Source: Senegalimassilia faecalis
GTDB lineage: Bacteria; Actinomycetota; Coriobacteriia; Coriobacteriales; Eggerthellaceae
DNA: 64,000 nucleotides
Assembly (NCBI RefSeq): GCF_004135645.1
Contig: NZ_SDPW01000001.1
Coordinates: 1,116,001-1,180,000 of the forward strand
Direction: 5' to 3'
Shown: piece after piece, positions 1-64,000 of the stretch
How positions within the stretch are numbered: the first letter of the stretch is position 1
Layout of the letters: the number at the start of each line of letters is the position of its first letter
Translations under genes and position numbers: made by a program
Notes under the pieces: model-generated
The model's input: only the letters and a program-made list of their open reading frames with translations
Told to the model about the DNA's origin: nothing
Database searches by the model: none

Positions 1-1
1 C

Positions 2-427
2 ATCGATTACCTGGTGAAGCCGGTCGAAACCGATCGCCTGGCGCAGGCCATCGCCCGCGTGCGCGAGCACGTGCAGCTGCATGCGCAGGCCCAGAAGTCC
101 GAGCGCATCCCGGTCGAGAAGGCCGGCAAGAAAATCCTCATCAGCATCGACAAGATCCGCTTCGTCATGGCGCGCGACGATTACGCGTACCTGCAAACGG
201 ATACCGATCGCTACTTCAGCACCGTCAGCCTGGCGCAGCTGGAGAAGCGCCTGGACGGCCACGGGTTCTTCCGCGTGCATCGCGGCTACCTGGTGAACCT
301 GTCCATGGTCGAGGAGATCGAGCCCGTTGCCGGCGGCACGCTGCTGCTTACGCTCAACGGCGTCGAGGAGAAAATCCCGGTCAGCCGCCGTCGCGTGTCC
401 GCGCTGAAGAAGGCGCTGGGGCTGTAA
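2..427 (+). CDS. LytTR-type response regulator, C-terminal part (5' end outside window)
   Basis: The frame is already open at base 2 and begins I-D-Y-L-V-K-P, the typical end of a CheY-like receiver domain with its conserved Lys-Pro. After a short linker comes a LytTR DNA-binding domain (last about 100 residues), recognisable by the run from KKILISIDKI through the FFRVHRGYLVNL motif to the final basic stretch. Such proteins are phosphorylated by a membrane histidine kinase and bind promoter repeats. The kinase partner is not in the window. A hairpin terminator follows 24 bases after the stop, so the gene ends its transcription unit. The target genes cannot be told from sequence. Confidence 0.9.
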   Translation: MDYLVKPVETDRLAQAIARVREHVQLHAQAQKSERIPVEKAGKKILISIDKIRFVMARDDYAYLQTDTDRYFSTVSLAQLEKRLDGHGFFRVHRGYLVNLSMVEEIEPVAGGTLLLTLNGVEEKIPVSRRRVSALKKALGL

Positions 428-450
428 AGCTTACGGTAATAGCGAAGCGC

Positions 451-483
451 AAGGGTCGGTGCCACAAAAGGCGCCGGCCCTTT
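451..483 (+). terminator. Rho-independent terminator after LytTR regulator
   Basis: AAGGGTCGGTGCC pairs with GGCGCCGGCCCTT around a six-base loop (13 pairs, two of them G-T wobbles), followed by TTT. It lies just downstream of the LytTR stop codon. Confidence 0.6.
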
Positions 484-757
484 CTGCATGTGCGGGTGAT
501 CGGGGTCCACGCGGAAACCAAGCAGGGCGATTGGGGAAGGGCGAGTGCGGATGGCGGCGTTTCGGCTTTGCTTTTCCGCATTGTCGATGGCGGTCGCATT
601 GCCTTCCTCCTTGCTGGTCGCAGCATTTGATCGTTGCGCCGCGAGGACTGATGGCGGTGGCGTGCTGTTGCTTTCTTTTGGGTGGCGAGCAGAAGATGCC
701 ATGCGCCCAACAGTGTATGGATGCATGGGTTGCGGAAGCGCGTGAAGGAGGTGCGAG

Positions 758-1582
758 GTGAATAGCGGGAAGACGCTGACGGCATTCGTTGTTGTGCTGG
801 TGGTTTCGTTTGCGGTGATGAGCGTGCTGCCGGACGATGGGCTGTCGCGTGCGTGTTTGCAAGAAGCGTTGCTTGCTGCCGTTGCGATTGGCGCCGTGGC
901 GTTCGCGTGCCCTCGTGCGATCCGTCGTATTCGTTGTACGAATAGTGTGCAACATGGAATGGCTGTTGGCGTTGCCGTGGTGTTTGCGGGTGTGCTCGGC
1001 GGTGTGATAACGCTTGCGGCCTGGGGTTTTGCCGACTTCGCGTTTGCTGGCTCGCTTGTGGGCGAGGCGTTTCCTTCGGTCGGTATATTTGCGCAACGCT
1101 TGGTTTTGTTGTTGGTCGTCTGCGCGTTGACGGGCGCATTCGAGGAAGCGTTCATGCGTGTTCTGGCCATCGAAGCGTTTGAGAGCTTGTTGGGCGCCGG
1201 CGGCGAAGGTGCGGATTGGGCTGTAAAGCGCGCGGTGCTGCTGTCCGCGGTTTTGTTTGCGCTGTTGCACGTGGGAGCGCCTGATGCAGCCGCAAGCGCC
1301 ACCGTGATATTGCAAATGCTGGTGAAGTTTGGTCAAGCGTTCTTGTTCGGCCTGGTAATGGGCGTGCTGTACGCGCGGTCGCGCAGTTTGTGGCCGTGTG
1401 CGGTGGCGCATGCGGGCTTCGATGCGCTTTACTTGGGGCCGGGCGTGGTGCTGACGGGCGTGCTGCCAACAACGTATGCCTCTGGCCTGCCGATCGATAC
1501 CGCACTGCTTTGCGCCACCACGGCGTTGCTGGCGATTGTTGCCGTTGCGACCTGGAAATCGTGGGCAAAGGGCCTCGTATAG
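758..1582 (+). CDS. CPBP-family (CAAX/Abi) intramembrane metalloprotease
   Basis: A 274-residue hydrophobic protein starting at GTG 758, with AAGGAG seven bases upstream. Several membrane spans alternate with the three CPBP signatures: an E-E-x-x-x-R motif (EEAFMR, middle of the protein), a histidine motif (HVGAPD) about 40 residues later and a final H-A-x-F-D motif (HAGFDALYLGPG). These Glu and His residues form the metal site in this family. Members cleave prenylated or signal-bearing peptides or serve in bacteriocin self-immunity. No peptide precursor gene is visible next to it, so the substrate is unknown. The 330 bases before it hold one terminator and no convincing gene. Confidence 0.85.
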   Translation: MNSGKTLTAFVVVLVVSFAVMSVLPDDGLSRACLQEALLAAVAIGAVAFACPRAIRRIRCTNSVQHGMAVGVAVVFAGVLGGVITLAAWGFADFAFAGSLVGEAFPSVGIFAQRLVLLLVVCALTGAFEEAFMRVLAIEAFESLLGAGGEGADWAVKRAVLLSAVLFALLHVGAPDAAASATVILQMLVKFGQAFLFGLVMGVLYARSRSLWPCAVAHAGFDALYLGPGVVLTGVLPTTYASGLPIDTALLCATTALLAIVAVATWKSWAKGLV

Positions 1583-1693
1583 CGCGGATTTGGAAAAAAT
1601 TCCGGTTCGCGAAATCTTTTTTAAATTTAGGCTTGCATACCCGGGATAAGTAGCGTAATATACATTCTCGCCTTGAGAGACAGGCGCCAATTC

Positions 1694-1780
1694 GCGGGCG
1701 TGGCGGAATTGGCAGACGCGTACGGTTCAGGTCCGTATGGGGGCAACCCCATGGAGGTTCAAGTCCTCTCGCCCGCACCA
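1694..1780 (+). tRNA. tRNA-Leu (anticodon CAG)
   Basis: An 87-base class II tRNA. The acceptor stem GCGGGCG pairs with CGCCCGC, the anticodon stem TACGG/CCGTA surrounds loop TTCAGGT (anticodon CAG), the variable arm is long (ATGGGGGCAACCCCAT), the T arm is GAGGTTCAAGTCCTC and CCA is encoded. Together these identify leucine. Confidence 0.95.
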
Positions 1781-1789
1781 TTAAAACTT

Positions 1790-1815
1790 AAAAGACCCGC
1801 TTCGGCGGGTCTTTT
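1790..1815 (+). terminator. Terminator after tRNA-Leu
   Basis: AGACCCGC, loop TTCG, GCGGGTCT, then TTTT, ten bases after the tRNA CCA end. Confidence 0.9.
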
Positions 1816-2304
1816 GCTATCCAGGGGCATCCTCGATCTCCCCATCACATCGCAGGCTCATCAACCACCATGGACGCAATCATCACATCGCCGAGGTAAC
1901 ATTTTCGGTCCCCTTAATGGCGCTGCAGGCTCATCAACCGGCCGTACTTGGTAGGCGGCTTCTGAGCTCGCGCTTGACGGCAATTGAGTCAAGACAATTA
2001 AAGCCACGGTAATTGAAGCCGCGATCGGAAGGCGCCTAAAGCTGCTTGCCGCTATAGACGTGGCACGAAATCGAAGTTTCCGTATGCGAAAACATCGAGA
2101 GCCTTCGTTTTGTCACGATTTCGAACTTTCCGAGCCTCGTCTGCTAACTGTATGCTCGTTTTTGGCACGATTTGCAACTTTCTGTAGCTGCGAGCGTTTT
2201 TCGGACTGTATTGAGATTCGGAAAGTTCAAAATCGTGACAAAATAGACGCGGTTCACGTAATGGCGGAGCCTATCGCCATGTAGGCCTTCCGCACATCCC
2301 CGCA
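1816..2304. other. Gene-free spacer with repeats
   Basis: About 490 bases without a supportable gene. It holds a 15-bp direct repeat GCAGGCTCATCAACC (1852-1866 and 1925-1939) and the cluster of about 26-bp repeats listed separately (2061-2240). A short open frame across the repeats has no ribosome binding site and is made of repeat sequence, so I do not call it a gene. Confidence 0.5.
2061..2240. repeat. Cluster A of dispersed ~26-bp repeats (four units)
   Basis: Three direct units at 2061-2087, 2111-2137 and 2163-2188 and one inverted unit at 2217-2240. Each starts TGGCACGA or TGTCACGA, has a weakly palindromic AT/CG middle such as ATTTCGAA, then a TTTC box and an ending near GTAGC. The same family recurs in cluster B near 17.9 kb, where the start is TGGCAAGA. 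Function is unknown; small hairpin-like intergenic repeats of this kind can be REP-like elements. Confidence 0.6.
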
Positions 2305-2346
2305 ACTTACCACTTAACTTCCCACGTGGTAAGTTAAGTGGTAAGT
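2305..2346. promoter_or_regulatory. Long perfect inverted repeat upstream of the antiporter gene
   Basis: ACTTACCACTTAACTT at 2305-2320 is the exact reverse complement of 2331-2346. The ten-base centre contains the palindrome CCACGTGG. The right arm and following bases also form a rough direct repeat of GTGGTAAGT. There is no T tract, so an operator or cruciform is more likely than a terminator. It sits about 140 bases before the antiporter start. Confidence 0.5.
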
Positions 2347-2488
2347 AGGTAGTAAGTTTGCCAGGGCACGGTTGGGTTGTTTAGCTGTTTGGTGACGTTT
2401 GACGGGCGCGCTGGTTTGGCGTGGCGTGCGCTTGATAGCATGGGAGTTCACTAACGTTGGGGGACGCATAGCTGAAGGATGAATGCCC

Positions 2489-4588
2489 ATGGAAATGCTT
2501 GAGTTCGTATTGCTGCTATTGGCCGCGGTGCTGGTGTCGGCGGTGCTTGACCAGATGATGCCGCGCGTGTCGTTGCCGCTGGTGCAGATCGCGATTGGCG
2601 CAATCGTCATCTTGCTGGTAGGCACGCCGGTTGATGTGGCAATCGATCCCGAGCTGTTCTTGGTGCTGTTCATCGCGCCGCTGCTGTTCGACGAATCGCG
2701 GCACGCAAGCAAACGCGGGTTGTGGGACAACAAGGGCTCCATCGTGTCGCTTGCCATCGGGCTTGTTATCGTGACCGTGTTGGTAGTCGGCTTCGTGCTC
2801 AACTGGATCGAGCCGTCCATTCCGCTGGCCGCCGCCTTCGCGCTGGGCGCGGCGCTTGGCCCCACCGATGCTGTGGCCGTTACGGCGTTGGGCAAGGACA
2901 TCCGCCTGACAGGGCGCCAGAAATCGCTGCTGTCGGGCGAGGCGCTTATCAACGACGCATCGGGCGTCGTGTCGTTCCAGTTCGCCATCGCAGCCGCGGT
3001 CACAGGTGCGTTTTCCCTGGTGGACGCCGCGCAAAGCTTCGCTATCAGCTTTTTCGGCGGCATTGCCATCGGCTTGATCGCGGGCTTTTTGGCGTTGCTT
3101 GCTATGAAGGCCATCCGCGGGTACGGCTACGAAAGCATCACGGTGCACGTGGTGTTCGAGGTGTTCACGCCGTTCATCGTATTTCTGGCGGCCGAACATT
3201 TCGGCACCAGCGGCATCTTGGCGGTAGTGGCCGCCGGTCTGCTTATCACGCTGCTTCCGCAGAAGCCCACGCCGGTGGCCGCGCGCCTGAAAATCGCGTC
3301 GAACAGCGTGTGGGAGACGCTGGTGTTCGTCATCAACGGCGTTGTGTTCGTGATGTTGGGTATGCAGCTGCCGAAGGCCATTATGCCGTCGTGGCGCAGC
3401 GACGAGGTGAGCTCGCTTTTGCTGTGCGGCCTGGTGCTGCTGGTAACGGCCCTGGTGGTGGGCGTGCGCTTCATCTGGGTGCTGGTGATGGAACGCTGCG
3501 ACAGCAGCGCGAAGCGCCACACGGGTAAGCAGCTGGTGCGCGACGCGCTGGTCACCACGCTGTCCGGCCCGAAGGGCGCCGTCACGCTGTCCATTATCAT
3601 GACCATCCCGTTCACGCTGTCCACAGGCGAGGCGTTCCCGCAGCGCGACACGCTCATCTTCCTGGCGTCCGGCGTCATTTTGTGCACGTTGCTGCTGGCG
3701 AACTTCGTGGTGCCGGTGCTGGCGCCGAAGGATGATTCGCCTGATGAAACGGAAGAGCAGGACGTCAACGCCGTCACCATCGACATTTTGAAGCGCGTCA
3801 TTCGCCAACTGCGCGAGCAAAAAACGCCGCAGAACGAGTCGTCCACGCAGATCGTCATTCGCCAGTACAGCGAGCGCATCAAGCGCTTGCGCCGTCAGAA
3901 CACGTCGGCGCCGCGCCTGATTGAACTGCGTGCGGGCGCGCTGGCTGCGCAAACGCGCATGGTCGAGGCGCGCATGCAGTCGGGCGACCTGACGCGTGAA
4001 GAGGGCTCGCGGGAACTTGAGCGCCTGAACAGTGCCCGTCGCCTGCTGATGCGCGCCCATACGCGCCGCGAGAAGCTTGGCGAGGTGTGGAGCCGCGTGA
4101 AGGTTGGCGTGATGCACACGTGCCGCAACCTTGACCGCATGGTTCGCCACGTGGTGGACGATGAGCTGCAGCTTGAGCGTAGCCGTCAGCTGCGCATCGA
4201 ACTTGAGGAGTGCGCGCTCAACTACTACCTGGGTCGCATGGACGACGCCGATCTGGAAGTGGCCGATGGCGCGGGCGTGCTGGCGGCGGAGTGCCGCTCC
4301 ACGCTGTCGTTTTTGCGTGCGGCAAACGAGCCGGCGGTGCTGGCGCGGGCGAACGTGGCAGGCAGCGTGATCGGCGTGGACGCCGGCGGCATGCGCGGGG
4401 CGCTGCAAAGCATGGACACGCAGAAAATCCAGGTCATCAAGGCGCGCGTCACCGACGTCGAGGCCGAGGCACTGCGCTTGGAGCTTGAGGAAATCCAGGC
4501 CATGCGCGATGAGGGCCGCCTGACGCGCGACGCAGCGCGCGAGCTGCGCGAGGAAGTGTATCTGCTGCAAATGGCAACAGGAGAGTAG
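2489..4588 (+). CDS. CPA1/NhaP-type Na+(K+)/H+ antiporter with long cytoplasmic tail
   Basis: About 699 residues. The first 410 form some 11-12 membrane helices with cation/proton antiporter hallmarks: APLLFDESRHA, LGAALGPTDAVAVTALGKD and SGEALINDASGVV, the last two carrying the conserved Asp residues of the ion-binding site, and GPKGAVTLSI near the end of the transport domain. The remaining 280 residues are charged and helical and probably sense pH or ligands in the cytoplasm. ATG 2489 is preferred because GAAGGA ends nine bases before it; ATG 2483 in the same frame is too close. The IMPACT-family gene follows after four bases, so the two are cotranscribed. Likely role: pH and sodium homeostasis. 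Confidence 0.9.
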   Translation: MEMLEFVLLLLAAVLVSAVLDQMMPRVSLPLVQIAIGAIVILLVGTPVDVAIDPELFLVLFIAPLLFDESRHASKRGLWDNKGSIVSLAIGLVIVTVLVVGFVLNWIEPSIPLAAAFALGAALGPTDAVAVTALGKDIRLTGRQKSLLSGEALINDASGVVSFQFAIAAAVTGAFSLVDAAQSFAISFFGGIAIGLIAGFLALLAMKAIRGYGYESITVHVVFEVFTPFIVFLAAEHFGTSGILAVVAAGLLITLLPQKPTPVAARLKIASNSVWETLVFVINGVVFVMLGMQLPKAIMPSWRSDEVSSLLLCGLVLLVTALVVGVRFIWVLVMERCDSSAKRHTGKQLVRDALVTTLSGPKGAVTLSIIMTIPFTLSTGEAFPQRDTLIFLASGVILCTLLLANFVVPVLAPKDDSPDETEEQDVNAVTIDILKRVIRQLREQKTPQNESSTQIVIRQYSERIKRLRRQNTSAPRLIELRAGALAAQTRMVEARMQSGDLTREEGSRELERLNSARRLLMRAHTRREKLGEVWSRVKVGVMHTCRNLDRMVRHVVDDELQLERSRQLRIELEECALNYYLGRMDDADLEVADGAGVLAAECRSTLSFLRAANEPAVLARANVAGSVIGVDAGGMRGALQSMDTQKIQVIKARVTDVEAEALRLELEEIQAMRDEGRLTRDAARELREEVYLLQMATGE

Positions 4589-4592
4589 CAAC

Positions 4593-5228
4593 ATGAGCTC
4601 ATATACCACCATCGAAGGTCGCGCGGTCGCGGAAATCGAGGAGAAGAAAAGCCGCTTCATCGCCAGCTTGGCGCATGTGGAAACCGAAGAGGAAGCGCTG
4701 GCGTTTTTGGAAGAGATTCGCGCGGCGAACCGCATGGCGCGGCACAACGTGTACGCGTACATCTTGCGCGAAGGTGGTGCGGGCGCGGCGGGCCGCGTGC
4801 GCTACTCCGACGACGGCGAACCGCAGAAAACGGCGGGCCTGCCCACGCTTGAGGTGCTGCAGCATGCGGGACTGACCGACGTCGCGTGCGTGGTGACGCG
4901 CTACTTCGGCGGTGTGCTGCTGGGCACGGGCGGCTTGGTGCGTGCTTACACCCAGGCAACGCAAGCGGGTATCGATGCCGCGCAGTTGGTGGTGGTGTCG
5001 CGCTGCGTGGATTTGCGTATCCGCATAGCGTACCCGCGTTACGAGCAGCTGATGCGCCTGGCGGAAGACCACGGCGCCAAGGTGCTATCGACCGACTTCG
5101 CCGATGCAGTCACCATGAATCTGCGCATGCTCGACGGCACGCAGCAGCCTCTGCTCGATGCGCTGACGGCGCTAGAGCGAGGTCAAGAGGACGTGGAGAT
5201 AAGCGACCCCATAGACGCCGCGTTTTAA
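4593..5228 (+). CDS. yigZ: YigZ/IMPACT family protein
   Basis: A 211-residue protein with the full IMPACT-family pattern: KKSRFIA near the N-terminus, SDDGEPQKTAGLPTLEVL, and VVTRYFGGVLLGTGGLVRAY, followed by a DUF1949-like C-terminal part. Eukaryotic IMPACT modulates Gcn2; the bacterial role is not settled (a ribosome-linked function has been suggested). An AGGAGAG site lies inside the end of the upstream antiporter gene, only four bases from it, showing a two-gene operon. The length is normal for the family. Confidence 0.92.
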   Translation: MSSYTTIEGRAVAEIEEKKSRFIASLAHVETEEEALAFLEEIRAANRMARHNVYAYILREGGAGAAGRVRYSDDGEPQKTAGLPTLEVLQHAGLTDVACVVTRYFGGVLLGTGGLVRAYTQATQAGIDAAQLVVVSRCVDLRIRIAYPRYEQLMRLAEDHGAKVLSTDFADAVTMNLRMLDGTQQPLLDALTALERGQEDVEISDPIDAAF

Positions 5229-5346
5229 CTTGCCGCCTCGGAAGCAGCGCCTTTAGCGCGCCGCCTTCTAGCGTGACGTTTTCCAACGGGTGGCGTACGG
5301 CTCCTTTTGACGCGGCGCTTACCGGAAACGTCATCTTTCCCGACCC

Positions 5347-7254
5347 CTAGGACGTGTACTGGTCCATGAAATCCAGGATCTCTTGGCGGGAGTGCAGGCC
5401 CGTTTTCGCGTAGATGCGCTTGATGTGGGCGTGTGCGGTGCTGGGGCTGATGTAAAGCTCCTCGGCTACGCGCTTCTGCGTCCAACCCAGCGCGTACAGC
5501 GCAAGTACCTCGATTTCGCGGTCGGAGAGCAGAAACTGCTTGCCCATCTGTTCGGCATTGTTTCGCATGGTGGCCTTGCGGATATCGGCGATGGAATCGC
5601 CCTCGTCAAGGCCCATCAGCCGCACCAGCCGCATCCCGCGTTTGGAACCGGGCTGCGCGTTGCGGCTCTTGTCCGCCGTTTCGCCCTGATCGACGCTTTC
5701 GATGGGCATTACCCCTGCGCATTGCAAGGGGTTCGGGGTACCGACCGCACCGGCGGCACCGGCGCCCATAGGCGCCGCATTTGCGCAAGCGGCGCACTCG
5801 CTGTATTCGCCAGCGTTGTTTTTCAAGATCGTGAGCGCTTCCACATTCGCTTGCGCCCGCGACAGCTGCTTCTCCAGGCGCTCCATGCGGCGTACGTGCA
5901 GATCGTGGCGCTCATCGGCTTCCATCTGGGAGACCTTGAGGAACTGGCCGAGCGCCACCTGCGTGGAGATGACCACGCAGGTGCCCATGATGGCGTTGAT
6001 GAGCAGGTCGTTCGTGGAAAGCGACTGCACGTTTATCAGCGTCACGCGCGCGATGGCGCGGCAGCCGAGCCACACGATCCAGCCGCCCAGCGCGTAGTAA
6101 TACGGGTCGCGCCAGCCGAAGCTCATAAATGCGATGATGATATACCAGGTGAACGCTACCAGCAACGCATTGAGCGTGGTGGTGAATACCGCGCCGATGT
6201 CCGGCATATCGGGGAAGGCCGCATACAGCACCAGTGCGGCGCACGCGAACAGCTCCAAGAGGATGAACATGCCCACGGTCATGACGCTCTTGCGCTTGTG
6301 CATCATCAAGGAAATGACGATGACGCAAATGGCTATGGTGAGCAGGCCATATGCAACCCGGGTGGCGGGCTGGAACGCGATGGGCGTACCGTCGGGGTAG
6401 CCGCGCAAGAAGCCGTCCACGATGGAGAGCACGCCGATGCTCGTTGCCGTCGCCGTGAGGAAGCGTTTGCTCGACAGCAACGTGGTGGCGAATCCGAAGA
6501 AGTCGTCGTTGGGCGTGAACGACTCGATATCGTTCGCCAGCTTGTTCTTGCGCGCGCTCAGCATGCAGGGGAACTGCAGGAGGGAGAGAGCGGCGGCAAC
6601 GTAGAAGCCGTAGGTGCCGATGAGCGAGCAAACGTAAATCTCCACCTCACTGATGGCAAGGGCGCTGAACACATACAGCACGGCGGTGGTGCTGCCGCAT
6701 CCGCGTGCGCGGCGCAGCCAATAGAAGATGGCGAACGATGCGAAGAACGTGACGGCCGCGCATAGCCAGAAATGCACGTTCGGCCAGAAGGCGCCTGCAA
6801 TGTGGGTCAGGGGAAGCAGTAGCACGCACAGCGCCTCCAATGCAACGCACGTGCGCATGATGCGGTTGGTGGTGCGCTTCTTCAGGCGGATCTTCCGCGT
6901 TCCGATGACAAGCAGAATAACGGCCATGAAGGAAAGCGCCACGAGCATGCTGCCATCGGTGAATATCCCCTCATCGGTGTGGGTATAGCTGCCGTAGCCG
7001 GCAACGATAAGCCCCGTGCGCGCGAAGCACAGGCCCAAGATGGAGGGGAGGAGCGGGACGTACAGGCTGAGCAGCTTCATGCCGGTTGGCATAGGGTGAG
7101 CGGCGTCGTCGGGCGCAAGGCGGCCTGTGCGCGTTCGAGCGCTCGGCTTCGCACCGACGGCGCTTGAAGCACTTGCCGGTTGTCCGGAGGCAGATGCCCC
7201 TCCCCGCCCTTGTGCGCGCTGAGCGATCGAATTGCCCGCTTCGTTGATCCTCAC
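5347..7254 (-). CDS. LuxR-family regulator with multi-span membrane N-terminal half
   Basis: 635 residues. After about 60 polar residues there are roughly 12 hydrophobic segments (to about residue 430), then a linker with heptad-like MERLEKQLSRAQANVEALT, then a C-terminal LuxR helix-turn-helix beginning LLSDREIEVLALYALGWTQK and ending with HAHIKRIYAKTGLHSRQEIL. This layout (transporter-like sensor fused to LuxR) is common and often expanded in Eggerthellaceae. The start is GTG 7254 with AGGAGG four bases before it. It is divergent from the NifU-like gene; a CCCTC/GAGGG palindrome lies between them. It probably senses a metabolite at the membrane and controls nearby redox genes, which is inference from position. 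Confidence 0.88.
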   Translation of the reverse strand: MRINEAGNSIAQRAQGRGGASASGQPASASSAVGAKPSARTRTGRLAPDDAAHPMPTGMKLLSLYVPLLPSILGLCFARTGLIVAGYGSYTHTDEGIFTDGSMLVALSFMAVILLVIGTRKIRLKKRTTNRIMRTCVALEALCVLLLPLTHIAGAFWPNVHFWLCAAVTFFASFAIFYWLRRARGCGSTTAVLYVFSALAISEVEIYVCSLIGTYGFYVAAALSLLQFPCMLSARKNKLANDIESFTPNDDFFGFATTLLSSKRFLTATATSIGVLSIVDGFLRGYPDGTPIAFQPATRVAYGLLTIAICVIVISLMMHKRKSVMTVGMFILLELFACAALVLYAAFPDMPDIGAVFTTTLNALLVAFTWYIIIAFMSFGWRDPYYYALGGWIVWLGCRAIARVTLINVQSLSTNDLLINAIMGTCVVISTQVALGQFLKVSQMEADERHDLHVRRMERLEKQLSRAQANVEALTILKNNAGEYSECAACANAAPMGAGAAGAVGTPNPLQCAGVMPIESVDQGETADKSRNAQPGSKRGMRLVRLMGLDEGDSIADIRKATMRNNAEQMGKQFLLSDREIEVLALYALGWTQKRVAEELYISPSTAHAHIKRIYAKTGLHSRQEILDFMDQYTS

Positions 7255-7334
7255 TGATCCTCCTGGTATATGCGGCGCGATTTGCCAGGTGGCCGTCCCT
7301 CTCCCTAAAAGGCCGGCTTACTTGTTCGCAAATT

Positions 7335-7350
7335 CCCTCAAAGAGGGTAT
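7335..7350 (+). promoter_or_regulatory. Palindromic operator candidate, copy 1 (CCCTCAAAGAGGGTAT)
   Basis: CCCTC-AAA-GAGGG followed by TAT, 82 bases before the NifU-like start and 81 from the divergent luxR start. Two close relatives lie between the AOR and ferredoxin genes (11741-11758 and 11836-11853). It may bind the LuxR regulator encoded alongside. Confidence 0.55.
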
Positions 7351-7431
7351 GCGCGAAACGCCATGTTCGCCATCATAACATAAGGGAAATAATGCATAGT
7401 AACAGCAACGTTAACTGTAGGGGGTATCGAT

Positions 7432-8091
7432 ATGGCGAACGAGCAGGAAATCACGTTCGATGAGCCGGATGAGGGCCGTGACATCTATCACGAGCCGGAC
7501 GACCGTGCGCTGATCCGCACGAAGGACGTGTATCAGACCGAGCTGGACAACGGCGTGGAAGGCTACTCGGAAACGATGCTCGCCATCGTGGCGAACTTCA
7601 AGAACGCCGGCAAGCCCGAGGGCTTCAACGTGCAGAGCATGGTGGGCAAGTCGAAGCGCGGCGAGGTGGCGTTGCGCCTGTTCGCAGTGGTCGACGACTC
7701 CGTTGCCGACCCGGTGTTCGTGAAGGTGGGCTTCAAGAGCCGCGGGTGCCTGGCCATGACCGGTTGCGCAAGCGCCATCTGCTCCATGATCGAGGGCAAG
7801 ACGTTCTCGCAGGCGTTGGAGCTGACGCCCAAGGACGTGGAGCTTGCGGTAGACGGCGTGCCGAAGGGCAAGGGCCATACCACCTTGTTCGCCATCGAGG
7901 CCGTGCGCGGCCTGGTGGGCGACTGGATGTACCGTTGCGGTATGTCGCTCGCGGAGATGGACGAGAAGCTGCCCTGCGACGAGATGTCGGTGGCGTGCCT
8001 GATGTGCGAGCATTGCAGCCTGCGCGACACGCGCGTCGAGATGAGGGTTAACGAGGCCATCGCGAAGCAGAAGGCCGGCGAGGCGAAATGA
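7432..8091 (+). CDS. Divergent NifU/IscU-like iron-sulfur scaffold protein
   Basis: 219 residues. Residues about 40-165 resemble IscU/NifU-N: a helix with YSETM, the segment before RGEV where IscU has its first cysteine, a GC motif at 105-106 and the GKTFSQALELT helix, then KGHTT where IscU has its third cysteine. Only the middle cysteine region is kept (C106, C112, C117). In exchange there is a Cys-rich C-terminus (C183, C189, C192, C195) absent from standard scaffolds. It may therefore build or carry a cluster in an altered way. The stop overlaps the next start by four bases (ATGA). The upstream palindrome links it to the AOR and molybdoenzyme region. Confidence 0.6.
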   Translation: MANEQEITFDEPDEGRDIYHEPDDRALIRTKDVYQTELDNGVEGYSETMLAIVANFKNAGKPEGFNVQSMVGKSKRGEVALRLFAVVDDSVADPVFVKVGFKSRGCLAMTGCASAICSMIEGKTFSQALELTPKDVELAVDGVPKGKGHTTLFAIEAVRGLVGDWMYRCGMSLAEMDEKLPCDEMSVACLMCEHCSLRDTRVEMRVNEAIAKQKAGEAK

Positions 8092-9314
8092 GCGAGCAGA
8101 TGAAGACGGCCGGAGAACCTCTGGGTCAGGATGTCGTTTCGGAAGACGTGGAATCGGCGGTGGGGGAGGTTGCCGCCAACCAGGGCGTCGCAGCCGCTGG
8201 GAATGCGGAAGCTGCCGCAGCCGGCGTCGATGAGACGCTTGAAGGGGAGGCGGCCGACGAGCCCACGGAGGAGGAGCTTGCGGCCGCACGCGAGCTGGCG
8301 GAGAACAACGCGCTTGCCGATGTGTTCGATGACGTGCGCAAACAGTCTGCCGACAGCCACCTGGTCACGCCCGAGCGTTGGCCAGAGATCGGTTTGGTGC
8401 CCGAGCATATGACGGCCGAGGACTTCGAGATGTTCGTGTACGAATGGCTCGAGGATTACCAGGCGGAACACAAGGACGAGATCGAGGCGGAGCGCGCCGC
8501 CGAGCGCGCGAAAGCCGCCGCGGTGCGTTCTGCTACTCGTGCGGTGGGCGTGCCCCCGAAGATCCCGAACCGCCGCTTGGCGCAGATCGAGGCCGACAAC
8601 GAGGCGAAGGCGGCCGAGGCCGCCGATAAGGCGCCGAAAGCCGTTGGGGATTCCGCTGAAGCCGAGTCCGCCGCGGGCGTCAATGCTTCCGTGCAGGTTG
8701 ATAACGCTGCGGAATCCGCCGAAAGCGCCGCCGTCGCCGCAACGCCTGCGGTTTCCGAGCCTGCCCCGGGTTCCCCTGATAGCGCAGCCGAAGATGAGCA
8801 GCCTGCCGAGGACGACAGGAGCCCCTTCGCCGGCTTGCGCATCCCCGAGGGCTACCGCCTTGAGCAGATCGAGGGCGAATGGGTGCTCGTGGAGGACGAG
8901 AACGCCGCGCCTGTGCGCAAGGAGATCAAGTGCAACCGCATCAAGGTGCTCATGGGTATGCACAGCTACTATCTCTACGACGAGACGCTCATGACTGCCA
9001 GCTACGCTCGCTGGGCATTCCTGGCAGCCGAGGATAACCCGGTGGTCACGTTCGTCGAGTGTGTGCGCGAGGATTCGCGCGTGTATCCTCGCCCCTATGC
9101 CGCCGAGTGCCTGAAGAACCCGCCCTTCCGCATGACCGACGAGCAGATCGAGGAAACGTGGCAGGCTGTGCGCGATTCCGGCAACTATCCGGACATTGAG
9201 CGCACCGAGGCATCCAACGGCGACGTGTACTACTATTCCACGCAGTACCTCGAGTCCGGCTATGCGGCATCGCTGGCCGAATACGATGCGGTGGAGCGCC
9301 CTGCCGACGTGTAA
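8088..9314 (+). CDS. Acidic Ala/Glu-rich hypothetical protein, translationally coupled to the NifU-like gene
   Basis: 408 residues, not recognised. The first 65 residues are acidic and low in complexity. Residues about 66-180 look helical and charged (VTPERWPEIGLVPEHMTAED, then DYQAEHKDEIEAERAAERAK). Residues 180-245 are an Ala/Glu/Ser/Pro linker. The last 160 residues look folded, with a Tyr-rich segment (MHSYYLYDETL), ECVREDSRVYPRPYAAECLK, and YYYSTQYLESGYAASLAEYD. No signal peptide or membrane span is seen. ATGA overlap with the upstream scaffold-like gene implies matched expression, so a role as partner or client in that pathway is plausible. A strong terminator follows. Confidence 0.75.
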   Translation: MSEQMKTAGEPLGQDVVSEDVESAVGEVAANQGVAAAGNAEAAAAGVDETLEGEAADEPTEEELAAARELAENNALADVFDDVRKQSADSHLVTPERWPEIGLVPEHMTAEDFEMFVYEWLEDYQAEHKDEIEAERAAERAKAAAVRSATRAVGVPPKIPNRRLAQIEADNEAKAAEAADKAPKAVGDSAEAESAAGVNASVQVDNAAESAESAAVAATPAVSEPAPGSPDSAAEDEQPAEDDRSPFAGLRIPEGYRLEQIEGEWVLVEDENAAPVRKEIKCNRIKVLMGMHSYYLYDETLMTASYARWAFLAAEDNPVVTFVECVREDSRVYPRPYAAECLKNPPFRMTDEQIEETWQAVRDSGNYPDIERTEASNGDVYYYSTQYLESGYAASLAEYDAVERPADV

Positions 9315-9356
9315 TGCCCGATGAGGGTCTAGCGCGCAGCGGCAGTGCGCAATGCA

Positions 9357-9394
9357 ATGCGCCCCGAGCAGTCTCGCTCGGGGCGCATTTTTTT
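9357..9394 (+). terminator. Terminator of the NifU-like operon
   Basis: ATGCGCCCCGAGC / GCTCGGGGCGCAT, a 13-bp perfect stem with loop AGTCTC, then seven T. Confidence 0.92.
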
Positions 9395-9410
9395 GCTAAC
9401 CCTAGAACGC

Positions 9411-9448
9411 AAAAACGCCCCCCGCTGTCTGCGCAACGGGGGGCGTTT
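9411..9448 (-). terminator. Terminator of the AOR gene (minus strand)
   Basis: AACGCCCCCCG pairs with CGGGGGGCGTT. The plus-strand AAAAA before the left arm gives a T run on the minus strand. It lies 45 bases past the AOR stop. Confidence 0.8.
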
Positions 9449-9492
9449 GCGATTCAAGCTTGCTTTGCCGGTCTAGCTTGCCAGCTTAGCGT

Positions 9493-11631
9493 TTACGGCA
9501 GCAGGTTCAGGCTCTGCAGCTCGGCCTTGACGTCGTCCATGCCGTAGTAGTCCAGGCAGTCGGCCGTCGGGCAGCCCTTCTCGGAATCCCAACCAAACTT
9601 CTCGTACAGCATGGTCAGGCCCTTCTGGAAGTCTTCCTTCTCCATCTTGTCGGTGCCTTGCGTGAACGGCTGCTTGTCGGGGTCCTTCGTGAACGGCCAC
9701 TCGGTGATCACGTCGTGGATGGTGCGGCAGTCGTTGCAGCCGATCTTGCCGTCCTTGTCGGTCATGCCACGCACGGTGTTGGCGCGTTGCAGCGTCATGA
9801 TCTTGGCGGCGCGCTTGTACAGCTCGTCGGTGGTGACATCCTCGCCGGTGACGGCCTTGTAGAACTTGGCCTCCAGGTCGAGGTCGCCGCGGTAGTTGCG
9901 GTCCTTCGACGGGCTCTGGGCCATCGGCCACACCCAGTTGCACAGCGTCAGCGAGTCATGCAGCACGTCGGTGACGATCGACCACCAGCAGAAGTTTGCC
10001 TTGTGCTCGTTCATCGGCGTGTAGTTCTTCTCGGGGTCAAGCGCGTCCTCGCCGCCCCACAGCTCGGCAGCGATCTGCTGCTTCAGCTCGTGCGGAAGGC
10101 CGCACTGCAGCATGTTCTGATGCGAGTGAATCATGGGGTCGCGGTTGAACACCATGTTCAGCAGACCGCCGACCTGGCCATACGACTCAATGGCGTGGTG
10201 CACCGGCCAGCCGCGGTAGTTGATCAGGCAGCTTGCGGTGGTGTCGAACCACTCCATGTCGTCCCAACGCGGGCACCACACGAGCGGGCCGTGGCCCAGA
10301 TAGGACATCTCGTTGTCGTTCTGCGCGATGTGCTTGAGCAGCTCGACCATAATGGTGGGGTCGTTGTTCTCGAACTTCTGCCAGTCGAACATGTTGTACT
10401 CGTCTTCGGGCAGCACCTTCTTGAAGATGCCCTTGGACACGCAATGCGCGATGTCGCGGTAAATCTGAGCGTAGTTGCACCACATGCCCAAATCGTCCAT
10501 CGTGCCGCCAACAACCTGGTCCCAGATCAGGCCGTCCTCGGTGCCGAACTTCACCGACGTGTGATTGCCCAGGATCTTCACCATGTAAATGGAGAACGGG
10601 AAGTTCGGCACGCAGGTGTTGCCGGTGATCTCGAAGCCGCCGTTCTTCTTGGCGTTCGGCACGCGCATGTCGGAGTAGCAGTGAATCGGGCAGCTGTGGC
10701 AGCCGTTCATCTTGATGGTGTACTTCTCGGCCTCGGGACCCTCGTCCTTGGTGGTCTTCATGCAGCGGTAGCCGACGGTGTTGATCTCGCCCGGCTTCGG
10801 CTCGCCGGTCTCGATCGGCTCGCCCTCGGCGTCGGCCCAGTACAGGCCCTTGCGAGCGGTCCAACGGGTGCCCTTGTCGTAGTACTCTGCCCATTCCTGC
10901 TGGGTGGACGGCACGACATGGTTGTTGTTGGAGCCGACGATCTCGCGCAGCATGTAGTCGGACAGATCGGCCAGGGCCTTCGGGTCCTTGACGTTCACGC
11001 TGCCGTTGCCCTCGACGACCAGTGCCTTGAGCTTCTTGGAGCCCATGATGCAGCCCAGGCCGGCGCCGGCGGAGTGGTTACGGGAGTTCATCATGACGGC
11101 GTAGGGCAGCAGGTTCTCACCGGCAGGGCCGATGGTGGCCACGCAGGCGCGGTTGCCCTCGAGACGGTTCAGGGCCTCGGTGGTGGAACGGGTGCCCATG
11201 CCCCAGACGAAGGAGGCGTCCTTGATCTCGACCTGATCGTCCTTGATGTGCAGGTACACCGGCTTGTCGGACTTGCCCTCGACGATGATGGCATCGTAAC
11301 CGGCCAGCTTGATGCGGGCGCCGATCATGCCGCCGCAGTGTGCGTCGACGACCAGATGGTCCTTGCTGAACGTGGACAGGAAGCTAATGGTGGTACGGCC
11401 AGCCAGCGGCACGCCGGAAGCGGTCAGCGGGCCGACGGCGTAAACGATCTTGGACTCCTCGGAAAGAGGATCGGTGCCAGCCGGTACCTCGTCGTACATG
11501 ATCTTGTTGGCAAGGCCCATGCCGCCGATGTATTCCTTATAAGGTGCGGTGGACTCGGTGGTGATGCTGCCCGTCGTCAGATTGACGCGCAGGATCTTGC
11601 CGGCCCAGCCGTATGACTTCTCGTCAGCCAT
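9493..11631 (-). CDS. Aldehyde ferredoxin oxidoreductase family protein (tungsto/molybdopterin enzyme)
   Basis: 712 residues from ATG 11631 (MADEKSYGWAGKILRVNL), chosen because GGAG lies seven bases before it; an in-frame ATG ten codons upstream lacks a site. It has the AOR N-terminal pattern (GGMGLANKIMYDE, VGPLTASGVPLAGRTT, DAHCGGMIGARIKLAGYD) and the cluster motif CHSCPIHC (C-x2-C-x3-C near residues 309-316) with a distant fourth Cys in LTLCNWVW (about 562). The family uses a bis-pterin tungsten or molybdenum centre plus one [4Fe-4S] cluster, in most members to oxidise aldehydes. No signal peptide, so cytoplasmic. Divergent from a Tat-type polyferredoxin that is a likely electron partner, a pairing like E. 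coli ydhV with ydhX/ydhY. The true substrate is unknown. Confidence 0.9.
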   Translation of the reverse strand: MADEKSYGWAGKILRVNLTTGSITTESTAPYKEYIGGMGLANKIMYDEVPAGTDPLSEESKIVYAVGPLTASGVPLAGRTTISFLSTFSKDHLVVDAHCGGMIGARIKLAGYDAIIVEGKSDKPVYLHIKDDQVEIKDASFVWGMGTRSTTEALNRLEGNRACVATIGPAGENLLPYAVMMNSRNHSAGAGLGCIMGSKKLKALVVEGNGSVNVKDPKALADLSDYMLREIVGSNNNHVVPSTQQEWAEYYDKGTRWTARKGLYWADAEGEPIETGEPKPGEINTVGYRCMKTTKDEGPEAEKYTIKMNGCHSCPIHCYSDMRVPNAKKNGGFEITGNTCVPNFPFSIYMVKILGNHTSVKFGTEDGLIWDQVVGGTMDDLGMWCNYAQIYRDIAHCVSKGIFKKVLPEDEYNMFDWQKFENNDPTIMVELLKHIAQNDNEMSYLGHGPLVWCPRWDDMEWFDTTASCLINYRGWPVHHAIESYGQVGGLLNMVFNRDPMIHSHQNMLQCGLPHELKQQIAAELWGGEDALDPEKNYTPMNEHKANFCWWSIVTDVLHDSLTLCNWVWPMAQSPSKDRNYRGDLDLEAKFYKAVTGEDVTTDELYKRAAKIMTLQRANTVRGMTDKDGKIGCNDCRTIHDVITEWPFTKDPDKQPFTQGTDKMEKEDFQKGLTMLYEKFGWDSEKGCPTADCLDYYGMDDVKAELQSLNLLP

Positions 11632-11740
11632 GTTGCATCTCCAAATCTCTTCTCGATACATGCGTTGCGTGACATGTCGGGCGATTCGGGTGCAGACGAC
11701 AATTCGTCACTGGGCAGTGTTGCGCACCGTATGAACCGGG

Positions 11741-11758
11741 TATCCCCTCTTTGAGGGT
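11741..11758 (-). promoter_or_regulatory. Palindromic operator candidate, copy 2 (facing AOR)
   Basis: On the minus strand this reads ACCCTCAAAGAGGGGATA, 110 bases upstream of the AOR start. The core matches copy 1 near luxR and copy 3 at 11836. Confidence 0.6.
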
Positions 11759-11835
11759 AATTTATGGAAATAGCCTGGTAAACGGCGAGCGGATTCGATT
11801 TTTCGGCGAATGAGGGGACAAATTCGATCGCATTG

Positions 11836-11853
11836 ACCCCCAAAGAGGGGATA
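11836..11853 (+). promoter_or_regulatory. Palindromic operator candidate, copy 3 (facing ferredoxin operon)
   Basis: Plus strand ACCCCCAAAGAGGGGATA, 163 bases before the ferredoxin start. It is a mirror of copy 2, so each divergent gene has one site in the same relative orientation. Confidence 0.6.
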
Positions 11854-12016
11854 CCGAAAAAGCGGTGAGCCGCATACTGCTTTTTGTTGCGTGACCCGGA
11901 AAGGGCGAAGAGTGTGCGCCGGAAATCAGAAGGGACGAGGCGGACGAGGCCTCGGCTGAGGGAGGAACCGGCGCAAGGTAGCGACTCACCAATATATGTG
12001 AGGGGGAGTACTGAGA

Positions 12017-12706
12017 ATGTCAGATACGAATACAAGCGGCAGCGCCCCGGTCAAGAAGAACATCACCCGCCGCGACGTGCTGGCCATGGCCGGCTGCGGC
12101 GTTGCGGGTTTGGTCGTCGGCGGCGCGCTGGCCAGCTGGGGCGTCACCCAGGAGTCCATCGCATCCGGCCGCATCGAGCTGCGCACCACGCCCACCAAGA
12201 TGATCGTCACCGATCGCGCCCGTTGCTCGGGTTGCCAGCGCTGCGAGATGATGTGCACGCTGAAGAACGACGGCCGCGTGTGCCAGCACATCGCCCGCGT
12301 GCGTGTGTGGGATAACTATTACTGGGGCAAGTCCGCCGACACCGGCGACGGCTCCTTCGGCGACGGCAAGGGTGCTTGCGAGTTCACCGTCGAGCACTGC
12401 AAGCAGTGCGCCGACGCGCAGTGCGTGAAGTACTGCCCGGTCCACGCCATCTACGCCGACGAGAAGACCGGCGCCCGCACGGTCGACACCAAGAAGTGCA
12501 TCGGCTGCGGCATGTGCAGCCAGGCTTGCCCCTGGAACATGCCCCGCGTCGACACCGAGACCGGCGTGTCCACGAAGTGCATCTCCTGCGGCCGCTGCGC
12601 CGAGCAGTGCCCCAACGGCGCCATCCAGTTCATCGATTGGCAGGATATCGCGCAGAAGATCATCGACGAGGGCATCGTTCGCACGACGACCGCGGTCACC
12701 GCGTAA
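12017..12706 (+). CDS. Tat-signal polyferredoxin (4Fe-4S), AOR/molybdoenzyme electron carrier
   Basis: 229 residues. The N-terminus has a twin-arginine signal (TRRDVLAMAG, R18-R19, then a hydrophobic stretch to about residue 42). Four cysteine groups follow: CSGCQRCEMMC, CKQCADAQCVKYCP, CIGCGMCSQACP and CISCGRCAEQCP, enough for four [4Fe-4S] clusters. It resembles YdhX/NrfC-type electron carriers. It is divergent from the AOR gene across a 385-base regulatory region with two matching palindromes, and is followed by the TorD/PsrABC-like genes in the same direction. It could pass electrons between AOR, the exported molybdoenzyme and the membrane subunit. A small hairpin separates it from the next gene. 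Confidence 0.88.
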   Translation: MSDTNTSGSAPVKKNITRRDVLAMAGCGVAGLVVGGALASWGVTQESIASGRIELRTTPTKMIVTDRARCSGCQRCEMMCTLKNDGRVCQHIARVRVWDNYYWGKSADTGDGSFGDGKGACEFTVEHCKQCADAQCVKYCPVHAIYADEKTGARTVDTKKCIGCGMCSQACPWNMPRVDTETGVSTKCISCGRCAEQCPNGAIQFIDWQDIAQKIIDEGIVRTTTAVTA

Positions 12707-12742
12707 TCGTTTCGGGGCGATATACCCCGCATGATGCGAACG

Positions 12743-12761
12743 CCCGCGCGGCAAGCGCGGG
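12743..12761 (+). other. Intercistronic hairpin
   Basis: CCCGCGC, loop GGCAA, GCGCGGG, with no T tract, between the polyferredoxin and TorD-like genes. It may stabilise or process the mRNA and set different expression on each side. Confidence 0.45.
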
Positions 12762-12815
12762 ATGTGAAAGGTCGATGACCTTATAACCGCGACCAAGGAA
12801 AGGAGTGAGCGCGAG

Positions 12816-13508
12816 ATGATGGACGACGCAGCGGTGTTCTCGGTGCTTTCGAAGTGCTTCGGTTCCGTTGAAAAGGACGAATGGAAGCAGATGACGCACA
12901 GCGCAGCCTGGGCCGAGTTCATGGACGGTGTTCGCCGTCTTTTGCAAGACGACACGCGTTTCGGCAAGCAGGCAAGCCCCATCGAGCGCATGCAGGTGCG
13001 CGCGCCCATGCAGGAATTCCTTTCCGACAACGAGGTCGACGAGCTGTTCTGCCCTCCGCTTTTCGAGGAGAAGCAGGGGTTTGCGGCGCGTCACTTCACC
13101 GGAGGGCTTCCCCAGTCGGCGATTCCCGTGGAGTCGCTGTACACGGATTGGAGCACCCCCGGCAACGTGAATCCGCTTATCGGCAAGCAGAAGGGCCTGT
13201 ATCTGGGCGCTTCGGCGCGTTATATGCGGGCATTGATCGAGCAGCTGGGCCTGGAGGTGCCGGCGGAATATGCCGACTGCCCCGATCACCTGGCGTTGGA
13301 GCTCGACCTGGTGGCGGTGCTGCTGCGAAGCGGCATGGACGCCGAGGCCCGTCAGTTTGTGGCCGAGCGCTTCGATTGGCTGACCGATTACCGGTTGAAG
13401 CTGCTGAAGCTTGACGATGACGCGCGGTTCTACATCAGCCTGGTCGACGTGATCTTGGGCATCTGCGCGGAACAGCGCGCCGAGTCCGAATCCGGCCAGA
13501 CGGCTTGA
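12816..13508 (+). CDS. TorD/DmsD-family chaperone for the molybdoenzyme
   Basis: 230 residues, all-helical in appearance, with the family motif PVESLYTDW at about residues 105-113 and the later EYADCPDHLALELDLVAVLL segment, equivalent to the E-P-x-D-H region of TorD/DmsD proteins. These cytoplasmic chaperones bind the Tat signal of their partner and hold it until the molybdopterin cofactor is inserted. The next gene encodes a Tat-signal molybdoenzyme, the expected partner. An AGGAG site lies about ten bases before two adjacent ATG codons (12816 and 12819). It is the first gene of the catalytic part of the operon. Confidence 0.82.
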   Translation: MMDDAAVFSVLSKCFGSVEKDEWKQMTHSAAWAEFMDGVRRLLQDDTRFGKQASPIERMQVRAPMQEFLSDNEVDELFCPPLFEEKQGFAARHFTGGLPQSAIPVESLYTDWSTPGNVNPLIGKQKGLYLGASARYMRALIEQLGLEVPAEYADCPDHLALELDLVAVLLRSGMDAEARQFVAERFDWLTDYRLKLLKLDDDARFYISLVDVILGICAEQRAESESGQTA

Positions 13509-13567
13509 TGGCGGTTCGCATCATGGATGAAACGATGACGCAGGATGCATATAGAGAGGAATCAGCA

Positions 13568-15772
13568 ATGTCAGAAAACGCTATTACCAGGCGAAGCTTT
13601 CTGGCCGGCAGCGCCGGGGTCGCAGCAGTTGCGGCCGGTGCGGGCTTCATGAGCTTTGGCGCCTGGGAGCAGGCTGACGCGAGCGGGACGAAGGATGTGG
13701 AATCCCACACCGCTTACTCGCTGTGCAACTCCTGCTCTTCCAAGTGCGGGTTCAAGGGGTACGTGGTCGACGGCAAGCTCACCAAGATGATCGGCGAGCC
13801 CAGCCATCCCCACTGCGAGGGCACGCTGTGCGGCCGCGCATACGGCTACGCGTCCATCGCCTACTCCGAGGACCGCTTGACCGACCCCTTGAAGAAGAAC
13901 GCCAAGGGCGAGTTCGAGAAGATCAGCTGGGACCAGGCCTACTCCGAGATCGCGGAGAAGGTCAAGTCCATCATCGGCTCCGACGGCCCCGAGGCCCTGG
14001 CCATGATCCAGGACCCGCGCCCGTCCGGCTCCTACTACACCAAGCGCTTCATGCAGGCGCTCGGCAGCGCCAACGTGTACACGCACGGCGCCGCCTGCAA
14101 CATGTCGAAGAACGCGGGCTTCACGCAGGTCATCGGCGCGAGCGACTACCTGGCCGACGTCGAGAACGCCAAGGCCTGCATGTTCATCGGCCGCAGCTAC
14201 GCCGATGCCATCCGCCCGAGCCAGCTGCACGCCCTGGAGAAGGCGCACGAGAGGGGCGCGTACATCGTGCTGGTCGACCCGCGCCTGAACAACTCCATCG
14301 CCTTCGCCGACGAGTGGCTGCCCATCAACCCGGGCACCGACCTGGCGCTGGTGCTTGCCATGAGCCACGTGCTCGTCAACCGCGGCCTGTACGACAAGAA
14401 GTTCGTGTCCGAGCAGGCAGTCGGCTTCGACGAGTGGGTCGCCACCCTGGGCCAGTACACGCCCGAGTGGGCAGCTAAGATCACCGGCCTGAAGGCCATC
14501 GACATCGAGCGCATCGCGGTGAAGTTCGCCGAGTGCGCCCCTGCCGCCTGCATCGAGCCGAGCTGGCGCGGCGCCTATGGCTGCAGCTACGCCAATTCCG
14601 GCGAGACGGCACGTGCCGTCGCTTGCTTCAACGGCCTTTTGGGCTGCTGGAACCAGAAGGGCGGCGCCCTGTTCAGCGCGTCGGTCAAGGCCGGCGACGT
14701 GGACAAGGCCAAGTTCCCGTCCGTGCCCAAGGTCGAGGCGAAGATCGCGGGTCAGTCCGAGTACCCGCTGTCCCTGTCCGGCATGGGCGTCAACGTCTAC
14801 GCCGCGCAGCTTGCCAAGGAAGGCAAGATGAAGGGCATGTTCTTCTACAACTCCAACATGGTGGCGGGCTATTCCAACCCGGCCTACCTGCAGGAGTGCC
14901 TGGCCAACCTGGAGCTGTCGGTGTGCATCGACGTCCAGATGACCGAGACGTGCCACGCGTGCGACTACGTCCTGCCCGACACCAGCTACCTCGAGCGCCT
15001 CGAGCTCCCCGAGTTCTACGGCGGCAAGATCCCGGCCGTGGCTATCCGCGACCAGGTCATCGAGAAGGTGCATCCCAATACCCGCCCGGTCGACCAGATC
15101 TTCTCCGAGCTGGCAGAGGCGTGCGGCGTGGGCCAGTACTTCGACTTCACCGTCGAGGAGCTTGCCGATGCGCAGCTCAAGACCGTGGGCCTGTCCCTCG
15201 ACGGCCTGCGCGCCTGCGGCGTGAGCACCTTCCCCGAGAAGGCGTTCAAGTACGGCTCGTACCCGAAGTGGAAGACGCCCTCCGGCAAGTTCCAGTTCGC
15301 CTCCGAGGCGTGCGAGAAGGCGGGCCTGCCCCGCACCCCGCAGTGGCTCGAGCCTGCGGTGGCCGTGCCCGAGGATGGCAAGTCCTTCCGTCTGATCGGC
15401 GGCAAGCAGGCCATCCACACCCATACGCAGACCGCCAACAGCGAGCCGCTCATGGCCATCACGAAGCAGTACGGCCTGGAGCGCGTGTGGATGAACGCGA
15501 GCCGCGCTAAGGAGCTCGGCATCTCCGACGGCGACACCGTCGAGGTCTCCAACGAGCAGCACACGGGCAAGGTCCAGGTGAAGGTCACCCAGCGCATCAA
15601 CCCCGACGCGCTGTACATGCCCAGCCACTACGGCTGCTCCTCGAAGGAGGAGAAGACGGCGTATGGCGTCGGCCTGAGCCAGATGGACTACGTGCCCTTC
15701 CGCATCGAGCCCGGTTACGGCGGAATCTGCTCCCAGGAGGCCGTCGTCACCGTCAAGAAAGTAGGTGCATAG
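13568..15772 (+). CDS. Molybdopterin oxidoreductase, catalytic subunit (PsrA/PhsA-like), Tat-exported
   Basis: 734 residues from ATG 13568 (MSENAITRRSFLAGSAG), chosen for AGAGGA nine bases upstream; an in-frame ATG at 13505 would overlap the TorD-like gene. A clear Tat signal (R8-R9) ends near residue 40. A [4Fe-4S] motif follows (CNSCSSKCGF and a fourth Cys in GTLCGRAYG). The Mo-bis-MGD fold shows GAACNMSKNAG, whose Cys is the probable metal ligand as in PsrA, PhsA and NapA. The C-terminal domain has HTQTANSEPL and MPSHYGCSSK. With the B and C subunits behind it this is a three-subunit respiratory reductase or oxidase on the outer face of the membrane. Sulfur compounds are possible, but the substrate cannot be read from sequence. 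Confidence 0.9.
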   Translation: MSENAITRRSFLAGSAGVAAVAAGAGFMSFGAWEQADASGTKDVESHTAYSLCNSCSSKCGFKGYVVDGKLTKMIGEPSHPHCEGTLCGRAYGYASIAYSEDRLTDPLKKNAKGEFEKISWDQAYSEIAEKVKSIIGSDGPEALAMIQDPRPSGSYYTKRFMQALGSANVYTHGAACNMSKNAGFTQVIGASDYLADVENAKACMFIGRSYADAIRPSQLHALEKAHERGAYIVLVDPRLNNSIAFADEWLPINPGTDLALVLAMSHVLVNRGLYDKKFVSEQAVGFDEWVATLGQYTPEWAAKITGLKAIDIERIAVKFAECAPAACIEPSWRGAYGCSYANSGETARAVACFNGLLGCWNQKGGALFSASVKAGDVDKAKFPSVPKVEAKIAGQSEYPLSLSGMGVNVYAAQLAKEGKMKGMFFYNSNMVAGYSNPAYLQECLANLELSVCIDVQMTETCHACDYVLPDTSYLERLELPEFYGGKIPAVAIRDQVIEKVHPNTRPVDQIFSELAEACGVGQYFDFTVEELADAQLKTVGLSLDGLRACGVSTFPEKAFKYGSYPKWKTPSGKFQFASEACEKAGLPRTPQWLEPAVAVPEDGKSFRLIGGKQAIHTHTQTANSEPLMAITKQYGLERVWMNASRAKELGISDGDTVEVSNEQHTGKVQVKVTQRINPDALYMPSHYGCSSKEEKTAYGVGLSQMDYVPFRIEPGYGGICSQEAVVTVKKVGA

Positions 15773-15775
15773 CAT

Positions 15776-16318
15776 ATGGCACGCTATGGAATGCTTATCA
15801 ACACCAAGAAGTGCATCGGCTGCTACGCCTGCCGCACCGCGTGCCAGCGCCAGAACGGCTTGGACCCGACCGATTCGTTCATCCGCTTCGAGGAGCGCGA
15901 GGTCGGCGAGTACCCGAGCGTGAGCGTCGAGCACGTGCCTCTGCAGTGCATGCACTGCGAGGACGCGCCGTGCGCCAGCGTCTGCCCGACCGGCGCCGCC
16001 CACATCGGCCCCGACGGCATCGTCGAGGTCGACCAGGGCCGCTGCATCGGCTGCCTTTACTGCATGGCCGCCTGCCCCTACCAGGTGCGCAACCGCAACG
16101 AGAAGACCGGCGCCGTCGACAAGTGCCGCTTCTGCAACGTGTCCAACTACACGAGCGGCACCGAGATGTGCAGCTGCGTGACGGCCTGCCCGACCGGCGC
16201 GCGCATCTTCGGCGACCTGGACGACCCGGACTGCGAGCTGGTGAAGGAGATCGCCGCCACGCACGCGGCCCCCATCGCCGGCGACCTTACCAAGTCCAAA
16301 GTCTATTACGTGAGGTGA
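15776..16318 (+). CDS. Four-cluster ferredoxin subunit (PsrB/DmsB/NrfC-like)
   Basis: 180 residues, three bases after the catalytic gene. Four cysteine groups: CIGCYACRTACQ at the N-terminus, CMHCEDAPCASVCP, CIGCLYCMAACP, and the split group CRFCNVSNY with CSCVTACP. This is the standard electron-transfer subunit of complex iron-sulfur molybdoenzymes, carrying electrons between the A subunit and the membrane quinone site. It has no signal of its own, as usual for subunits co-exported with A. Confidence 0.95.
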   Translation: MARYGMLINTKKCIGCYACRTACQRQNGLDPTDSFIRFEEREVGEYPSVSVEHVPLQCMHCEDAPCASVCPTGAAHIGPDGIVEVDQGRCIGCLYCMAACPYQVRNRNEKTGAVDKCRFCNVSNYTSGTEMCSCVTACPTGARIFGDLDDPDCELVKEIAATHAAPIAGDLTKSKVYYVR

Positions 16319-16325
16319 TGCTGAG

Positions 16326-17222
16326 ATGGAGTACACACCTATTTGGAGCGGCATCATCGCCTGCTATCTGTTCCTAGGCGGCCTGGGCGGCGGCGCGTTC
16401 GCCACCTCGGCCTTCCTGGCCTGGCGTCATCCTGAAGCGGTCACCATGCGCAAGCTCGGCCACTGGATCGCGCCGATCGTCGTCATCGTCGGCCTCGTGC
16501 TGCTGATGTTCGACGCCAAGGCGGGCCTGCACAACCCGCTACGCTTCGCGCTACTGCTGACCAACTTCGGGTCCGTGATGACCTGGGGCGTCGTCATCCT
16601 GGCCGCGTTCGTGATCGTCGCGCTGGTCGCGTTGGTCATGGACCTGACGAAGCGCCGCGTGCCCATGGCCCTCGAGATCGTCGGCGCCGTGCTCGGCATC
16701 TGCGTGGCCATCTACACCGGCTGCCTGCTGGGCGTGTGCAAGACGTTCCCGCTGTGGAACAACGCACTGCTGCCCATCCTGTTCCTGGTGTCTGCGGTGT
16801 CCACGGGCATGGCCGCCGTGCTGCTGGCCGGCGTGTTCAAGTGCCCCGAGGAGTTCAACCGCGTGGGCGTGCTCAAGAAGTTCCACTACTGCTTCCCGTG
16901 CATCGAGATGCTGCTGGTGGCGGCGCTGCTGTTCATCACGGCGACCAACTCCACCGCGGGCCTGGCCTCGGTGCAGGCGCTGGTGTGCGGCAAGTACGCC
17001 GTGGTCTTCTGGGTGCTGTTCATCGCCGTGGGCCTGGTGATCCCGACGGTGCTGGAGACCAAGATGCTGTTCTTCAGCCCCAAGGAGTTTGAGGAGTCCC
17101 GCAAGGCGCACATGATCAGCGCCTGCTCCGACATCGGCGTGCTGATCGGCGGCTTCGTGCTGCGCCTGCTGGTGCTGCTGGCCGCGCTGCCGGTGACCAT
17201 GACGGTCGCTTGGGTCCTGTAA
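16326..17222 (+). CDS. nrfD: NrfD/PsrC-family membrane anchor subunit
   Basis: 298 residues with eight to nine hydrophobic helices. The first helix has the NrfD motif (YLFLGGLGGGAFATSAF). This subunit exchanges electrons with menaquinone. It starts seven bases after the ferredoxin subunit (GATG context) and ends the operon; a near-perfect 37-base palindrome follows. Together, polyferredoxin, TorD, A, B and C make a full respiratory complex. Confidence 0.92.
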   Translation: MEYTPIWSGIIACYLFLGGLGGGAFATSAFLAWRHPEAVTMRKLGHWIAPIVVIVGLVLLMFDAKAGLHNPLRFALLLTNFGSVMTWGVVILAAFVIVALVALVMDLTKRRVPMALEIVGAVLGICVAIYTGCLLGVCKTFPLWNNALLPILFLVSAVSTGMAAVLLAGVFKCPEEFNRVGVLKKFHYCFPCIEMLLVAALLFITATNSTAGLASVQALVCGKYAVVFWVLFIAVGLVIPTVLETKMLFFSPKEFEESRKAHMISACSDIGVLIGGFVLRLLVLLAALPVTMTVAWVL

Positions 17223-17231
17223 CCTGCCCGA

Positions 17232-17268
17232 AAAGTGGGACAAGGGGACAGTCCCTTTGTCCCACTTT
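17232..17268. terminator. 37-base palindrome after the molybdoenzyme operon
   Basis: Bases 17232-17249 pair with 17251-17268 (18 pairs, one G-T) around a single base. The inner part resembles repeat 17275-17297 and a copy at 51361. It can act as a bidirectional terminator and also belongs to a repeat family. Confidence 0.65.
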
Positions 17269-17274
17269 GAACCT

Positions 17275-17297
17275 GGCAAGGGGATAGGTCGTTTGTC
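17275..17297 (+). repeat. Intergenic 23-bp repeat, copy 1
   Basis: Contains AAGGGGATAGGTCGTTTGTC. It matches 51361-51383 at 21 of 23 bases. Such GGGGACAG...TTGTC elements resemble REP-type intergenic repeats. Confidence 0.6.
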
Positions 17298-18189
17298 ATG
17301 CGCTGACCGTCCAGGCAAAAATGGGGCGAGGGCTGTTACCTTGCTTCCCCGCTTTGGACCTTGGCGGCAACGACCCGTTCTCCGTGCTTTTGCTTGATCA
17401 CGCTTGGGGCGAAGGCGATGTTCCTTTCGCCCCGCTTTCGTGTGGCGAATCTGGGCCGGGAGGCCTGTTTTCCTGGCTCGTTTCGTGTAGCGCGGCAGCA
17501 TATTCGCCCGCTGCCGCGCAGGCGTCTGCCGCAAGGCGCCGTCATCCCCAATTAAGGCGCGGGCCTTCCCTCCCGCGCCGCCTTGCGGGGCCGGCCTCTT
17601 CCAACGCTGGCCCCGCCTTTCCCTTCTGGCCGCCGCCCAAACCCTTCCGGGCAGCGGCCTTTCTGCGTCTGGCGCTCTTTGACGGTGCCAGCCCCGCCTC
17701 CGCCAGCCTCGCGCTTTCGCGAAAAGGCGAGCTCCTTTGCCGGGCGCCAGCGGCCGCGGCGGTTATCGTTTGGGCGTCGTCAGCGGACGTGTCAAGCGTC
17801 CCTGAGTGCTTGGAGCCGGGGTTGGGCCTGATGCTGTGTCAAGAAAAGCGAATTCCTGTAGCTTCTGGCCCGAGAAACGAACCCTGTGGCAAGAATCTCG
17901 GCTTTCTGTAGCCTTGGAAAGGCTTGAGCGGTGCAGGAGTCCCGGATTCTTGCCAATTCCAGGCTCCAAGGGTGGTTTGCCGCTACAGAAACCCAAGATT
18001 TTTGCCAAAACGAAGGTCATGGGGGCGCAGGCATGCAGGAATCCCGGATTCTTGCCAAAACTGCACCCGTTTTCAACAACCTGCTAGGGAATAAGACAAC
18101 GTGAGCTTCCGCGAAAAGGTGCTGCAATCTGTCTCGGATATAATGAATGCGTTGCTGGTCGAAATCGCGGGGAAGGTTCCCATGGGGGG
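17298..18189. other. Gene-free spacer, about 0.9 kb
   Basis: Long open frames here lack ribosome binding sites and known domains. The stretch has an inverted repeat GGGGCGAA / TTCGCCCC (17406-17433) and repeat cluster B. I see no supportable gene. Confidence 0.5.
17837..18056. repeat. Cluster B of dispersed ~26-bp repeats (five units)
   Basis: Direct units at 17837-17862 and 17887-17912; inverted units at 17933-17955, 17982-18007 and 18035-18056. The shared ends are TGGCAAGA (or TGTCAAGA) and CTGTAGC or CCTGCA; the centre is often a small palindrome such as GAATCCCGGATTC. Same family as cluster A at 2.1 kb. Confidence 0.65.
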
Positions 18190-18483
18190 CTGCTGAACTC
18201 AATCAATACGCTTTCTGCGTTTAGCGTGGGTATGGAGCTGTTCGCTGCCTTGGTGGCGGGCTTGCTGCTGATCGCATGCTTCCTGGAAGCGGGCCATCGC
18301 CATCGTGCGACGCTCTACTTCATGGGCATCCTGGCGCTTCACGTCGTGCTGCTTGTCTGCGACGCGACGCTGTGGGCGGTAAGCGGAACTCCCGGCAGCG
18401 AAGCGCCGGTGGCTGCCTTGGCGTTGCATCGGGCGCGCAGCTGCTTGACGTATCAGCGAAGCACGGCTGGTGCGGCGGCTTGA
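18190..18483 (+). pseudogene. Remnant of a membrane sensor N-terminus
   Basis: The frame reads NSINTLSAFSVGMELFAALV and then three hydrophobic segments with RHRATLYFMGILALHVVLL, which looks like the N-terminal membrane part of a sensor kinase or similar signalling protein. It stops after about 95 codons with an unrelated tail, and no start with a ribosome site is clear (a nearby ATG at 18182 runs into TGA). The rest of the gene is absent. I read it as a decayed fragment; a short real membrane protein is the alternative. Confidence 0.4.
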
Positions 18484-18686
18484 TGCGTCATTGGGACGCC
18501 ACCCTCATGGCGCTCCTGCCGATGCCGCTCGTGCTGCCGGGGCGTTTCCTTCGCGTACCCCGCCCATGCGCCCTGCGCCTTACCCCGCCAAGCGATGGAA
18601 ATGTGAAGATGCTTGCATTGCGGTGCTACTATGAGGGTGTTCGAAACCCGGCGCCTGCCGGCTTTGTCCCCAAAGGAGGATTCGCA

Positions 18687-19202
18687 ATGGATGCAAAGGT
18701 GTACGAGCTGATTAACGACCAAATTCGCAAGGAGCTGTACTCGGCGTACCTGTACCTGTCGTTCGCCGATTACTATCAGGAAGAGGGCCTGGAGGGTTTC
18801 GCCCATTGGTACGAGATCCAGACGCAGGAGGAGCGCGACCATGCACTCATCTTCCGCAAGTACCTGCATGAGAACGGCTGCAAGGTGAAGCTGCAGGCCA
18901 TCGACCAGCCCGACAAGACCTTCAGCAACCACCTGGAGCCGCTGGAGGCCGCGCTGGAGCATGAGAAGTACATCACCAGCACCATCAACGACATCTACAC
19001 CGCCGCCCTTGAGGCGAAGGACTACCGCACCATGAAGTTCCTCGACTGGTTCATCGAGGAGCAGCAGGAGGAAGAAGACAACGCCGAGAAGCAGGTGTCG
19101 CGCATGAGGCTGTTCGGCAGCGATGCCAAGGCGCTGTACGACCTCGACCAGGAAAACGCCGCTCGCGTCTACGCCGTTCCCACCCCGCTGGCGAATGCGT
19201 AG
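18687..19202 (+). CDS. ftnA: Ferritin (non-heme)
   Basis: 171 residues from ATG 18687 with AAAGGAGG eight bases upstream. It has the four-helix ferritin pattern and the ferroxidase residues: E in INDQIRKELYSAYLYLSFADYY, then EGFAHWYEIQTQEERDHALIFRKYL (E and E-x-x-H), and later FLDWFIEEQQEEEDNA. It oxidises and stores iron as a 24-mer shell, useful here next to iron-rich redox enzymes. Single-gene unit with a hairpin after the stop. Confidence 0.96.
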   Translation: MDAKVYELINDQIRKELYSAYLYLSFADYYQEEGLEGFAHWYEIQTQEERDHALIFRKYLHENGCKVKLQAIDQPDKTFSNHLEPLEAALEHEKYITSTINDIYTAALEAKDYRTMKFLDWFIEEQQEEEDNAEKQVSRMRLFGSDAKALYDLDQENAARVYAVPTPLANA

Positions 19203-19257
19203 GGCGTGACCGGTGAAGCGAGGCGTGAAAGTTAAGCTATAGGTGCATTTTCCGAAT

Positions 19258-19286
19258 GGCGGGCAAGAGATTATCCCTTGCCCGCC
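19258..19286 (+). terminator. Hairpin after ferritin
   Basis: GGCGGGCAAG and CTTGCCCGCC form a ten-pair stem with a nine-base loop; the T tract is weak. Confidence 0.55.
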
Positions 19287-19489
19287 GCTTAGTATTGAGA
19301 GAGATCGACGCGTAAGGTTTGGCTCTCGAAAGGTGCTGTGATGCACCGTAATCACAAGTGGCCGGGGCGCTTTTTGGGTGCTCGCGATTCTTGTGGTGAG
19401 CACTGCGCGTATGCGATGGAGGGTTCTACTCCGTCAAAGAATAATACTGGCGAGGGTCGTTTGGAGAGGTGCCATGCCATTCGAGAAGG

Positions 19490-20215
19490 CTTTTTTAACG
19501 AGTCCTCTCAAGACCTTGGAGCAGAGCGTAGAGCCCCTGTCAATTTCTTCGGCAAGTTCTTTTGTTGTGACGCGTCCGCTGGCGAAAGCTAGGCGAATAG
19601 CGGGTCGTTCTCATATTGTCCAGTGTGACGATGTTGGGAAGTTTCCCGGGGCTCGTAATTTCAAGACGGTCATCGAACATAGAGATGCGAATGTAGTCGC
19701 CCCGAAAAGAGTAATCTCGGTGCGTTACGGCATTAACGAGACCTTCAAACCAAGCGAACTCGGGGTATTCGGGAACTGTTTGAAATGTGCCATCGGGTCC
19801 TAAAAATTGAAACTCTCGCAGCATGCTTGAGATAAGCAGGTGCACATCTTGGATGACTTTGGGCAAAGGGCCGCAGAACGTTCGCTCTTTCGTGATGTTG
19901 AGTCGTTTGCCCGTTTCCATCTTTACGCCGTCGTATCGCAAGACTCGGACGCGTGCCTGCGGCATCATGACGGAGGGGTCTTGCACGAACAGAAGAGCGC
20001 CAGCAACGGTCAGTTTCCCATCGCGCATGAACCGCCTGCTTTTAAGCACCTGCTCGTCTGACGATTCAGTGCCGAGCAGCGACTTGTAACGGTCGAGAAC
20101 ATCGTGATCGATGTCGTCAATTGATGAATCTTGAATAAGTTCATCTTCGAAAATGCGCTGGCCTTTATCGTATTCAAGGGCAAGAACCTGCTCGCGTGGT
20201 GATGGGGCATGGTAA
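19490..20215 (-). pseudogene. Truncated AlbA/Schlafen-family ATP-binding regulator (RecG-like) remnant
   Basis: From about 20215 leftward the minus strand encodes the middle and ATPase part of an AlbA_2/Schlafen-type protein: ALEYDKGQRIFEDELIQ, GKLTVAGALLFVQDP, and PEYPEFAWFEGLVNAVTHRD (HATPase_c_4-like), then DDRLEITSPGKLPN. The N-terminal AlbA domain is missing because homology starts beside the tRNA-derived sequence. Near 19600 the frame breaks; the winged-helix end (SGRVTTKELAEEI, SKVLRGLVKKAF) continues in another frame. So it is a relic, probably of an older element at the same tRNA site. Confidence 0.65.
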
Positions 20216-20240
20216 CAAAAAAGCCACCCGAAGGTGGCTT
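20215..20240 (-). terminator. Terminator of the original tRNA-fMet transcript
   Basis: AAGCCACC, loop CGAA, GGTGGCTT, with an A run on the plus side giving T on the minus strand. It follows the 3' tRNA fragment and presumably ended the tRNA gene before the element inserted. Confidence 0.7.
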
Positions 20241-20247
20241 GAACATT

Positions 20248-20295
20248 TGGTCGCGGGGGCTGGATTTGAACCAACGACCTCCGGGTTATGAGCCC
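20248..20295 (-). other. attL: Left attachment site (3' part of tRNA-fMet)
   Basis: Matches bases 43052-43099 of the intact tRNA with three mismatches, from CCA through the T arm and anticodon loop (GGGTTATGAGCCC). Similarity stops abruptly at 20295. This is the displaced tRNA 3' portion left by site-specific integration. Confidence 0.88.
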
Positions 20296-20400
20296 TAGTT
20301 TTCAGAAAGTTGTTCTTGGTTGGTATTGTCTATTGTAGCTTGAAAACCCCAGGTCAGCAAGTTGGTATAGTTTGGCGTCTCTTGGGGGTATTTGGAGGGT

Positions 20401-20433
20401 GGGACCACTTCGGGACCACCTATGGGACCACTT
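20401..20433 (+). promoter_or_regulatory. Integrase arm-type sites, left end
   Basis: GGGACCACTT at 20401 and 20424 and GGGACCACC at 20412, three direct copies. The same word occurs twice at 42977-42997 in the same orientation. This is the expected arrangement of arm binding sites for a phage-type integrase. Confidence 0.65.
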
Positions 20434-20480
20434 GATGCTATGCTCTGCCCAACGCAAAACCGTGACAGTTGGGAGAAACA

Positions 20481-21704
20481 TTGAACCAAGAGCGCATCGT
20501 CATAGATGGCGAGGGATCCATCGTCGAAGTCGAGCGCGGAAAGCTGTATCGCATCCGCCTTCGCCTTCCACCGGAGTCCCCAGGCGGAAAGCGCAAATGG
20601 TCTCCACAGCGCACAGTTCACGGCAATAAGGCCAAAGCGCGCATTGAGATGGAGAAGTACCGCTCGGAGCTTGAGGAAGAGCTGAACAACGAGCATTCCA
20701 TGCTCAAGATGGGAGCTTACGCGCGCGAGTTCCACGAACGCCGCAAGGCAATAGCCAGCCTGTCTCCCCTCTCGCTTGAGCGCGATGAGATTGAAATCAA
20801 GCGCATCGAGACCATCTTCAGGAGCACGCCGATACAGAAGATAGATGCAGCGACTATCAACAAGACGTATGCGCGACTGCGCAAGGACGGCATGACCCCC
20901 AGCGCTCTGCACAAGCTGCACCAGAAACTTAGCCAGGTTTTAAAGCAGGCGGTGAAAGAGGAGATCATTCAGCGCAACCCTTGCGATCTCATCGACGACG
21001 TCAAGCGCCCAAAGGCCAAGGAGCGCCGCTCCCTTACCCAGGAGCAGGCGATGCAGCTTGCGCATGACCTCAAAACATCAGGCCGCAACGGGCGAATCGT
21101 GGCCGTATGGCTTGCCTTGGCCACGGGCGTTCGCCGAGGCGAGGCTCTTGGGCTTATCTGGGATGACGTCGATCTTGTTCGCAAGCGCATTTACATTCAT
21201 AAGCAGCTTGATAGCAAGGGCGTGCGCCGAGACCCCAAGAGCGAAAAATCGAAGCGCAACCTGGCCATCGACGACGGCACCGTTCAATTTCTCACCGAAT
21301 GGATGATCATGCAGTCCGATTTGTTCTTCGGAGGTGGGGATGTTCCCGGCACGACGCCGGTCTGCACGAACGAGACCGGCGGGTTCATATCACCAGCGGC
21401 GTTCGACAAATGGCGCCGTAACTTCTTCGTAGAGCATGAGCTGGGCTCGTTCGACAAGGAGGAAGTCTGGTACGACCGTCAGGGAATCAAACGATACACG
21501 CGTAGCGGGTTCCACGGCTTCAATTTGCATGAGCTGCGCCATACGCAGGCGACGCTGCTTATCGGCCAAGGTGCCGACATCAAGACGATCCAAAACCGCC
21601 TGGGCCACTCGACCGCATCGCTCACGATGGACATCTACGCCCATGCAATCGAGCAGAACGACCGGACTGCAGCCGACACCATAGGCGGGCTGCTGGAACT
21701 GTAG
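20481..21704 (+). CDS. int: Tyrosine-type integrase of the tRNA-fMet element
   Basis: 407 residues from TTG 20481, preferred because GGGAG lies five to six bases upstream; TTG 20469 in the same frame has no site. The N-terminal arm-binding region (RIRLRLPPESPGGKRKWS) and a core-binding domain precede the catalytic domain with Arg in LATGVRRGEALGL, the box HELRHTQATLL, the second His in NRLGHSTASLTMDIYAHA and its Tyr. It catalyses integration at the anticodon region of tRNA-fMet and excision. It sits next to attL, as usual. Confidence 0.93.
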   Translation: MNQERIVIDGEGSIVEVERGKLYRIRLRLPPESPGGKRKWSPQRTVHGNKAKARIEMEKYRSELEEELNNEHSMLKMGAYAREFHERRKAIASLSPLSLERDEIEIKRIETIFRSTPIQKIDAATINKTYARLRKDGMTPSALHKLHQKLSQVLKQAVKEEIIQRNPCDLIDDVKRPKAKERRSLTQEQAMQLAHDLKTSGRNGRIVAVWLALATGVRRGEALGLIWDDVDLVRKRIYIHKQLDSKGVRRDPKSEKSKRNLAIDDGTVQFLTEWMIMQSDLFFGGGDVPGTTPVCTNETGGFISPAAFDKWRRNFFVEHELGSFDKEEVWYDRQGIKRYTRSGFHGFNLHELRHTQATLLIGQGADIKTIQNRLGHSTASLTMDIYAHAIEQNDRTAADTIGGLLEL

Positions 21705-21705
21705 C

Positions 21706-21744
21706 GTGGCGGCTGTTGCAGATGTGGCAGCTGTGAGGGGATGC
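21706..21744 (+). repeat. Element-end inverted repeat, left copy (39 bp)
   Basis: Starting two bases after the integrase stop, this 39-base stretch matches the reverse complement of 42892-42930 at 31 of 39 positions; the central GTTGCAG and TGTGGCAG are kept. Confidence 0.55.
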
Positions 21745-21771
21745 CCGCAGCACGCAACACCTGCAACCAAC

Positions 21772-23646
21772 CTATTTGCCAAAGAAGCTACAGAGGAAAC
21801 TGATGGCCGCATCGAAAAGCCCCGGCTCCTCTTCCTTCGGCTGCATTTCCGGTCCCATATACGACGTCATGCCGATATGCACCGCCTCTTCAGACTCGGC
21901 GAACGCGAAGAATTCTCGCCGGATTCTCTCTCGCTCGCTTTCGACGCCTTTCGCCTTGCGCTTGCGGAGCTGACTCCGGCAGCTACTATCGCAGACGTTG
22001 CGGGTATTGCCCCTTTCACGCGCGACGTTCATCAACTTCCCGCAGAATTCGCAGCGAGCGAGCTCAAACGGGATCTTTCCCCTGTTGATCAGGTCCATTA
22101 CGTTCCAAAGCGTGCAAACGAGGTCAACGCCGAAATCGTTGACCTTCACCAACGGCCTCTCGGGGTTAATTCTGCCGGCCTCTGCGAATAAGCCTTTGTA
22201 ATTGAGCGAAACGCCCTCCTCGATCAACCCATCGAGGAAGTCTTTCAGGTATTTGCGAGCAATATCTTTGAAATCATCAGGGGTCTCGCCTGGGAAGCAA
22301 AGGATGTGAACGGCCCTGCCGCAACCGTAATCCTCCTGTTTCGTAATGCCCCAATACTCTTTTCGAGAAAGGCTCAAGCGGCAGTGGGAAAGCTCTACTT
22401 GATAAGAGTCACGGGTCTTGTTGGAACCCGGATTATCCCAGTCCGAGCCGCATGATTCGAACCAAATGGTGTAGCAACCCTCAACCTTCGTTTTCACGGC
22501 GGAAGGGTCAAAGCATCCGTCCCCGGGATCGACCGACTCCACATCGAATAACTCCATGTGGATCTTGCCGAGAACGCGGTTGAACGCAGCATCATCACCA
22601 TTGATCGCCATGTAAAGTTCCATCGCATCACGGAACAGAAGCGCGATCTGGTATACCCCCCAAGCGTCGAGCGTGATGTACCCATCATGCGACAAGCTGT
22701 CACGTTCTTCTTCGCTGAAAAGCCTATATGCGCACTCGCATGCATGGAGCAGGTCGCCCTTGTCGAGGTGGAGATGACGAATCTCGTTCATGCAGCGGTT
22801 TTCTTCTTCGAGATAGCGATCGAAGATAGACTCGTCGATCGAACCGTCGGGGAGTGCGCTCTCTCGGTATTTCCTCTTAATAGCGATCTTCTCTTCGGCC
22901 TCAAGCTCTTTCTTCTTTTCTTCGAGAAGGTCGATCTTTTTCTCGATTCCGCTGAGGCCGGAGAAGTCTTTGGCGAAGCGCTTCATTCCGTGGAAGAAGA
23001 TTCTCTCGGCCGTGAGCTCCTTGTCGCCTTCGACCAATAGGCCGCTACGTTTAAGGCGGTGTTGAAGAAACCCGATTTCAAGACCGTTGCGTGCGTTTTT
23101 CAGCCTGGAATTCTCTGAAGCGATAAGATCTTCGAAATCCTTTTCGTAATCCTCGGAAAAGGAAAGGCGTCTCGGTTCCAGCAGGTTTCTCCTCGTTCCC
23201 GGGCCCCAGCCATCCGAACTCATATGAGGCAGCCCGAACTGGTTCACGAAGTTGCTTGCTTCTTTTCTGAGGACCTTTTCTCCCTTCTTCCCGAATGAGC
23301 CACATTCGGGACTCAATGGGCGAGGGTCGTTCGCCCAACAATACGGAGCTGTTATCTCTGCAATGTTTGCAAAGGCCAAAAGGGCATCGACGGCATTCTG
23401 CCAGACGAAGTCGGACCGTTCCGACTTCTTCGTCCTGGCATCGGGGGCGCCTTCTTTCCTTGTGCCCTGGAACCAAAAGATTGGCGCGCCATCAAACGTC
23501 GAGCCGAGACCGTTGTCGCTGGCGTGAAAACAACTGTTTCCGCTCAACTTGGGGCATGAGTGCAAGCTTTCGAAGAGGGCTTGCCTTCTTGCTTTCTCCT
23601 TGGCTTGTTCCGCTTCCCAAATCGCTCGCGATTCCTCTGGGCTCAT
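21772..23646 (-). CDS. Unknown 624-residue cargo protein with C-terminal CGNR-like zinc-finger motif
   Basis: The start is ATG 23646 (MSPEESRAIWEAEQ) with AGGAG seven bases upstream; the frame stays open for 45 codons before it without a ribosome site. I do not recognise the fold. It has a charged coiled-coil-like section (IEKKIDLLEEKKKELEAEEK) and a long middle with LFRDAMELYMAINGDD. Near residues 528-555 lies a four-Cys motif (CEFCGKLMNVARERGNTRNV, then CDSSC) like the CGNR zinc finger of DNA-binding regulators. The last 70 residues are charged, ending in a hydrophobic tail. It is alone on this strand between the integrase and the transfer genes, a place where mobile elements often keep defence or fitness genes. 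Function unknown. Confidence 0.75.
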   Translation of the reverse strand: MSPEESRAIWEAEQAKEKARRQALFESLHSCPKLSGNSCFHASDNGLGSTFDGAPIFWFQGTRKEGAPDARTKKSERSDFVWQNAVDALLAFANIAEITAPYCWANDPRPLSPECGSFGKKGEKVLRKEASNFVNQFGLPHMSSDGWGPGTRRNLLEPRRLSFSEDYEKDFEDLIASENSRLKNARNGLEIGFLQHRLKRSGLLVEGDKELTAERIFFHGMKRFAKDFSGLSGIEKKIDLLEEKKKELEAEEKIAIKRKYRESALPDGSIDESIFDRYLEEENRCMNEIRHLHLDKGDLLHACECAYRLFSEEERDSLSHDGYITLDAWGVYQIALLFRDAMELYMAINGDDAAFNRVLGKIHMELFDVESVDPGDGCFDPSAVKTKVEGCYTIWFESCGSDWDNPGSNKTRDSYQVELSHCRLSLSRKEYWGITKQEDYGCGRAVHILCFPGETPDDFKDIARKYLKDFLDGLIEEGVSLNYKGLFAEAGRINPERPLVKVNDFGVDLVCTLWNVMDLINRGKIPFELARCEFCGKLMNVARERGNTRNVCDSSCRSQLRKRKAKGVESERERIRREFFAFAESEEAVHIGMTSYMGPEMQPKEEEPGLFDAAISFLCSFFGK

Positions 23647-23833
23647 GTTTACGCTCCTATCTATTTGGGTCACGACAATTTTAGCCCATTCCAACTTAAT
23701 CCAAGTGAAATTAGACTTAAAATTTGTCGTGTCAAAACAAAACCCCAGCGTGTCATGAGATTTTTCTAGCGCGTCTGCCATCTGATTTTAGATTCTTAAT
23801 CGGTTTATCGTGTCACTTATGCGAAGCTTCACC

Positions 23834-23849
23834 TGCCAACCGGTTGGCA
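23834..23849. promoter_or_regulatory. 16-bp perfect palindrome, operator candidate
   Basis: TGCCAACCGGTTGGCA lies between the divergent 624-residue gene and the excisionase-like gene. A second small palindrome, GACCG-AG-CGGTC, follows about 35 bases later. Possibly bound by the small helix-turn-helix protein downstream. Confidence 0.5.
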
Positions 23850-23926
23850 TCGGCGCATGGATCCGCGCCGGCAGTATCCACATCGACCGAGCGGTCAATA
23901 CGACCGCCTGAAAGGAGACGAGAGCG

Positions 23927-24175
23927 ATGACGGATCGGGAAATAAGGAATCAAACCAAGCCATTCCTGGGGTGGCAGGACTTCGCCAGGCTTTTCGATTG
24001 CGGCCGAAGCAAGGCGCTGCTACTCATGCATGAGGTGGGCGTCGTCTATATCGGTCATGCGGTGTTCGTTCCGGCGAGCAAGCTGGACGACTACCTTGCC
24101 GAGCACGGCTCCATCGACATCACCTGGCCGCTCAGCGAGAAACGCCGAAAGGAAGCCCGCCATGAACGCCGCTAG
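23927..24175 (+). CDS. Excisionase/MerR-like small DNA-binding protein
   Basis: 82 residues with a winged-helix pattern: FLGWQDFARLFDCGRSKALL (helix-turn-helix) then VGVVYIGHAVFVPASKLDDYL, which resembles the wing of excisionase-family proteins that read a target and bend DNA. Start ATG 23927 follows GAAAGGAGACGAGAGCG. It overlaps the next small gene by 14 bases and opens the mobilization operon, so it may act in excision, in replication control, or both. Confidence 0.7.
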   Translation: MTDREIRNQTKPFLGWQDFARLFDCGRSKALLLMHEVGVVYIGHAVFVPASKLDDYLAEHGSIDITWPLSEKRRKEARHERR

Positions 24176-24386
24176 CTTCTATCAGCAATTAGCAGCCGAG
24201 AGCCAGATGCTCGAGGAACACGGCTTCGAATGCTGGCCCGACAACGTGGAGCTCGCCCGCAAGGTATGCGACCTCGAGGACGGCCTTCACGCATTGGCCC
24301 GCTCCCTTGAGCGCGAGATCGTCAAAGACTACCGCGGCCGCTGGATCGTGTTCCCCGCGGCGAAGGGCAATGGTCGCAATGGGTAG
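24162..24386 (+). CDS. Small hypothetical protein of the mobilization operon
   Basis: 74 residues (MNAASFYQQLAAESQMLEEH...). AAAGGAAG lies about eight bases before ATG 24162, inside the upstream gene. It is acidic and helical, with no recognised domain. It overlaps both neighbours (14 bases before; 8 bases after), which supports real translation. Function unknown. Confidence 0.6.
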   Translation: MNAASFYQQLAAESQMLEEHGFECWPDNVELARKVCDLEDGLHALARSLEREIVKDYRGRWIVFPAAKGNGRNG

Positions 24387-25371
24387 GCTTGAGACGTTCT
24401 CACTCGCGGAAGTGTTGCAAGAGCCCCAGGAGGAAACCGACTGGGTCATCGAGGACTTCGTCACCACGGGCCTCCACCTGCTCGTCGGCCCGCCAAAAGT
24501 GGGCAAGTCGTGGATGTCGCTCGATATGGCCATCTGCGTCGCCCAGGGCGATCAGTTTCTGGGCTTCGCCGCCGTGAAGTGCGATGTTCTATACCTTGCG
24601 CTCGAAGACCCGCGCCGCCGAATCAAAACCCGAGCGTGGAAGCTGCTCGACGAGACCAGCGGAAATGTCGACTTCGCGGTCGCTGCGGAGAAGGTTACCA
24701 GCGGGCTCATCCCCCAGATCGAGGACTACCTGGCCGAACACCCAGCCACCAAGCTCGTAATCATCGACACATTTCAGATGGTTCGCGACTCCAAGAATGA
24801 CAACGCCTACGCCGCAGACTATAACGACCTCACACCCCTCAAGCAGCTGGCCGACAGGTCGCACATCGCCATCGTCGTCGTGCATCACACCAGAAAGCAA
24901 GGCGACTCCGACGTGTTCAACACTGTGAGCGGCACGAATGGCATCACCGGCTGCGCCGACAGCACCATGGTGCTGTCCAACGTCAACCGCGCAGACGGCA
25001 ACGCGACCCTCTCGCTGACAGGGCGCGACCGCGAGTTCTTGGAGCTCAAGATCCGCTTCCGCCAATGCCGTTGGCTCTTGATCGAAAAGACCAGCCAGGA
25101 AGAGTTAGAAGAGCGCGATGTCCCCGACGACGTGCTGCGCACCATCGACTTCATGGCGGGATACCCGTCTCAGTGGCAGGGCACCCCCACCAAGCTGCTC
25201 GGCGAGATCGGCGCCGAGGGCGTGAGCGTCGCGGCGTTCGGCAAGCACCTCGCCGAGCATTCCGCCTTCATGGCCGGTCGCGGCATCTCCTACCAGCGCG
25301 CACGTACCCGCGAGGGCACCGTGCTCACGCTAAGCCACATCAGGACGGAGGCCGCGAGCGATGACCAGTAA
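24379..25371 (+). CDS. RecA-fold AAA ATPase (RepA/DnaB-helicase-like)
   Basis: 330 residues. Walker A GPPKVGKS at about residues 37-44, Walker B LVIIDTF near 125-131, then IVVVHHTRKQGDSDVF, as in the AAA_25/RepA family of plasmid replicative helicases and primase-linked ATPases. The start is ATG 24379 (MGRLETFSLAEV); an in-frame ATG at 24370 is too close to the AAGGG site. The C-terminal 90 residues look like a DNA-binding wing. It probably allows replication of the excised element, though no origin iterons are obvious. It overlaps the neighbouring genes at both ends. Confidence 0.82.
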   Translation: MGRLETFSLAEVLQEPQEETDWVIEDFVTTGLHLLVGPPKVGKSWMSLDMAICVAQGDQFLGFAAVKCDVLYLALEDPRRRIKTRAWKLLDETSGNVDFAVAAEKVTSGLIPQIEDYLAEHPATKLVIIDTFQMVRDSKNDNAYAADYNDLTPLKQLADRSHIAIVVVHHTRKQGDSDVFNTVSGTNGITGCADSTMVLSNVNRADGNATLSLTGRDREFLELKIRFRQCRWLLIEKTSQEELEERDVPDDVLRTIDFMAGYPSQWQGTPTKLLGEIGAEGVSVAAFGKHLAEHSAFMAGRGISYQRARTREGTVLTLSHIRTEAASDDQ

Positions 25372-25711
25372 GCGCGCCAAGCGCCTGAACGTCCGCATGT
25401 CGCAGTCCGATTACGAGGCTCTGGCCCGCGCGGCCGGGGCCTCCGGGCTCACCATTTCGGATTTCGTGCGTTTCCGCTGCCTCGAGGATGACGGCCGACC
25501 TCGCATCGTCGTCGATGCCGAAGCCCTCAGGGCCCTCTATTCGAACGAGCGCAGAATCGGCGGGCTGCTCAACCAGCTCCTGCGCCATGCGAACACCCGC
25601 CACCAGGACTTTCCGCAACTCGCAGCGCAGGCGCAGACCGCGCTCGCTCAGCTCGAGGAAAGCACAAGGCAAGTAAGCGAACTGATCGCAGAAGCGCGAA
25701 TTTCCGCGTAG
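25361..25711 (+). CDS. mobC: MobC-like relaxosome protein (ribbon-helix-helix)
   Basis: 116 residues. The N-terminus RLNVRMSQSDYEALARAAGA with TISDFVRFRCL is a ribbon-helix-helix of the MobC/NikA type, followed by ALYSNERRIGGLLNQLLRHA and a helical tail typical of mobilization accessory proteins. It overlaps the ATPase gene by 11 bases. The family binds oriT and helps the relaxase nick. Coupling protein and relaxase genes follow. Confidence 0.85.
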   Translation: MTSKRAKRLNVRMSQSDYEALARAAGASGLTISDFVRFRCLEDDGRPRIVVDAEALRALYSNERRIGGLLNQLLRHANTRHQDFPQLAAQAQTALAQLEESTRQVSELIAEARISA

Positions 25712-25729
25712 GGACACAGAAAGGAACTT

Positions 25730-27694
25730 ATGGACAACTTCGGCACCAAGAAAGCCATCGCGGCGGTTGCGTTTGCCATCGGCAGCGTTACCATCGCAGT
25801 CATCGCCGCGCCCGTCGGCGTGCCGATGGCCGGCAACATCCTGTTTAAGGACGGGACGAACTTCAAGCCGCTATGGACGATCCTCGTCAGCGGTGACCCG
25901 ATGGGCGGCTTGGGCCGGTACATCGCACAGCTCTTCGCGAGCGAGCACGGGGTCCCCGCATTCATGCTCTGGCTGAGCTTCGTCATGCTCATCTTCGGCC
26001 TGCTGCTGCTCATGCAGCATTACAAAAAGGATGAGCAGCGCAACGTCTCCGGCGGCATTCTAGGCGACGCCAAGCTCATCACGTCAATGCAGGAACTTCA
26101 CAAGAAGAACGACTTCTGGAATGGCAAGGGCACTCCCCAGAAAGCCGGCCTGGTAATCGGCAATTCGAAGAAGGGCTATCTATTCGACAGCTCGATCCCG
26201 CATTGGGCCATCACGGGCAAGACCGGCTCAGGTAAATCATGGCTCGTCTACCTGCAGACACTGCATCTTTGCATGGCCGCCGGGTGGAACCTCATCGTAA
26301 CCGGCAAGAACGAGATGCTGGAGCTCACGGGCGACAAAGCGCTCGAGCTCGGCTACCGTCGCATCGTGTTCGACCTAAGGGGCTACCCCGGCGCCAGCCG
26401 CTTCAACCCGATCGACCTCATCTCGGAGTTCGCAGAGGCCGGCAACGTGGGCGATGCGCAGCTGACCGCCCGCCAAACCGCGGCCGACCTCGTGCCCATC
26501 GGCGGCGAGAGCAACACCTACTTCCCCAAGGCGGCCCGTTCCGCGCTGACGGCGTGCCTGCTCATCGTGGCCTTCGCCAACATCCCGCGTTCGCAGAAGA
26601 ACATGGCAACCGTATGCGACATGTTCAACCGCGGCACCACCGGCGACGGCAAGGACCCCTCCGCGCCGCTTAAGGACTTCATCCGCAGTAGCGAGGTCGG
26701 CCCCGATCACCCGGCCTACGCCGCGGCGGTCGACTTCCTTTCCGACGGCGGCGTAACCACGGCCGGCAAGAACGTGCTGTCCACGTTGAAGGAGGCCTTG
26801 AGCATCTTCAACGACGAAGGCATCCGCCGCATCACTGCGGCAAGCGACGTCTCTATTCGCGACATGGTGCGCGAGAAGACCGTCGTGTACATGCACCTGC
26901 TGGAGGAGAACGCGCCGTACATGGTGCTCATGACGGCGTTTCTTAACCAGTGGTGGCGCATCGCGCAAACCGAAGCCGACAAGAACGGCGGCCGCCTGCC
27001 GCACGAGACCGCGATCCTCGGCGACGAATGGGGGAACCTGCCCAAAGTGGATGCCATGGCCGAGATCGTCACCCTTGGACGCTCGTACCGCCTGCACGCC
27101 TACTGCGCCACGCAGGACCTGAAGCAGTGGCAGAAGTACAGCAAGCGCGGCGACCAAAACGCCGGCCGCGACAAGATCTTGGGGTCCATGGGCGGCAAGG
27201 TGGCGCTGGCGCTGGCCAACCCCGACGACTGCCAGTACTTCACCCGCCTTGCCGGCAAGCGCACCGTGCGTACGCAGAACACCGGCACCTCGAAGCAGGG
27301 TTGCGGCGTAGCCGCAAGCGTCGGCAGCAGTGAAGCCTACACCGAGCGTGCCGACGACCTCATCCATGAATGGGAGTGGGCGAACCGCGCGCCCGTAAAG
27401 GACGGCGCCATCGTGATCAAGGGTGCGGAGAACTCCAAGCCTGGGCGCGAGGGAGTGTTCCAGATGCCCGTCACCTATGCGAGCAACACGCCGGCAGGCG
27501 AGTTCTTCGGTCTGGGCAACGAGCAGGAATGCGACGCCAAGCGCATGCTGTTCCGCCAAAACGCCGAGAACCAGGCAGCCGTTTGCAAGCAGGACGTCGA
27601 GATCTGGCGCGTCGATTTCGACGCTTGCAAATCCGAGCAGACCGCCCATGCCGAGGTCGTTGACGACGAGTGGCAAGCCTGGGACGGCATGTAG
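25730..27694 (+). CDS. Type IV coupling protein (VirD4/TraG family)
   Basis: 654 residues. Two membrane helices (about 8-30 and 80-100) are followed by the ATPase with Walker A GKTGSGKS near residue 163-170 and Walker B-like ETAILGDEWGNLPKV around 426-440, then LGRSYRLHAYCATQDLKQW, the classic VirD4 pattern. It carries the relaxase-DNA complex to a secretion channel. The other secretion genes are missing, so it must use a conjugative helper. The start is ATG 25730 with AGAAAGGAACTT before it. The relaxase begins two bases after its stop. Confidence 0.93.
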   Translation: MDNFGTKKAIAAVAFAIGSVTIAVIAAPVGVPMAGNILFKDGTNFKPLWTILVSGDPMGGLGRYIAQLFASEHGVPAFMLWLSFVMLIFGLLLLMQHYKKDEQRNVSGGILGDAKLITSMQELHKKNDFWNGKGTPQKAGLVIGNSKKGYLFDSSIPHWAITGKTGSGKSWLVYLQTLHLCMAAGWNLIVTGKNEMLELTGDKALELGYRRIVFDLRGYPGASRFNPIDLISEFAEAGNVGDAQLTARQTAADLVPIGGESNTYFPKAARSALTACLLIVAFANIPRSQKNMATVCDMFNRGTTGDGKDPSAPLKDFIRSSEVGPDHPAYAAAVDFLSDGGVTTAGKNVLSTLKEALSIFNDEGIRRITAASDVSIRDMVREKTVVYMHLLEENAPYMVLMTAFLNQWWRIAQTEADKNGGRLPHETAILGDEWGNLPKVDAMAEIVTLGRSYRLHAYCATQDLKQWQKYSKRGDQNAGRDKILGSMGGKVALALANPDDCQYFTRLAGKRTVRTQNTGTSKQGCGVAASVGSSEAYTERADDLIHEWEWANRAPVKDGAIVIKGAENSKPGREGVFQMPVTYASNTPAGEFFGLGNEQECDAKRMLFRQNAENQAAVCKQDVEIWRVDFDACKSEQTAHAEVVDDEWQAWDGM

Positions 27695-27696
27695 CC

Positions 27697-28581
27697 GTGA
27701 GCGCCATCAAGCAGGTGGCGGTCACCTCGGCCGCTCACGCGGGCTCATTGGGCAAGTACCTCAACGACGAGCGGGCCCTGATGCGCGATTCCCAGCACAT
27801 CGCGAACGAGGACCGGTGGTTCGAGGAGATGGACGCCACCCGCGAGGCCTACGGGCACAACGCCCCGGGTCGCGCGGGCGCGTCCACGACCTACATGTAC
27901 CACCAAGTCATCGCATTCAACCCCGATGAATGCAGCTGCAACGGCGGCAAGATGACGCCGCAGAAGTGCATGGAATTCGCGAAGGACTGGGTGCAGGCCC
28001 GCTACCCGGCGCAAGAGGCGCTTTGGGTGCTGCACAAAGAGCACTGCGCAGCCGACGGCACCGACCGATTCGCTGTGCACATCGGCATCAACCGCACGAA
28101 CCTGGAGACCGGCAACCGGCTCTGCGAGGGGCGCGGGCAGAAGGCGAAGGTGGACCGCGCGAACGCGATGCGCGCACTGGATGCCAAATGGGGCTTGCGT
28201 CAGATGGAAAAGGGCGAGCGAAACTCACGCGTCCACGCCATGCAGCCCACGCGTGCCGAGAAGGAGATGCACGCCCGCGGCGTGCAGCCCGACAAGGCCT
28301 GCATCCGGCAGCACGTGCGCCAGCGCGTGGCCGAGATCTCGCGCGAGGCGCCCGCCGGCAACCGCATGCGCGAGCTTGCCTCCAGGCTCAAGGCCGACGG
28401 CATAGAGATGTCCGTCAGCAAGGGCGGCAAGCAAGTAATGTTCCAGCGCGAGGGCAGCGGCTTCAAGGTGGGCGGCAGCCGCCTTGGCCGCGGCTTTTCC
28501 ATACAGGGCATCGCCAAGGGGCTCGGCATGGAAACGGGGATGCAGCTTGGCAGGGCGGCATCCCAGGAAATGGACCGCTAG
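27697..28581 (+). CDS. Relaxase/mobilization nuclease
   Basis: 294 residues from GTG 27697. The frame is open further into the coupling-protein gene, but there is no ribosome site there. The N-terminal half matches relaxase/mobilization nucleases: SLGKYLNDERALMRDSQ with a candidate catalytic Tyr, TYMYHQVIAFNPDE, and RFAVHIGINRTNLETGNRL with the metal-site His. The C-terminus is basic (RLKADGIEMSVSKGGKQVMF). It nicks oriT and pilots the strand. It is short for a relaxase, as often in mobilizable elements. A hairpin with a weak T tract ends the operon. Confidence 0.82.
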   Translation: MSAIKQVAVTSAAHAGSLGKYLNDERALMRDSQHIANEDRWFEEMDATREAYGHNAPGRAGASTTYMYHQVIAFNPDECSCNGGKMTPQKCMEFAKDWVQARYPAQEALWVLHKEHCAADGTDRFAVHIGINRTNLETGNRLCEGRGQKAKVDRANAMRALDAKWGLRQMEKGERNSRVHAMQPTRAEKEMHARGVQPDKACIRQHVRQRVAEISREAPAGNRMRELASRLKADGIEMSVSKGGKQVMFQREGSGFKVGGSRLGRGFSIQGIAKGLGMETGMQLGRAASQEMDR

Positions 28582-28599
28582 CGGGTTATTTCCGTTGCA

Positions 28600-28637
28600 G
28601 GGGCGTTCGGGCTCAGGGACCCGGCGCCCCTTCTTGT
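28600..28637 (+). terminator. Terminator after relaxase
   Basis: GGGGCG and CGCCCC enclose an inner CGGG/CCCG stem, followed by TTCTTGTTT. Confidence 0.55.
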
Positions 28638-28639
28638 TT

Positions 28640-29213
28640 CGAGGGGGCCGGCCTGCCGAAGGCTAGCCGCAAACCCCGAGAACGGCGCAGCCGGGACTCA
28701 CGTGCCGGAGGCGCGCGGAAGCCCGGCGAGCAGGCCCCGCAGGGCAAGATCATCGCCGCGAGCGCGCCAAGGATTTGGCGTGTGAGTAGCGATGTACATC
28801 TTGCATCCACTGGACGCAGCGACTCGACCCGTTGAGCGGAGTCCGGTGGATCGTGAGCGCGGTTGAGCCGCCGCGAGCAAAGCCCGCGCCGATATGGCAT
28901 GGGCGAGCGATGCGTGCGGCGACCCGCGCGAGAGGCGGACGGCCGGCGAAAGGTGCCAGTGGCACGTTTCGCCCGTGGCCGCCGGCGTGAGCGGAGCGCG
29001 CAGTGAAGAAGCCGGTGGCTTCTTCGAACGGAGCGCGCAGCGAGAGCGAAGGCGAAGCGATGGCGACCCAGGGGAGCCATCGAGCGCAGCCGGAGCGGGC
29101 TTTGCCGCCCATAAGCGGCGAAGCGTCGGGCGCAAGGCCGACATCGCGCAGAGCGATAGCGAAGCGCATCGGGCGCGAGCCCGATATACGCGGGCGGCAT
29201 CGGTTTGCGAGCA
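28640..29213. other. Hairpin-dense noncoding stretch; candidate structured RNA or oriT region
   Basis: No supportable gene in about 570 bases. Successive strong hairpins: 28945-28973 (12 pairs, loop AGT, one G-G mismatch), 29005-29025 (GAAGAAGCC, loop GGT), 29058-29082 (CGATGGC), 29099-29124 (ten pairs), 29125-29142 (GTCGG), 29143-29157 (ATCGC) and 29168-29185 (ATCGGGC with a GCGA tetraloop). The word CGGAGCGCGCAG is repeated around the second hairpin. A relaxase gene next door makes oriT possible. The density of stems also suits a large structured RNA. Confidence 0.45.
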
Positions 29214-29248
29214 TGCGAAAAGCGGGACCGCCTTTCGGCGGCCCCGCT
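29214..29248 (-). terminator. Minus-strand terminator
   Basis: Read on the minus strand: GCGGG-x-CCGCC, loop GAAA, GGCGG-x-CCCGC, then TTTT. It terminates leftward transcription coming from the short frame at 29274-29357. Confidence 0.55.
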
Positions 29249-29250
29249 GC

Positions 29251-29287
29251 CCTTGGAGGGCTAGGAGGTCTGGTTAGCCCTCCAAGG
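29251..29287. repeat. 13-bp perfect inverted repeat
   Basis: CCTTGGAGGGCTA and TAGCCCTCCAAGG with an 11-base spacer. The left-reading frame 29357-29274 ends inside it. Confidence 0.6.
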
Positions 29288-29357
29288 TGCCAAGTGCGTT
29301 GACGTGATATCTGTAGGTTGTTTTGTTCATGACGTTCACCTTGTCTTTCTGATTCAT
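29274..29357 (-). pseudogene. Short frame, probable 3' tail of the gene cut by the Tn554-like element
   Basis: 27 codons on the minus strand ending YRYHVNALGTLEG then stop, followed by a terminator. The end of the YraN-like gene on the other side of the recombinase trio reads RHHINAWGSCV. The shared H-V/I-N-A-x-G stretch, also similar in DNA (CCAAG...CGTTGA...GTGAT), suggests that the native tail stayed here and the body lies at 33998-34354. No good ribosome site is present, so independent translation is unlikely. Confidence 0.35.
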
Positions 29358-29530
29358 ATGCCCAGCTCAGGGCATGTTTCAAACGTGTTTTTATTAATAC
29401 CTTCGAGCGGCGGCTCCCGCTCTTATCTTCTAGATTGTGTCCGAGGCGCAAGGCCGCGGTCACCCCAGCTCCAACCTGGGCAAACGGACGGGCCAGCGTC
29501 GAAGACACCCGTACGACAGGAAGGAGCAAC

Positions 29531-30610
29531 ATGGAGCTGCACACAGTCGCCGTGCACGGAAGCCCGCGCGTCATCCTCTTGGACGACCGCATGGCCCCCG
29601 TGCGGCCCGTCTTCAGGTACCTCGAGTTCCTGAGGCTGAAGAACCGGGCCCCCAGCACTCTCGCGTCCTACGCCCAGGACCTCAAAACCTACTGGGTCTT
29701 CCTTTCCCAGAAGGGCTACGCCTACGACGAGGCCACGCCCTCCACCATCAACGAGTACAAGGCCTATTTGCAGTCAAATGACCCCGACGCCCTCGTCCTC
29801 TACCTGGAGAGCGTGCGCTGCGGGTCGACCATCAACAGGATGCTCAGCACGCTCAAGGGCTTCTACGGCTGGTGCGAGCTACTGGGGGCCGTCGAACTCA
29901 ACCCCGTTCTCTCCCAGGCGGTGGCTATGCCGCCCGGCATGCACAAGGGCATGCTCCACCACGCTCGCAGAGACAGCAGGACCGTCCAGGGCGTCTTCAA
30001 GGTCAAAGAGAGCCCCAGGCGCGTCCGCATCGTCACCGACGAGGAGATGTCCACCATACTGGACGCCGCCAATAGCGAACGCGACAAGCTCCTGCTCTCG
30101 CTGCTGTACATGACCGGCGCCAGGATCCAGGAGGCCCTCGACCTCCAGATCGGCTCCATACCCATTCCCGACCAGTTCGCCCCCGTCTCCGTCGTAGAAA
30201 ACATCAAGTCAAAGGGGAAGCGGCGCGACCTGTACGTCCCGCTCAGGTGCCTGGAGCTCATCGACGCCTACATAATCGGCGGGAGAGCCGACATCGCTAC
30301 CGACCACGACTTCCTGTTCGTGGCCGACCACGGGCCGTGGCGCGGGCGCAAGCTTACCTACAACGCCGCCTACGACTCCCTGACCCGCATACGCGAGAAG
30401 ACGGGCATATCGTTCGGCTTCCACGATCTGAGGCACACGTTCAACACGAACCTAGCCGAGGCGGGCGTCGACGTCGCGGTGAGGCAGCTCCTCTTGGGGC
30501 ATGCCCACGCGTCCACCACCGATCGCTACACCCACCTCTCCAGCAAGCGCGCCTGCGAGGCGTTGGAATCCTACTGGGAGAGGAGCGTGATGTCATGCCC
30601 GCAGAGCTGA
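29531..30610 (+). CDS. Tyrosine recombinase 1 of the trio (TnpA-like)
   Basis: 359 residues from ATG 29531 with AAGGAG five bases upstream. It has a SAM-like N-terminal domain (RYLEFLRLKNRAPSTLASYA) and a catalytic domain with Arg in LLYMTGARIQEALDL, the box HDLRHTFNTNLAEAG, the second His in LLLGHAHASTTDRYTH and its Tyr. The length equals Tn554 TnpA (about 360). It overlaps the second recombinase gene by 16 bases, so the trio is made together. Confidence 0.92.
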   Translation: MELHTVAVHGSPRVILLDDRMAPVRPVFRYLEFLRLKNRAPSTLASYAQDLKTYWVFLSQKGYAYDEATPSTINEYKAYLQSNDPDALVLYLESVRCGSTINRMLSTLKGFYGWCELLGAVELNPVLSQAVAMPPGMHKGMLHHARRDSRTVQGVFKVKESPRRVRIVTDEEMSTILDAANSERDKLLLSLLYMTGARIQEALDLQIGSIPIPDQFAPVSVVENIKSKGKRRDLYVPLRCLELIDAYIIGGRADIATDHDFLFVADHGPWRGRKLTYNAAYDSLTRIREKTGISFGFHDLRHTFNTNLAEAGVDVAVRQLLLGHAHASTTDRYTHLSSKRACEALESYWERSVMSCPQS

Positions 30611-32019
30611 CCCCCTCGAGGACCAGGCCGAGGAGCGGCCAATGGGTTCTCGTCGAGACGAGGCCGGAATCCGCGTCCTGCGGCAAGAGGTTCGGGTTCA
30701 CCCTTGACCAGCTGCCCGACCAGGTCAGGCGCGCCGTCGGAGACTATGCATGGACGTGCTACACGGCCAGGACCGTGAGCGCGAGAAGCGTAGCCACTCA
30801 CTGCAGGAACGCCCGCTACTTCGCAGACTACCTGAAGTCGAGCGGCGTCGACGACCTGCGCGACCTAACCCCCCAGCTAATGGATGGCTTCCGCTCCTAC
30901 CTTGCGTCCGCGATTTCCTACAGGGAGGGCAGGCCCCTGGGCTACAGGAGCCAATACAGCATATTCAAGGACATCAGGAGCATCGTCTGCTGGCTCCAGG
31001 TGAACAGGCCCGAGAGCATCGCGCAGACGGCCCTGTACGAGGGCTGCGAGTTCCTCGGCATCAACCAGACCCGCGACATCGATTACCTGTCCGACGACGT
31101 GGTCGCCCAAGTCAACACAGCCCTTCCGAACGAGAAGAACGAGATCTTGCGCAACGCCATACTCATCCTCGAGAGCACAGGCATGCGCGCCAGCGAGCTC
31201 GAGAATCTCAGGGTAGACTGCGTGAGCAAGCACCCCGTCAACGGGCACATGATCGAGTGGTTCGACCTCAAGAACGGCGTTCAGAGGAAGCCGATCCCGG
31301 CGTCCCCGCAGTGCGTCGCAGCCGTCTCCCGGATCGCCGAGCTGACCGAGGAGGCCCGCAGGGAGATGCCGGAGAAGGACCGTGGCTTCCTGATGGTCTT
31401 CAAGGACCCCCACCGCTCGTACGCATGCAAGCGCATACGGTCCCATCTCATGCGGGCCTGGCTCAAGAAGTTCGCGGAGAGGCACGAGATCAGGGAGCAA
31501 GACGGCAGCATCGCCAGCCTCACCGTTCACTCCTTCAGACGCACGCTCGCCACCGACATGGTTTCCAAGGGTGTCGACCTAGTCGTCGTGAAGGAGGTTA
31601 TGGGCCACGCCTTCGCCTCCACCACCAAGGGCTACTACGCCAAAGTGAAGGACCCCGCCATGGCGAAGGCCTTCTCCGAGCTGCGGCCGGTGGGCGCGAG
31701 GCAGACCGATGCCCTGACGGCGGATGAGCGTGCGTGGCTCGCCGAGAACGGCGACACGAAGGCCCTCCTCTCGGATGGGTACTGCGCGAAGCCGTTTAGC
31801 GACGGCGAGGTCTGCAGCAGGCTCATGCAGTCAGGCCGATGCCTGACCTGCGCGAGGTTCGTTACCACGCCGGAGTTTCTGGATGCCCACAGGGAGCGGT
31901 TGGCCGGCATCAGGGCCGACATGGAAGCGGGCGCCGCCTACGGCGAGCACTACCGCCAGCACCTCCAGGCGACAGCCGATCTGCTAGAGGCCCTGATAAG
32001 GCAACTGGAGGCGATGTAG
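30595..32019 (+). CDS. Tyrosine recombinase 2 of the trio (TnpB-like)
   Basis: 474 residues from ATG 30595, AGGAG nine bases upstream inside gene 1. The catalytic set is Arg in ESTGMRASELENL, HSFRRTLATDMVSKG, and VMGHAFASTTKGYYAKV. The C-terminal 110 residues carry cysteines (DGYCAKPFSDGEVCSRL and GRCLTCARF), which looks like a small zinc-binding or DNA-contact module found in TnpB-type recombinases. Its stop is followed immediately by the start of gene 3. Confidence 0.9.
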   Translation: MPAELTPSRTRPRSGQWVLVETRPESASCGKRFGFTLDQLPDQVRRAVGDYAWTCYTARTVSARSVATHCRNARYFADYLKSSGVDDLRDLTPQLMDGFRSYLASAISYREGRPLGYRSQYSIFKDIRSIVCWLQVNRPESIAQTALYEGCEFLGINQTRDIDYLSDDVVAQVNTALPNEKNEILRNAILILESTGMRASELENLRVDCVSKHPVNGHMIEWFDLKNGVQRKPIPASPQCVAAVSRIAELTEEARREMPEKDRGFLMVFKDPHRSYACKRIRSHLMRAWLKKFAERHEIREQDGSIASLTVHSFRRTLATDMVSKGVDLVVVKEVMGHAFASTTKGYYAKVKDPAMAKAFSELRPVGARQTDALTADERAWLAENGDTKALLSDGYCAKPFSDGEVCSRLMQSGRCLTCARFVTTPEFLDAHRERLAGIRADMEAGAAYGEHYRQHLQATADLLEALIRQLEAM

Positions 32020-33519
32020 ATGGAGGCCATCGCAATTGACATCCTGCCGGCGCAGAAGAACGAGCGAGCCGAGACCGAGTGGAACCCGGAGGTCGGGAGA
32101 TCTCGGTTCCGCGACGACGTATGGGACCTGACGGACCTTACGCCCGACTGGGTCCAAGGCCATCGCAGGAAGATAGACTTCACCGCCGTTGCCGAGCCCG
32201 GGCTCCGGGAAGTATGGCGGCACTACGCCTACTGGAAGCTCGGACGCGTCAAGGCATCAACCGTGACGTCGATGAGGAGCAACATCTTGAGGCTCTTCGG
32301 ATACTGCACCGTGATGGGTGCGGACAGGCTATCGGACCTCGACGAGCACGACATACTTGGCCTGCCCCTCTGGCTTTCCTCCTGCGGAATCGAGCCAGCC
32401 ACCCAGGTTCACGTTCTCCAAGTGGCAGACGAGATCATAAGAATCGGCCAGTTGCGGGGCTGGGACGTTCCCGAAAGCGTCAACATGGCCGCAGTAAAGG
32501 CCCGGCCCGAGTGGCCAAAGGGGGACCCGCCCCACAAGAAGACCAAGGTGATACCGGACGACACCATGGAGCGCGTTCTCGAGTGCGCCCTCATGGAGGA
32601 AGACACGATAAGCAAATCCTTGATAATCATCCTCAGCCAGACAGGGCTAAGAGCCAGCGAGGTCGTCACGATAGAGAGGGGCTGCATAGAGCAGGCGCCC
32701 GCCGGCATGCACACCATGGAGGTGTTGATCTCAAAGACCGTCAAGCAGGGCCCAACCCCGCACAGGATACTGGTCAACAGCCTTGTCGTCGACGCGGTGA
32801 GGGAGCTCGAGAAGCGAAATCCCGCTTCCGAGGGCCCGCTGTTCGTGCGGCCCGTCAGGGGCAAGGTAAAGAGAATGACGGCGTCCGACGTCGCGAACAG
32901 GTTGAAGCGCTTCTGCCTGCGCTGGTCGATAACCGATGCCGGCGGCAAGCCCGCCATACACCCCCACATGTTCAGGACCACGTTCGTGCGGTCGCTGGTC
33001 ATGCAGGGCATCCCTCTGGCGTTCATCATGGAACACTACGCCCACGTCTCCATAGACATGACGGCGCACTACCTTCAGCTCAGCCGAGAGGACCTGCGCA
33101 GCGCATGGGGCAAAGCGATACTGTCGCCCGACTCCACGATTGCGGGCAAGCGGGCGAGGCAGATAAGGGCCGCGGTGGCCAAAGAGCTCAAGGCCAGGGC
33201 CGAGGAGAGCGTCGAGGACGTCATTGCCTCCCTTGCGGACTCCATGAGCTTCAACCCTCTGCCGACGGGCGTCTGCCTATACGACCTGCGCCGCGGCCCC
33301 TGCTCGAAGGGTGAGAGCTGCTTCTTCTACAATTGCCCGAACTACGTGACCGAGAAGCGCTTCTACCCCGTCCTCAAGCGAGAGCTCGACCTCATCGAAG
33401 AGGAGATGTCTCGCCTGAAGGCGCTGGGGCGGGAGCGCGAATGGCAACGCCAGTACGCGAAGCGCGCTCATCTTGAGCCCCTCGTCAGAGATTTGGAGGA
33501 GCAGGTCAATGAACAATAG
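32020..33519 (+). CDS. Tyrosine recombinase 3 of the trio
   Basis: 499 residues starting at ATG 32020, directly after the previous stop. Catalytic Arg in LSQTGLRASEVVTIERG, then HPHMFRTTFVRSLVMQG (the usual H-x-x-R box reads H-M-F-R), and IMEHYAHVSIDMTAHYLQL. The C-terminal Cys cluster GVCLYDLRRGPCSKGESCFF followed by C in NCPNY resembles that of gene 2. Three consecutive recombinases are the signature of RIT elements and of extended Tn554 relatives; each may act on a different strand or end. Confidence 0.88.
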   Translation: MEAIAIDILPAQKNERAETEWNPEVGRSRFRDDVWDLTDLTPDWVQGHRRKIDFTAVAEPGLREVWRHYAYWKLGRVKASTVTSMRSNILRLFGYCTVMGADRLSDLDEHDILGLPLWLSSCGIEPATQVHVLQVADEIIRIGQLRGWDVPESVNMAAVKARPEWPKGDPPHKKTKVIPDDTMERVLECALMEEDTISKSLIIILSQTGLRASEVVTIERGCIEQAPAGMHTMEVLISKTVKQGPTPHRILVNSLVVDAVRELEKRNPASEGPLFVRPVRGKVKRMTASDVANRLKRFCLRWSITDAGGKPAIHPHMFRTTFVRSLVMQGIPLAFIMEHYAHVSIDMTAHYLQLSREDLRSAWGKAILSPDSTIAGKRARQIRAAVAKELKARAEESVEDVIASLADSMSFNPLPTGVCLYDLRRGPCSKGESCFFYNCPNYVTEKRFYPVLKRELDLIEEEMSRLKALGREREWQRQYAKRAHLEPLVRDLEEQVNEQ

Positions 33520-33937
33520 GAACACCGAGGGCATCAGGGCGCACGCCGCATCGAGGGCCGAAGAGACCAGGACCAGAGCCGAAGCCGCCATAGAGACCCT
33601 CAAAGGCCGAGGCGAGAGGATAACCTTCGCCGCCGTTGCCAGGGAGTCGGGCCTGAGCAGGTCGTCTTTGTACGGCAATGATTATGTCAAGGTGCGTATC
33701 CAGAGTCTTCAGGCACTCGAAGCCGTCCCCGACCGAGCATCAAAGAAATCCCGAGGAGACGGCTCACGGCGGCTGACCGAGCTCGCGGACAGAGTCAGAG
33801 AGCTGGAGGAGCAGAAGCTGATGCTCGTGGCCCAGCTGGCCGAGATGGAGCTTCTCAGGATGGAGAACGAGGAACTCAAGCGAGTTGCGAAATCGAGGTC
33901 GACTCCACAGGCCCCGAATGTGGTCACAATGCGCTAG
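33509..33937 (+). CDS. TnpC-like coiled-coil accessory protein
   Basis: 142 residues from ATG 33509, overlapping gene 3 by 11 bases, with GGAGGAGCAGG upstream. The N-terminal half has a helix-turn-helix-like run (ITFAAVARESGLSRSSLYGN); residues 85-125 are a heptad coiled coil (LTELADRVRELEEQKLMLV and more). This matches the small TnpC-type proteins that influence orientation and efficiency in Tn554-like elements. A 15-bp terminator follows. Confidence 0.8.
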   Translation: MNNRNTEGIRAHAASRAEETRTRAEAAIETLKGRGERITFAAVARESGLSRSSLYGNDYVKVRIQSLQALEAVPDRASKKSRGDGSRRLTELADRVRELEEQKLMLVAQLAEMELLRMENEELKRVAKSRSTPQAPNVVTMR

Positions 33938-33942
33938 GGCGG

Positions 33943-33979
33943 CACGTGCTGGACGCTTTCGAGCGTCCAGCACGTGTTT
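33943..33979 (+). terminator. Terminator of the recombinase trio
   Basis: CACGTGCTGGACGCT, loop TTCG, then its perfect 15-base complement and TTT. It also faces the 3' end of the YraN-like gene. Confidence 0.9.
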
Positions 33980-33997
33980 GCGCAAATGGCAAACGTC

Positions 33998-34354
33998 TTA
34001 GACACATGAACCCCAAGCGTTGATGTGATGGCGGAGGATCGCGCGAGACCCGCTCACGATCATCAGCGCGATGTCGTCGAAACGGACGGCCGTGTCGACC
34101 AGGTCGTCGCCGTTGGCTGCAAGCCATTGCGCCGCAGCCGACTCGCGCTGCTCGCGGGTTATCGTCGGGTCCTCGAAGCGCTGGGTGCCGACATTGGCCG
34201 AGACGTTCACGAATGCGATGCCGTCGTCGTCTTTGGCGATGATGTCGATGGCCTGGCCGTCGGCTGCCGTCCAGCTGCGGTCGAGAATCTCGTAACCCTT
34301 GCTGGTGAGGAATCTCTCGCTTGCCTCGACTGCGCGTTTGTTGATGACTTCCAT
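33998..34354 (-). CDS. YraN/UPF0102-like nuclease-fold protein, 3' end probably replaced
   Basis: 118 residues. EASERFLTSKGYEILDRSWT, then DGQAIDIIAKDDDGIAFVNV, the E/D-x-D motif of the restriction-endonuclease-like YraN family (the expected E in E-I-D reads A-I-D, and the usual K is missing in FVNV). The catalytic set is therefore partly changed. A GGAGG-type site precedes the start ATG 34354. The C-terminus ends RHHINAWGSCV right at the transposon edge and resembles the short tail at 29274, so the gene seems to have been cut by the recombinase trio and given a new end. Confidence 0.6.
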   Translation of the reverse strand: MEVINKRAVEASERFLTSKGYEILDRSWTAADGQAIDIIAKDDDGIAFVNVSANVGTQRFEDPTITREQRESAAAQWLAANGDDLVDTAVRFDDIALMIVSGSRAILRHHINAWGSCV

Positions 34355-34667
34355 GATAGACCTCCTGTGTTCTTAGGCCGCCCCGCTGGCTGCCTTGCGG
34401 CACGAAGGCCGCATGGTTTGGCGGTGTGTGCAAGGACGGAAGCGAAAACGTGGAACGCCATGAGTTTTGCGCAGCGAAAGTTTTTCGCGCCTTGCGCATG
34501 CCATCGGGCCATGCGAACGTGCGGGACTCAAGGAAGCGACGTGTCGGGCTAGGTTCTGGATGGTCGTTTGGATTGCCAACGACGCGCCGCCGTCGCGTCG
34601 GCTGACCGCCATATCGCCCGCATCTCCGCGCAGGCTCGATCGCAGCAGGTCGGCGACCGCGCTGGCG
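34355..34667. other. Spacer between YraN-like and RHH genes
   Basis: About 310 bases. Open frames here are antisense or extensions of neighbours without ribosome sites. I see the promoter for the restriction operon at its right edge and nothing else. Confidence 0.4.
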
Positions 34668-34673
34668 TATAAT
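34668..34673 (+). promoter_or_regulatory. -10 box for RHH-hsdRMS operon
   Basis: A perfect TATAAT. The -35 region (near 34645) is poor, which suggests activation or an extended contact. An ATG overlapping this box (34672) is therefore not the start of the first gene. Confidence 0.5.
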
Positions 34674-34716
34674 GTCGGAAAGCGAATGTATTGCATTCCG
34701 AGTGAACGGAGTTCCG

Positions 34717-34926
34717 ATGCCGGGCTACAAGGACCTCATCACGGAGAATCCCAGCGAAACCGCCATCCGCAGTTATTTGGTGCAGGGCGACCAGGTTTCG
34801 GTGACCCTGCGCATCCCGAACGCCCTGCGCGACGCGGCCAAGGAGGAAGCGGCCCTGCGCGGCATGAGCTTCAGCGCCTTCGTCCGCACCTGCATGATCG
34901 AAGAGCTCGCAAAGAAAGGCCGATAA
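34717..34926 (+). CDS. Small ribbon-helix-helix protein preceding hsdR
   Basis: 69 residues from ATG 34717 with CGGAG six bases upstream. The core is VSVTLRIPNALRDAAKEEAA followed by GMSFSAFVRTCMIEEL, a typical RHH (Arc/MetJ) DNA-binding fold as in antitoxins and repressors. hsdR begins five bases after its stop. No toxin gene is adjacent, so a regulator of the restriction operon is more likely than an antitoxin. Confidence 0.65.
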   Translation: MPGYKDLITENPSETAIRSYLVQGDQVSVTLRIPNALRDAAKEEAALRGMSFSAFVRTCMIEELAKKGR

Positions 34927-34931
34927 CGACC

Positions 34932-37900
34932 ATGGGCGCCAGCACCTATTCCTATACGGTGGTCCCCGGAGGATTCAACGAGGACTTCTACGAGCAATGC
35001 GTTATCGAGCATATGGCCGAAGAGCTCGGCTATACGCATCTATACGGCCCGGACGTCATCCGCACCTCCGACGAGTACCGCGACGTATTCCTGCCGGGCG
35101 TCCTTGAGGACTCCCTCGCGCGCATAAACAAGGGCCTCCCCGCCGCTGCAATCGACGAGGCGATTCTCAAAATCCAGAACGTTGAGGGCGGAACGCTTGA
35201 ACAGCGCAACGAGACCTTCAACGATTACCTGCAGTCTGGCGTCGAGGTGCGCTTCTTCGATGGCAAGCAAGAGCGCGACGACATCGTTCGCCTGCTCGAC
35301 TTCGACGACCCCGAGAACAACGACTTTCACGTTGTGAACCAGTGGACGTTCGTGGAGTACTCCGAGAAGCGCCCCGACGTCATCGCGTTCGTGAACGGCA
35401 TGCCGCTCGTAATGTTCGAGCTGAAGTCGCCCTCGCGCGAAGAAACCGATGCATCCGACGCCTATTTGCAGCTTCGCAACTACATGCACCACATACCCAG
35501 CATGTTCGTACCGAACGTCTTCTGCGTGATGAGCGACATGTCCGAGACTCGCGTTGGCACCATCACCGCCGACGAAGACCGCTACGTTGCGTGGAAATCA
35601 ACCGACGGAGATTACTCCGAGACCAAGGCGGCCACTTGGCAGACCATGCTCGACGGCATGATGCCCAAGGCGCGCCTGCTCGACCTCATCCGTAATTTCG
35701 TCTGCTTCAATGACAGCAACGATAAAGTCGTCAAGATCCTTGCCGCCTACCACCAGTACTTCGGCGTGCGCAAGGCAATCGAGCGCGCAGAAGAAGCCGT
35801 CGCGGGAGACGGCAAGATAGGCGTCTTCTGGCATACGCAAGGCTCCGGCAAATCCCTTTCCATGGTGTTCTTCGCGCACTTGCTTCAACGCCACTTGGAC
35901 AGCCCCACCATCGTCGTTATCACCGACCGCAACGACCTGGACGACCAGCTGTTCGGGCAATTTGGGCGTTGCTCGGCATTCCTGCGCCAAAATCCCGTTC
36001 AGGCAACAAGCCGCGAGGACCTGAAAAACCTCCTAGAGGGACGCGAGGCCAACGGCATCATATTCACCACCATGCAGAAATTCACCGACGGCGACGAACC
36101 GCTATGCGACCGCAGCAATGTCGTGGTGATGGTGGATGAGGCGCATCGCGGCCAGTACGGCCTCACCGAGAAGATGGACGCTAGCGGCAAGGTGTCCGTT
36201 GGGGCGGCGCGCGTAGTGCGCAAAGCGCTGCCCAACGCGTCCTACATCGGATTCACCGGCACGCCCATCGCCCTTGAAGACCGCAACACCCGCGAGATCT
36301 TTGGCGATTACATCGACGTCTACGACATGACTCAATCCGTGGAAGACGAGTCGACTAAGCCCGTCTACTACGAAAGTCGCGTGGTAGCGCTGCATCTGGA
36401 CAACGACGCACTAGGCAAAATCGATGCCGCCTATCGGGAGTTCGCCGACCAGGCCGACGAGGCAAGCATCGAGAAATCAAAGCGCGACCTGGGCGGCCTG
36501 AACGCCATCTTCGACACGCCCGAAACCATTGACGCGCTGTGCCAAGACATCGTTGAGCACTACGAGAACAACCGCGCCGACGTGCTCGCCGGCAAGGCGC
36601 TCATCGTGGCCTACAGCCGGCCCATCGCCATGAAGATCTACAAACGAATCATGGAGCTTCGCCCCTCTTGGAAGGAAAAGGTGGGCGTGGTCATGACCAT
36701 GTCCAACCAGGACCCAGAAGAATGGTTCGAGGTCTGCGGCGGCACCAAGCACAAGAAGGACATGGAGCAGCGCTTCAAGAACGACGACGACCCGCTGAAG
36801 ATCGCCATCGTCGTCGACATGTGGCTCACCGGCTTCGACGTGCCGAGCCTGGCCACCATGTACGTGTTCAAGCCCATGAAGGGCTACAATCTGATGCAGG
36901 CCATTGCTCGCGTGAACCGCGTCTGCCGCGGCAAAGAGGGCGGCCTGGTGGTGGACTACATCGGCATCGCCCGTGCGCTCAAGCAAGCCATGAAGGACTA
37001 CACCCAGCGCGACCAGGGCAACTACGGCAACATGGACGTCGCCGCCACGGCATATCCCAAGTTCTTGGAAAAGCTGGACGTGTGCCGCGACCTCCTTTAT
37101 GGATTTGACTACAGGAAGCTTATCTTCACCGACAAGAAATCCCAGCTGGCTGCCGCCATCGCCGAAGGCACCGACTGGCTACTCGACCCCACGCGCCACG
37201 AGGACTGCGAAGAGTTCTTAAAACAGTGCCAGCTGATGAACCAGGCCCTCAGCCTATGCAAAAGCCTGATCTCCCAAGAAGACCAGCACGAGGCAGCCTA
37301 CCTCTCAGTCCTGCGCGTCCAGGTATTGCGCCTTACGGGCCGCAAGCCGAGCGGCGGCGGGGGCATGACTTACGAAGAATTCAACAAACGCGTGACCGAG
37401 ATTATGGAGCAAACGGTTCACGCCGACGGAGTGCTCAACCTGTTTGACAGCAAAGACGTCGAAATCTCGCTTTTCGACGAGGCCTTCCTTACGGAAGTTG
37501 CCAACATGAAGGAAAAGAACATCGCCGTCGAAAGCCTAAAGCGGCTTATCAAAGAACGCGTGAGCACCTACCAGAAAACCAGCGTGGTGAAGGCGCAGAA
37601 GTTCTCGGACATGCTGCAGGGCACGCTCAACAGCTATCTAAACGGCATGCTCACCAACGCGCAGGTCATCGAAGAGCTAGTCGAGATGGCCAAGGAGATG
37701 ATGAGGGACCGCACCGACGCCGAAGAAATGGGGCTCACAGACGAGGAGATGGCTTTTTACGATGCCATCACCAAGCCCCAAGCGGTCCATGACTTTTACA
37801 ACAACGACCAGTTGGTCGCAATAGCCCGAGAGCTTACCGAGACGTTGCAAAAGAGCGCCACCATCGACTGGCAGAAGAAGGAAAGCGCCCGCGCCGGAAT

Positions 37901-38021
37901 GCGCCGCGCCATCAAGCGTCTTCTGCGAAAATACAAGTACCCACCCGAGGGCGTCGACGACGCGATGGAGACGGTCATGAAGCAATGCGAGCTCTGGGCC
38001 GACAGCAAGACATTCGATTAG
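34932..38021 (+). CDS. hsdR: Type I restriction enzyme, R subunit
   Basis: 1029 residues from ATG 34932 (MGASTYSYTVVPGG). The endonuclease motif is PDVIAFVNGMPLVMFELKSP (D...E-x-K, about residues 149-168). Helicase motifs: Walker A HTQGSGKS near 300, VDEAHRGQYG near 401, GFTGTPI shortly after, and NRVCRGKEGGLVVDYIG further on. HsdR translocates DNA and cuts unmodified targets when bound to M2S. The frame is intact and the length normal, so the nuclease is probably active. It lies first in hsdR-hsdM-hsdS. Confidence 0.95.
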   Translation: MGASTYSYTVVPGGFNEDFYEQCVIEHMAEELGYTHLYGPDVIRTSDEYRDVFLPGVLEDSLARINKGLPAAAIDEAILKIQNVEGGTLEQRNETFNDYLQSGVEVRFFDGKQERDDIVRLLDFDDPENNDFHVVNQWTFVEYSEKRPDVIAFVNGMPLVMFELKSPSREETDASDAYLQLRNYMHHIPSMFVPNVFCVMSDMSETRVGTITADEDRYVAWKSTDGDYSETKAATWQTMLDGMMPKARLLDLIRNFVCFNDSNDKVVKILAAYHQYFGVRKAIERAEEAVAGDGKIGVFWHTQGSGKSLSMVFFAHLLQRHLDSPTIVVITDRNDLDDQLFGQFGRCSAFLRQNPVQATSREDLKNLLEGREANGIIFTTMQKFTDGDEPLCDRSNVVVMVDEAHRGQYGLTEKMDASGKVSVGAARVVRKALPNASYIGFTGTPIALEDRNTREIFGDYIDVYDMTQSVEDESTKPVYYESRVVALHLDNDALGKIDAAYREFADQADEASIEKSKRDLGGLNAIFDTPETIDALCQDIVEHYENNRADVLAGKALIVAYSRPIAMKIYKRIMELRPSWKEKVGVVMTMSNQDPEEWFEVCGGTKHKKDMEQRFKNDDDPLKIAIVVDMWLTGFDVPSLATMYVFKPMKGYNLMQAIARVNRVCRGKEGGLVVDYIGIARALKQAMKDYTQRDQGNYGNMDVAATAYPKFLEKLDVCRDLLYGFDYRKLIFTDKKSQLAAAIAEGTDWLLDPTRHEDCEEFLKQCQLMNQALSLCKSLISQEDQHEAAYLSVLRVQVLRLTGRKPSGGGGMTYEEFNKRVTEIMEQTVHADGVLNLFDSKDVEISLFDEAFLTEVANMKEKNIAVESLKRLIKERVSTYQKTSVVKAQKFSDMLQGTLNSYLNGMLTNAQVIEELVEMAKEMMRDRTDAEEMGLTDEEMAFYDAITKPQAVHDFYNNDQLVAIARELTETLQKSATIDWQKKESARAGMRRAIKRLLRKYKYPPEGVDDAMETVMKQCELWADSKTFD

Positions 38022-38030
38022 GAGTAAGAC

Positions 38031-39542
38031 GTGGCGAAAAAGAAAGCCGACAACACCGCTGAAATCGGATTCGAACAGCAGATCTGGAGCGCAGCAGACA
38101 AGCTTCGCGGCAATATTGACGCATCTGAGTACAAGAACGTAGTTCTGGGACTCATCTTTCTGAAGTATATTTCCGACAAGTTCGACCAGCGCCATCAGGA
38201 GCTTGTCGAAGAGGGCGAAGGTTTCGAAGAAGACCGCGACGAATACTTGGCCGAGAACATCTTCTTCGTGCCGGAGAGCGCGCGTTGGGCAACGATCGCC
38301 GCGGCAGCCCATACACCCGAAGTCGGCAAGGTCATCGACGAAGCCATGCGCCAAATCGAAGCTGAAAACGACAAACTGAAGAACATCCTCCCCAAGAACT
38401 TCGCGCGCCAAGAGCTGGATAAGCGCCGCCTTGGCGAGGTTGTAGACTTGTTCACCAATGTGCAAATGGCCGAGAAGGGCGACACACGCGACATCCTTGG
38501 CCGCACTTACGAATATTGCCTGGCGAAGTTCGCCGAAGCAGAAGGCAAGAACGCGGGAGAATTCTACACGCCGGCCTGTATCGTAAAGACCTTGGTTGAA
38601 ATCATCGAACCCTATCATGGGCGCGTGTACGACCCCTGTTGCGGTAGCGGCGGCATGTTCGTGCAGTCGGCCGAGTTCGTAAAACGCCATCAGGGAAACA
38701 TTGACGACTTGTCTATCTACGGCCAGGAAAGCAACCCCACTACATGGAAAATGGCCACGATGAACTTGGCTATCCGCGGCATCGACGCAAACCTTGGAAA
38801 GCAGAACGCCGACACGTTCTTCAACGACTTGCACCGCACCGAGAAGTTCGACTTCGTCCTGGCAAACCCGCCGTTCAACATGAAGGACTGGGGCGGCGAC
38901 AAGCTGAAAGAGGATCCGCGCTGGGAGTACGGCGTGCCGCCCGAGGGCAACGCCAACTTCGCTTGGGTGCAGCATATGGTGCACCACCTAAATCGCAGCG
39001 GCCGCATGGGTATGGTGCTGGCCAATGGCTCGCTTTCGAGCCAAACCAACAACGAGGGCGATATCCGCGCCAAACTGATTGAAGCCGACCTGATAGAGGG
39101 CGTTGTCGCCATGCCCGGCCAGCTTTTCTACAGCACGCAAATCCCCGTGTGCCTGTGGATTATCACCAAGAAGAAGGCTCAACCCGGCAAGACGCTATTC
39201 ATCGACGCGCGGAATATGGGCACCATGGTAAGCCGCAAACTGCGCGAGTTCACCGATGAAGACATCGCCAAGGTTGCCGGTGCGTTCGATGCATTCCGCG
39301 AGGGTAAGCTGGATGAAGAGAAGGGCTTCAGCGCCGCCGCGAGCATCGAAGACATCGCAAAGCAGGATTACATCATCACTCCCGGCCGCTATGTTGGCAT
39401 CGCCGACGTCGAGGAGGACGATGAGCCCTTTGAGGAAAAAATGGCCCGCCTGACTAGTGAGATATCCAAATGCTTCGAAGAGTCAAACCGACTGCAAGAG
39501 CAGATCAAGAAGAATTTGGAGGCGATCGGGTATGGGCTGTAG
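38031..39542 (+). CDS. hsdM: Type I restriction-modification, methyltransferase subunit
   Basis: 503 residues from GTG 38031, GGAG ahead. The N-terminal helical HsdM_N domain (IWSAADKLRGNIDASEYKNV) is followed by the SAM-binding motif DPCCGSGGMF near residue 200 and the catalytic NPPFNMKDW near 278, diagnostic for N6-adenine methylation. It works as M2S1 with HsdS. The hsdS start lies inside its last codons. Confidence 0.96.
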   Translation: MAKKKADNTAEIGFEQQIWSAADKLRGNIDASEYKNVVLGLIFLKYISDKFDQRHQELVEEGEGFEEDRDEYLAENIFFVPESARWATIAAAAHTPEVGKVIDEAMRQIEAENDKLKNILPKNFARQELDKRRLGEVVDLFTNVQMAEKGDTRDILGRTYEYCLAKFAEAEGKNAGEFYTPACIVKTLVEIIEPYHGRVYDPCCGSGGMFVQSAEFVKRHQGNIDDLSIYGQESNPTTWKMATMNLAIRGIDANLGKQNADTFFNDLHRTEKFDFVLANPPFNMKDWGGDKLKEDPRWEYGVPPEGNANFAWVQHMVHHLNRSGRMGMVLANGSLSSQTNNEGDIRAKLIEADLIEGVVAMPGQLFYSTQIPVCLWIITKKKAQPGKTLFIDARNMGTMVSRKLREFTDEDIAKVAGAFDAFREGKLDEEKGFSAAASIEDIAKQDYIITPGRYVGIADVEEDDEPFEEKMARLTSEISKCFEESNRLQEQIKKNLEAIGYGL

Positions 39543-40740
39543 GGTTGCGTTAGGCGATATTTGCGACATTAATACTTCTCAATATTCAACCAAGGAGGCT
39601 TGGCCTCGTATTCAGTATCTTGACACCGGCAATGTGACTCGCGGTGTGATTTCTGAGCTGCAACAGCTCGATCCTTTGACTGGCAAAGTTCCAAGTCGGG
39701 CTCGTCGGAAGGTTAAACCCAATAGCATCGTGTACTCAATGGTTCGCCCTAATCAAGGGCATTATGCCTTACTTAAAAACCCACCAGTAAACATGCTTGT
39801 TTCAACAGGTTTCAGCGTCATAGATGCAGACGAAAGCCAGGTGCTTCCCAGTTATCTCTACTACGCTTTAACTACGAAAGAGGCGACGGAAGGCTTTCAG
39901 GCGCTCGCGGAGCAAAGTGTGTCAACATACCCGACTCTAAGCTCCGCTGATTTGCTAGCGTTCGAGGTCGCGCTTCCGCCGCTCAAATGCCAACAACAAG
40001 TCGCTGCGGTACTTGAGCGCATTGACGAAAAAATGGCTGCCAACGCTAAGCTAAATGGCTATTTAGAAGAACTGGCACGCGCCATGTATGTGAACGCAAT
40101 GCAAGAACATGCAGATAGTGCCGCGCTGCGCGATTTAGCAGAATTCAATCCGGAAACGTATTCGCCTAAAGAAAACTGGAGTGCTGTAAGCTACATTGAT
40201 ACCAGCGCCCTTATGCTAAACGATCTGGCAGGGCTTCAGCACTTCAATCTCGCCGAAGAAAAGCTTCCAGCCAGAGCTCGTCGCAAGGTCTCCGACGGTG
40301 ACATTCTCTACTCAACCGTTAGGCCCAATCAAAACCATTATGGATTGCTGTACGGTCCGGTGCCGCATATGTTGGCCTCTACAGCTTTCGCAGTAATACG
40401 ACCAAACGATACGATCATGTCCCCGCTTGTCTACCTCGCACTTACAGATGCGAGAATTACCAAGACGCTCCAACAGCTTGCCGAAACAAGCACTTCAACC
40501 ATTCCGTCGATTAGACCAGTAGACCTTGAGCAAATTGCTGTACTAGTACCTTCGGATGAATGCGGGAATGAAATTGCCGCTCAAATTGGAACAGCTTTCA
40601 AACAGATCGATTGCAATAAACGAGAAAATCGTAAGCTTGCCGCTCTCCGTGACGCTCTTCTCCCCAAACTCATGTCGGGTGAAATCGACGTTTCGAAAGT
40701 AGACCTCACGCAGCTAAATAGCCATTTATCCGATTGTTGA
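39532..40740 (+). CDS. hsdS: Type I specificity subunit, currently expressed form (TRD1-TRD2)
   Basis: 402 residues from ATG 39532, overlapping hsdM by 11 bases, GGAGG upstream. There are two target-recognition domains: residues 1-170 and 185-395. They are related (each has PNQxHY, RARRKV and S-T-x-P motifs), and the central spacer contains LNGYLEELARAM at about 174-185. The spacer codons span site TAAATGGCTATTTAG (40052-40066). The second domain ends exactly at the inverted site 40714-40728 and the protein then has only SDC before the stop. The second half is thus a movable cassette. Base composition is lower in GC than neighbours. Confidence 0.93.
   Translation: MGCRVALGDICDINTSQYSTKEAWPRIQYLDTGNVTRGVISELQQLDPLTGKVPSRARRKVKPNSIVYSMVRPNQGHYALLKNPPVNMLVSTGFSVIDADESQVLPSYLYYALTTKEATEGFQALAEQSVSTYPTLSSADLLAFEVALPPLKCQQQVAAVLERIDEKMAANAKLNGYLEELARAMYVNAMQEHADSAALRDLAEFNPETYSPKENWSAVSYIDTSALMLNDLAGLQHFNLAEEKLPARARRKVSDGDILYSTVRPNQNHYGLLYGPVPHMLASTAFAVIRPNDTIMSPLVYLALTDARITKTLQQLAETSTSTIPSIRPVDLEQIAVLVPSDECGNEIAAQIGTAFKQIDCNKRENRKLAALRDALLPKLMSGEIDVSKVDLTQLNSHLSDC
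40052..40066 (+). other. Inversion site 1 (forward)
   Basis: TAAATGGCTATTTAG, codes N-G-Y-L in hsdS. Sites 1 and 3 are forward, 2 and 4 reverse. This is the likely crossover sequence of the nearby recombinase. Confidence 0.75.
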
Positions 40741-41173
40741 GCTCGATTTTGCTGGTAATGCTATCGAGTAGGTAAGCAATGCGGTCTTGGGTTATCTTGT
40801 CGGGAATAGTCACTTTGTGCAAATTGACGTGATTTCTATTGACGCCAGGAACCGCGCTTGCCGTTGTGTATTCGCTCCAGGGAATAGTCTGAAGAAGGTA
40901 ATATACAAATCTCGGATTGTTCCCTTTGAAATCGCACGAATAGAGGGAAGTGTTAAGAGGCCAACAGCTAATGCTCGAATAAAAAACTTTCCCGATGGTT
41001 CCGTATCTTCCCGTGATTACGCAAGGGCCCTCAACCATATATTTATCATGGGTGCCGGTTTTACCGGAAGACGAATAAACGGGGTACTTTCCGCTCACTC
41101 GCTTGCTTGCTGGAAGGTCGAATCCTCTTTTTAAATCGGTAACTTCGCCGAGAGTCGTTGTCGTCCAGCTCAT
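40706..41173 (-). CDS. hsdS2: Alternative half hsdS (TRD1'), minus strand
   Basis: 155 residues: MSWTTTTLGEVTDLKRGFDL..., one target-recognition domain unrelated to TRD1 (VYSSSGKTGTHDKYMV, PGVNRNHVNLHKVTIP), then KIELNNRINGYL and stop after A-A. The end lies on site 2. In the present orientation it is truncated. If the 677-bp cassette flips, the frame would run from N-G-Y-L into E-E-L-A-R-A-M and the whole TRD2, ending L-N-S-H-L-A stop, a full HsdS with new first-half specificity. It overlaps the recombinase stop (ATGA), so both are read from one promoter. Confidence 0.85.
   Translation of the reverse strand: MSWTTTTLGEVTDLKRGFDLPASKRVSGKYPVYSSSGKTGTHDKYMVEGPCVITGRYGTIGKVFYSSISCWPLNTSLYSCDFKGNNPRFVYYLLQTIPWSEYTTASAVPGVNRNHVNLHKVTIPDKITQDRIAYLLDSITSKIELNNRINGYLAA
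40714..40728 (-). other. Inversion site 2 (reverse)
   Basis: CTAAATAGCCATTTA on the plus strand. It is shared by the end of hsdS (L-N-S-H-L) and, on the minus strand, the end of the half hsdS gene (N-G-Y-L). Confidence 0.75.
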
Positions 41174-42129
41174 TCCAAATACTTCCTATGCGATGCCTTC
41201 ACATTGTTCTGGTTCACCATGGCGTAGCGCATGGTGGTATCTATTTTCGCATGTCCGAGAAGCTTTTGCACTTGTTCGATGGGCATTCCCTTGTCGATGG
41301 CGTGGGTGGCTAGCGTGCGGCGGAATTTATGAGGATGAACTCTGCCCGCATTGCATGATTCTCCAATGGAGCGAAGCTGCGATTCTATGGCGTCAATGGT
41401 TGCGCGCCTTGGCTCTCCGGAAAGCGTTGTGAAAAGTGCGGGGTTGGAATCGTGGCGCGTTTTCAGGTAAGTGATAAGACTTTGCTTCGTGCGTGCGTCG
41501 AAATATACAGGGCGTTGCTTGTTACCTTTGCCTGTGACAACGCATTCCCGTTCCCGAAAATCAATATCACTGCGATTGAGATTGACAAGTTCGCCGATGC
41601 GCATGCCGCTTGATGCAAGCATGTCGACAATGGCTGAATCGCGTGCGGAATGACACGCAGTGCGTACTGCTTCTAACTGCTCATCGGTGAACGTCTCCTT
41701 GGCGACAACGGCAGTCTTAACGCGCTTAATGCGGCGAACAGGGCTTTTAACGATGTAGTCTTCGTCTTCGAGCCAAGAAAAGAAACTCGACATAATACGT
41801 CGAATATTGTCGATGGTGACTTTGCTTGCATGTCGTTTACGTTCGTAGTCATTCAGATATGAGCGCAGGTCGTCGCTTTCGATTTGGGGCACAGGCTTGT
41901 CGATCGCGTCTTGCATCATGGTAAGGGTGTTTCGATAGTATTCAACCGTTTTAGGCGAGCAACCTTCGACAGTTTTAGCGGTGAGGAATAGAGGGAGTAA
42001 ATCAGCGTCCGATTGGTTGTGCTGGGGTTGCTTCAGGGCTGTTGCTAGCACTTCCTTAAGGCGTTTGAGTTGAGATGCGTTGAGGGTTGTTTTCATCTGC
42101 TCAAGAATTACGTTGATGGTGGAGTTCAT
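41170..42129 (-). CDS. Tyrosine recombinase, hsdS invertase
   Basis: 319 residues from ATG 42129 (MNSTINVILEQMKTTLNASQ) with AGGGGAA upstream. It has a core-binding domain (GCSPKTVEYYRNTLTMM) and a catalytic domain with Arg in LASSGMRIGELVNL, HPHKFRRTLATHAIDKG and LLGHAKIDTTMRYAMV. Xer-like recombinases lying inside hsdS loci invert specificity cassettes in several bacteria (for example Streptococcus and Bacteroides). Its frame is open upstream through site 3 without a stop. Translationally coupled to the alternative half hsdS. Confidence 0.92.
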   Translation of the reverse strand: MNSTINVILEQMKTTLNASQLKRLKEVLATALKQPQHNQSDADLLPLFLTAKTVEGCSPKTVEYYRNTLTMMQDAIDKPVPQIESDDLRSYLNDYERKRHASKVTIDNIRRIMSSFFSWLEDEDYIVKSPVRRIKRVKTAVVAKETFTDEQLEAVRTACHSARDSAIVDMLASSGMRIGELVNLNRSDIDFRERECVVTGKGNKQRPVYFDARTKQSLITYLKTRHDSNPALFTTLSGEPRRATIDAIESQLRSIGESCNAGRVHPHKFRRTLATHAIDKGMPIEQVQKLLGHAKIDTTMRYAMVNQNNVKASHRKYLE

Positions 42130-42180
42130 GGTATTCCCCTTTGTCCGTTGCTGAACTCCAATAATTAGCGCAGAGCGAGA

Positions 42181-42195
42181 TAAATGGCTATTTAG
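42181..42195 (+). other. Inversion site 3 (forward)
   Basis: TAAATGGCTATTTAG. Recombination with site 2 would invert 1.48 kb (half hsdS and recombinase) and join TRD1' to cassette copy 2 on the plus strand. Confidence 0.75.
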
Positions 42196-42842
42196 AAGAA
42201 CTGGCACGCGCCATGTATGTGAACGCAATGCAAGAACATGCAGATAGTGCCGCGCTGCGCGATTTAGCAGAATTCAATCCGGAAACGTATTCGCCTAAAG
42301 AAAACTGGAGTGCTGTAAGCTACATTGATACCAGCGCCCTTATGCTAAACGATCTGGCAGGGCTTCAGCACTTCAATCTCGCCGAAGAAAAGCTTCCAGC
42401 CAGAGCTCGTCGCAAGGTCTCCGACGGTGACATTCTCTACTCAACCGTTAGGCCCAATCAAAACCATTATGGATTGCTGTACGGTCCGGTGCCGCATATG
42501 TTGGCCTCTACAGCTTTCGCAGTAATACGACCAAACGATACGATCATGTCCCCGCTTGTCTACCTCGCACTTACAGATGCGAGAATTACCAAGACGCTCC
42601 AACAGCTTGCCGAAACAAGCACTTCAACCATTCCGTCGATTAGACCAGTAGACCTTGAGCAAATTGCTGTACTAGTACCTTCGGATGAATGCGGGAATGA
42701 AATTGCCGCTCAAATTGGAACAGCTTTCAAACAGATCGATTGCAATAAACGAGAAAATCGTAAGCTTGCCGCTCTCCGTGACGCTCTTCTCCCCAAACTC
42801 ATGTCGGGTGAAATCGACGTTTCGAAAGTAGACCTCACGCAG

Positions 42843-42857
42843 CTAAATAGCCATTTA
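42843..42857 (-). other. Inversion site 4 (reverse)
   Basis: CTAAATAGCCATTTA at the end of cassette copy 2. Confidence 0.75.
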
Positions 42858-42891
42858 CCAAAGTGGCGGGCGATCTGTTGCAAATTCAGGG

Positions 42892-42930
42892 GCATCCCTA
42901 CATACCTGCCACAACTGCAACTGCTGTCAC
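42892..42930 (-). repeat. Element-end inverted repeat, right copy (39 bp)
   Basis: The reverse complement matches 21706-21744 at 31 of 39 positions. Confidence 0.55.
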
Positions 42931-42976
42931 GCAAGCATGTGTTGGAACCATGAAAGTTTGGTACTTCTTGGAGTTT

Positions 42977-42997
42977 GGGACCACTTTGGGACCACTT
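42977..42997 (+). promoter_or_regulatory. Integrase arm-type sites, right end
   Basis: GGGACCACTT at 42977 and 42988, matching the left-end sites at 20401-20433. Confidence 0.65.
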
Positions 42998-43010
42998 GGG
43001 GGTCCAGACA

Positions 43011-43043
43011 AAGAAAAAGGTCACAAGCTTGAGCCTGTGACCT
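43011..43043 (-). terminator. Element-supplied terminator for tRNA-fMet
   Basis: AGGTCACA / TGTGACCT stem with ten-base loop. The A run on the plus side becomes T on the minus strand just after the tRNA 3' end. Confidence 0.75.
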
Positions 43044-43051
43044 GGTGTTTC

Positions 43052-43128
43052 TGGTCGCGGGGGCAGGATTTGAACCTACGGCCTCCGGGTTATGAGCCCG
43101 GCGAGCTACCAGACTGCTCCACCCCGCA
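43052..43128 (-). tRNA. Initiator tRNA-fMet (CAT), rebuilt by the element (attR)
   Basis: 77 bases with encoded CCA. The anticodon stem CCGGG/CCCGG around CTCATAA has the three G-C pairs that mark initiator tRNA. The 1:72 pair is only a U-G wobble, also fitting an initiator, where that pair is weak. The 5' part comes from the chromosome; the 3' part, from the anticodon loop on, is supplied by the inserted element, and a second 3' copy is at 20248-20295. Confidence 0.92.
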
Positions 43129-43342
43129 TCGTGCGACCCGCTTTCCAGAAGTTGTAAGCGCTTCGGAAAAGCTGCAAGAAAGAACTATACGCGCGGTTTC
43201 GCGTATGTGCAAGTAAAACCTTGCTCATCACAAAACCGTCACAATTAAGTTGCCTGCGTTCGCCGTTTGCCGCATGCTGCGGTTGGCGTACAATCGCACG
43301 AAACGGCAGCAAGCCGTGCTGGTATCGCGAAAAGAGGGACCT

Positions 43343-44254
43343 ATGCAAATCATCACCGATCAGGTTTACGCATTCTCGAAGGACAACAAACCCTGCGCCA
43401 CCGCCAAGCCGGGCGAGGTGCTGCAGTTCAACACGCTCGACTGCTTCAGCAACCGCATCCCCGACGAGAGCACCACCATGGCCGATCTCGATTACACGTA
43501 CGGCTTCGCGAACCCCGCCGCCGGCCCTGTGTACATCGAAGGCGCCGAGCCGGGCGACGTGCTGGTGGTGGACATTTACGACGTGAAAGTTGCCGACGAG
43601 GGCACCATCGCCACCGACGACCATTGCGGCCCGCTGTTCGAAACGACGGGCTACCGCACGAAGAAAATCCCCATCAAGGACGGCATGGCCACGTTTAACC
43701 AGGTCAGCTTCCCGATTGACCCCATGATCGGCGTCATCGGCATCGCGCCTTCGGGCCCCGACGTCATCGACGGCTTCGTGGGCAGTCACGGCGGCAACAT
43801 GGACAACAAGAAAATCACGAAGGGCACGCGCCTGTATTTCCCCGTGCGCGTCCCCGGCGCGTTGCTGCAGATGGGCGACGTGCACGCCACCATGGGCGAT
43901 GCCGAGCTGTGCGGCACCGGCATCGAGATTCCGGCCGAAATCACCGTGCGTGTGCAGCTGGTGAAAGACTTCGAGCTGAACTGGCCCGTGCTGGAAACGT
44001 TCGGCGCGCAGGGCAAGTGGTATGTGAACGCCTGCGCCCCGCATTACGAAGAAGCCCTGATGAACGCCTCGAAGGAGCTGCAACGCCTGCTCATGCGCAT
44101 CACCGGCTGGGACGCGGTGGAAACCTACATGTATATGTCGGTGCAAAGCGACGTGGAGATCAGCCAGGGCTGCGAGCCGTGCGAAGTCGAGCTGTCCCTG
44201 CGCATCGGTACGCCGAAGCTGCCGCAGTTCCCCTCGCTCGTGCCGCAGCCGTAA
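43343..44254 (+). CDS. Acetamidase/formamidase family protein
   Basis: 303 residues from ATG 43343 with AGAGGGA before it; the open frame upstream lacks a site. FmdA/AmdA features: GPVYIEGAEPGDVLVVDIYDV near residue 57, then GVIGIAPSG, VGSHGGNMDNKKITKGTRLYFPV and LLQMGDVHATMGDAELCGTGIEI, the metal and active-site regions of the family. It hydrolyses short amides to ammonia and an acid. A permease gene follows after 520 bases but has its own spacer, so cotranscription is unlikely. Confidence 0.9.
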   Translation: MQIITDQVYAFSKDNKPCATAKPGEVLQFNTLDCFSNRIPDESTTMADLDYTYGFANPAAGPVYIEGAEPGDVLVVDIYDVKVADEGTIATDDHCGPLFETTGYRTKKIPIKDGMATFNQVSFPIDPMIGVIGIAPSGPDVIDGFVGSHGGNMDNKKITKGTRLYFPVRVPGALLQMGDVHATMGDAELCGTGIEIPAEITVRVQLVKDFELNWPVLETFGAQGKWYVNACAPHYEEALMNASKELQRLLMRITGWDAVETYMYMSVQSDVEISQGCEPCEVELSLRIGTPKLPQFPSLVPQP

Positions 44255-44775
44255 GGTTTGCGTGGGCGCTGGCGGGCGAGCGCGTTGCGGGGCTGCCGGT
44301 GAGCGCCGGCGCGAATCGCTGGCGGGCGGCGGCGCGGTTCGCCGTAGCGCGAATCACGGGGGGCAGCTTGCCTGCCCGCGTGCGAACACAGCTTGCCGGT
44401 GCGGCTCGTTGTCTTCGCAAGCACCTGCAACGCTTGCGTTCGCGTAACCGTTCGCAACGCAAAAAACGCCGTTCGCCAAGCGCGAGCAAGAAAACTTCTC
44501 CGGTACGCGCACGAAGCACATATGTCGAACCAAAGCGAAAAGAGGCCCGTTTTCCCACAAAAATGGGCCTCTTTCCATCTTCGCAAGCCGCCGATTTCGC
44601 CCATATCGGCCAAAAGCAGCACTCATACGTGACTTTTACGGTCACATTTGCAAAAACGCGTATTCGCTTTACTGCGTCAAAGTGGTAAAGTACCCGCATA
44701 TTGCGCAGAGCCGGGGGACCAGCTTCCGGCCCTGCGCAATGTTCATTTTCCCAAGAAGAAAGAGAGGACAGGGAA
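44255..44775. other. Spacer before APC permease
   Basis: About 520 bases without a supportable gene; one clear terminator (44539-44574). The AT-rich part at 44620-44700 probably carries the permease promoter, but no strong consensus boxes stand out. Confidence 0.45.
44539..44574 (+). terminator. Terminator hairpin
   Basis: AAAGAGGCCC and GGGCCTCTTT with a 16-base loop; the A/T-flanked stem can act in both directions. Confidence 0.7.
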
Positions 44776-46176
44776 ATGGCAGCAGGAAACGCCCCCGCAA
44801 AAGGTGGCGCGGGGGACAACATCGAGCAGTTCGGCTATAAGCAAGAGCTGCGCCGCGGGATGGGCCTGTGGGACGTCGTGATGTATGGCGTTCTGTTCAT
44901 GGTTATCATCGCGCCGCAATCCATCTTCGGTTCCATTCAGCAGAACAGCCATGGCATGACGCCGCTGGTGTACATCATCGGCTTCGTGGCCATCATGTTC
45001 ACCGCCATGAGCTACATGCGCATGTCTGGCCGGTTCCCCATCGCGGGTTCCGTGTACTCGTACGTGCAGCGCGGCATCAACCCGCACGTCGGCTTCATTG
45101 CCGGCTGGCTGATCCTGCTGGACTACATTCTGGTTCCGTCCCTGCTCATCGTCATGGTCATGAACTGGGGCACCGCATTGATCCCCAACAGCCCGGCATG
45201 GTTGTGGGCCGTGGTGTTCATTGCGTTCAACACGTTCGTGAACATCCGCGGTATCCAGATGAGCCGCGGCGTTGACTGGGTCATCTTCGTCATCGAGGTG
45301 CTGGCCGTTATCGCGTTCATCGCGTTGGGCTGCAACTTCGTTATGGGCGGCGGCGGCGCGGGCGGCTTCGTGCTTGACCCGATTTACCAGGAAGGCCAGG
45401 TCGACGCGCACTTCATCGCTTCCGGCATCTCCCTGGCGGCGCTTTCGTTCCTCGGCTTCGACGGCATGTCCACGCTGGCTGAGGAAACCCGCGAGCCCGA
45501 GAAGAACATCGGTCGCGGCATCCTGATTGCGCTGTGCGCCATCATCGTCGTGTTCGTTGCGCAGACCTACATCGCCGCTATCGTGCAGCCCGACTGGGCG
45601 AACACCGACCCCGACATGGGCTTCTTCGATTCCGTCATGCTGGTGGGCGGCCCGGTCTTCTACAAGATCATGCTCGTCATCAACATCGTGGCCATCGGCA
45701 TCGCTAACATCATGAACGCTCAGATGGCGTCCTCGCGCCTGCTGTTCTCCATGGGCCGCGACGGCGTTATCCCGAAGGTGTTCGGCAAGGTGCATCCGAA
45801 GTATCAGACGCCTTGGTTCTCCGCGGTGTTCCTGGGCGTGGTGACGCTGTGCCTGTCCATCCCCATGGGCGACAAGATGACCGAGCTGGCCGGCCTGGTG
45901 AACTTCGGCGCGCTGGCTTCGTTCATCCTGCTGAACTTCGCCGTGTTCCTGTTCTTCTTCATCCGCGAGAAGAAGCGCAACACGCTCGGCGACATCGTGA
46001 AGTACCTCATCTGCCCCTGGATCGGCATCGCCATTCTGGTGTACGTGTTCACCGGCTTCGAGACGATGACGTACGTCGTCGGTATCGTGTGGCTGGTCAT
46101 CGGCCTGATCATCGGTGCAGTGAAGTCGAAGGGCTACAGGGAAGTGCCCGAGGCGTTCAAGCACCTGGAGGTGTAG
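44776..46176 (+). CDS. APC-superfamily amino acid permease
   Basis: 466 residues from ATG 44776 (AGAGGACAGGGAA before it), 12 membrane helices. The APC consensus appears in helix 1 (MYGVLFMVIIAPQSIFGSIQ), in SGRFPIAGSVYSYVQRGINP, and in LSFLGFDGMSTLAEETREPEK, all typical of amino acid or polyamine transporters. The substrate is not readable. A universal stress protein gene follows after 345 bases. Confidence 0.92.
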   Translation: MAAGNAPAKGGAGDNIEQFGYKQELRRGMGLWDVVMYGVLFMVIIAPQSIFGSIQQNSHGMTPLVYIIGFVAIMFTAMSYMRMSGRFPIAGSVYSYVQRGINPHVGFIAGWLILLDYILVPSLLIVMVMNWGTALIPNSPAWLWAVVFIAFNTFVNIRGIQMSRGVDWVIFVIEVLAVIAFIALGCNFVMGGGGAGGFVLDPIYQEGQVDAHFIASGISLAALSFLGFDGMSTLAEETREPEKNIGRGILIALCAIIVVFVAQTYIAAIVQPDWANTDPDMGFFDSVMLVGGPVFYKIMLVINIVAIGIANIMNAQMASSRLLFSMGRDGVIPKVFGKVHPKYQTPWFSAVFLGVVTLCLSIPMGDKMTELAGLVNFGALASFILLNFAVFLFFFIREKKRNTLGDIVKYLICPWIGIAILVYVFTGFETMTYVVGIVWLVIGLIIGAVKSKGYREVPEAFKHLEV

Positions 46177-46521
46177 CGGCGCGGCCGGCAGGCTTTCGAC
46201 TGGGAAAGCGTCCGGCGTGTTGCGAACGTGACAACATGGTAACGCTGTCTGCGTAGGCGGCGCTTTGAGGGGTTCTGCGGCTGCGCGCTGCGGGACCCCT
46301 TGCTATACTGGAGAAGAGCCTGATGAGCGCGCAGTTTACGCACGTGGTGAATCCGGCGAAGCGTAGGTTTTCGCACGAGCTGCGTTGGCAGGCTTGCTGC
46401 TTTGCGTGGCTGGTGGGGAGCTGACTTCTGCTTCGCTGGGCGCGTGATGCGCTTGGCATGGTGTTGAGCTGCGGGTTATGCGTTGCGTGCTGAAAACCCG
46501 CCGGAAAAAGGAGGGATTGCC
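46177..46521. other. Spacer between permease and Usp
   Basis: No gene seen. TATACT at 46304-46309 is a possible -10 box, with transcription starting about 200 bases before the Usp start. Confidence 0.35.
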
Positions 46522-47001
46522 ATGTTGTACGATGCGATTGTCGTTCCGTTCGACGGTTCCGCGTCCGCTCGCGCGGCGCTTGACGAGGCCGTGCGTTTCG
46601 CAAAGGAAGACCCGGGCCTGGTTCTGCACGTCATTCAGATTGCGGACTTGGAGCAGGCTGCTGTGGCGCTGCTGGAGTCCAAGGGCGTCGACCTGTCCGA
46701 AAGCGCGGTGCCCATGGGCATGCGCGACGCGGTCGAGGCGGTTACGCAGCAGGCGTCGGAGCGCTTGCGCACGCAGGTCGATGGCGTGCTGCGCAGCCTG
46801 ATGAACGAGAAGCGCGTCAGCTTGCTGCCCGAGGTGCATCCGGGCGACCAGATCGTGCAATACGCGAAAGACAACAGCTGCGACCTTATCATCATGGGTA
46901 GCCGCGGACTTGGTGCGCTGCGCGGGATGCTGGGCAGCGTCAGCAGCTACGTGCTGCGTGAGGCTACGGTTCCCGTGCTGGTGGTGAAAGCGGGCGAGTA
47001 G
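46522..47001 (+). CDS. Universal stress protein (UspA family)
   Basis: 159 residues from ATG 46522 with AAAGGAGG eight bases upstream. The fold signals are YDAIVVPFDGSASARAALDE at the start and the ATP-binding GSRGLGALRGMLGSVS near the end (G-x2-G-x9-G-S-like), then PVLVVK. It probably binds ATP and responds to stress or growth arrest; the nearby amino acid permease may use it as a partner, as seen for some transporters. Confidence 0.93.
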   Translation: MLYDAIVVPFDGSASARAALDEAVRFAKEDPGLVLHVIQIADLEQAAVALLESKGVDLSESAVPMGMRDAVEAVTQQASERLRTQVDGVLRSLMNEKRVSLLPEVHPGDQIVQYAKDNSCDLIIMGSRGLGALRGMLGSVSSYVLREATVPVLVVKAGE

Positions 47002-47128
47002 CGGCCTGGTTGCAACCTGTGGAGAAATGGCGAAGGCAGGCGGTTTGGCCCGAAAAGTTACAATTGCCCCTTGCGAATGCGACAGGTCTTCGGTATAGTT
47101 CATATTCGCGCTTCGGAAGAAGCCGTGT

Positions 47129-47204
47129 GCCAACGTGGCTCAGCTGGTAGAGCAGCGCTCTCGTAAAGCGCAGGTCACCGGTTCGAATCCGGTCGTTGGC
47201 TCCA
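47129..47204 (+). tRNA. tRNA-Thr (anticodon CGT)
   Basis: 76 bases. Acceptor GCCAACG / CGTTGGC, D arm GCTCAGCTGGTAGAGC, anticodon stem GCGCT/AGCGC with loop CTCGTAA, T arm ACCGGTTCGAATCCGGT and encoded CCA. Confidence 0.95.
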
Positions 47205-47213
47205 CGAATGTAC

Positions 47214-47239
47214 GAGGGTTCCGCAAGGGGCCCTCTTTT
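47214..47239 (+). terminator. Terminator after tRNA-Thr
   Basis: GAGGGTTCC, loop GCAA, GGGGCCCTC, then TTTT; nine pairs including two wobbles. Confidence 0.8.
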
Positions 47240-47405
47240 CGTGTATGGGGTGACAGGGCCGCTGAGCGCTTCGCGTTTGAGGTATGTGACGCGCCCTTCG
47301 GGCGCTTCCTATGAGGTGCGGAGCTTTCGCTTCGCGCTACAAGTTCTTGCTGCAAGCCTGATTTGCTTGCTGGGCATATTTCGCAGCAACCGCAATTCGT
47401 GGCCT

Positions 47406-47449
47406 CGAGCGAAAGCTCGACACTAAATAGAAAGCGCCGTAGGTGCGCC
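47406..47449 (+). repeat. Intergenic hairpin repeat, copy 1
   Basis: CGAGC-GAAA-GCTCG followed by AATAGAAAGCGCCG and a second small hairpin. The same order occurs at 51418-51462. The 300-base spacer around it holds no gene. Confidence 0.55.
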
Positions 47450-47502
47450 ACTGTCTTTGCCGAACGCTTGCAGGCCCAAAAGTATGTGAGCGCTTCTCGC
47501 GT

Positions 47503-47540
47503 AAAAAGGGGGTCGAGCGTTCGCTCGACCCCCTTTTTTT
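47503..47540. terminator. Bidirectional terminator
   Basis: GGGGGTCGAGCG, loop TTCG, CTCGACCCCC with A5 before and T7 after. It lies nine bases past the MurT-GatD stop and serves that minus-strand gene. Confidence 0.9.
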
Positions 47541-47548
47541 GCTTCGTC

Positions 47549-49792
47549 CTACTTCGCTCCTAGCTTTCCGCACATGAAGGCGTTTGCTGCTTGCTCGGGC
47601 GCGTCGTCAAGCGGCGTCAGCGTCAACGGCTCTTTGCCGGTGCGCTTCGCGTGGCGCTCGAGTGCGCGTTCAAGCAGCCAATCGGCAATCTGCGGGTTCT
47701 TCGCCAGCAGCGGTCCGTGCAGGTACGTGCCCAGCACGTTTTTGTAACGCACGCCGTCCTGCTTCGTTTCCTCGTTGTTGCCCAGGCCCGTGTTCGAAAC
47801 CACGGTGCCGAACGGTTCCACACCCTCGTCCAGGTACGTGCGGCCGGCGTGGTTCTCGTAGCCTACCACCGGCGTATCGGAAAGCGGGCTGCGCAGGGCG
47901 ATATTGCTGACCAAGCGGTCGGCTGACGTGCCGGGGCGCCCGGTGGTCATGCCGACAAGCCCCAGGCCAGGCACCTTTTCGCCGTCGACCAGCCATTCGC
48001 GTCCCAACATCTGATAGCTGCCGCAAATGGCCAGAAGCGGGCCGCCGTCCTGCACGTATGCGTCCAGGTCATCGCGCATGGCCACGATATCGGCGCTTGC
48101 CAGTTTCTGTTCGCGGTCGGGGCTGCCGCCCATCATGATCAGGTCGACGCCGGCAAGGTCCACGCTGTCGCCGTGGCACACGCGGCGAACCTCAACGGGA
48201 ATGCCGCGCCAAGCCAGGCGCTGTTCAAGCACGCGCACGTTGCCGCCGTCGCCGTACAGGTTCAGCAGGTCGGGGAACAGATGCGCGATAACCACGGGCG
48301 CGCCCTTGACGCTTTCGCCATCGGCGCTTGCCGCCTCTGGCCCCGCCTGCTCGCCAGTTGCCTTCGCGCCGTAATCGCGTGGCCGCGGCGCATCGCCAGG
48401 CGCGGGTACAACCTCTCCACCTGCGGAAACGACTGCATCAAGTGCGGCCTTGCATCCCGGCAGCGACGTGTAGTTCGCGATGATGTACGCGCTTACCTCG
48501 CGCGGCTGCTGCGCAATGCGCGCTAGCAGGTCGTCCGCGTCCTCCACCACTTCGGCGGCAATGCCGGCGTACTTCAGGCGCACGGCCATGTCGCGACCGC
48601 GGATGCCGCCGGCGTACGCTACCAGCGGGCCGGCCTGCGCCAGCTCCTCGAAGTCGATGTCCCACAGCCACGACACGTCGTGCCCGTCGGCCTCCTTGTC
48701 GTTGATGAAGAACGCCATCACCTTCGGCGTGGGGTCCTGCGCCACGATTTTCAGGTTCTGATTGAAGCCGGTGGGGTTTTTGGCGAGGTTCAAAAGTACG
48801 CGACGCCCCGCCAAATCGTAGGTTTGCAGGCGCCCGTTTTGTGGGTCGAACGCATCGATGGCGCCCTGCAACGCCTCGTTCGTGCAGCCCAGCAAGCTTG
48901 CCGCCACGCCTACGGCCGCCAGATTGTACACCATGTACGCTCCGGAAAACGGCGCGGAAACAGAAAACGCGCCCGCGCGCCCGCCGTCTGCAGCACCCGG
49001 TTTCACCAGGGAAAACGCCAGCCCTGTAGCGTCAAGCTTCACGTTTTCGGCCGCAAAGTCCAGTGTCGGCCGCGCGAACCCGCACTTCGGGCAGTGCCAC
49101 TTGCCCAGCTGTCCGTACTGGCGCCAGTCATACTCGAACATGGCGGAGCAGCGCTGGCACATGGTGGCGTCGGTGACGGTGTTTTGCGCCAGCCCCATGC
49201 TCTCGCTCACGCCGAACGCGATGGAGCGCGTGTGCTCGCGCCCGGGCAGCTGCGCGGCGCGGTCGGCAATCGACGCGCACAGCGGATCGTCGGCGTTGTA
49301 CACCAGCACGGTTTTCGGTGAGCTTCCCAGCGCGCCCACGATGCTGTCCTGGATGCGGTCGATTTCGCCGCAGCGGTCCAGCTGATCGCGGAACAGGTTC
49401 AGCAGCAGCACGTAATCGGCCTGCAGCTGCGGCAGAATCTTCGCCAACCACAGCTCGTCGGACTCGAAGATGCCCCAATCGGCCGCGCCGGCATGCAGCA
49501 GCGCCGTGGACACGCCCGAGTCCAGGTTCGCGCCCGTACGGTTGCAAACAACATGTTGACCTGCGCGTTCGAGCACGTCGGCCAGCAAGTTCGTCACCGT
49601 GGTCTTGCCGTTGGTGCCCACAATGCACACGCTTCCGCGCCCCAGCTTTCCGCGCAGGTGCGCAATAAGCTGCGGGTCCACGTACAGGGCAACCTTGCCG
49701 GGGAAGTTCGCGGCGGGCCGGCGGAACACGTTTTTCAATCCCCACGTGGACACGGCGCTCACGGCGCGCGCGGCGGTGAATTTCAAGCCCAT
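47549..49792 (-). CDS. murT-gatD: Fused MurT-GatD lipid II isoglutaminyl synthase
   Basis: 747 residues in one uninterrupted frame from ATG 49792 (GAGG six bases upstream). Residues 1-455 are MurT: Mur-ligase ATP motif CIVGTNGKTTVTNLLADVL, LFRDQLDRCGEIDRIQ, the four-Cys ribbon (CQRC ... CPKC), and the C-terminal DUF1727-like NPTGFNQNLKIV. A 40-residue Pro/Ala/Glu linker follows, then GatD (about 499-747): HLFPDLLNLYGDGGN, nucleophile Cys in LLAICGSYQMLG, His in YENHAGRTYL and YLHGPLL. The pair amidates the D-Glu of lipid II to D-isoglutamine using glutamine. In Staphylococcus these are two genes; here they are one polypeptide. Confidence 0.92.
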   Translation of the reverse strand: MGLKFTAARAVSAVSTWGLKNVFRRPAANFPGKVALYVDPQLIAHLRGKLGRGSVCIVGTNGKTTVTNLLADVLERAGQHVVCNRTGANLDSGVSTALLHAGAADWGIFESDELWLAKILPQLQADYVLLLNLFRDQLDRCGEIDRIQDSIVGALGSSPKTVLVYNADDPLCASIADRAAQLPGREHTRSIAFGVSESMGLAQNTVTDATMCQRCSAMFEYDWRQYGQLGKWHCPKCGFARPTLDFAAENVKLDATGLAFSLVKPGAADGGRAGAFSVSAPFSGAYMVYNLAAVGVAASLLGCTNEALQGAIDAFDPQNGRLQTYDLAGRRVLLNLAKNPTGFNQNLKIVAQDPTPKVMAFFINDKEADGHDVSWLWDIDFEELAQAGPLVAYAGGIRGRDMAVRLKYAGIAAEVVEDADDLLARIAQQPREVSAYIIANYTSLPGCKAALDAVVSAGGEVVPAPGDAPRPRDYGAKATGEQAGPEAASADGESVKGAPVVIAHLFPDLLNLYGDGGNVRVLEQRLAWRGIPVEVRRVCHGDSVDLAGVDLIMMGGSPDREQKLASADIVAMRDDLDAYVQDGGPLLAICGSYQMLGREWLVDGEKVPGLGLVGMTTGRPGTSADRLVSNIALRSPLSDTPVVGYENHAGRTYLDEGVEPFGTVVSNTGLGNNEETKQDGVRYKNVLGTYLHGPLLAKNPQIADWLLERALERHAKRTGKEPLTLTPLDDAPEQAANAFMCGKLGAK

Positions 49793-50014
49793 GGTTTCCT
49801 CGCTTAAACTCGGTTTCGTTGCTGCCAGTATATCGCCCGCGCCGCCTGCCGCCTGCCGCCTGCGCTGTTCAACGTTAAAAGACCGAGAAGTTTTCTTACA
49901 GCTTGCCGGGTGCAAAACCAGTTTTGCTATAGTTACCACTTGCGCGCAAAAGTGAGGAACGCGCCAAGAAGAAAGAAGGATCCGTGGAAAACAACGCAAT
50001 AAAGGCGGTGGGAC

Positions 50015-51289
50015 GTGGATACTAGCCAAATCATCTCCGTCGCCGTTTTCGTGGTGGCCATGATCGCCATCATGACCGAGAAGGTGCACCGTGCGCTCGT
50101 GGCCATCACCGGCGCCATGCTGCTGCTCATCCTGCACATCATGCCGTTCGAAACGGCCATCGGCCACATCGACTTCAACACGCTCGGTGTGCTGTTCGGT
50201 ATGATGTTGTTCGTGGCCGTGGTGAAGCAATCGGGCGTGTTCGAGTTTCTAGCCATTAAGTGCGCGCGCCTGGCCAAGGGCAACCCCTGGACCATCATGG
50301 TGCTGTTTGTCCTGCTCACTGCCGTGCTTTCCGCGTTCTTGGATAACGTCACCACCGTGCTGCTTATCGGCCCCATGACCATCACCGTGTGCCGCTTGCT
50401 CGACATCGACCCCGTGCCGTTCTTCATGACGCAAATCTTGGCGTCGAACATCGGCGGCACGGCAACGCTTATCGGCGACCCGCCGAACATCATGATCGGC
50501 TCCGCCGCCGGCTACACGTTCGCCGACTTCATCGCGTACGACGCCCCGGCCGTAATCATCATTTTGGCCGCTGTCATCGGCGTGTTCTACGTGATGTATG
50601 GGCGCAAGATTTCCGCGAACGAAGAGCATCGCAAGGCCATCATGGAACTTGACGAGAACGACTACATCAAGGACCGCCGCCTGCTGCACATCAGCGTTGC
50701 CATGGTAGCGCTGGTGGTCATCGGCTTCATGACCCACGGCTCGCTTGGCCTGGAGTCCTGCGTCATCGCGCTTGCCGCCGCCGGCCTGATCCTGCTGATT
50801 TCCGGCGAAAGCATCGAGGAAGCGCTGCACGGCGTTGAATGGACCACGCTGTGCTTCTTCGCTGGCCTGTTTATCATCGTTGGCGCCATGTCCGAAACGG
50901 GCGTCATCGGCATGCTGGCCCAGGGCCTCATCGACGTGACGGGCGGCAACCTCATGATCACCATGCTTGCGGTGCTGTTCGGCTCGGCTGTCATCTCCAG
51001 CTTCCTGGACAACATTCCGTTCGTGGCCACCATGATCCCGATTATCCTGACGCTTGAGGCCGACGGCCTCGACGGCACGGCGCTGTGGTGGGCCCTGTCG
51101 CTGGGCGCTTGCCTGGGCGGCAACGGTACGCTCATCGGCGCGTCGGCTAACGTGGTGCTGTCCGATATCAGCAAGAAGTTCGGGCATGAGATCACGTTCA
51201 TGCAGTTCTTCAAGCGCGGTTTCCCGATCATGTTGTTCACGGTGGCCATCGCCGCCATCTACATGGTCATCCGCTTCCCGGGCGGCTAG
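50015..51289 (+). CDS. ArsB/NhaD-type ion transporter permease
   Basis: 424 residues from GTG 50015, ten or more membrane helices. Two inverted-repeat signatures: FLDNVTTVLLIGPMTITVCR and ASNIGGTATLIGDPPNIMIG in the first half, FLDNIPFVATMIPI and CLGGNGTLIGASANVV in the second half. This is the pattern of the ion transporter superfamily (ArsB, NhaD, P-protein). It could export Na+ or oxyanions or import an organic anion; no ars genes are nearby. Confidence 0.9.
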   Translation: MDTSQIISVAVFVVAMIAIMTEKVHRALVAITGAMLLLILHIMPFETAIGHIDFNTLGVLFGMMLFVAVVKQSGVFEFLAIKCARLAKGNPWTIMVLFVLLTAVLSAFLDNVTTVLLIGPMTITVCRLLDIDPVPFFMTQILASNIGGTATLIGDPPNIMIGSAAGYTFADFIAYDAPAVIIILAAVIGVFYVMYGRKISANEEHRKAIMELDENDYIKDRRLLHISVAMVALVVIGFMTHGSLGLESCVIALAAAGLILLISGESIEEALHGVEWTTLCFFAGLFIIVGAMSETGVIGMLAQGLIDVTGGNLMITMLAVLFGSAVISSFLDNIPFVATMIPIILTLEADGLDGTALWWALSLGACLGGNGTLIGASANVVLSDISKKFGHEITFMQFFKRGFPIMLFTVAIAAIYMVIRFPGG

Positions 51290-51317
51290 CGAAGCCGTTA
51301 ACCTTGCATGCTGATCG

Positions 51318-51352
51318 AACGGCGGGTCGTCTGCGACGGCCCGCCGTTTTTG
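51318..51352 (+). terminator. Terminator after ArsB/NhaD-type gene
   Basis: AACGGCGGG and CCCGCCGTT with a 13-base loop, then a T run. Confidence 0.85.
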
Positions 51353-51360
51353 CACTCTAC

Positions 51361-51383
51361 GACAAGGGGACAGGTCGTTTGTC
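51361..51383 (+). repeat. Intergenic 23-bp repeat, copy 2
   Basis: Contains ACAAGGGGACAGGTCG and ends TTTGTC. 21 of 23 bases equal to 17275-17297. Confidence 0.6.
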
Positions 51384-51417
51384 AGGCGGATAGCCCTTTG
51401 GGACCGACTTCGCAGGG

Positions 51418-51462
51418 AAGAGCGAAAGCTCTTCCCCGAATAGAAAGCGCCGAAGGCGCGCC
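51418..51462 (+). repeat. Intergenic hairpin repeat, copy 2
   Basis: AGAGC-GAAA-GCTCT (part of a longer nine-pair stem GGGAAGAGC/GCTCTTCCC) then AATAGAAAGCGCCGAAGG. Matches the order seen at 47406-47449. Confidence 0.55.
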
Positions 51463-51555
51463 TTCCGGCTTTGGACACTTCGCGTTCCTGTGGTCATTTC
51501 CCGCAGAGGATGTGGGCTGGCTTGCACCTGGCTCTGGCGCCGTCAAAATGGCCCT

Positions 51556-53109
51556 ATGGAAAACAAACGCACACGCAACGGGCGCGACCGTCAAGGCGCG
51601 GGCCGTGCAACAACAAACCAACCCTCTTCTACCCGTCGCGCAACGGCTTCCGAAGTTCGCGCGCAGGACCGCTACGCGCGCAGCCGCTACGGCGCACAGC
51701 CCGCAAACCCCACGAAGCGCACGGCTACCAGCCAGCCCGCCGCAGACGACGCCGCGGCGCAGCGCCTTTCGCGCGACGAATACGCGAAAACCCACAAGCA
51801 CAAAAAGCACGGCAAGCTGTTCTACGCCGGCATCGCAGCGCTTGCCGTCGTGCTCATCGGCGCGGGCGCAGCGTTCGCGTACGTGCAGGTGCTTTCCGGG
51901 AATCTGCATGCCGGCCTGGGCAACGTGGGGCAGTACCTCGTGAAAACGAACATGACGAAAGAGCCGTTCTACATGCTGCTTATGGGCACCGACGGCTCGG
52001 CCGAGCGCGACGAGTCCGGCGATTTCGGCGACAGTTACCGCACGGACAGCATCATGCTTGCGCGCATCGACCCGGTGGGCAAGAAGGTCACGCTGGTGTC
52101 GCTGCATCGCGATACCATGGTTGACATGGGCGAATACGGCGTGAACAAGCTGAACGCCGCGCACGTGTTCGGCGGCCCGGCGCTGTCCGTGCAAACGGTT
52201 TCCCGGCTGGCGGGCGTGGACATCTCGCATTACGCGGAAATCAACTTCGACGGCTTCCACGAAATCGTCGACGCGCTTGGCGGCATCGAGGTTGACGTCC
52301 CCATGACCATCGATGACGAAGACGCGGGCGGCCATCTTGATGCCGGCTTGCAAACGCTCAACGGCGACCAGGCGCTTATCCTGTGCCGCGCGCGCCATGC
52401 GTACGACGAAATCGGCCCGGGCGACGAATATCGCGCCGCCAACCAGCGCCTTGTCATATCGGCCATCGCGAAGAAGCTGCTTTCGGCCGACGCGGCGTCC
52501 ATGGCCTCGACGGTCCAGGCTCTTTCGAAATACGTCACCACTGACCTGGGCGTCACCGACATCATCGGCCTTGCGCAGGCCATGCAGGGCCTTGACCCGT
52601 CCACGGACATCTACTCGGCCATGGAGCCTACCACCTCGGAATACATCGACGGCGTGTGGTACGAAATCAACAACACTGCCGAGTGGAAGGCCATGATGAA
52701 GCGCGTTGATTCGGGCCTGCCGCCTACGGACGGCGACGTCGTCGACAAAACATCGGGTACCATCCTGGCCACCACGGGCGACGGCGGGGCCACAAGCGCG
52801 GGCACGGCGGGCGACGGCACGGGCGCGGTCAAGCGCGGCGGTACCGTGGCCATCCGCAACGGCAACGGCGTTTCAGGTGCCGGCTTCGACGCCACCGAGC
52901 GCATCCAGGGCCTTGGCTACAGCGTGAACACCAGCAATGCCGACAACTTCGACTACCGGGAAACACTGGTCGTCTACAACGACCCGGCAGATAAGGAAGC
53001 GGCCGAAGCCATCGTGAAGGCCCTCGGCGTAGGAAAAGCAGAGCAAAACGCCAACACCTACCTCTTCGAAGAAGACTTCCTCATCGTTTTAGGCGCGGAC
53101 TGGCAGTAG
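51556..53109 (+). CDS. LytR-CpsA-Psr (LCP) family cell-wall glycopolymer ligase
   Basis: 517 residues from ATG 51556 (MENKRTRNGRDRQG). A basic, disordered cytoplasmic tail of 85 residues is followed by one membrane helix (LFYAGIAALAVVLIGAGAAF). The LCP domain follows: MLLMGTDGSAERDE, YRTDSIMLARIDP, VSLHRDTMVDMGEYG and KLNAAHVFGG, with the conserved Asp and Arg residues for the pyrophosphate-lipid. Near the C-terminus VAIRNGNGVSGAGFDATERI is a LytR_C domain. It attaches polymers to peptidoglycan outside the cell. No clear ribosome site precedes the start. Confidence 0.93.
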   Translation: MENKRTRNGRDRQGAGRATTNQPSSTRRATASEVRAQDRYARSRYGAQPANPTKRTATSQPAADDAAAQRLSRDEYAKTHKHKKHGKLFYAGIAALAVVLIGAGAAFAYVQVLSGNLHAGLGNVGQYLVKTNMTKEPFYMLLMGTDGSAERDESGDFGDSYRTDSIMLARIDPVGKKVTLVSLHRDTMVDMGEYGVNKLNAAHVFGGPALSVQTVSRLAGVDISHYAEINFDGFHEIVDALGGIEVDVPMTIDDEDAGGHLDAGLQTLNGDQALILCRARHAYDEIGPGDEYRAANQRLVISAIAKKLLSADAASMASTVQALSKYVTTDLGVTDIIGLAQAMQGLDPSTDIYSAMEPTTSEYIDGVWYEINNTAEWKAMMKRVDSGLPPTDGDVVDKTSGTILATTGDGGATSAGTAGDGTGAVKRGGTVAIRNGNGVSGAGFDATERIQGLGYSVNTSNADNFDYRETLVVYNDPADKEAAEAIVKALGVGKAEQNANTYLFEEDFLIVLGADWQ

Positions 53110-53199
53110 GTGGGTTTCGCCGTTCTGTCGAACGGCGAATTGACTCGACGCTGCGGGACCCTGTGGCACGCCGTCTTGCACCTCAACTGCGCAGGTGGG

Positions 53200-53961
53200 T
53201 TACACGCTCGCGATGCTCCAATCGCCGAGCAGCAGGCCCTTCGCCAGCCCTAGAACCGCGATGTGGGCGGGGTAGTACGCGTAGAAGAACCACTTCATGG
53301 GCCGCCCGCGGCCGCCGTTGTAGGCCCACAGCAGCGGGATGGTCGCCGTGCACCCTGCCAGCGGATACAGCGCGAACGCAAGGTTTTGCAGCAACGGCAC
53401 GGCAAGAAGCTGCTCAAGCGCGGGCAGGCCGTTTGCCGCAATGGGCAGCAGCGCCGAATACGCGATGCGCCGCCGCTGGTCGGCAACTACGCGCAGCACC
53501 ATGACCATGCACGGCGCCAAAATGCCCCAATCGCACGTAACGGTCAGGGCCGTGACCAGCACAAACACCATCCAAAACCGCATGCGCGACGCCATATGGT
53601 CGTACGCGTACAAAAGCCCCAGGCACACAAGCAGCGTGAACAGCACGTTGAGCCCCGGGCTCAGAAACATCCCGAACGGCACCTGCGCTACCAGCGCGAA
53701 CACCAGCAGCCGCCGTGCATAGCGCGCAACGTTCGACGTGTGCCGATAGCCCTCTACCAGTAGAAACGCCATGATGGGAAACGTTAGCCCACCGAAACCG
53801 AACAGCACGCACAAAACCTCGGGCGGCAGATAATCCCAATATATGTAGCAGGCATGGTTGCACGTCATGCCGACGATGGCCAGCACTTTGAGCGGAAACG
53901 CGGTAAGCCCTCGGTTTTGTGGGGCGTTCGCGGGAGAAGTTGTGGATGCGTGTTGTATCAT
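53200..53961 (-). CDS. TraX-family membrane protein
   Basis: 253 residues with about eight helices and the TraX consensus: LKVLAIVGMTCNHACYIYWD, LTFPIMAFLLVEGYRHTSNV, then YARRLLVFALVAQVPFGMF and FFYAYYPAHIAVL at the end. F-plasmid TraX acetylates pilin, and the wider family are membrane acyltransferases found widely on chromosomes. No conjugation genes are near, so an envelope acyl-transfer role is more likely here. Divergent from ldh, with 86 bases between starts. Confidence 0.87.
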   Translation of the reverse strand: MIQHASTTSPANAPQNRGLTAFPLKVLAIVGMTCNHACYIYWDYLPPEVLCVLFGFGGLTFPIMAFLLVEGYRHTSNVARYARRLLVFALVAQVPFGMFLSPGLNVLFTLLVCLGLLYAYDHMASRMRFWMVFVLVTALTVTCDWGILAPCMVMVLRVVADQRRRIAYSALLPIAANGLPALEQLLAVPLLQNLAFALYPLAGCTATIPLLWAYNGGRGRPMKWFFYAYYPAHIAVLGLAKGLLLGDWSIASV

Positions 53962-54047
53962 GCGGCAAGTATACTCGACCTTCCTCGCGCCGCGCCAAGA
54001 TGCGGCGCGGTCATCATGCGGCCTGCACGCCGCGCAAGGAGGAACCT

Positions 54048-55001
54048 ATGGCAGCAATCATCAACCCGCGCAAGGTGGCCATCGTCGGCTGCGGCTTCGT
54101 CGGCTCGGCAAGCGCCTTCGCGCTCATGCAGTCCGGCCTGTTCGCCGAGATGGTGCTCATCGACGTCGACCGCGATCGCGCCGAGGGCGAGGCGCTCGAC
54201 ATCGCCCACGGCATGCCGTTCGCCAGCCCCATGAACATCTACGCCGGCGACTACACCGACATCGACGACGCGGCCATCACCGTCATCACCGCCGGCGCGA
54301 ACCAGGCGCCTGGCGAAACGCGTCTTGACCTGGTGAACAAGAACGTCGCCATCTTCAAATCCATCATCCCGCAGATCGCCGAGCGTGACTACCAGGGCAT
54401 CCTGCTGGTGGTGTCCAACCCCGTCGACATCCTCACGTACGTCACGCTCAAGCTCTCAGGCATGCCGGCCAACCGCGTGCTCGGTAGCGGCACCACGCTC
54501 GACACCGCACGCTTCAAGTGCGCCCTCGGCGAGCACCTTGGCGTCGACCCGCGCAACGTGCACGCGCGCATCATCGGCGAGCACGGCGACAGCGAAATCG
54601 CCGCATGGAGCCTGGCGAACATCTCGGGCATCCCGCTGGACACGTTCTGCGAGCTGCGCGGCCGCACCAATCGCCAAGAGGACATGGACCGCATCGCCGA
54701 GGACGTGAAGAACGCCGCGTACGAGATCATCAAGAAGAAGCGCGCCACGTACTACGGCATCGCCATGACGGTCAAGCGCATCTGCGAGGCCATCACCCGA
54801 GATGAGAAGCCGATTCTGCCCGTGTCGAACTACCTTGACGGCGACTACGGCCTGCACGACATCGTGCTGTCCATGCCCGCCGTCGTCGGCAAAGACGGCA
54901 TCGAGTACAAAGTGCCCATCACCTTGAATGAGAAGGAAACCGCCCAGCTCAAAGAGTCGGCGGCAACTCTGCGCGCCGTCATCGACAAGCTGGACCTGTA
55001 G
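54048..55001 (+). CDS. ldh: L-lactate dehydrogenase
   Basis: 317 residues from ATG 54048 with AAGGAGG six bases upstream. NAD motif GCGFVGSASAFAL, acidic residue in VLIDVDRDRAEGEALDIAHG; the substrate loop ANQAPGETRLDL has the Gln typical of lactate rather than malate dehydrogenase; VSNPVDILTYV, GSGTTLDTARF and the catalytic His in IIGEHGDSEIA. It reduces pyruvate to lactate to regenerate NAD+ in fermentation. Single-gene unit. Confidence 0.93.
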   Translation: MAAIINPRKVAIVGCGFVGSASAFALMQSGLFAEMVLIDVDRDRAEGEALDIAHGMPFASPMNIYAGDYTDIDDAAITVITAGANQAPGETRLDLVNKNVAIFKSIIPQIAERDYQGILLVVSNPVDILTYVTLKLSGMPANRVLGSGTTLDTARFKCALGEHLGVDPRNVHARIIGEHGDSEIAAWSLANISGIPLDTFCELRGRTNRQEDMDRIAEDVKNAAYEIIKKKRATYYGIAMTVKRICEAITRDEKPILPVSNYLDGDYGLHDIVLSMPAVVGKDGIEYKVPITLNEKETAQLKESAATLRAVIDKLDL

Positions 55002-55186
55002 CGCTCGCGCACAATGCACCCGCAACCGCGCCTGCACGCCGACAACCCGCCGGAGCGCGGGCGCTTGCTTTTCTGCATGAGTCATCAACCGGCCCCTTTT
55101 CGCCCCGAACGCCCACCGGTTTACTTCTCGGTTCACAACTCCATCACACAGAAATGCCCATTTGGGGCGCCACGGAGTGGGTTTGC

Positions 55187-55192
55187 TAAAAT
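55187..55192 (+). promoter_or_regulatory. Extended -10 of pgi
   Basis: TGCTAAAAT, an extended -10 (TG-x-TAAAAT), about 30 bases before the pgi start. No clear -35. Confidence 0.4.
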
Positions 55193-55222
55193 GTTCGTTA
55201 CTTACGCAGAAAGAAGGTGCTC

Positions 55223-56935
55223 ATGCTGTCTGGAGATATGGAAAAGCTTTATCCCTCCGCCAAAACGTTGGTGAAGGACTGCGTTGCCAGCCGCCTTCAC
55301 GCAAAAGACGCGACGCTGTACAACTTTTCCGACGAAGCGCAGGAGTGCGCACAGAATTATATGGGCTGGGCTGACCTTGCAAGCAACCCGCCGTACCCCT
55401 TGCACGAAATTCAAAACTTCGCTGATTCCATTATTGCCCAGGGCTTGAAATCGGTGGTCCTCATCGGCCAAGGCGGCTCCACGCAGGCGCCCATGACCAT
55501 CACGAAGTACCACAAGCCGGACTCGTCGCTGGTGCAATTCCGCACGCTCGACTCCGATTCGCCGGTGCGCGTGCGCGGCATTCTGTCGGAAATCGACCCC
55601 CGCACCACGCTGTTCATCGTATCCTCGAAGTCGGGCGGCACCATCGAGCCGCGTTTGGCTCTGCGCGCCGTGCGCGACGCGTTGGCTGGCCAAATCACGA
55701 ATGAGGAGCTGGTGCAGCACCTGGTTGCCATCACCGATCCCGGCTCCAAGCTGGAGCAACAGGCTCGCGAAGAGGGTTGGGCTGCCGTATTCTCCGGCGA
55801 ACCCACCGTTGGCGGCCGCTTCAGCGCGCTGTCCGTGTTCGGCCTGCTGCCCGCCGCGCTTGTTGGCATCAACCTGGAAGAGTTCATGGCGCACGCCCTT
55901 GAGGCCGAGCGCGCTTGCAGCGAGGACGCCATCGACAACCCCGCCATCGGCTTGGCGGCTTTCCTGTACGACAACTACCTGCAGGGACGCAACAAGTTCA
56001 GCTTCCTCACGCAGAAGCGCGGCCGCGTGCTTGGCCTGTGGATCGAGCAGCTTGTTGCCGAAAGCGTCGGCAAGAACGGCCAGGGCATCCTGCCGAACAT
56101 CGAAATCGACACGCTGCTGCTCAAGAAAGACCCGGGCGACCGCAGCGTCATCATGTACCAAACGAAGAACGACCTGTGGGACGAGCGCCACAACTTCGAG
56201 ATGAGCCTGTCCTACATCGATCCCACCATCCCGCGCGCCGCGTTCAAGATTGAATCGGTGTACGAGTTGCCCGAGCACTTCATCATGTGGGAGTACGCCA
56301 TCGCCATGTGCGGCTACCTCATGAAGGTGTGCCCGTTCGACCAGCCCGACGTGGCGTCGGCGAAGGCTTGCGTGCTCGACATTCTGCGCGACGGCCAGCC
56401 CGAGCCCGACTACGTGCAGGACTTCATCGACGACGTGCACATGGGCCAGGTCGAGGTGCGCCAGGCCCCGTGCTTCAAGGACTGCACCGACGTGCGCGCC
56501 TCGCTGCGCGCGCTGCTCGGCAGCATCCAGCCGGGCGATTTCTTCGCGCTGAACGCGTTTCTCCCGTTCACGGGCGAGGGTCGTCGCGAGGCACTCGAGT
56601 CCATTCGCCACGGCGTTGCCGAGAAGTTCCGCATGGTGTCGTGCCTGGAAGTTGGTCCGCGCTACCTACATTCCACGGGCCAGCTGCAAAAGGGCGGCCC
56701 GAACTGCGGCGTGTTCCTCATCTTGTCCGCTGACGAGCTGAAGGACATTCCGCTGAAGGAAGAAGCCGAAAGCCTTGGCTCGCTGGCGAAGGCGCAGGCT
56801 TCGGGCGACTTGGTCACGCTTGCCGGTCGCGGTCGCCGCTGCGTGCACCTGCACCTGCCCGACAACTCCGGCGTTACGCTGCGTGCGCTGGCCGAAGTTG
56901 TGTGCGACATTCTGGAAGAGCTTCCGCAGGCGTAA
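55223..56935 (+). CDS. pgi: Glucose-6-phosphate isomerase
   Basis: 570 residues from ATG 55223 with AGAAGG about five bases upstream; GTG 55217 in frame is less likely. The SIS-type sugar isomerase fold shows SVVLIGQGGSTQAPM, then LFIVSSKSGGTIEP, VGGRFSALSVFGLLPAAL (P-G-G-R-x-S-like), and the C-terminal GPRYLHSTGQLQKGGPNCGV, as in the PGI domain of actinobacterial and transaldolase-fused enzymes. It interconverts glucose-6-P and fructose-6-P. A terminator follows, so it is transcribed alone. Confidence 0.9.
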   Translation: MLSGDMEKLYPSAKTLVKDCVASRLHAKDATLYNFSDEAQECAQNYMGWADLASNPPYPLHEIQNFADSIIAQGLKSVVLIGQGGSTQAPMTITKYHKPDSSLVQFRTLDSDSPVRVRGILSEIDPRTTLFIVSSKSGGTIEPRLALRAVRDALAGQITNEELVQHLVAITDPGSKLEQQAREEGWAAVFSGEPTVGGRFSALSVFGLLPAALVGINLEEFMAHALEAERACSEDAIDNPAIGLAAFLYDNYLQGRNKFSFLTQKRGRVLGLWIEQLVAESVGKNGQGILPNIEIDTLLLKKDPGDRSVIMYQTKNDLWDERHNFEMSLSYIDPTIPRAAFKIESVYELPEHFIMWEYAIAMCGYLMKVCPFDQPDVASAKACVLDILRDGQPEPDYVQDFIDDVHMGQVEVRQAPCFKDCTDVRASLRALLGSIQPGDFFALNAFLPFTGEGRREALESIRHGVAEKFRMVSCLEVGPRYLHSTGQLQKGGPNCGVFLILSADELKDIPLKEEAESLGSLAKAQASGDLVTLAGRGRRCVHLHLPDNSGVTLRALAEVVCDILEELPQA

Positions 56936-56990
56936 AGGGCCGACGCGAAGGCGCGGCGCTATTGGCGCGCGAGGCTCGCTGCTGGATACG

Positions 56991-57024
56991 AAAAGGCGCG
57001 TCGACTTGGTCGATGCGCCTTTTG
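56991..57024 (+). terminator. Terminator after pgi
   Basis: AAAAGGCGCGTCGAC, loop TTG, GTCGATGCGCCTTTT: a 15-pair stem with one wobble. Confidence 0.85.
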
Positions 57025-57125
57025 CTTTACGGTTTTGGCTCGAATGGGCAATTTTTGACAGCAGCGCGCGAAACTCAAGCGAAAAGGCGCTGTCGGAGAA
57101 TCAGACGTCAATAAAGGGGTTGATC

Positions 57126-59579
57126 ATGGTCGAGGCGCTCGACATTCAGGTGAAAGGCATCGTACAAGGGGTGGGCTTTCGGCCCTTCGTGTATCGCCTT
57201 GCGAAGAAATACCTGCTCAACGGCTGGGTTCTCAACGCCACAGAAGGTGTGTTCATCCATGCCGAAGGCGAGGCGAACCTGCTGGACAAGTTCGTCACCG
57301 AACTGCATATGAACCCCCCAAGCGCGGCGAAGGTCAAGGAAATCGACCTGAACGAAGTGCCGCTGCAAGGCTTCACCACGTTCGAGATTCGCTTCTCGGA
57401 CGAGCACGCGGCGCAACAGACCACGCTCGTGTCGCCCGACCTTGCCACGTGCGACGACTGCCTGTCCGAGCTGTTCAACCCCAACGACCGCCGCTTCCGC
57501 TACCCGTTCATCAACTGCACGAACTGCGGCCCTCGCTTCACCATCATCGACTCGCTGCCCTACGATCGCCCTGCAACGTCCATGAAGGATTTCCCCATGT
57601 GCCCGCGTTGCGCCGCGGAATACGCCGACCCGCTCGACCGCCGTTTCCACGCGCAGCCCGATGCGTGCTGGGAATGCGGCCCGCACATCTCGTGGAGCGT
57701 AACGGGGGAGACAAACCAGGAAATCATCTGGGGAAACACGCGCGAAGCATCCGACGCCATCTTCGCTGCGGCCGTGCGCATGCTGCTTGATGGAGGCATC
57801 GTTGCGGTGAAGGGGCTTGGCGGGTTCCATCTGGTATGCGATGCCACGAACCCCGAAGCGCTTGCGAAGCTGCGCCAGCGCAAGCGCCGCTGGGGCAAGG
57901 CGTTCGCCGTTATGGTGGCCAGCGCCGACGAGGCGCGCCGCGTGTGCCACGTTGACCAGGTGGAGCAGGGCGTGCTGGAGTCGACGAAGCGCCCCATCGT
58001 GCTGCTGCGCAAGCGCCAGGAAGCGCATTTCGCCGCCGGCCTTGCCGACAAGCTGCCCGAGCTGGGCGTCATGCTGCCGTGCACGCCCGTGCAGCACCTT
58101 TTGCTGCACGATTTCACGCAGGCGCTGCAGGCGCAGCGCGGCGCCGATACGCTGGCCATGCTCGTTATGACTTCGGGCAACCTGCACAACGAGCCTATCG
58201 TCACCGATGATGCCCAGGCGCGCCAGAAACTTGCCGGCATAGCCGATGCCGTGCTGGGCAACAACCGCGCCATTCTCTCGCGCTACGACGACTCGGTGGT
58301 GCGCGTCATCCAGGCAGGTGGCGAGCAAGCCATCCAGTTCGTGCGCCGCGCGCGCGGCTACGCGCCGCTGCCCCTGCCGTTGGAGTGTCCCGAAGCGCAG
58401 CCCAAGCAGGAAACGCTGCTGGCGGTAGGCCCCGAGCAGAAGGCCACGTTCGCGCTGGTGCGCGCCGCCGCGGCCGACGACCAGCAACCCGATGCGTTCG
58501 TGTCGCAGCACATCGGCGACGTGGAAAACGCGGAAACCTATGATGCGTGGCTTGAGGCGAAATCGCGCTACGAAAGTCTGTTCCAGGAGCGTCCCGCGCG
58601 CCTTGCGTGCGACAAACACCCGGAGTACCTTACGAGCAAATGGGCCCGCGAACAGGCGCAACGTAACAAACTGCCGCTTGTGGAAGTGCAGCACCACCAT
58701 GCGCACGTCGCCTCGGTGCTGGGGGAGAACAACCTGTTCGGCCCCGTGTGCGGCATCGCGTTCGACGGCACGGGCTACGGCGCCGACGGCAACATCTGGG
58801 GCGGCGAGGTGCTGCTGGCCAACCAGCAAACCTACGAGCGCTTCGCGAACTTCGCCTACGTTCCCATGCCCGGAGGCGCGGCGGCCGTCCGCAACCCGCT
58901 GCGCATGGCGTATGGCGTGCTGCATGAGTTCGACCTGCTTGAACACGCGGGTGCGGCAGACGTGCTGGAGGCGCTGGGGGAGCAGGCCGACGTGTGCGCC
59001 CAAATGATCGAGCGCGGCCTGAACACACCGTACACCTCGTCGGTCGGCCGTCTGTTCGACGCTGCCAGCGCCATCCTGGGCATTTGCCCGCAGCCCACGT
59101 ACGAAGGCCAGCCCGCCATCGAGCTTGAGGCCGCCATGGGCTTCGCGCCCGCCGAGCTGCCGATAACCGATGCCTACCATATAGATGTCGTGAAGAACAC
59201 GGCCACGGAAACCAGCACGGCACTTGACACATCGGTGCTGCTGTTCGACGCCGCGCCCGCATTCGCCGCGCTGCTTGACGACAAGGCCGCGGGCGTTCCC
59301 GTGCCCGTCATGGCGCGCCGCTTCCACGATGCGTTCGTGCGCGCAGCTGTTATGGCTGCTCAGCTGGTCGAAAGCCTGTACGGTATCACCACGGTGGCGC
59401 TGTCGGGCGGCGTGTTCCTCAACCGCTACCTCATCGAGCATGCCGCAGAAGCGCTGCAAAATGCTGGCTTCACCGTGGCGCTCAATCGCGACCTGCCGCC
59501 CAGCGACGGCTGCATTTCCTATGGCCAGGCTGTGGTAGCATGGGCAGCGAATAAGACGAGCGAACCTGCCGGCGAATAA
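57126..59579 (+). CDS. hypF: Hydrogenase maturation carbamoyltransferase HypF
   Basis: 817 residues from ATG 57126. An acylphosphatase domain (VKGIVQGVGFRPFVYRLA), two zinc fingers (CDDC ... CTNC and CPRC ... CWEC), a YrdC-like domain (GGIVAVKGLGGFHLVCDA), then a Kae1-like domain with VEVQHHHAHVASVLGE, GIAFDGTGYGADGNIWGGE and LSGGVFLNRYLIEH. HypF uses carbamoyl phosphate and ATP to load HypE in making the CN ligands of [NiFe]-hydrogenase. hypC and hypD follow; hypE and hydrogenase structural genes are not in the window. Confidence 0.96.
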   Translation: MVEALDIQVKGIVQGVGFRPFVYRLAKKYLLNGWVLNATEGVFIHAEGEANLLDKFVTELHMNPPSAAKVKEIDLNEVPLQGFTTFEIRFSDEHAAQQTTLVSPDLATCDDCLSELFNPNDRRFRYPFINCTNCGPRFTIIDSLPYDRPATSMKDFPMCPRCAAEYADPLDRRFHAQPDACWECGPHISWSVTGETNQEIIWGNTREASDAIFAAAVRMLLDGGIVAVKGLGGFHLVCDATNPEALAKLRQRKRRWGKAFAVMVASADEARRVCHVDQVEQGVLESTKRPIVLLRKRQEAHFAAGLADKLPELGVMLPCTPVQHLLLHDFTQALQAQRGADTLAMLVMTSGNLHNEPIVTDDAQARQKLAGIADAVLGNNRAILSRYDDSVVRVIQAGGEQAIQFVRRARGYAPLPLPLECPEAQPKQETLLAVGPEQKATFALVRAAAADDQQPDAFVSQHIGDVENAETYDAWLEAKSRYESLFQERPARLACDKHPEYLTSKWAREQAQRNKLPLVEVQHHHAHVASVLGENNLFGPVCGIAFDGTGYGADGNIWGGEVLLANQQTYERFANFAYVPMPGGAAAVRNPLRMAYGVLHEFDLLEHAGAADVLEALGEQADVCAQMIERGLNTPYTSSVGRLFDAASAILGICPQPTYEGQPAIELEAAMGFAPAELPITDAYHIDVVKNTATETSTALDTSVLLFDAAPAFAALLDDKAAGVPVPVMARRFHDAFVRAAVMAAQLVESLYGITTVALSGGVFLNRYLIEHAAEALQNAGFTVALNRDLPPSDGCISYGQAVVAWAANKTSEPAGE

Positions 59580-59624
59580 CCGCAAACGGCGTCGGCAGCG
59601 CAACAGAAAGAAAGAAGGCAACGC

Positions 59625-59897
59625 ATGTGCCTAGCAATTCCCGCGCAGATCACGCAGCTTGACGGCGACGGCCTGGCAACCGTCGACATCCTTGGCGTGA
59701 CGCGCAGCATTTCTCTCGACCTTACGCCGCAGGCCGGCGTCGGCGATTTCGTCCTGGTGCACGCCGGGTTCGCCATCGAGGTGGTGGACCCCGATTACGC
59801 GCAAGAAACCATTGATCTCATCAGGGAATTCCCTGATCTTGCCGGCGACGAGCTGCCCGCTGAGGCCAAAGACGTCGCAGCCACCATGGCTGGCTAG
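59625..59897 (+). CDS. hypC: Hydrogenase maturation chaperone HypC
   Basis: 90 residues starting MCLAIPAQI, where Cys2 holds the Fe(CN)2CO unit with HypD. DFVLVHAGFAIEVVD is the second family motif. It lies 45 bases after hypF with AGAAAGAAGG upstream. Confidence 0.95.
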   Translation: MCLAIPAQITQLDGDGLATVDILGVTRSISLDLTPQAGVGDFVLVHAGFAIEVVDPDYAQETIDLIREFPDLAGDELPAEAKDVAATMAG

Positions 59898-59914
59898 TCA
59901 GCTGAAAAGCACCC

Positions 59915-59965
59915 AGGCTACGCAATCGAGGCGCGCAACAACGCCCTCGGCTGCGTAGCCTTCCT
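59915..59965 (+). other. Hairpin between hypC and hypD
   Basis: AGGCTACGCA and TGCGTAGCCT (ten pairs) enclose a smaller stem, followed by TCCTT. It may partly terminate or tune hypD expression. Confidence 0.5.
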
Positions 59966-60050
59966 TGTTATGTCCACAACGCTGCGCCGCCGCAGGGCGC
60001 TGCAGCGCCGTCCGTTCGCGGCGCACTGCCGCCGAAGTTAAAGGCTCCAC

Positions 60051-61187
60051 ATGACCGAACTCAACAACATTCACCATTCGCGCACCGTCGACGCACCCAC
60101 CATGCAGCAGGAGCTGGCGGCGTTCAAAGACCCGAAGCTGGCGCGCGGCCTTATCGATTCCATCAGCAAGCTGACCCCGGCCGGCGGTGCCACGCTTATG
60201 GAGGTGTGCGGCACGCATACCGTGGCCATCGCGCGCAACGGCATCCGCAACCTCATGCCCGAAGGTGTGCGCCTGGCGTCTGGCCCCGGCTGCCCCGTGT
60301 GCGTCACCTCGAACCGCGACATCGACACGGTTATCGCGCTTGCGCGCATCCCCGGCGTCACCATTGCCACGTTCGGCGACATGACGCGCGTGCCCGGCAG
60401 CACATCAAGCCTACTCAAAGAGCAGGCGAACGGCCGCAGCGTCGAAATCTGCTACTCGCCGCTTGATGCGCTGACGTTGGCGAAGCAACGCCCCGACCAG
60501 CAAATCGTGTTTGTGGGCGTGGGCTTCGAAACCACCACGCCGCTGGTGGCCATGGCCATCAAGCGCGCCGCGGCTATGGGGCTGGAAAACTTCAGCGTAT
60601 TCGCCGCTCACAAAAACATGCCCGGCGCGCTGGAAACGCTGGTGAACGACCCCAGCCTGAAAATTGACGCACTCATTTTGCCTGGTCACGTCAGCACCAT
60701 TATCGGTACAAAGCCCTACGAGTTCCTGGCGAAGAAATACGGCATCCCCGGCGTCGTCACCGGTTTCGAACCTGTTGACGTGTTGCAGGGCATTGCCATG
60801 ATCATGCGTCAGCTGCACGAAGGTCGCGCCGACATCGAAATCGCATACGCGCGCGGCGTCATGCCGCAGGGCAACCCCGTTGCTATGGCCGCCATCGACG
60901 AGGTGTTCGAAACCTGCACGGCAACTTGGCGCGGCATGGGGGAGATTCCCGGCAGCGGCTACCGCATTCGCCCCGAATACGCTCAGTTCGACGCTGTGCG
61001 GCGCTTCAGCCCCAGCGTCGAGTCTACCATCGAACCGAAGGGATGCCGCTGCGGCGACGTGCTGCGCGCCCGCATGGCGCCGAACGAGTGCCCGCTGTTC
61101 CGCAAGGTGTGCACGCCGGAAAACCCCGTCGGTCCCTGCATGGTCAGCAGCGAAGGCAGCTGCGCCGCCTACTTCCGCTATTACTAA
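60051..61187 (+). CDS. hypD: Hydrogenase maturation protein HypD
   Basis: 378 residues. Family motifs: LMEVCGTHTVAIARNG (active Cys), GPGCPVCVTSNRDID, FVGVGFETTTP, LPGHVSTIIG, and the [4Fe-4S] cysteines in GCRCGDVL, ECPLFRKVCTPENPVGPCMVS. HypD with HypC assembles and passes the Fe(CN)2CO centre. The start is ATG 60051 with a weak AAAGG site. A strong terminator follows, so hypE is not in this operon. Confidence 0.95.
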   Translation: MTELNNIHHSRTVDAPTMQQELAAFKDPKLARGLIDSISKLTPAGGATLMEVCGTHTVAIARNGIRNLMPEGVRLASGPGCPVCVTSNRDIDTVIALARIPGVTIATFGDMTRVPGSTSSLLKEQANGRSVEICYSPLDALTLAKQRPDQQIVFVGVGFETTTPLVAMAIKRAAAMGLENFSVFAAHKNMPGALETLVNDPSLKIDALILPGHVSTIIGTKPYEFLAKKYGIPGVVTGFEPVDVLQGIAMIMRQLHEGRADIEIAYARGVMPQGNPVAMAAIDEVFETCTATWRGMGEIPGSGYRIRPEYAQFDAVRRFSPSVESTIEPKGCRCGDVLRARMAPNECPLFRKVCTPENPVGPCMVSSEGSCAAYFRYY

Positions 61188-61231
61188 GGCTCGAAAGTGG
61201 CGCAGTATCGAAACCATGGATCAGCAAGACA

Positions 61232-61257
61232 AAAGCCCGGTCGTGTGACCGGGCTTT
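61232..61257 (+). terminator. Terminator of the hyp genes
   Basis: AAAGCCCGGTC, loop GTGT, GACCGGGCTTT then T. Confidence 0.93.
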
Positions 61258-61260
61258 TTG

Positions 61261-61908
61261 CAGCGACATTTCGGACCTGTATGAAAAAAATGCATAAAGC
61301 GGCAAAAAATTCGAATATTTTGCAATTGTGCATGAAAACAAGGGAAATCAGCGTATAACGGGTCGTTTCGCACCGCCTGCCGGGCAAAATTGCCCGTTCG
61401 GACCCAAAACTCAAAAAGCGCAACGCTCGGCTAGAAATTCAAAATTCATCGACTCAGCTTATGAAAACCGCATTTTTGATTGGTTGTGCAAACTATTTCA
61501 TGTTTTTCGAAGTCGTACTTGACGAAGGAAATGCATGCGACTTCGATTCCATCCTGCGTTTACAGGTGACAAATGGTACAAACGCAAAAAATATCCAATA
61601 ATCGCGCCAAAACTGCATAACAAAGTATTTCGACTTTGTTACACACTTTTGTGCACCTGCATAATTTACTTGTGCAAAATGTTCAATTTCCTGAATAAAT
61701 CGCCTATTGCAGCCGCACAACGAAGGTGATATAACTGTCACGTCGGCAAAACCGGAACATGCGAAACGAAACGAACTTAAAGGGTTGCCAAGTGATTTTT
61801 CCCTCTCAGTGAATTTCACATCAAATGGCCGGAAAAGCCTAAAGGTACACAATAGGTAGTGTGCATCGTCGAAGGTGTAGGAAGCACCTTCAAAGAAAGG
61901 AGACAGTC
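61261..61908. other. AT-rich regulatory spacer before the amidinotransferase gene
   Basis: About 640 bases, much lower in GC than the rest, with no supportable gene. TTGTGCA occurs at 61326, 61484, 61649 and 61670. The leader of the next gene begins somewhere past 61740; no clear -35/-10 pair could be fixed. Confidence 0.5.
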
Positions 61909-63057
61909 ATGGCGAAGATTGTCAACTCTTGGAACGACTGGGATCCGTTGAAGCGCGTCATCGTTGGCCGCTGCGACAACTCGATGATCCCGCCCGAGGA
62001 GCCCGCGACCTCTGAGAAGGTGCCGGTCGACTCCGAGATGCGCGGCATGTGGGGCCTGCGCCCGCTGCGCACCGTCGAGCGCGGCAACGAGTGCCTCGAG
62101 AACCTGGTCAAGGCCGTCGAGGAGCGCGGCGTGGTCGTCGACCGCCCGACGCCCCTGCAGTGGAACCAGGCCATCGGCACGCCGGACTTCCGCAACGACT
62201 CCATGATGACCTGCATGCCTCCGCGCGACATCCTGCTGACCGTCGGCAACGAGATCATGGCCTCCGCCAACTCCTTCCGCTGCCGCTACTTCGAGTACCT
62301 GGCCTACTGGCCGCTCATGAAGCAGTACTTCGACGAGGACCCCGAGTTCCTGTGGACCCAGGCCCCCCGTCCCCGCCTGACCGACGCTTCCTACAAGCAC
62401 AACTACTACGACGAGAAGATCACCCTCGAGGAGCGCCTCGTCCGCACCGCCAACAAGGACTTCGTGACCACCGAGGTCGAGCCGATGTGGGACGCCGCCG
62501 ACCTCATGCGCATGGGCAAGGACATCTTCATCCAGCACGGCCTGACCACCAACCGCACGGCCATGGAGTGGTTCCAGCGCTACTATCCCGAGTACCGCAT
62601 CCATGCGATGAACTTCCCGGGCGACCCCTACCCGATCCACATCGACGCCACGTTCGTGCCGCTGCGCCCGGGCCTGATCATCAACAACCCGCACCGTCAC
62701 CCGGCCGAGGGCCAGCGCGACATCTTCGAGGCCAACGACTGGCAGATCGTCGACGCCGCCCAGCCCGCCCATGACGAGCCGCCCGCGCTGTGCTACAGCT
62801 CCGTGTGGCTGTCCATGAACTGCCTGGTGCTCGACCCCTCCACGGTCATCGTCGAGGCTTCCGAGGTCAACCAGCAGGAGCAGATGGACCAGCTGGGCAT
62901 GAACGTCATCCCGGTCGACCTGCGCGACGCATACCCCTTCGGCGGCGGCCTGCACTGCTCCACCGCAGACGTCTACCGCGAGGGCGAGTGCCTCGACTAC
63001 TTCCCGAACCGCGTCAAGGACTGCACGCTCATCCACCCGGAGATGTGGGAGGACTAG
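61909..63057 (+). CDS. Glycine amidinotransferase-like enzyme (AGAT family)
   Basis: 382 residues from ATG 61909 with AAAGGAG six bases upstream. The start IVNSWNDWDPLKRVIVGRCD is typical of L-arginine:X amidinotransferases. Catalytic elements: MNFPGDPYPIHIDATFVPL (Asp and the His-x-Asp pair) and GGGLHCSTADVYREG with the nucleophilic Cys near the C-terminus. The family moves an amidino group from arginine to an amine, giving ornithine and for example guanidinoacetate. Codon use is extremely GC3-rich, as for a highly expressed gene. It has its own terminator and is followed by an EamA transporter that could move substrate or product. Confidence 0.88.
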   Translation: MAKIVNSWNDWDPLKRVIVGRCDNSMIPPEEPATSEKVPVDSEMRGMWGLRPLRTVERGNECLENLVKAVEERGVVVDRPTPLQWNQAIGTPDFRNDSMMTCMPPRDILLTVGNEIMASANSFRCRYFEYLAYWPLMKQYFDEDPEFLWTQAPRPRLTDASYKHNYYDEKITLEERLVRTANKDFVTTEVEPMWDAADLMRMGKDIFIQHGLTTNRTAMEWFQRYYPEYRIHAMNFPGDPYPIHIDATFVPLRPGLIINNPHRHPAEGQRDIFEANDWQIVDAAQPAHDEPPALCYSSVWLSMNCLVLDPSTVIVEASEVNQQEQMDQLGMNVIPVDLRDAYPFGGGLHCSTADVYREGECLDYFPNRVKDCTLIHPEMWED

Positions 63058-63109
63058 GCTATCTGCCTAAACCAGAACCTACTCAAGTAGGGCTCTGAAC
63101 AAATAATAG

Positions 63110-63150
63110 AAAGGGGCCTGGCACGACAAGTTCAGCCAGGCCCCTTTTTT
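63110..63150 (+). terminator. Terminator after amidinotransferase
   Basis: AAAGGGGCCTGGC and GCCAGGCCCC stem, 12-base loop, then T6. Confidence 0.92.
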
Positions 63151-63311
63151 AAGTTCGCCATCCAATCAGCCACAAAGGGTTTTCGATTCGACTGGACAAG
63201 ATTGAGCTTAACAATTGGATATTAATATGAGCACGAAATAGTTTGGTCAGAACCGAAATTGGGTGAATTGGAGGCACCCTGTACATGCTACTGGTTTTTA
63301 AGGAGGAACCA

Positions 63312-64000
63312 ATGGCAGAAGAGAACAACACTGTGGGCCAAGGGGACGGCTCCCGGGAATATCAGATGAACCGTAAAATGGGCACTATTTTCATGCTTAT
63401 TTCCGCTACGGGCATGGGTTTGGTGCCGCTGTTCAGTCGCTGGGCTACGCGTACTGACATGTTTGACGCTACTCAGGGTCTTAACGGCTCCGACTCTGTC
63501 GGCGCAATTATGGCGCTTGGTCGTATGGCCATGGGCGTGGTGTTCTTCTTGATTCTGATGGTTGCCACTCATAAGGTTGCCACCTTCAAGAAGCTCAAGC
63601 TTACTCCTGCAATCGCACTGGGTGGCTTGATGATTGGCATGTCCTTGGCCTGCTATGTTACCTCCACGCTGATGACCACCGTTGCAAATGCCGTTATGTT
63701 CATTTATACGGGTCCCGTTATCTGCGTGCTGCTTGCACGAATCTTCCGCAAAGAGCCGATGAGCCCACTGCAATGGGTTTGCCTTTGCATCGTGTTTGTA
63801 GGCATGCTGTTCGGTGAGAGCCTTCTTGGCTTTGGCGTTGGTGGAAACGCATTTGGCCTTGACTTCAACCTGGCTCCTTCCACTCCGGAGTTCCCGCAGA
63901 AGATGGTCGGTGACATCTTCGGCCTGCTTTCCGGCGTGTTCTATGGCGCTTCCATGTTCTTCAACGGCTATCGTAAGGATGCGGATACTACCGCTCGCGG
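63312..64000 (+). CDS. EamA/DMT-family transporter (3' end outside window)
   Basis: At least 229 codons from ATG 63312 with AAGGAGG six bases upstream; the frame runs off the window. A short polar N-terminus is followed by hydrophobic helices: IFMLISATGMGLVPLFSR, MALGRMAMGVVFFLILMV, LMIGMSLACYVTSTLM, and MFIYTGPVICVLLARIFRKE, the EamA half-repeat with T-x-P in the fourth helix. Codon use is richer in A/T at third positions than the previous gene, hinting at different origin or expression. Likely a small-molecule exporter or importer; substrate unknown, possibly linked to the amidinotransferase. Confidence 0.85.
   Translation, partial: MAEENNTVGQGDGSREYQMNRKMGTIFMLISATGMGLVPLFSRWATRTDMFDATQGLNGSDSVGAIMALGRMAMGVVFFLILMVATHKVATFKKLKLTPAIALGGLMIGMSLACYVTSTLMTTVANAVMFIYTGPVICVLLARIFRKEPMSPLQWVCLCIVFVGMLFGESLLGFGVGGNAFGLDFNLAPSTPEFPQKMVGDIFGLLSGVFYGASMFFNGYRKDADTTAR

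Follow-up and report, generated by a model that had tools for sequence, protein, structure and literature searches.

A NifU-fold protein coupled to a YdhW homologue accompanies class V WOR in Coriobacteriales and is a candidate for its maturation

Results

Organisation of the locus

The window, i.e. the whole stretch of 64,000 nucleotides of the genome of the gut bacterium Senegalimassilia faecalis (Eggerthellaceae) that was analysed, harbours two overlapping genes encoding a NifU-fold protein and a YdhW homologue, and around them the following features were identified:

5347–7254, minus strand: LuxR-type regulator, divergent from the pair, with a LuxR-type HTH at aa ~553–630
7335–7347, plus strand: operator CCCTCAAAGAGGG, 5' of the NifU/YdhW pair
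7432–8091, plus strand: NifU-fold protein, 219 aa (Pfam NifU_N, AlphaFold2 and Foldseek to IscU, conservation in 65 relatives), with the N-terminal motif RTxDxYQ (aa 29–35) and the C-terminal motif C-x6-C-x2-C-x2-C-SLR (aa 182–198)
8088–8091, plus strand: ATGA start-stop overlap joining the NifU-like and ydhW-like ORFs
8088–9314, plus strand: YdhW homologue, 408 aa (NCBIfam NF007411, hhalign, AlphaFold2)
9356–9389, plus strand: strong terminator-like hairpin with a T run, 3' end of the transcription unit of the pair
9493–11661, minus strand: YdhV-type AOR homologue (class V WOR, WorL; NF007354), convergent to the pair
11745–11757, minus strand: operator CCCTCAAAGAGGG, AOR/YdhY intergenic region
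11837–11849, plus strand: operator CCCCCAAAGAGGG, AOR/YdhY intergenic region
12017–12706, plus strand: YdhY-type polyferredoxin (WorS; NF007382), first gene of an operon divergent from the AOR
12816–13508, plus strand: TorD-like chaperone (TorD family match E 1.5e-11, below cut-off)
13505–15772, plus strand: DMSO-reductase-family molybdoenzyme, PhsA-like, member of the YdhY operon
15776–16318, plus strand: NrfC/YdhX-like 4Fe-4S ferredoxin

The start-stop coupling of the 219-aa and 408-aa ORFs had been read from the sequence alone and was seen again here. At the corresponding locus of S. anaerobia JC110 the NifU-like protein is identical to that of the window.

The AOR shows 51% identity to E. 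coli YdhV and scores 1055 bits against NF007354 (YdhV, cut-off 868), and the ferredoxin, 44–46% identical to YdhY, reaches 214.6 bits against NF007382 (YdhY, cut-off 213). Since both exceed the cut-offs they are equivalogs of YdhV and YdhY, and the locus therefore belongs to class V WOR as defined in PMC13328260 (clade 41; YdhV, CsWOR41). It differs from the known class V WOR in that it also contains a DMSO-reductase-family enzyme and a NifU-like gene. The N-terminus of the ferredoxin contains RR when inspected by eye (NITRRDVLAMAGCG).

When the AOR of the window was compared with 39 coriobacterial relatives, two lineage-specific cysteines were conserved, C300 in 97% and C520 in 93%, in contrast to the E. 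coli, Proteus and Cetobacterium enzymes where these positions are T and S. C520 is situated near conserved histidines in the sequence.

The TorD-like chaperone probably serves the neighbouring DMSO-reductase-family enzyme. Within the TorD/enzyme region (12816–15772) the latter is 56–98% identical in the loci of some relatives and 34–42% in others, as if it had been swapped between relatives while the remaining system stayed.

The NifU-fold protein

A NifU-like fold had been proposed for the 219-aa protein, and this was borne out by both sequence and structure. Pfam NifU_N (PF01592) matches aa 45–165 with E 2.4e-11 (44.3 bits, cut-off 22), and the AlphaFold2 model, built from a shallow alignment and with a mean pLDDT of 80 (aa 41–219 in blocks of 75–97), was matched by Foldseek in the PDB to IscU of A. 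fulgidus (4eb5_C, E 4.1e-9, TMt 0.83). The protein scores far below the cut-offs of the scaffold equivalogs, however, with 51.8 bits against 187.9, 44.1 against 273.3 and 27.5 against 192.4 for the IscU/NifU equivalogs (TIGR01999, TIGR03419, TIGR02000) and 13.3 against 92.5 for the SufU equivalog TIGR01994. No homology was found between it and any of the E. coli Ydh proteins.

Alignment with E. coli IscU and with IscU structures placed R76 and T150 at the first and third scaffold cysteines, C106 at the second and E78 at D39. The loss of the first and third cysteines and the presence of three cysteines around the middle position (C106 together with the additional C112 and C117) are thus as first read from the sequence. 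Among 65 distinct relatives the first position is R, H, K or S and never Cys, while the third is mostly T and Cys in a single case, so that the three-cysteine scaffold site is absent from the family. The central position is retained as Cys in 59 (D in four, S in two), and the position of D39 is E in 45.

The C-terminal cysteines form the motif C182-x6-C189-x2-C192-x2-C195, the first gap being one residue longer than the C-x5-C-x2-C-x2-C reported earlier. In this motif C182, C189, C195, S196 and R198 are invariant (65/65), while C192 is Cys in 41 relatives and replaced in 24, and a four-cysteine cluster site at the C-terminus is therefore not universal. The constant cysteines of the family are relocated to the C-terminus. 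What the protein shares with the IscU/NifU N-terminal scaffold is consequently the fold and, usually, the second scaffold cysteine, whereas the RTxDxYQ and C-x6-C-x2-C-x2-C-SLR motifs are extra.

The YdhW-like partner

The 408-residue protein had been described as acidic and without known domains. Its length and acidic stretch hold, but it is neither domainless nor of an unknown family, as NCBIfam YdhW (NF007411) matches aa 276–403 with E 1e-26 (94.1 bits, below the 203-bit cut-off) and hhalign against E. coli YdhW gives a probability of 98.7 over 133 columns. Judged by sequence, its C-terminal domain is homologous to E. coli YdhW. The protein consists of a conserved helical block (aa ~70–127), an acidic disordered stretch and the C-terminal YdhW domain (aa ~276–405); in the AlphaFold2 model, again from a shallow alignment, aa 186–241 are disordered while the helical block (aa 61–149) and the C-terminal domain are confident. 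The N-terminal block shares one short motif at a matching place with the N-terminus of YdhW, which at 1.1–3.4 bits is not significant.

In E. coli ydhW is located between ydhV and ydhX in the ydhYVWXUT operon, and the homologue in the window is likewise encoded with YdhV and YdhY. The two proteins thus have the C-terminal domain and the genomic partners in common but differ in length (215 aa in E. coli against 408 aa with the long acidic disordered stretch) and in context, the coriobacterial homologue being encoded next to, or in one ORF with, a NifU-fold protein while the E. coli ydh operon contains no such protein. In E. coli YdhW itself one unit (PPY/F ... Y.DI ... YYYS ... YA) appears to be present twice, and part of the 408-aa protein matches this unit in two registers.

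No solved structure related to YdhW by sequence was found. By fold, the model of the C-terminal domain gave weak winged-helix matches only, the best with Z 7.4, and no Foldseek match below E 0.001; since Z values up to 7.4 lie within the chance range for common folds, no winged-helix assignment was made.

Gene order, fusion and co-occurrence with YdhV

Gene order was compared for the 65 distinct NifU-like sequences. The ydhW-like gene comes first in 34, the order of the window is found in 17, in 13 the two are fused into a single ORF and in one they are apart, with the AOR, ferredoxin and molybdoenzyme genes between them. On the tree the fused state changes at least four times. The adjacency hence outlasts both inversion and fusion, which argues for a functional pair. 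In one genome a class V WOR locus is accompanied by another, divergent one, where the NifU-like gene lies to one side of the AOR, ferredoxin and molybdoenzyme genes and the YdhW-like gene to the other.

Co-occurrence was studied in 153 genomes of two Coriobacteriales families, 95 of Eggerthellaceae and 58 of a second family. The NifU variant was scored at 180 bits or more, canonical NifU proteins following at no more than 104 bits. It is present in 82 of the 84 YdhV-positive genomes, all 69 without YdhV lack it, and a wide occurrence of homologues without AOR, which would speak against a dedicated role, was thus not seen among the searched genomes. The proposed co-occurrence of the NifU-like protein with AOR in other Eggerthellaceae turned out to be nearly one-to-one, 55/57 YdhV-positive against 0/38 YdhV-negative genomes (Fisher 1.6e-24), and the second family gave 27/27 against 0/31 (Fisher 3.8e-17), although counts and p-values alike are phylogenetically dependent and come from one bacterial order. 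Both YdhV genomes without the variant are explained by contig ends, one contig stopping ~0.5 kb past the AOR and the other beginning inside the ydhW-like gene. Several genera are polymorphic, with the NifU variant and YdhV gained or lost together, and in one genus the pair and YdhV are located on different contigs in all four genomes while the co-occurrence still holds.

A contig pattern scan revealed no close NifU variant beyond Coriobacteriia, none was present outside Coriobacteriales among 296 sampled Actinomycetota genomes, and on plasmids canonical NifU only was found.

Operator and regulation

A shared operator had been noted from the sequence, and the genome search agrees with this. In its 2.75 Mb the genome contains just three perfect CCCYCAAAGAGGG sites, against 0.2–0.3 expected from base composition. 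One is located 5' of the pair and two in the AOR/ferredoxin intergenic region, at the promoters of the three transcription units (pair, AOR, ferredoxin operon). When at most two mismatches are allowed, sites are found at equivalent places in most Eggerthellaceae relatives, and they are mostly absent in the second Coriobacteriales family and in the deepest branches. The LuxR-type regulator (5347–7254) is a candidate for binding the operator; a homologue is present at 18 of 29 compared loci, and in E. lenta membrane LuxR proteins activate adjacent molybdoenzyme genes (PMC9734109).

SUF, FdhD and other lineages

Elsewhere in the Senegalimassilia genome SufC, SufB, a SufD-like protein, SufS and SufU are encoded, so general cluster assembly need not rely on the NifU-like protein. 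FdhD was found neither in this genome nor in the 58 genomes of the second family. As a fixed partner of YdhV it was rejected, its association being weak in Eggerthellaceae (43/57 against 17/38, p 0.004) in addition to these absences. If a sulfur step is needed, an FdhD-independent route must therefore exist where FdhD is absent, and one may speculate that the NifU-like protein supplies it.

The YdhV loci of E. coli, Proteus and Cetobacterium contain YdhW, and no NifU-like gene was found there; the NifU part is accordingly not universally required. On a plasmid of Cetobacterium somerae the AOR CsWOR41 is followed by a YdhW homologue (annotated as hypothetical, 33% identity to E. coli YdhW) situated directly 5' of fdhD, and then by tatA, tatC and moeA, i.e. 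the surroundings of ydhW are a maturation neighbourhood.

Discussion

Proposed function of the pair

Taken as a whole, the pair probably serves class V WOR (YdhV/YdhY) as an accessory module of its own, most likely as a complex dedicated to its maturation. YdhW would be the more widespread component and the one specific to the client, accompanying YdhV in Proteobacteria, Fusobacteriota and Coriobacteriales and probably binding apo-YdhV, and in Coriobacteriales an IscU/NifU-type protein would have been recruited to it. As the latter has lost the three-cysteine building site and has a C-terminal cysteine site, its role would be that of a carrier or donor that supplies YdhV with part of its cofactor (a preformed Fe-S cluster, sulfur or the metal site) and does not assemble clusters de novo, and general cluster building would be left to the SUF system. 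A dedicated pair for cluster delivery or for the maturation of tungsten or molybdenum enzymes had been suggested by the sequence-only reading; the co-occurrence, the operator and the fusions speak for the dedication, and cluster delivery would be one possible role, whereas the partner is not new. Being a YdhW homologue, half of the pair exists beyond the lineage, in E. coli, Proteus and Cetobacterium.

Published work on related enzymes fits the role of a private maturation factor. For E. coli YdhV no Moco chaperone is known, and the purified enzyme did not contain a functional [4Fe-4S] cluster (PMC9103625). When CsWOR41 was produced in the absence of its third gene, none of the 46 aldehydes screened gave activity (PMC13328260). 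IscS co-purified with CsWOR41, which the authors regarded as incidental (PMC13328260), and it may well be so. With FdhD- and TorD-type maturation factors the pair would have a common logic, a private factor for one molybdo- or tungsto-enzyme, although the protein families differ.

The main rival is that the two proteins are structural or electron-transfer subunits of mature class V WOR, the C-terminal cysteines holding a permanent relay Fe-S cluster and YdhW docking. A stoichiometric electron-transfer subunit would give a similar genomic pattern of nearly strict YdhV co-occurrence and shared operator, the cysteine motif is invariant, and published work lists YdhW among the subunits of the E. 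coli enzyme (PMC13328260). We nevertheless consider this reading unlikely, as the pair forms a separate transcription unit closed by a terminator-like hairpin and in one genus lies on another contig than YdhV, both unusual for core subunits, and as 24 of 65 relatives have another residue in place of C192 and the body of the NifU-like protein has the fold of an assembly protein.

Far less probable is a regulatory module in which a winged-helix YdhW and an Fe-S-sensing NifU-fold protein act through the palindromic operator. The site directly 5' of the pair and the winged-helix matches would suit it, but these matches lie in the chance range and Foldseek gave none below E 0.001, a divergent LuxR regulator with its own HTH is encoded and recurs in relatives, and YdhW accompanies YdhV in distant phyla without the CCCYCAAAGAGGG operator system. 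Least probable of all is that the NifU-like protein belongs to the general Fe-S machinery, as a degenerate scaffold or a sulfur-transfer protein, and is located here by chance, for in spite of the NifU_N fold and the C106 retained in 59/65, the variant tracks YdhV and is absent from 69/69 YdhV-less genomes, a full SUF system including SufU is encoded elsewhere, and the scores do not come near the equivalog cut-offs of IscU, NifU or SufU.

Returning to the proposed maturation complex, the more specific proposal that a NifU-fold protein, its scaffold site gone and a C-terminal cysteine site gained, coupled or fused to YdhW, is a dedicated assembly factor for an AOR-family enzyme appears to us evenly balanced between right and wrong. 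We know of no dedicated assembly factor of the NifU fold for AOR-family enzymes, and among the papers searched none mentions NifU together with aldehyde ferredoxin oxidoreductase. The linked pair makes the question of YdhV maturation testable. Should maturation depend on YdhW and the NifU-like protein, this may account for the lack of a functional cluster in purified YdhV and for the inactivity of CsWOR41, and expressing all genes of the module together would be a direct way to the active enzyme and its substrate. The NifU fold would then have been repurposed in these bacteria, from a scaffold to a client-specific carrier.
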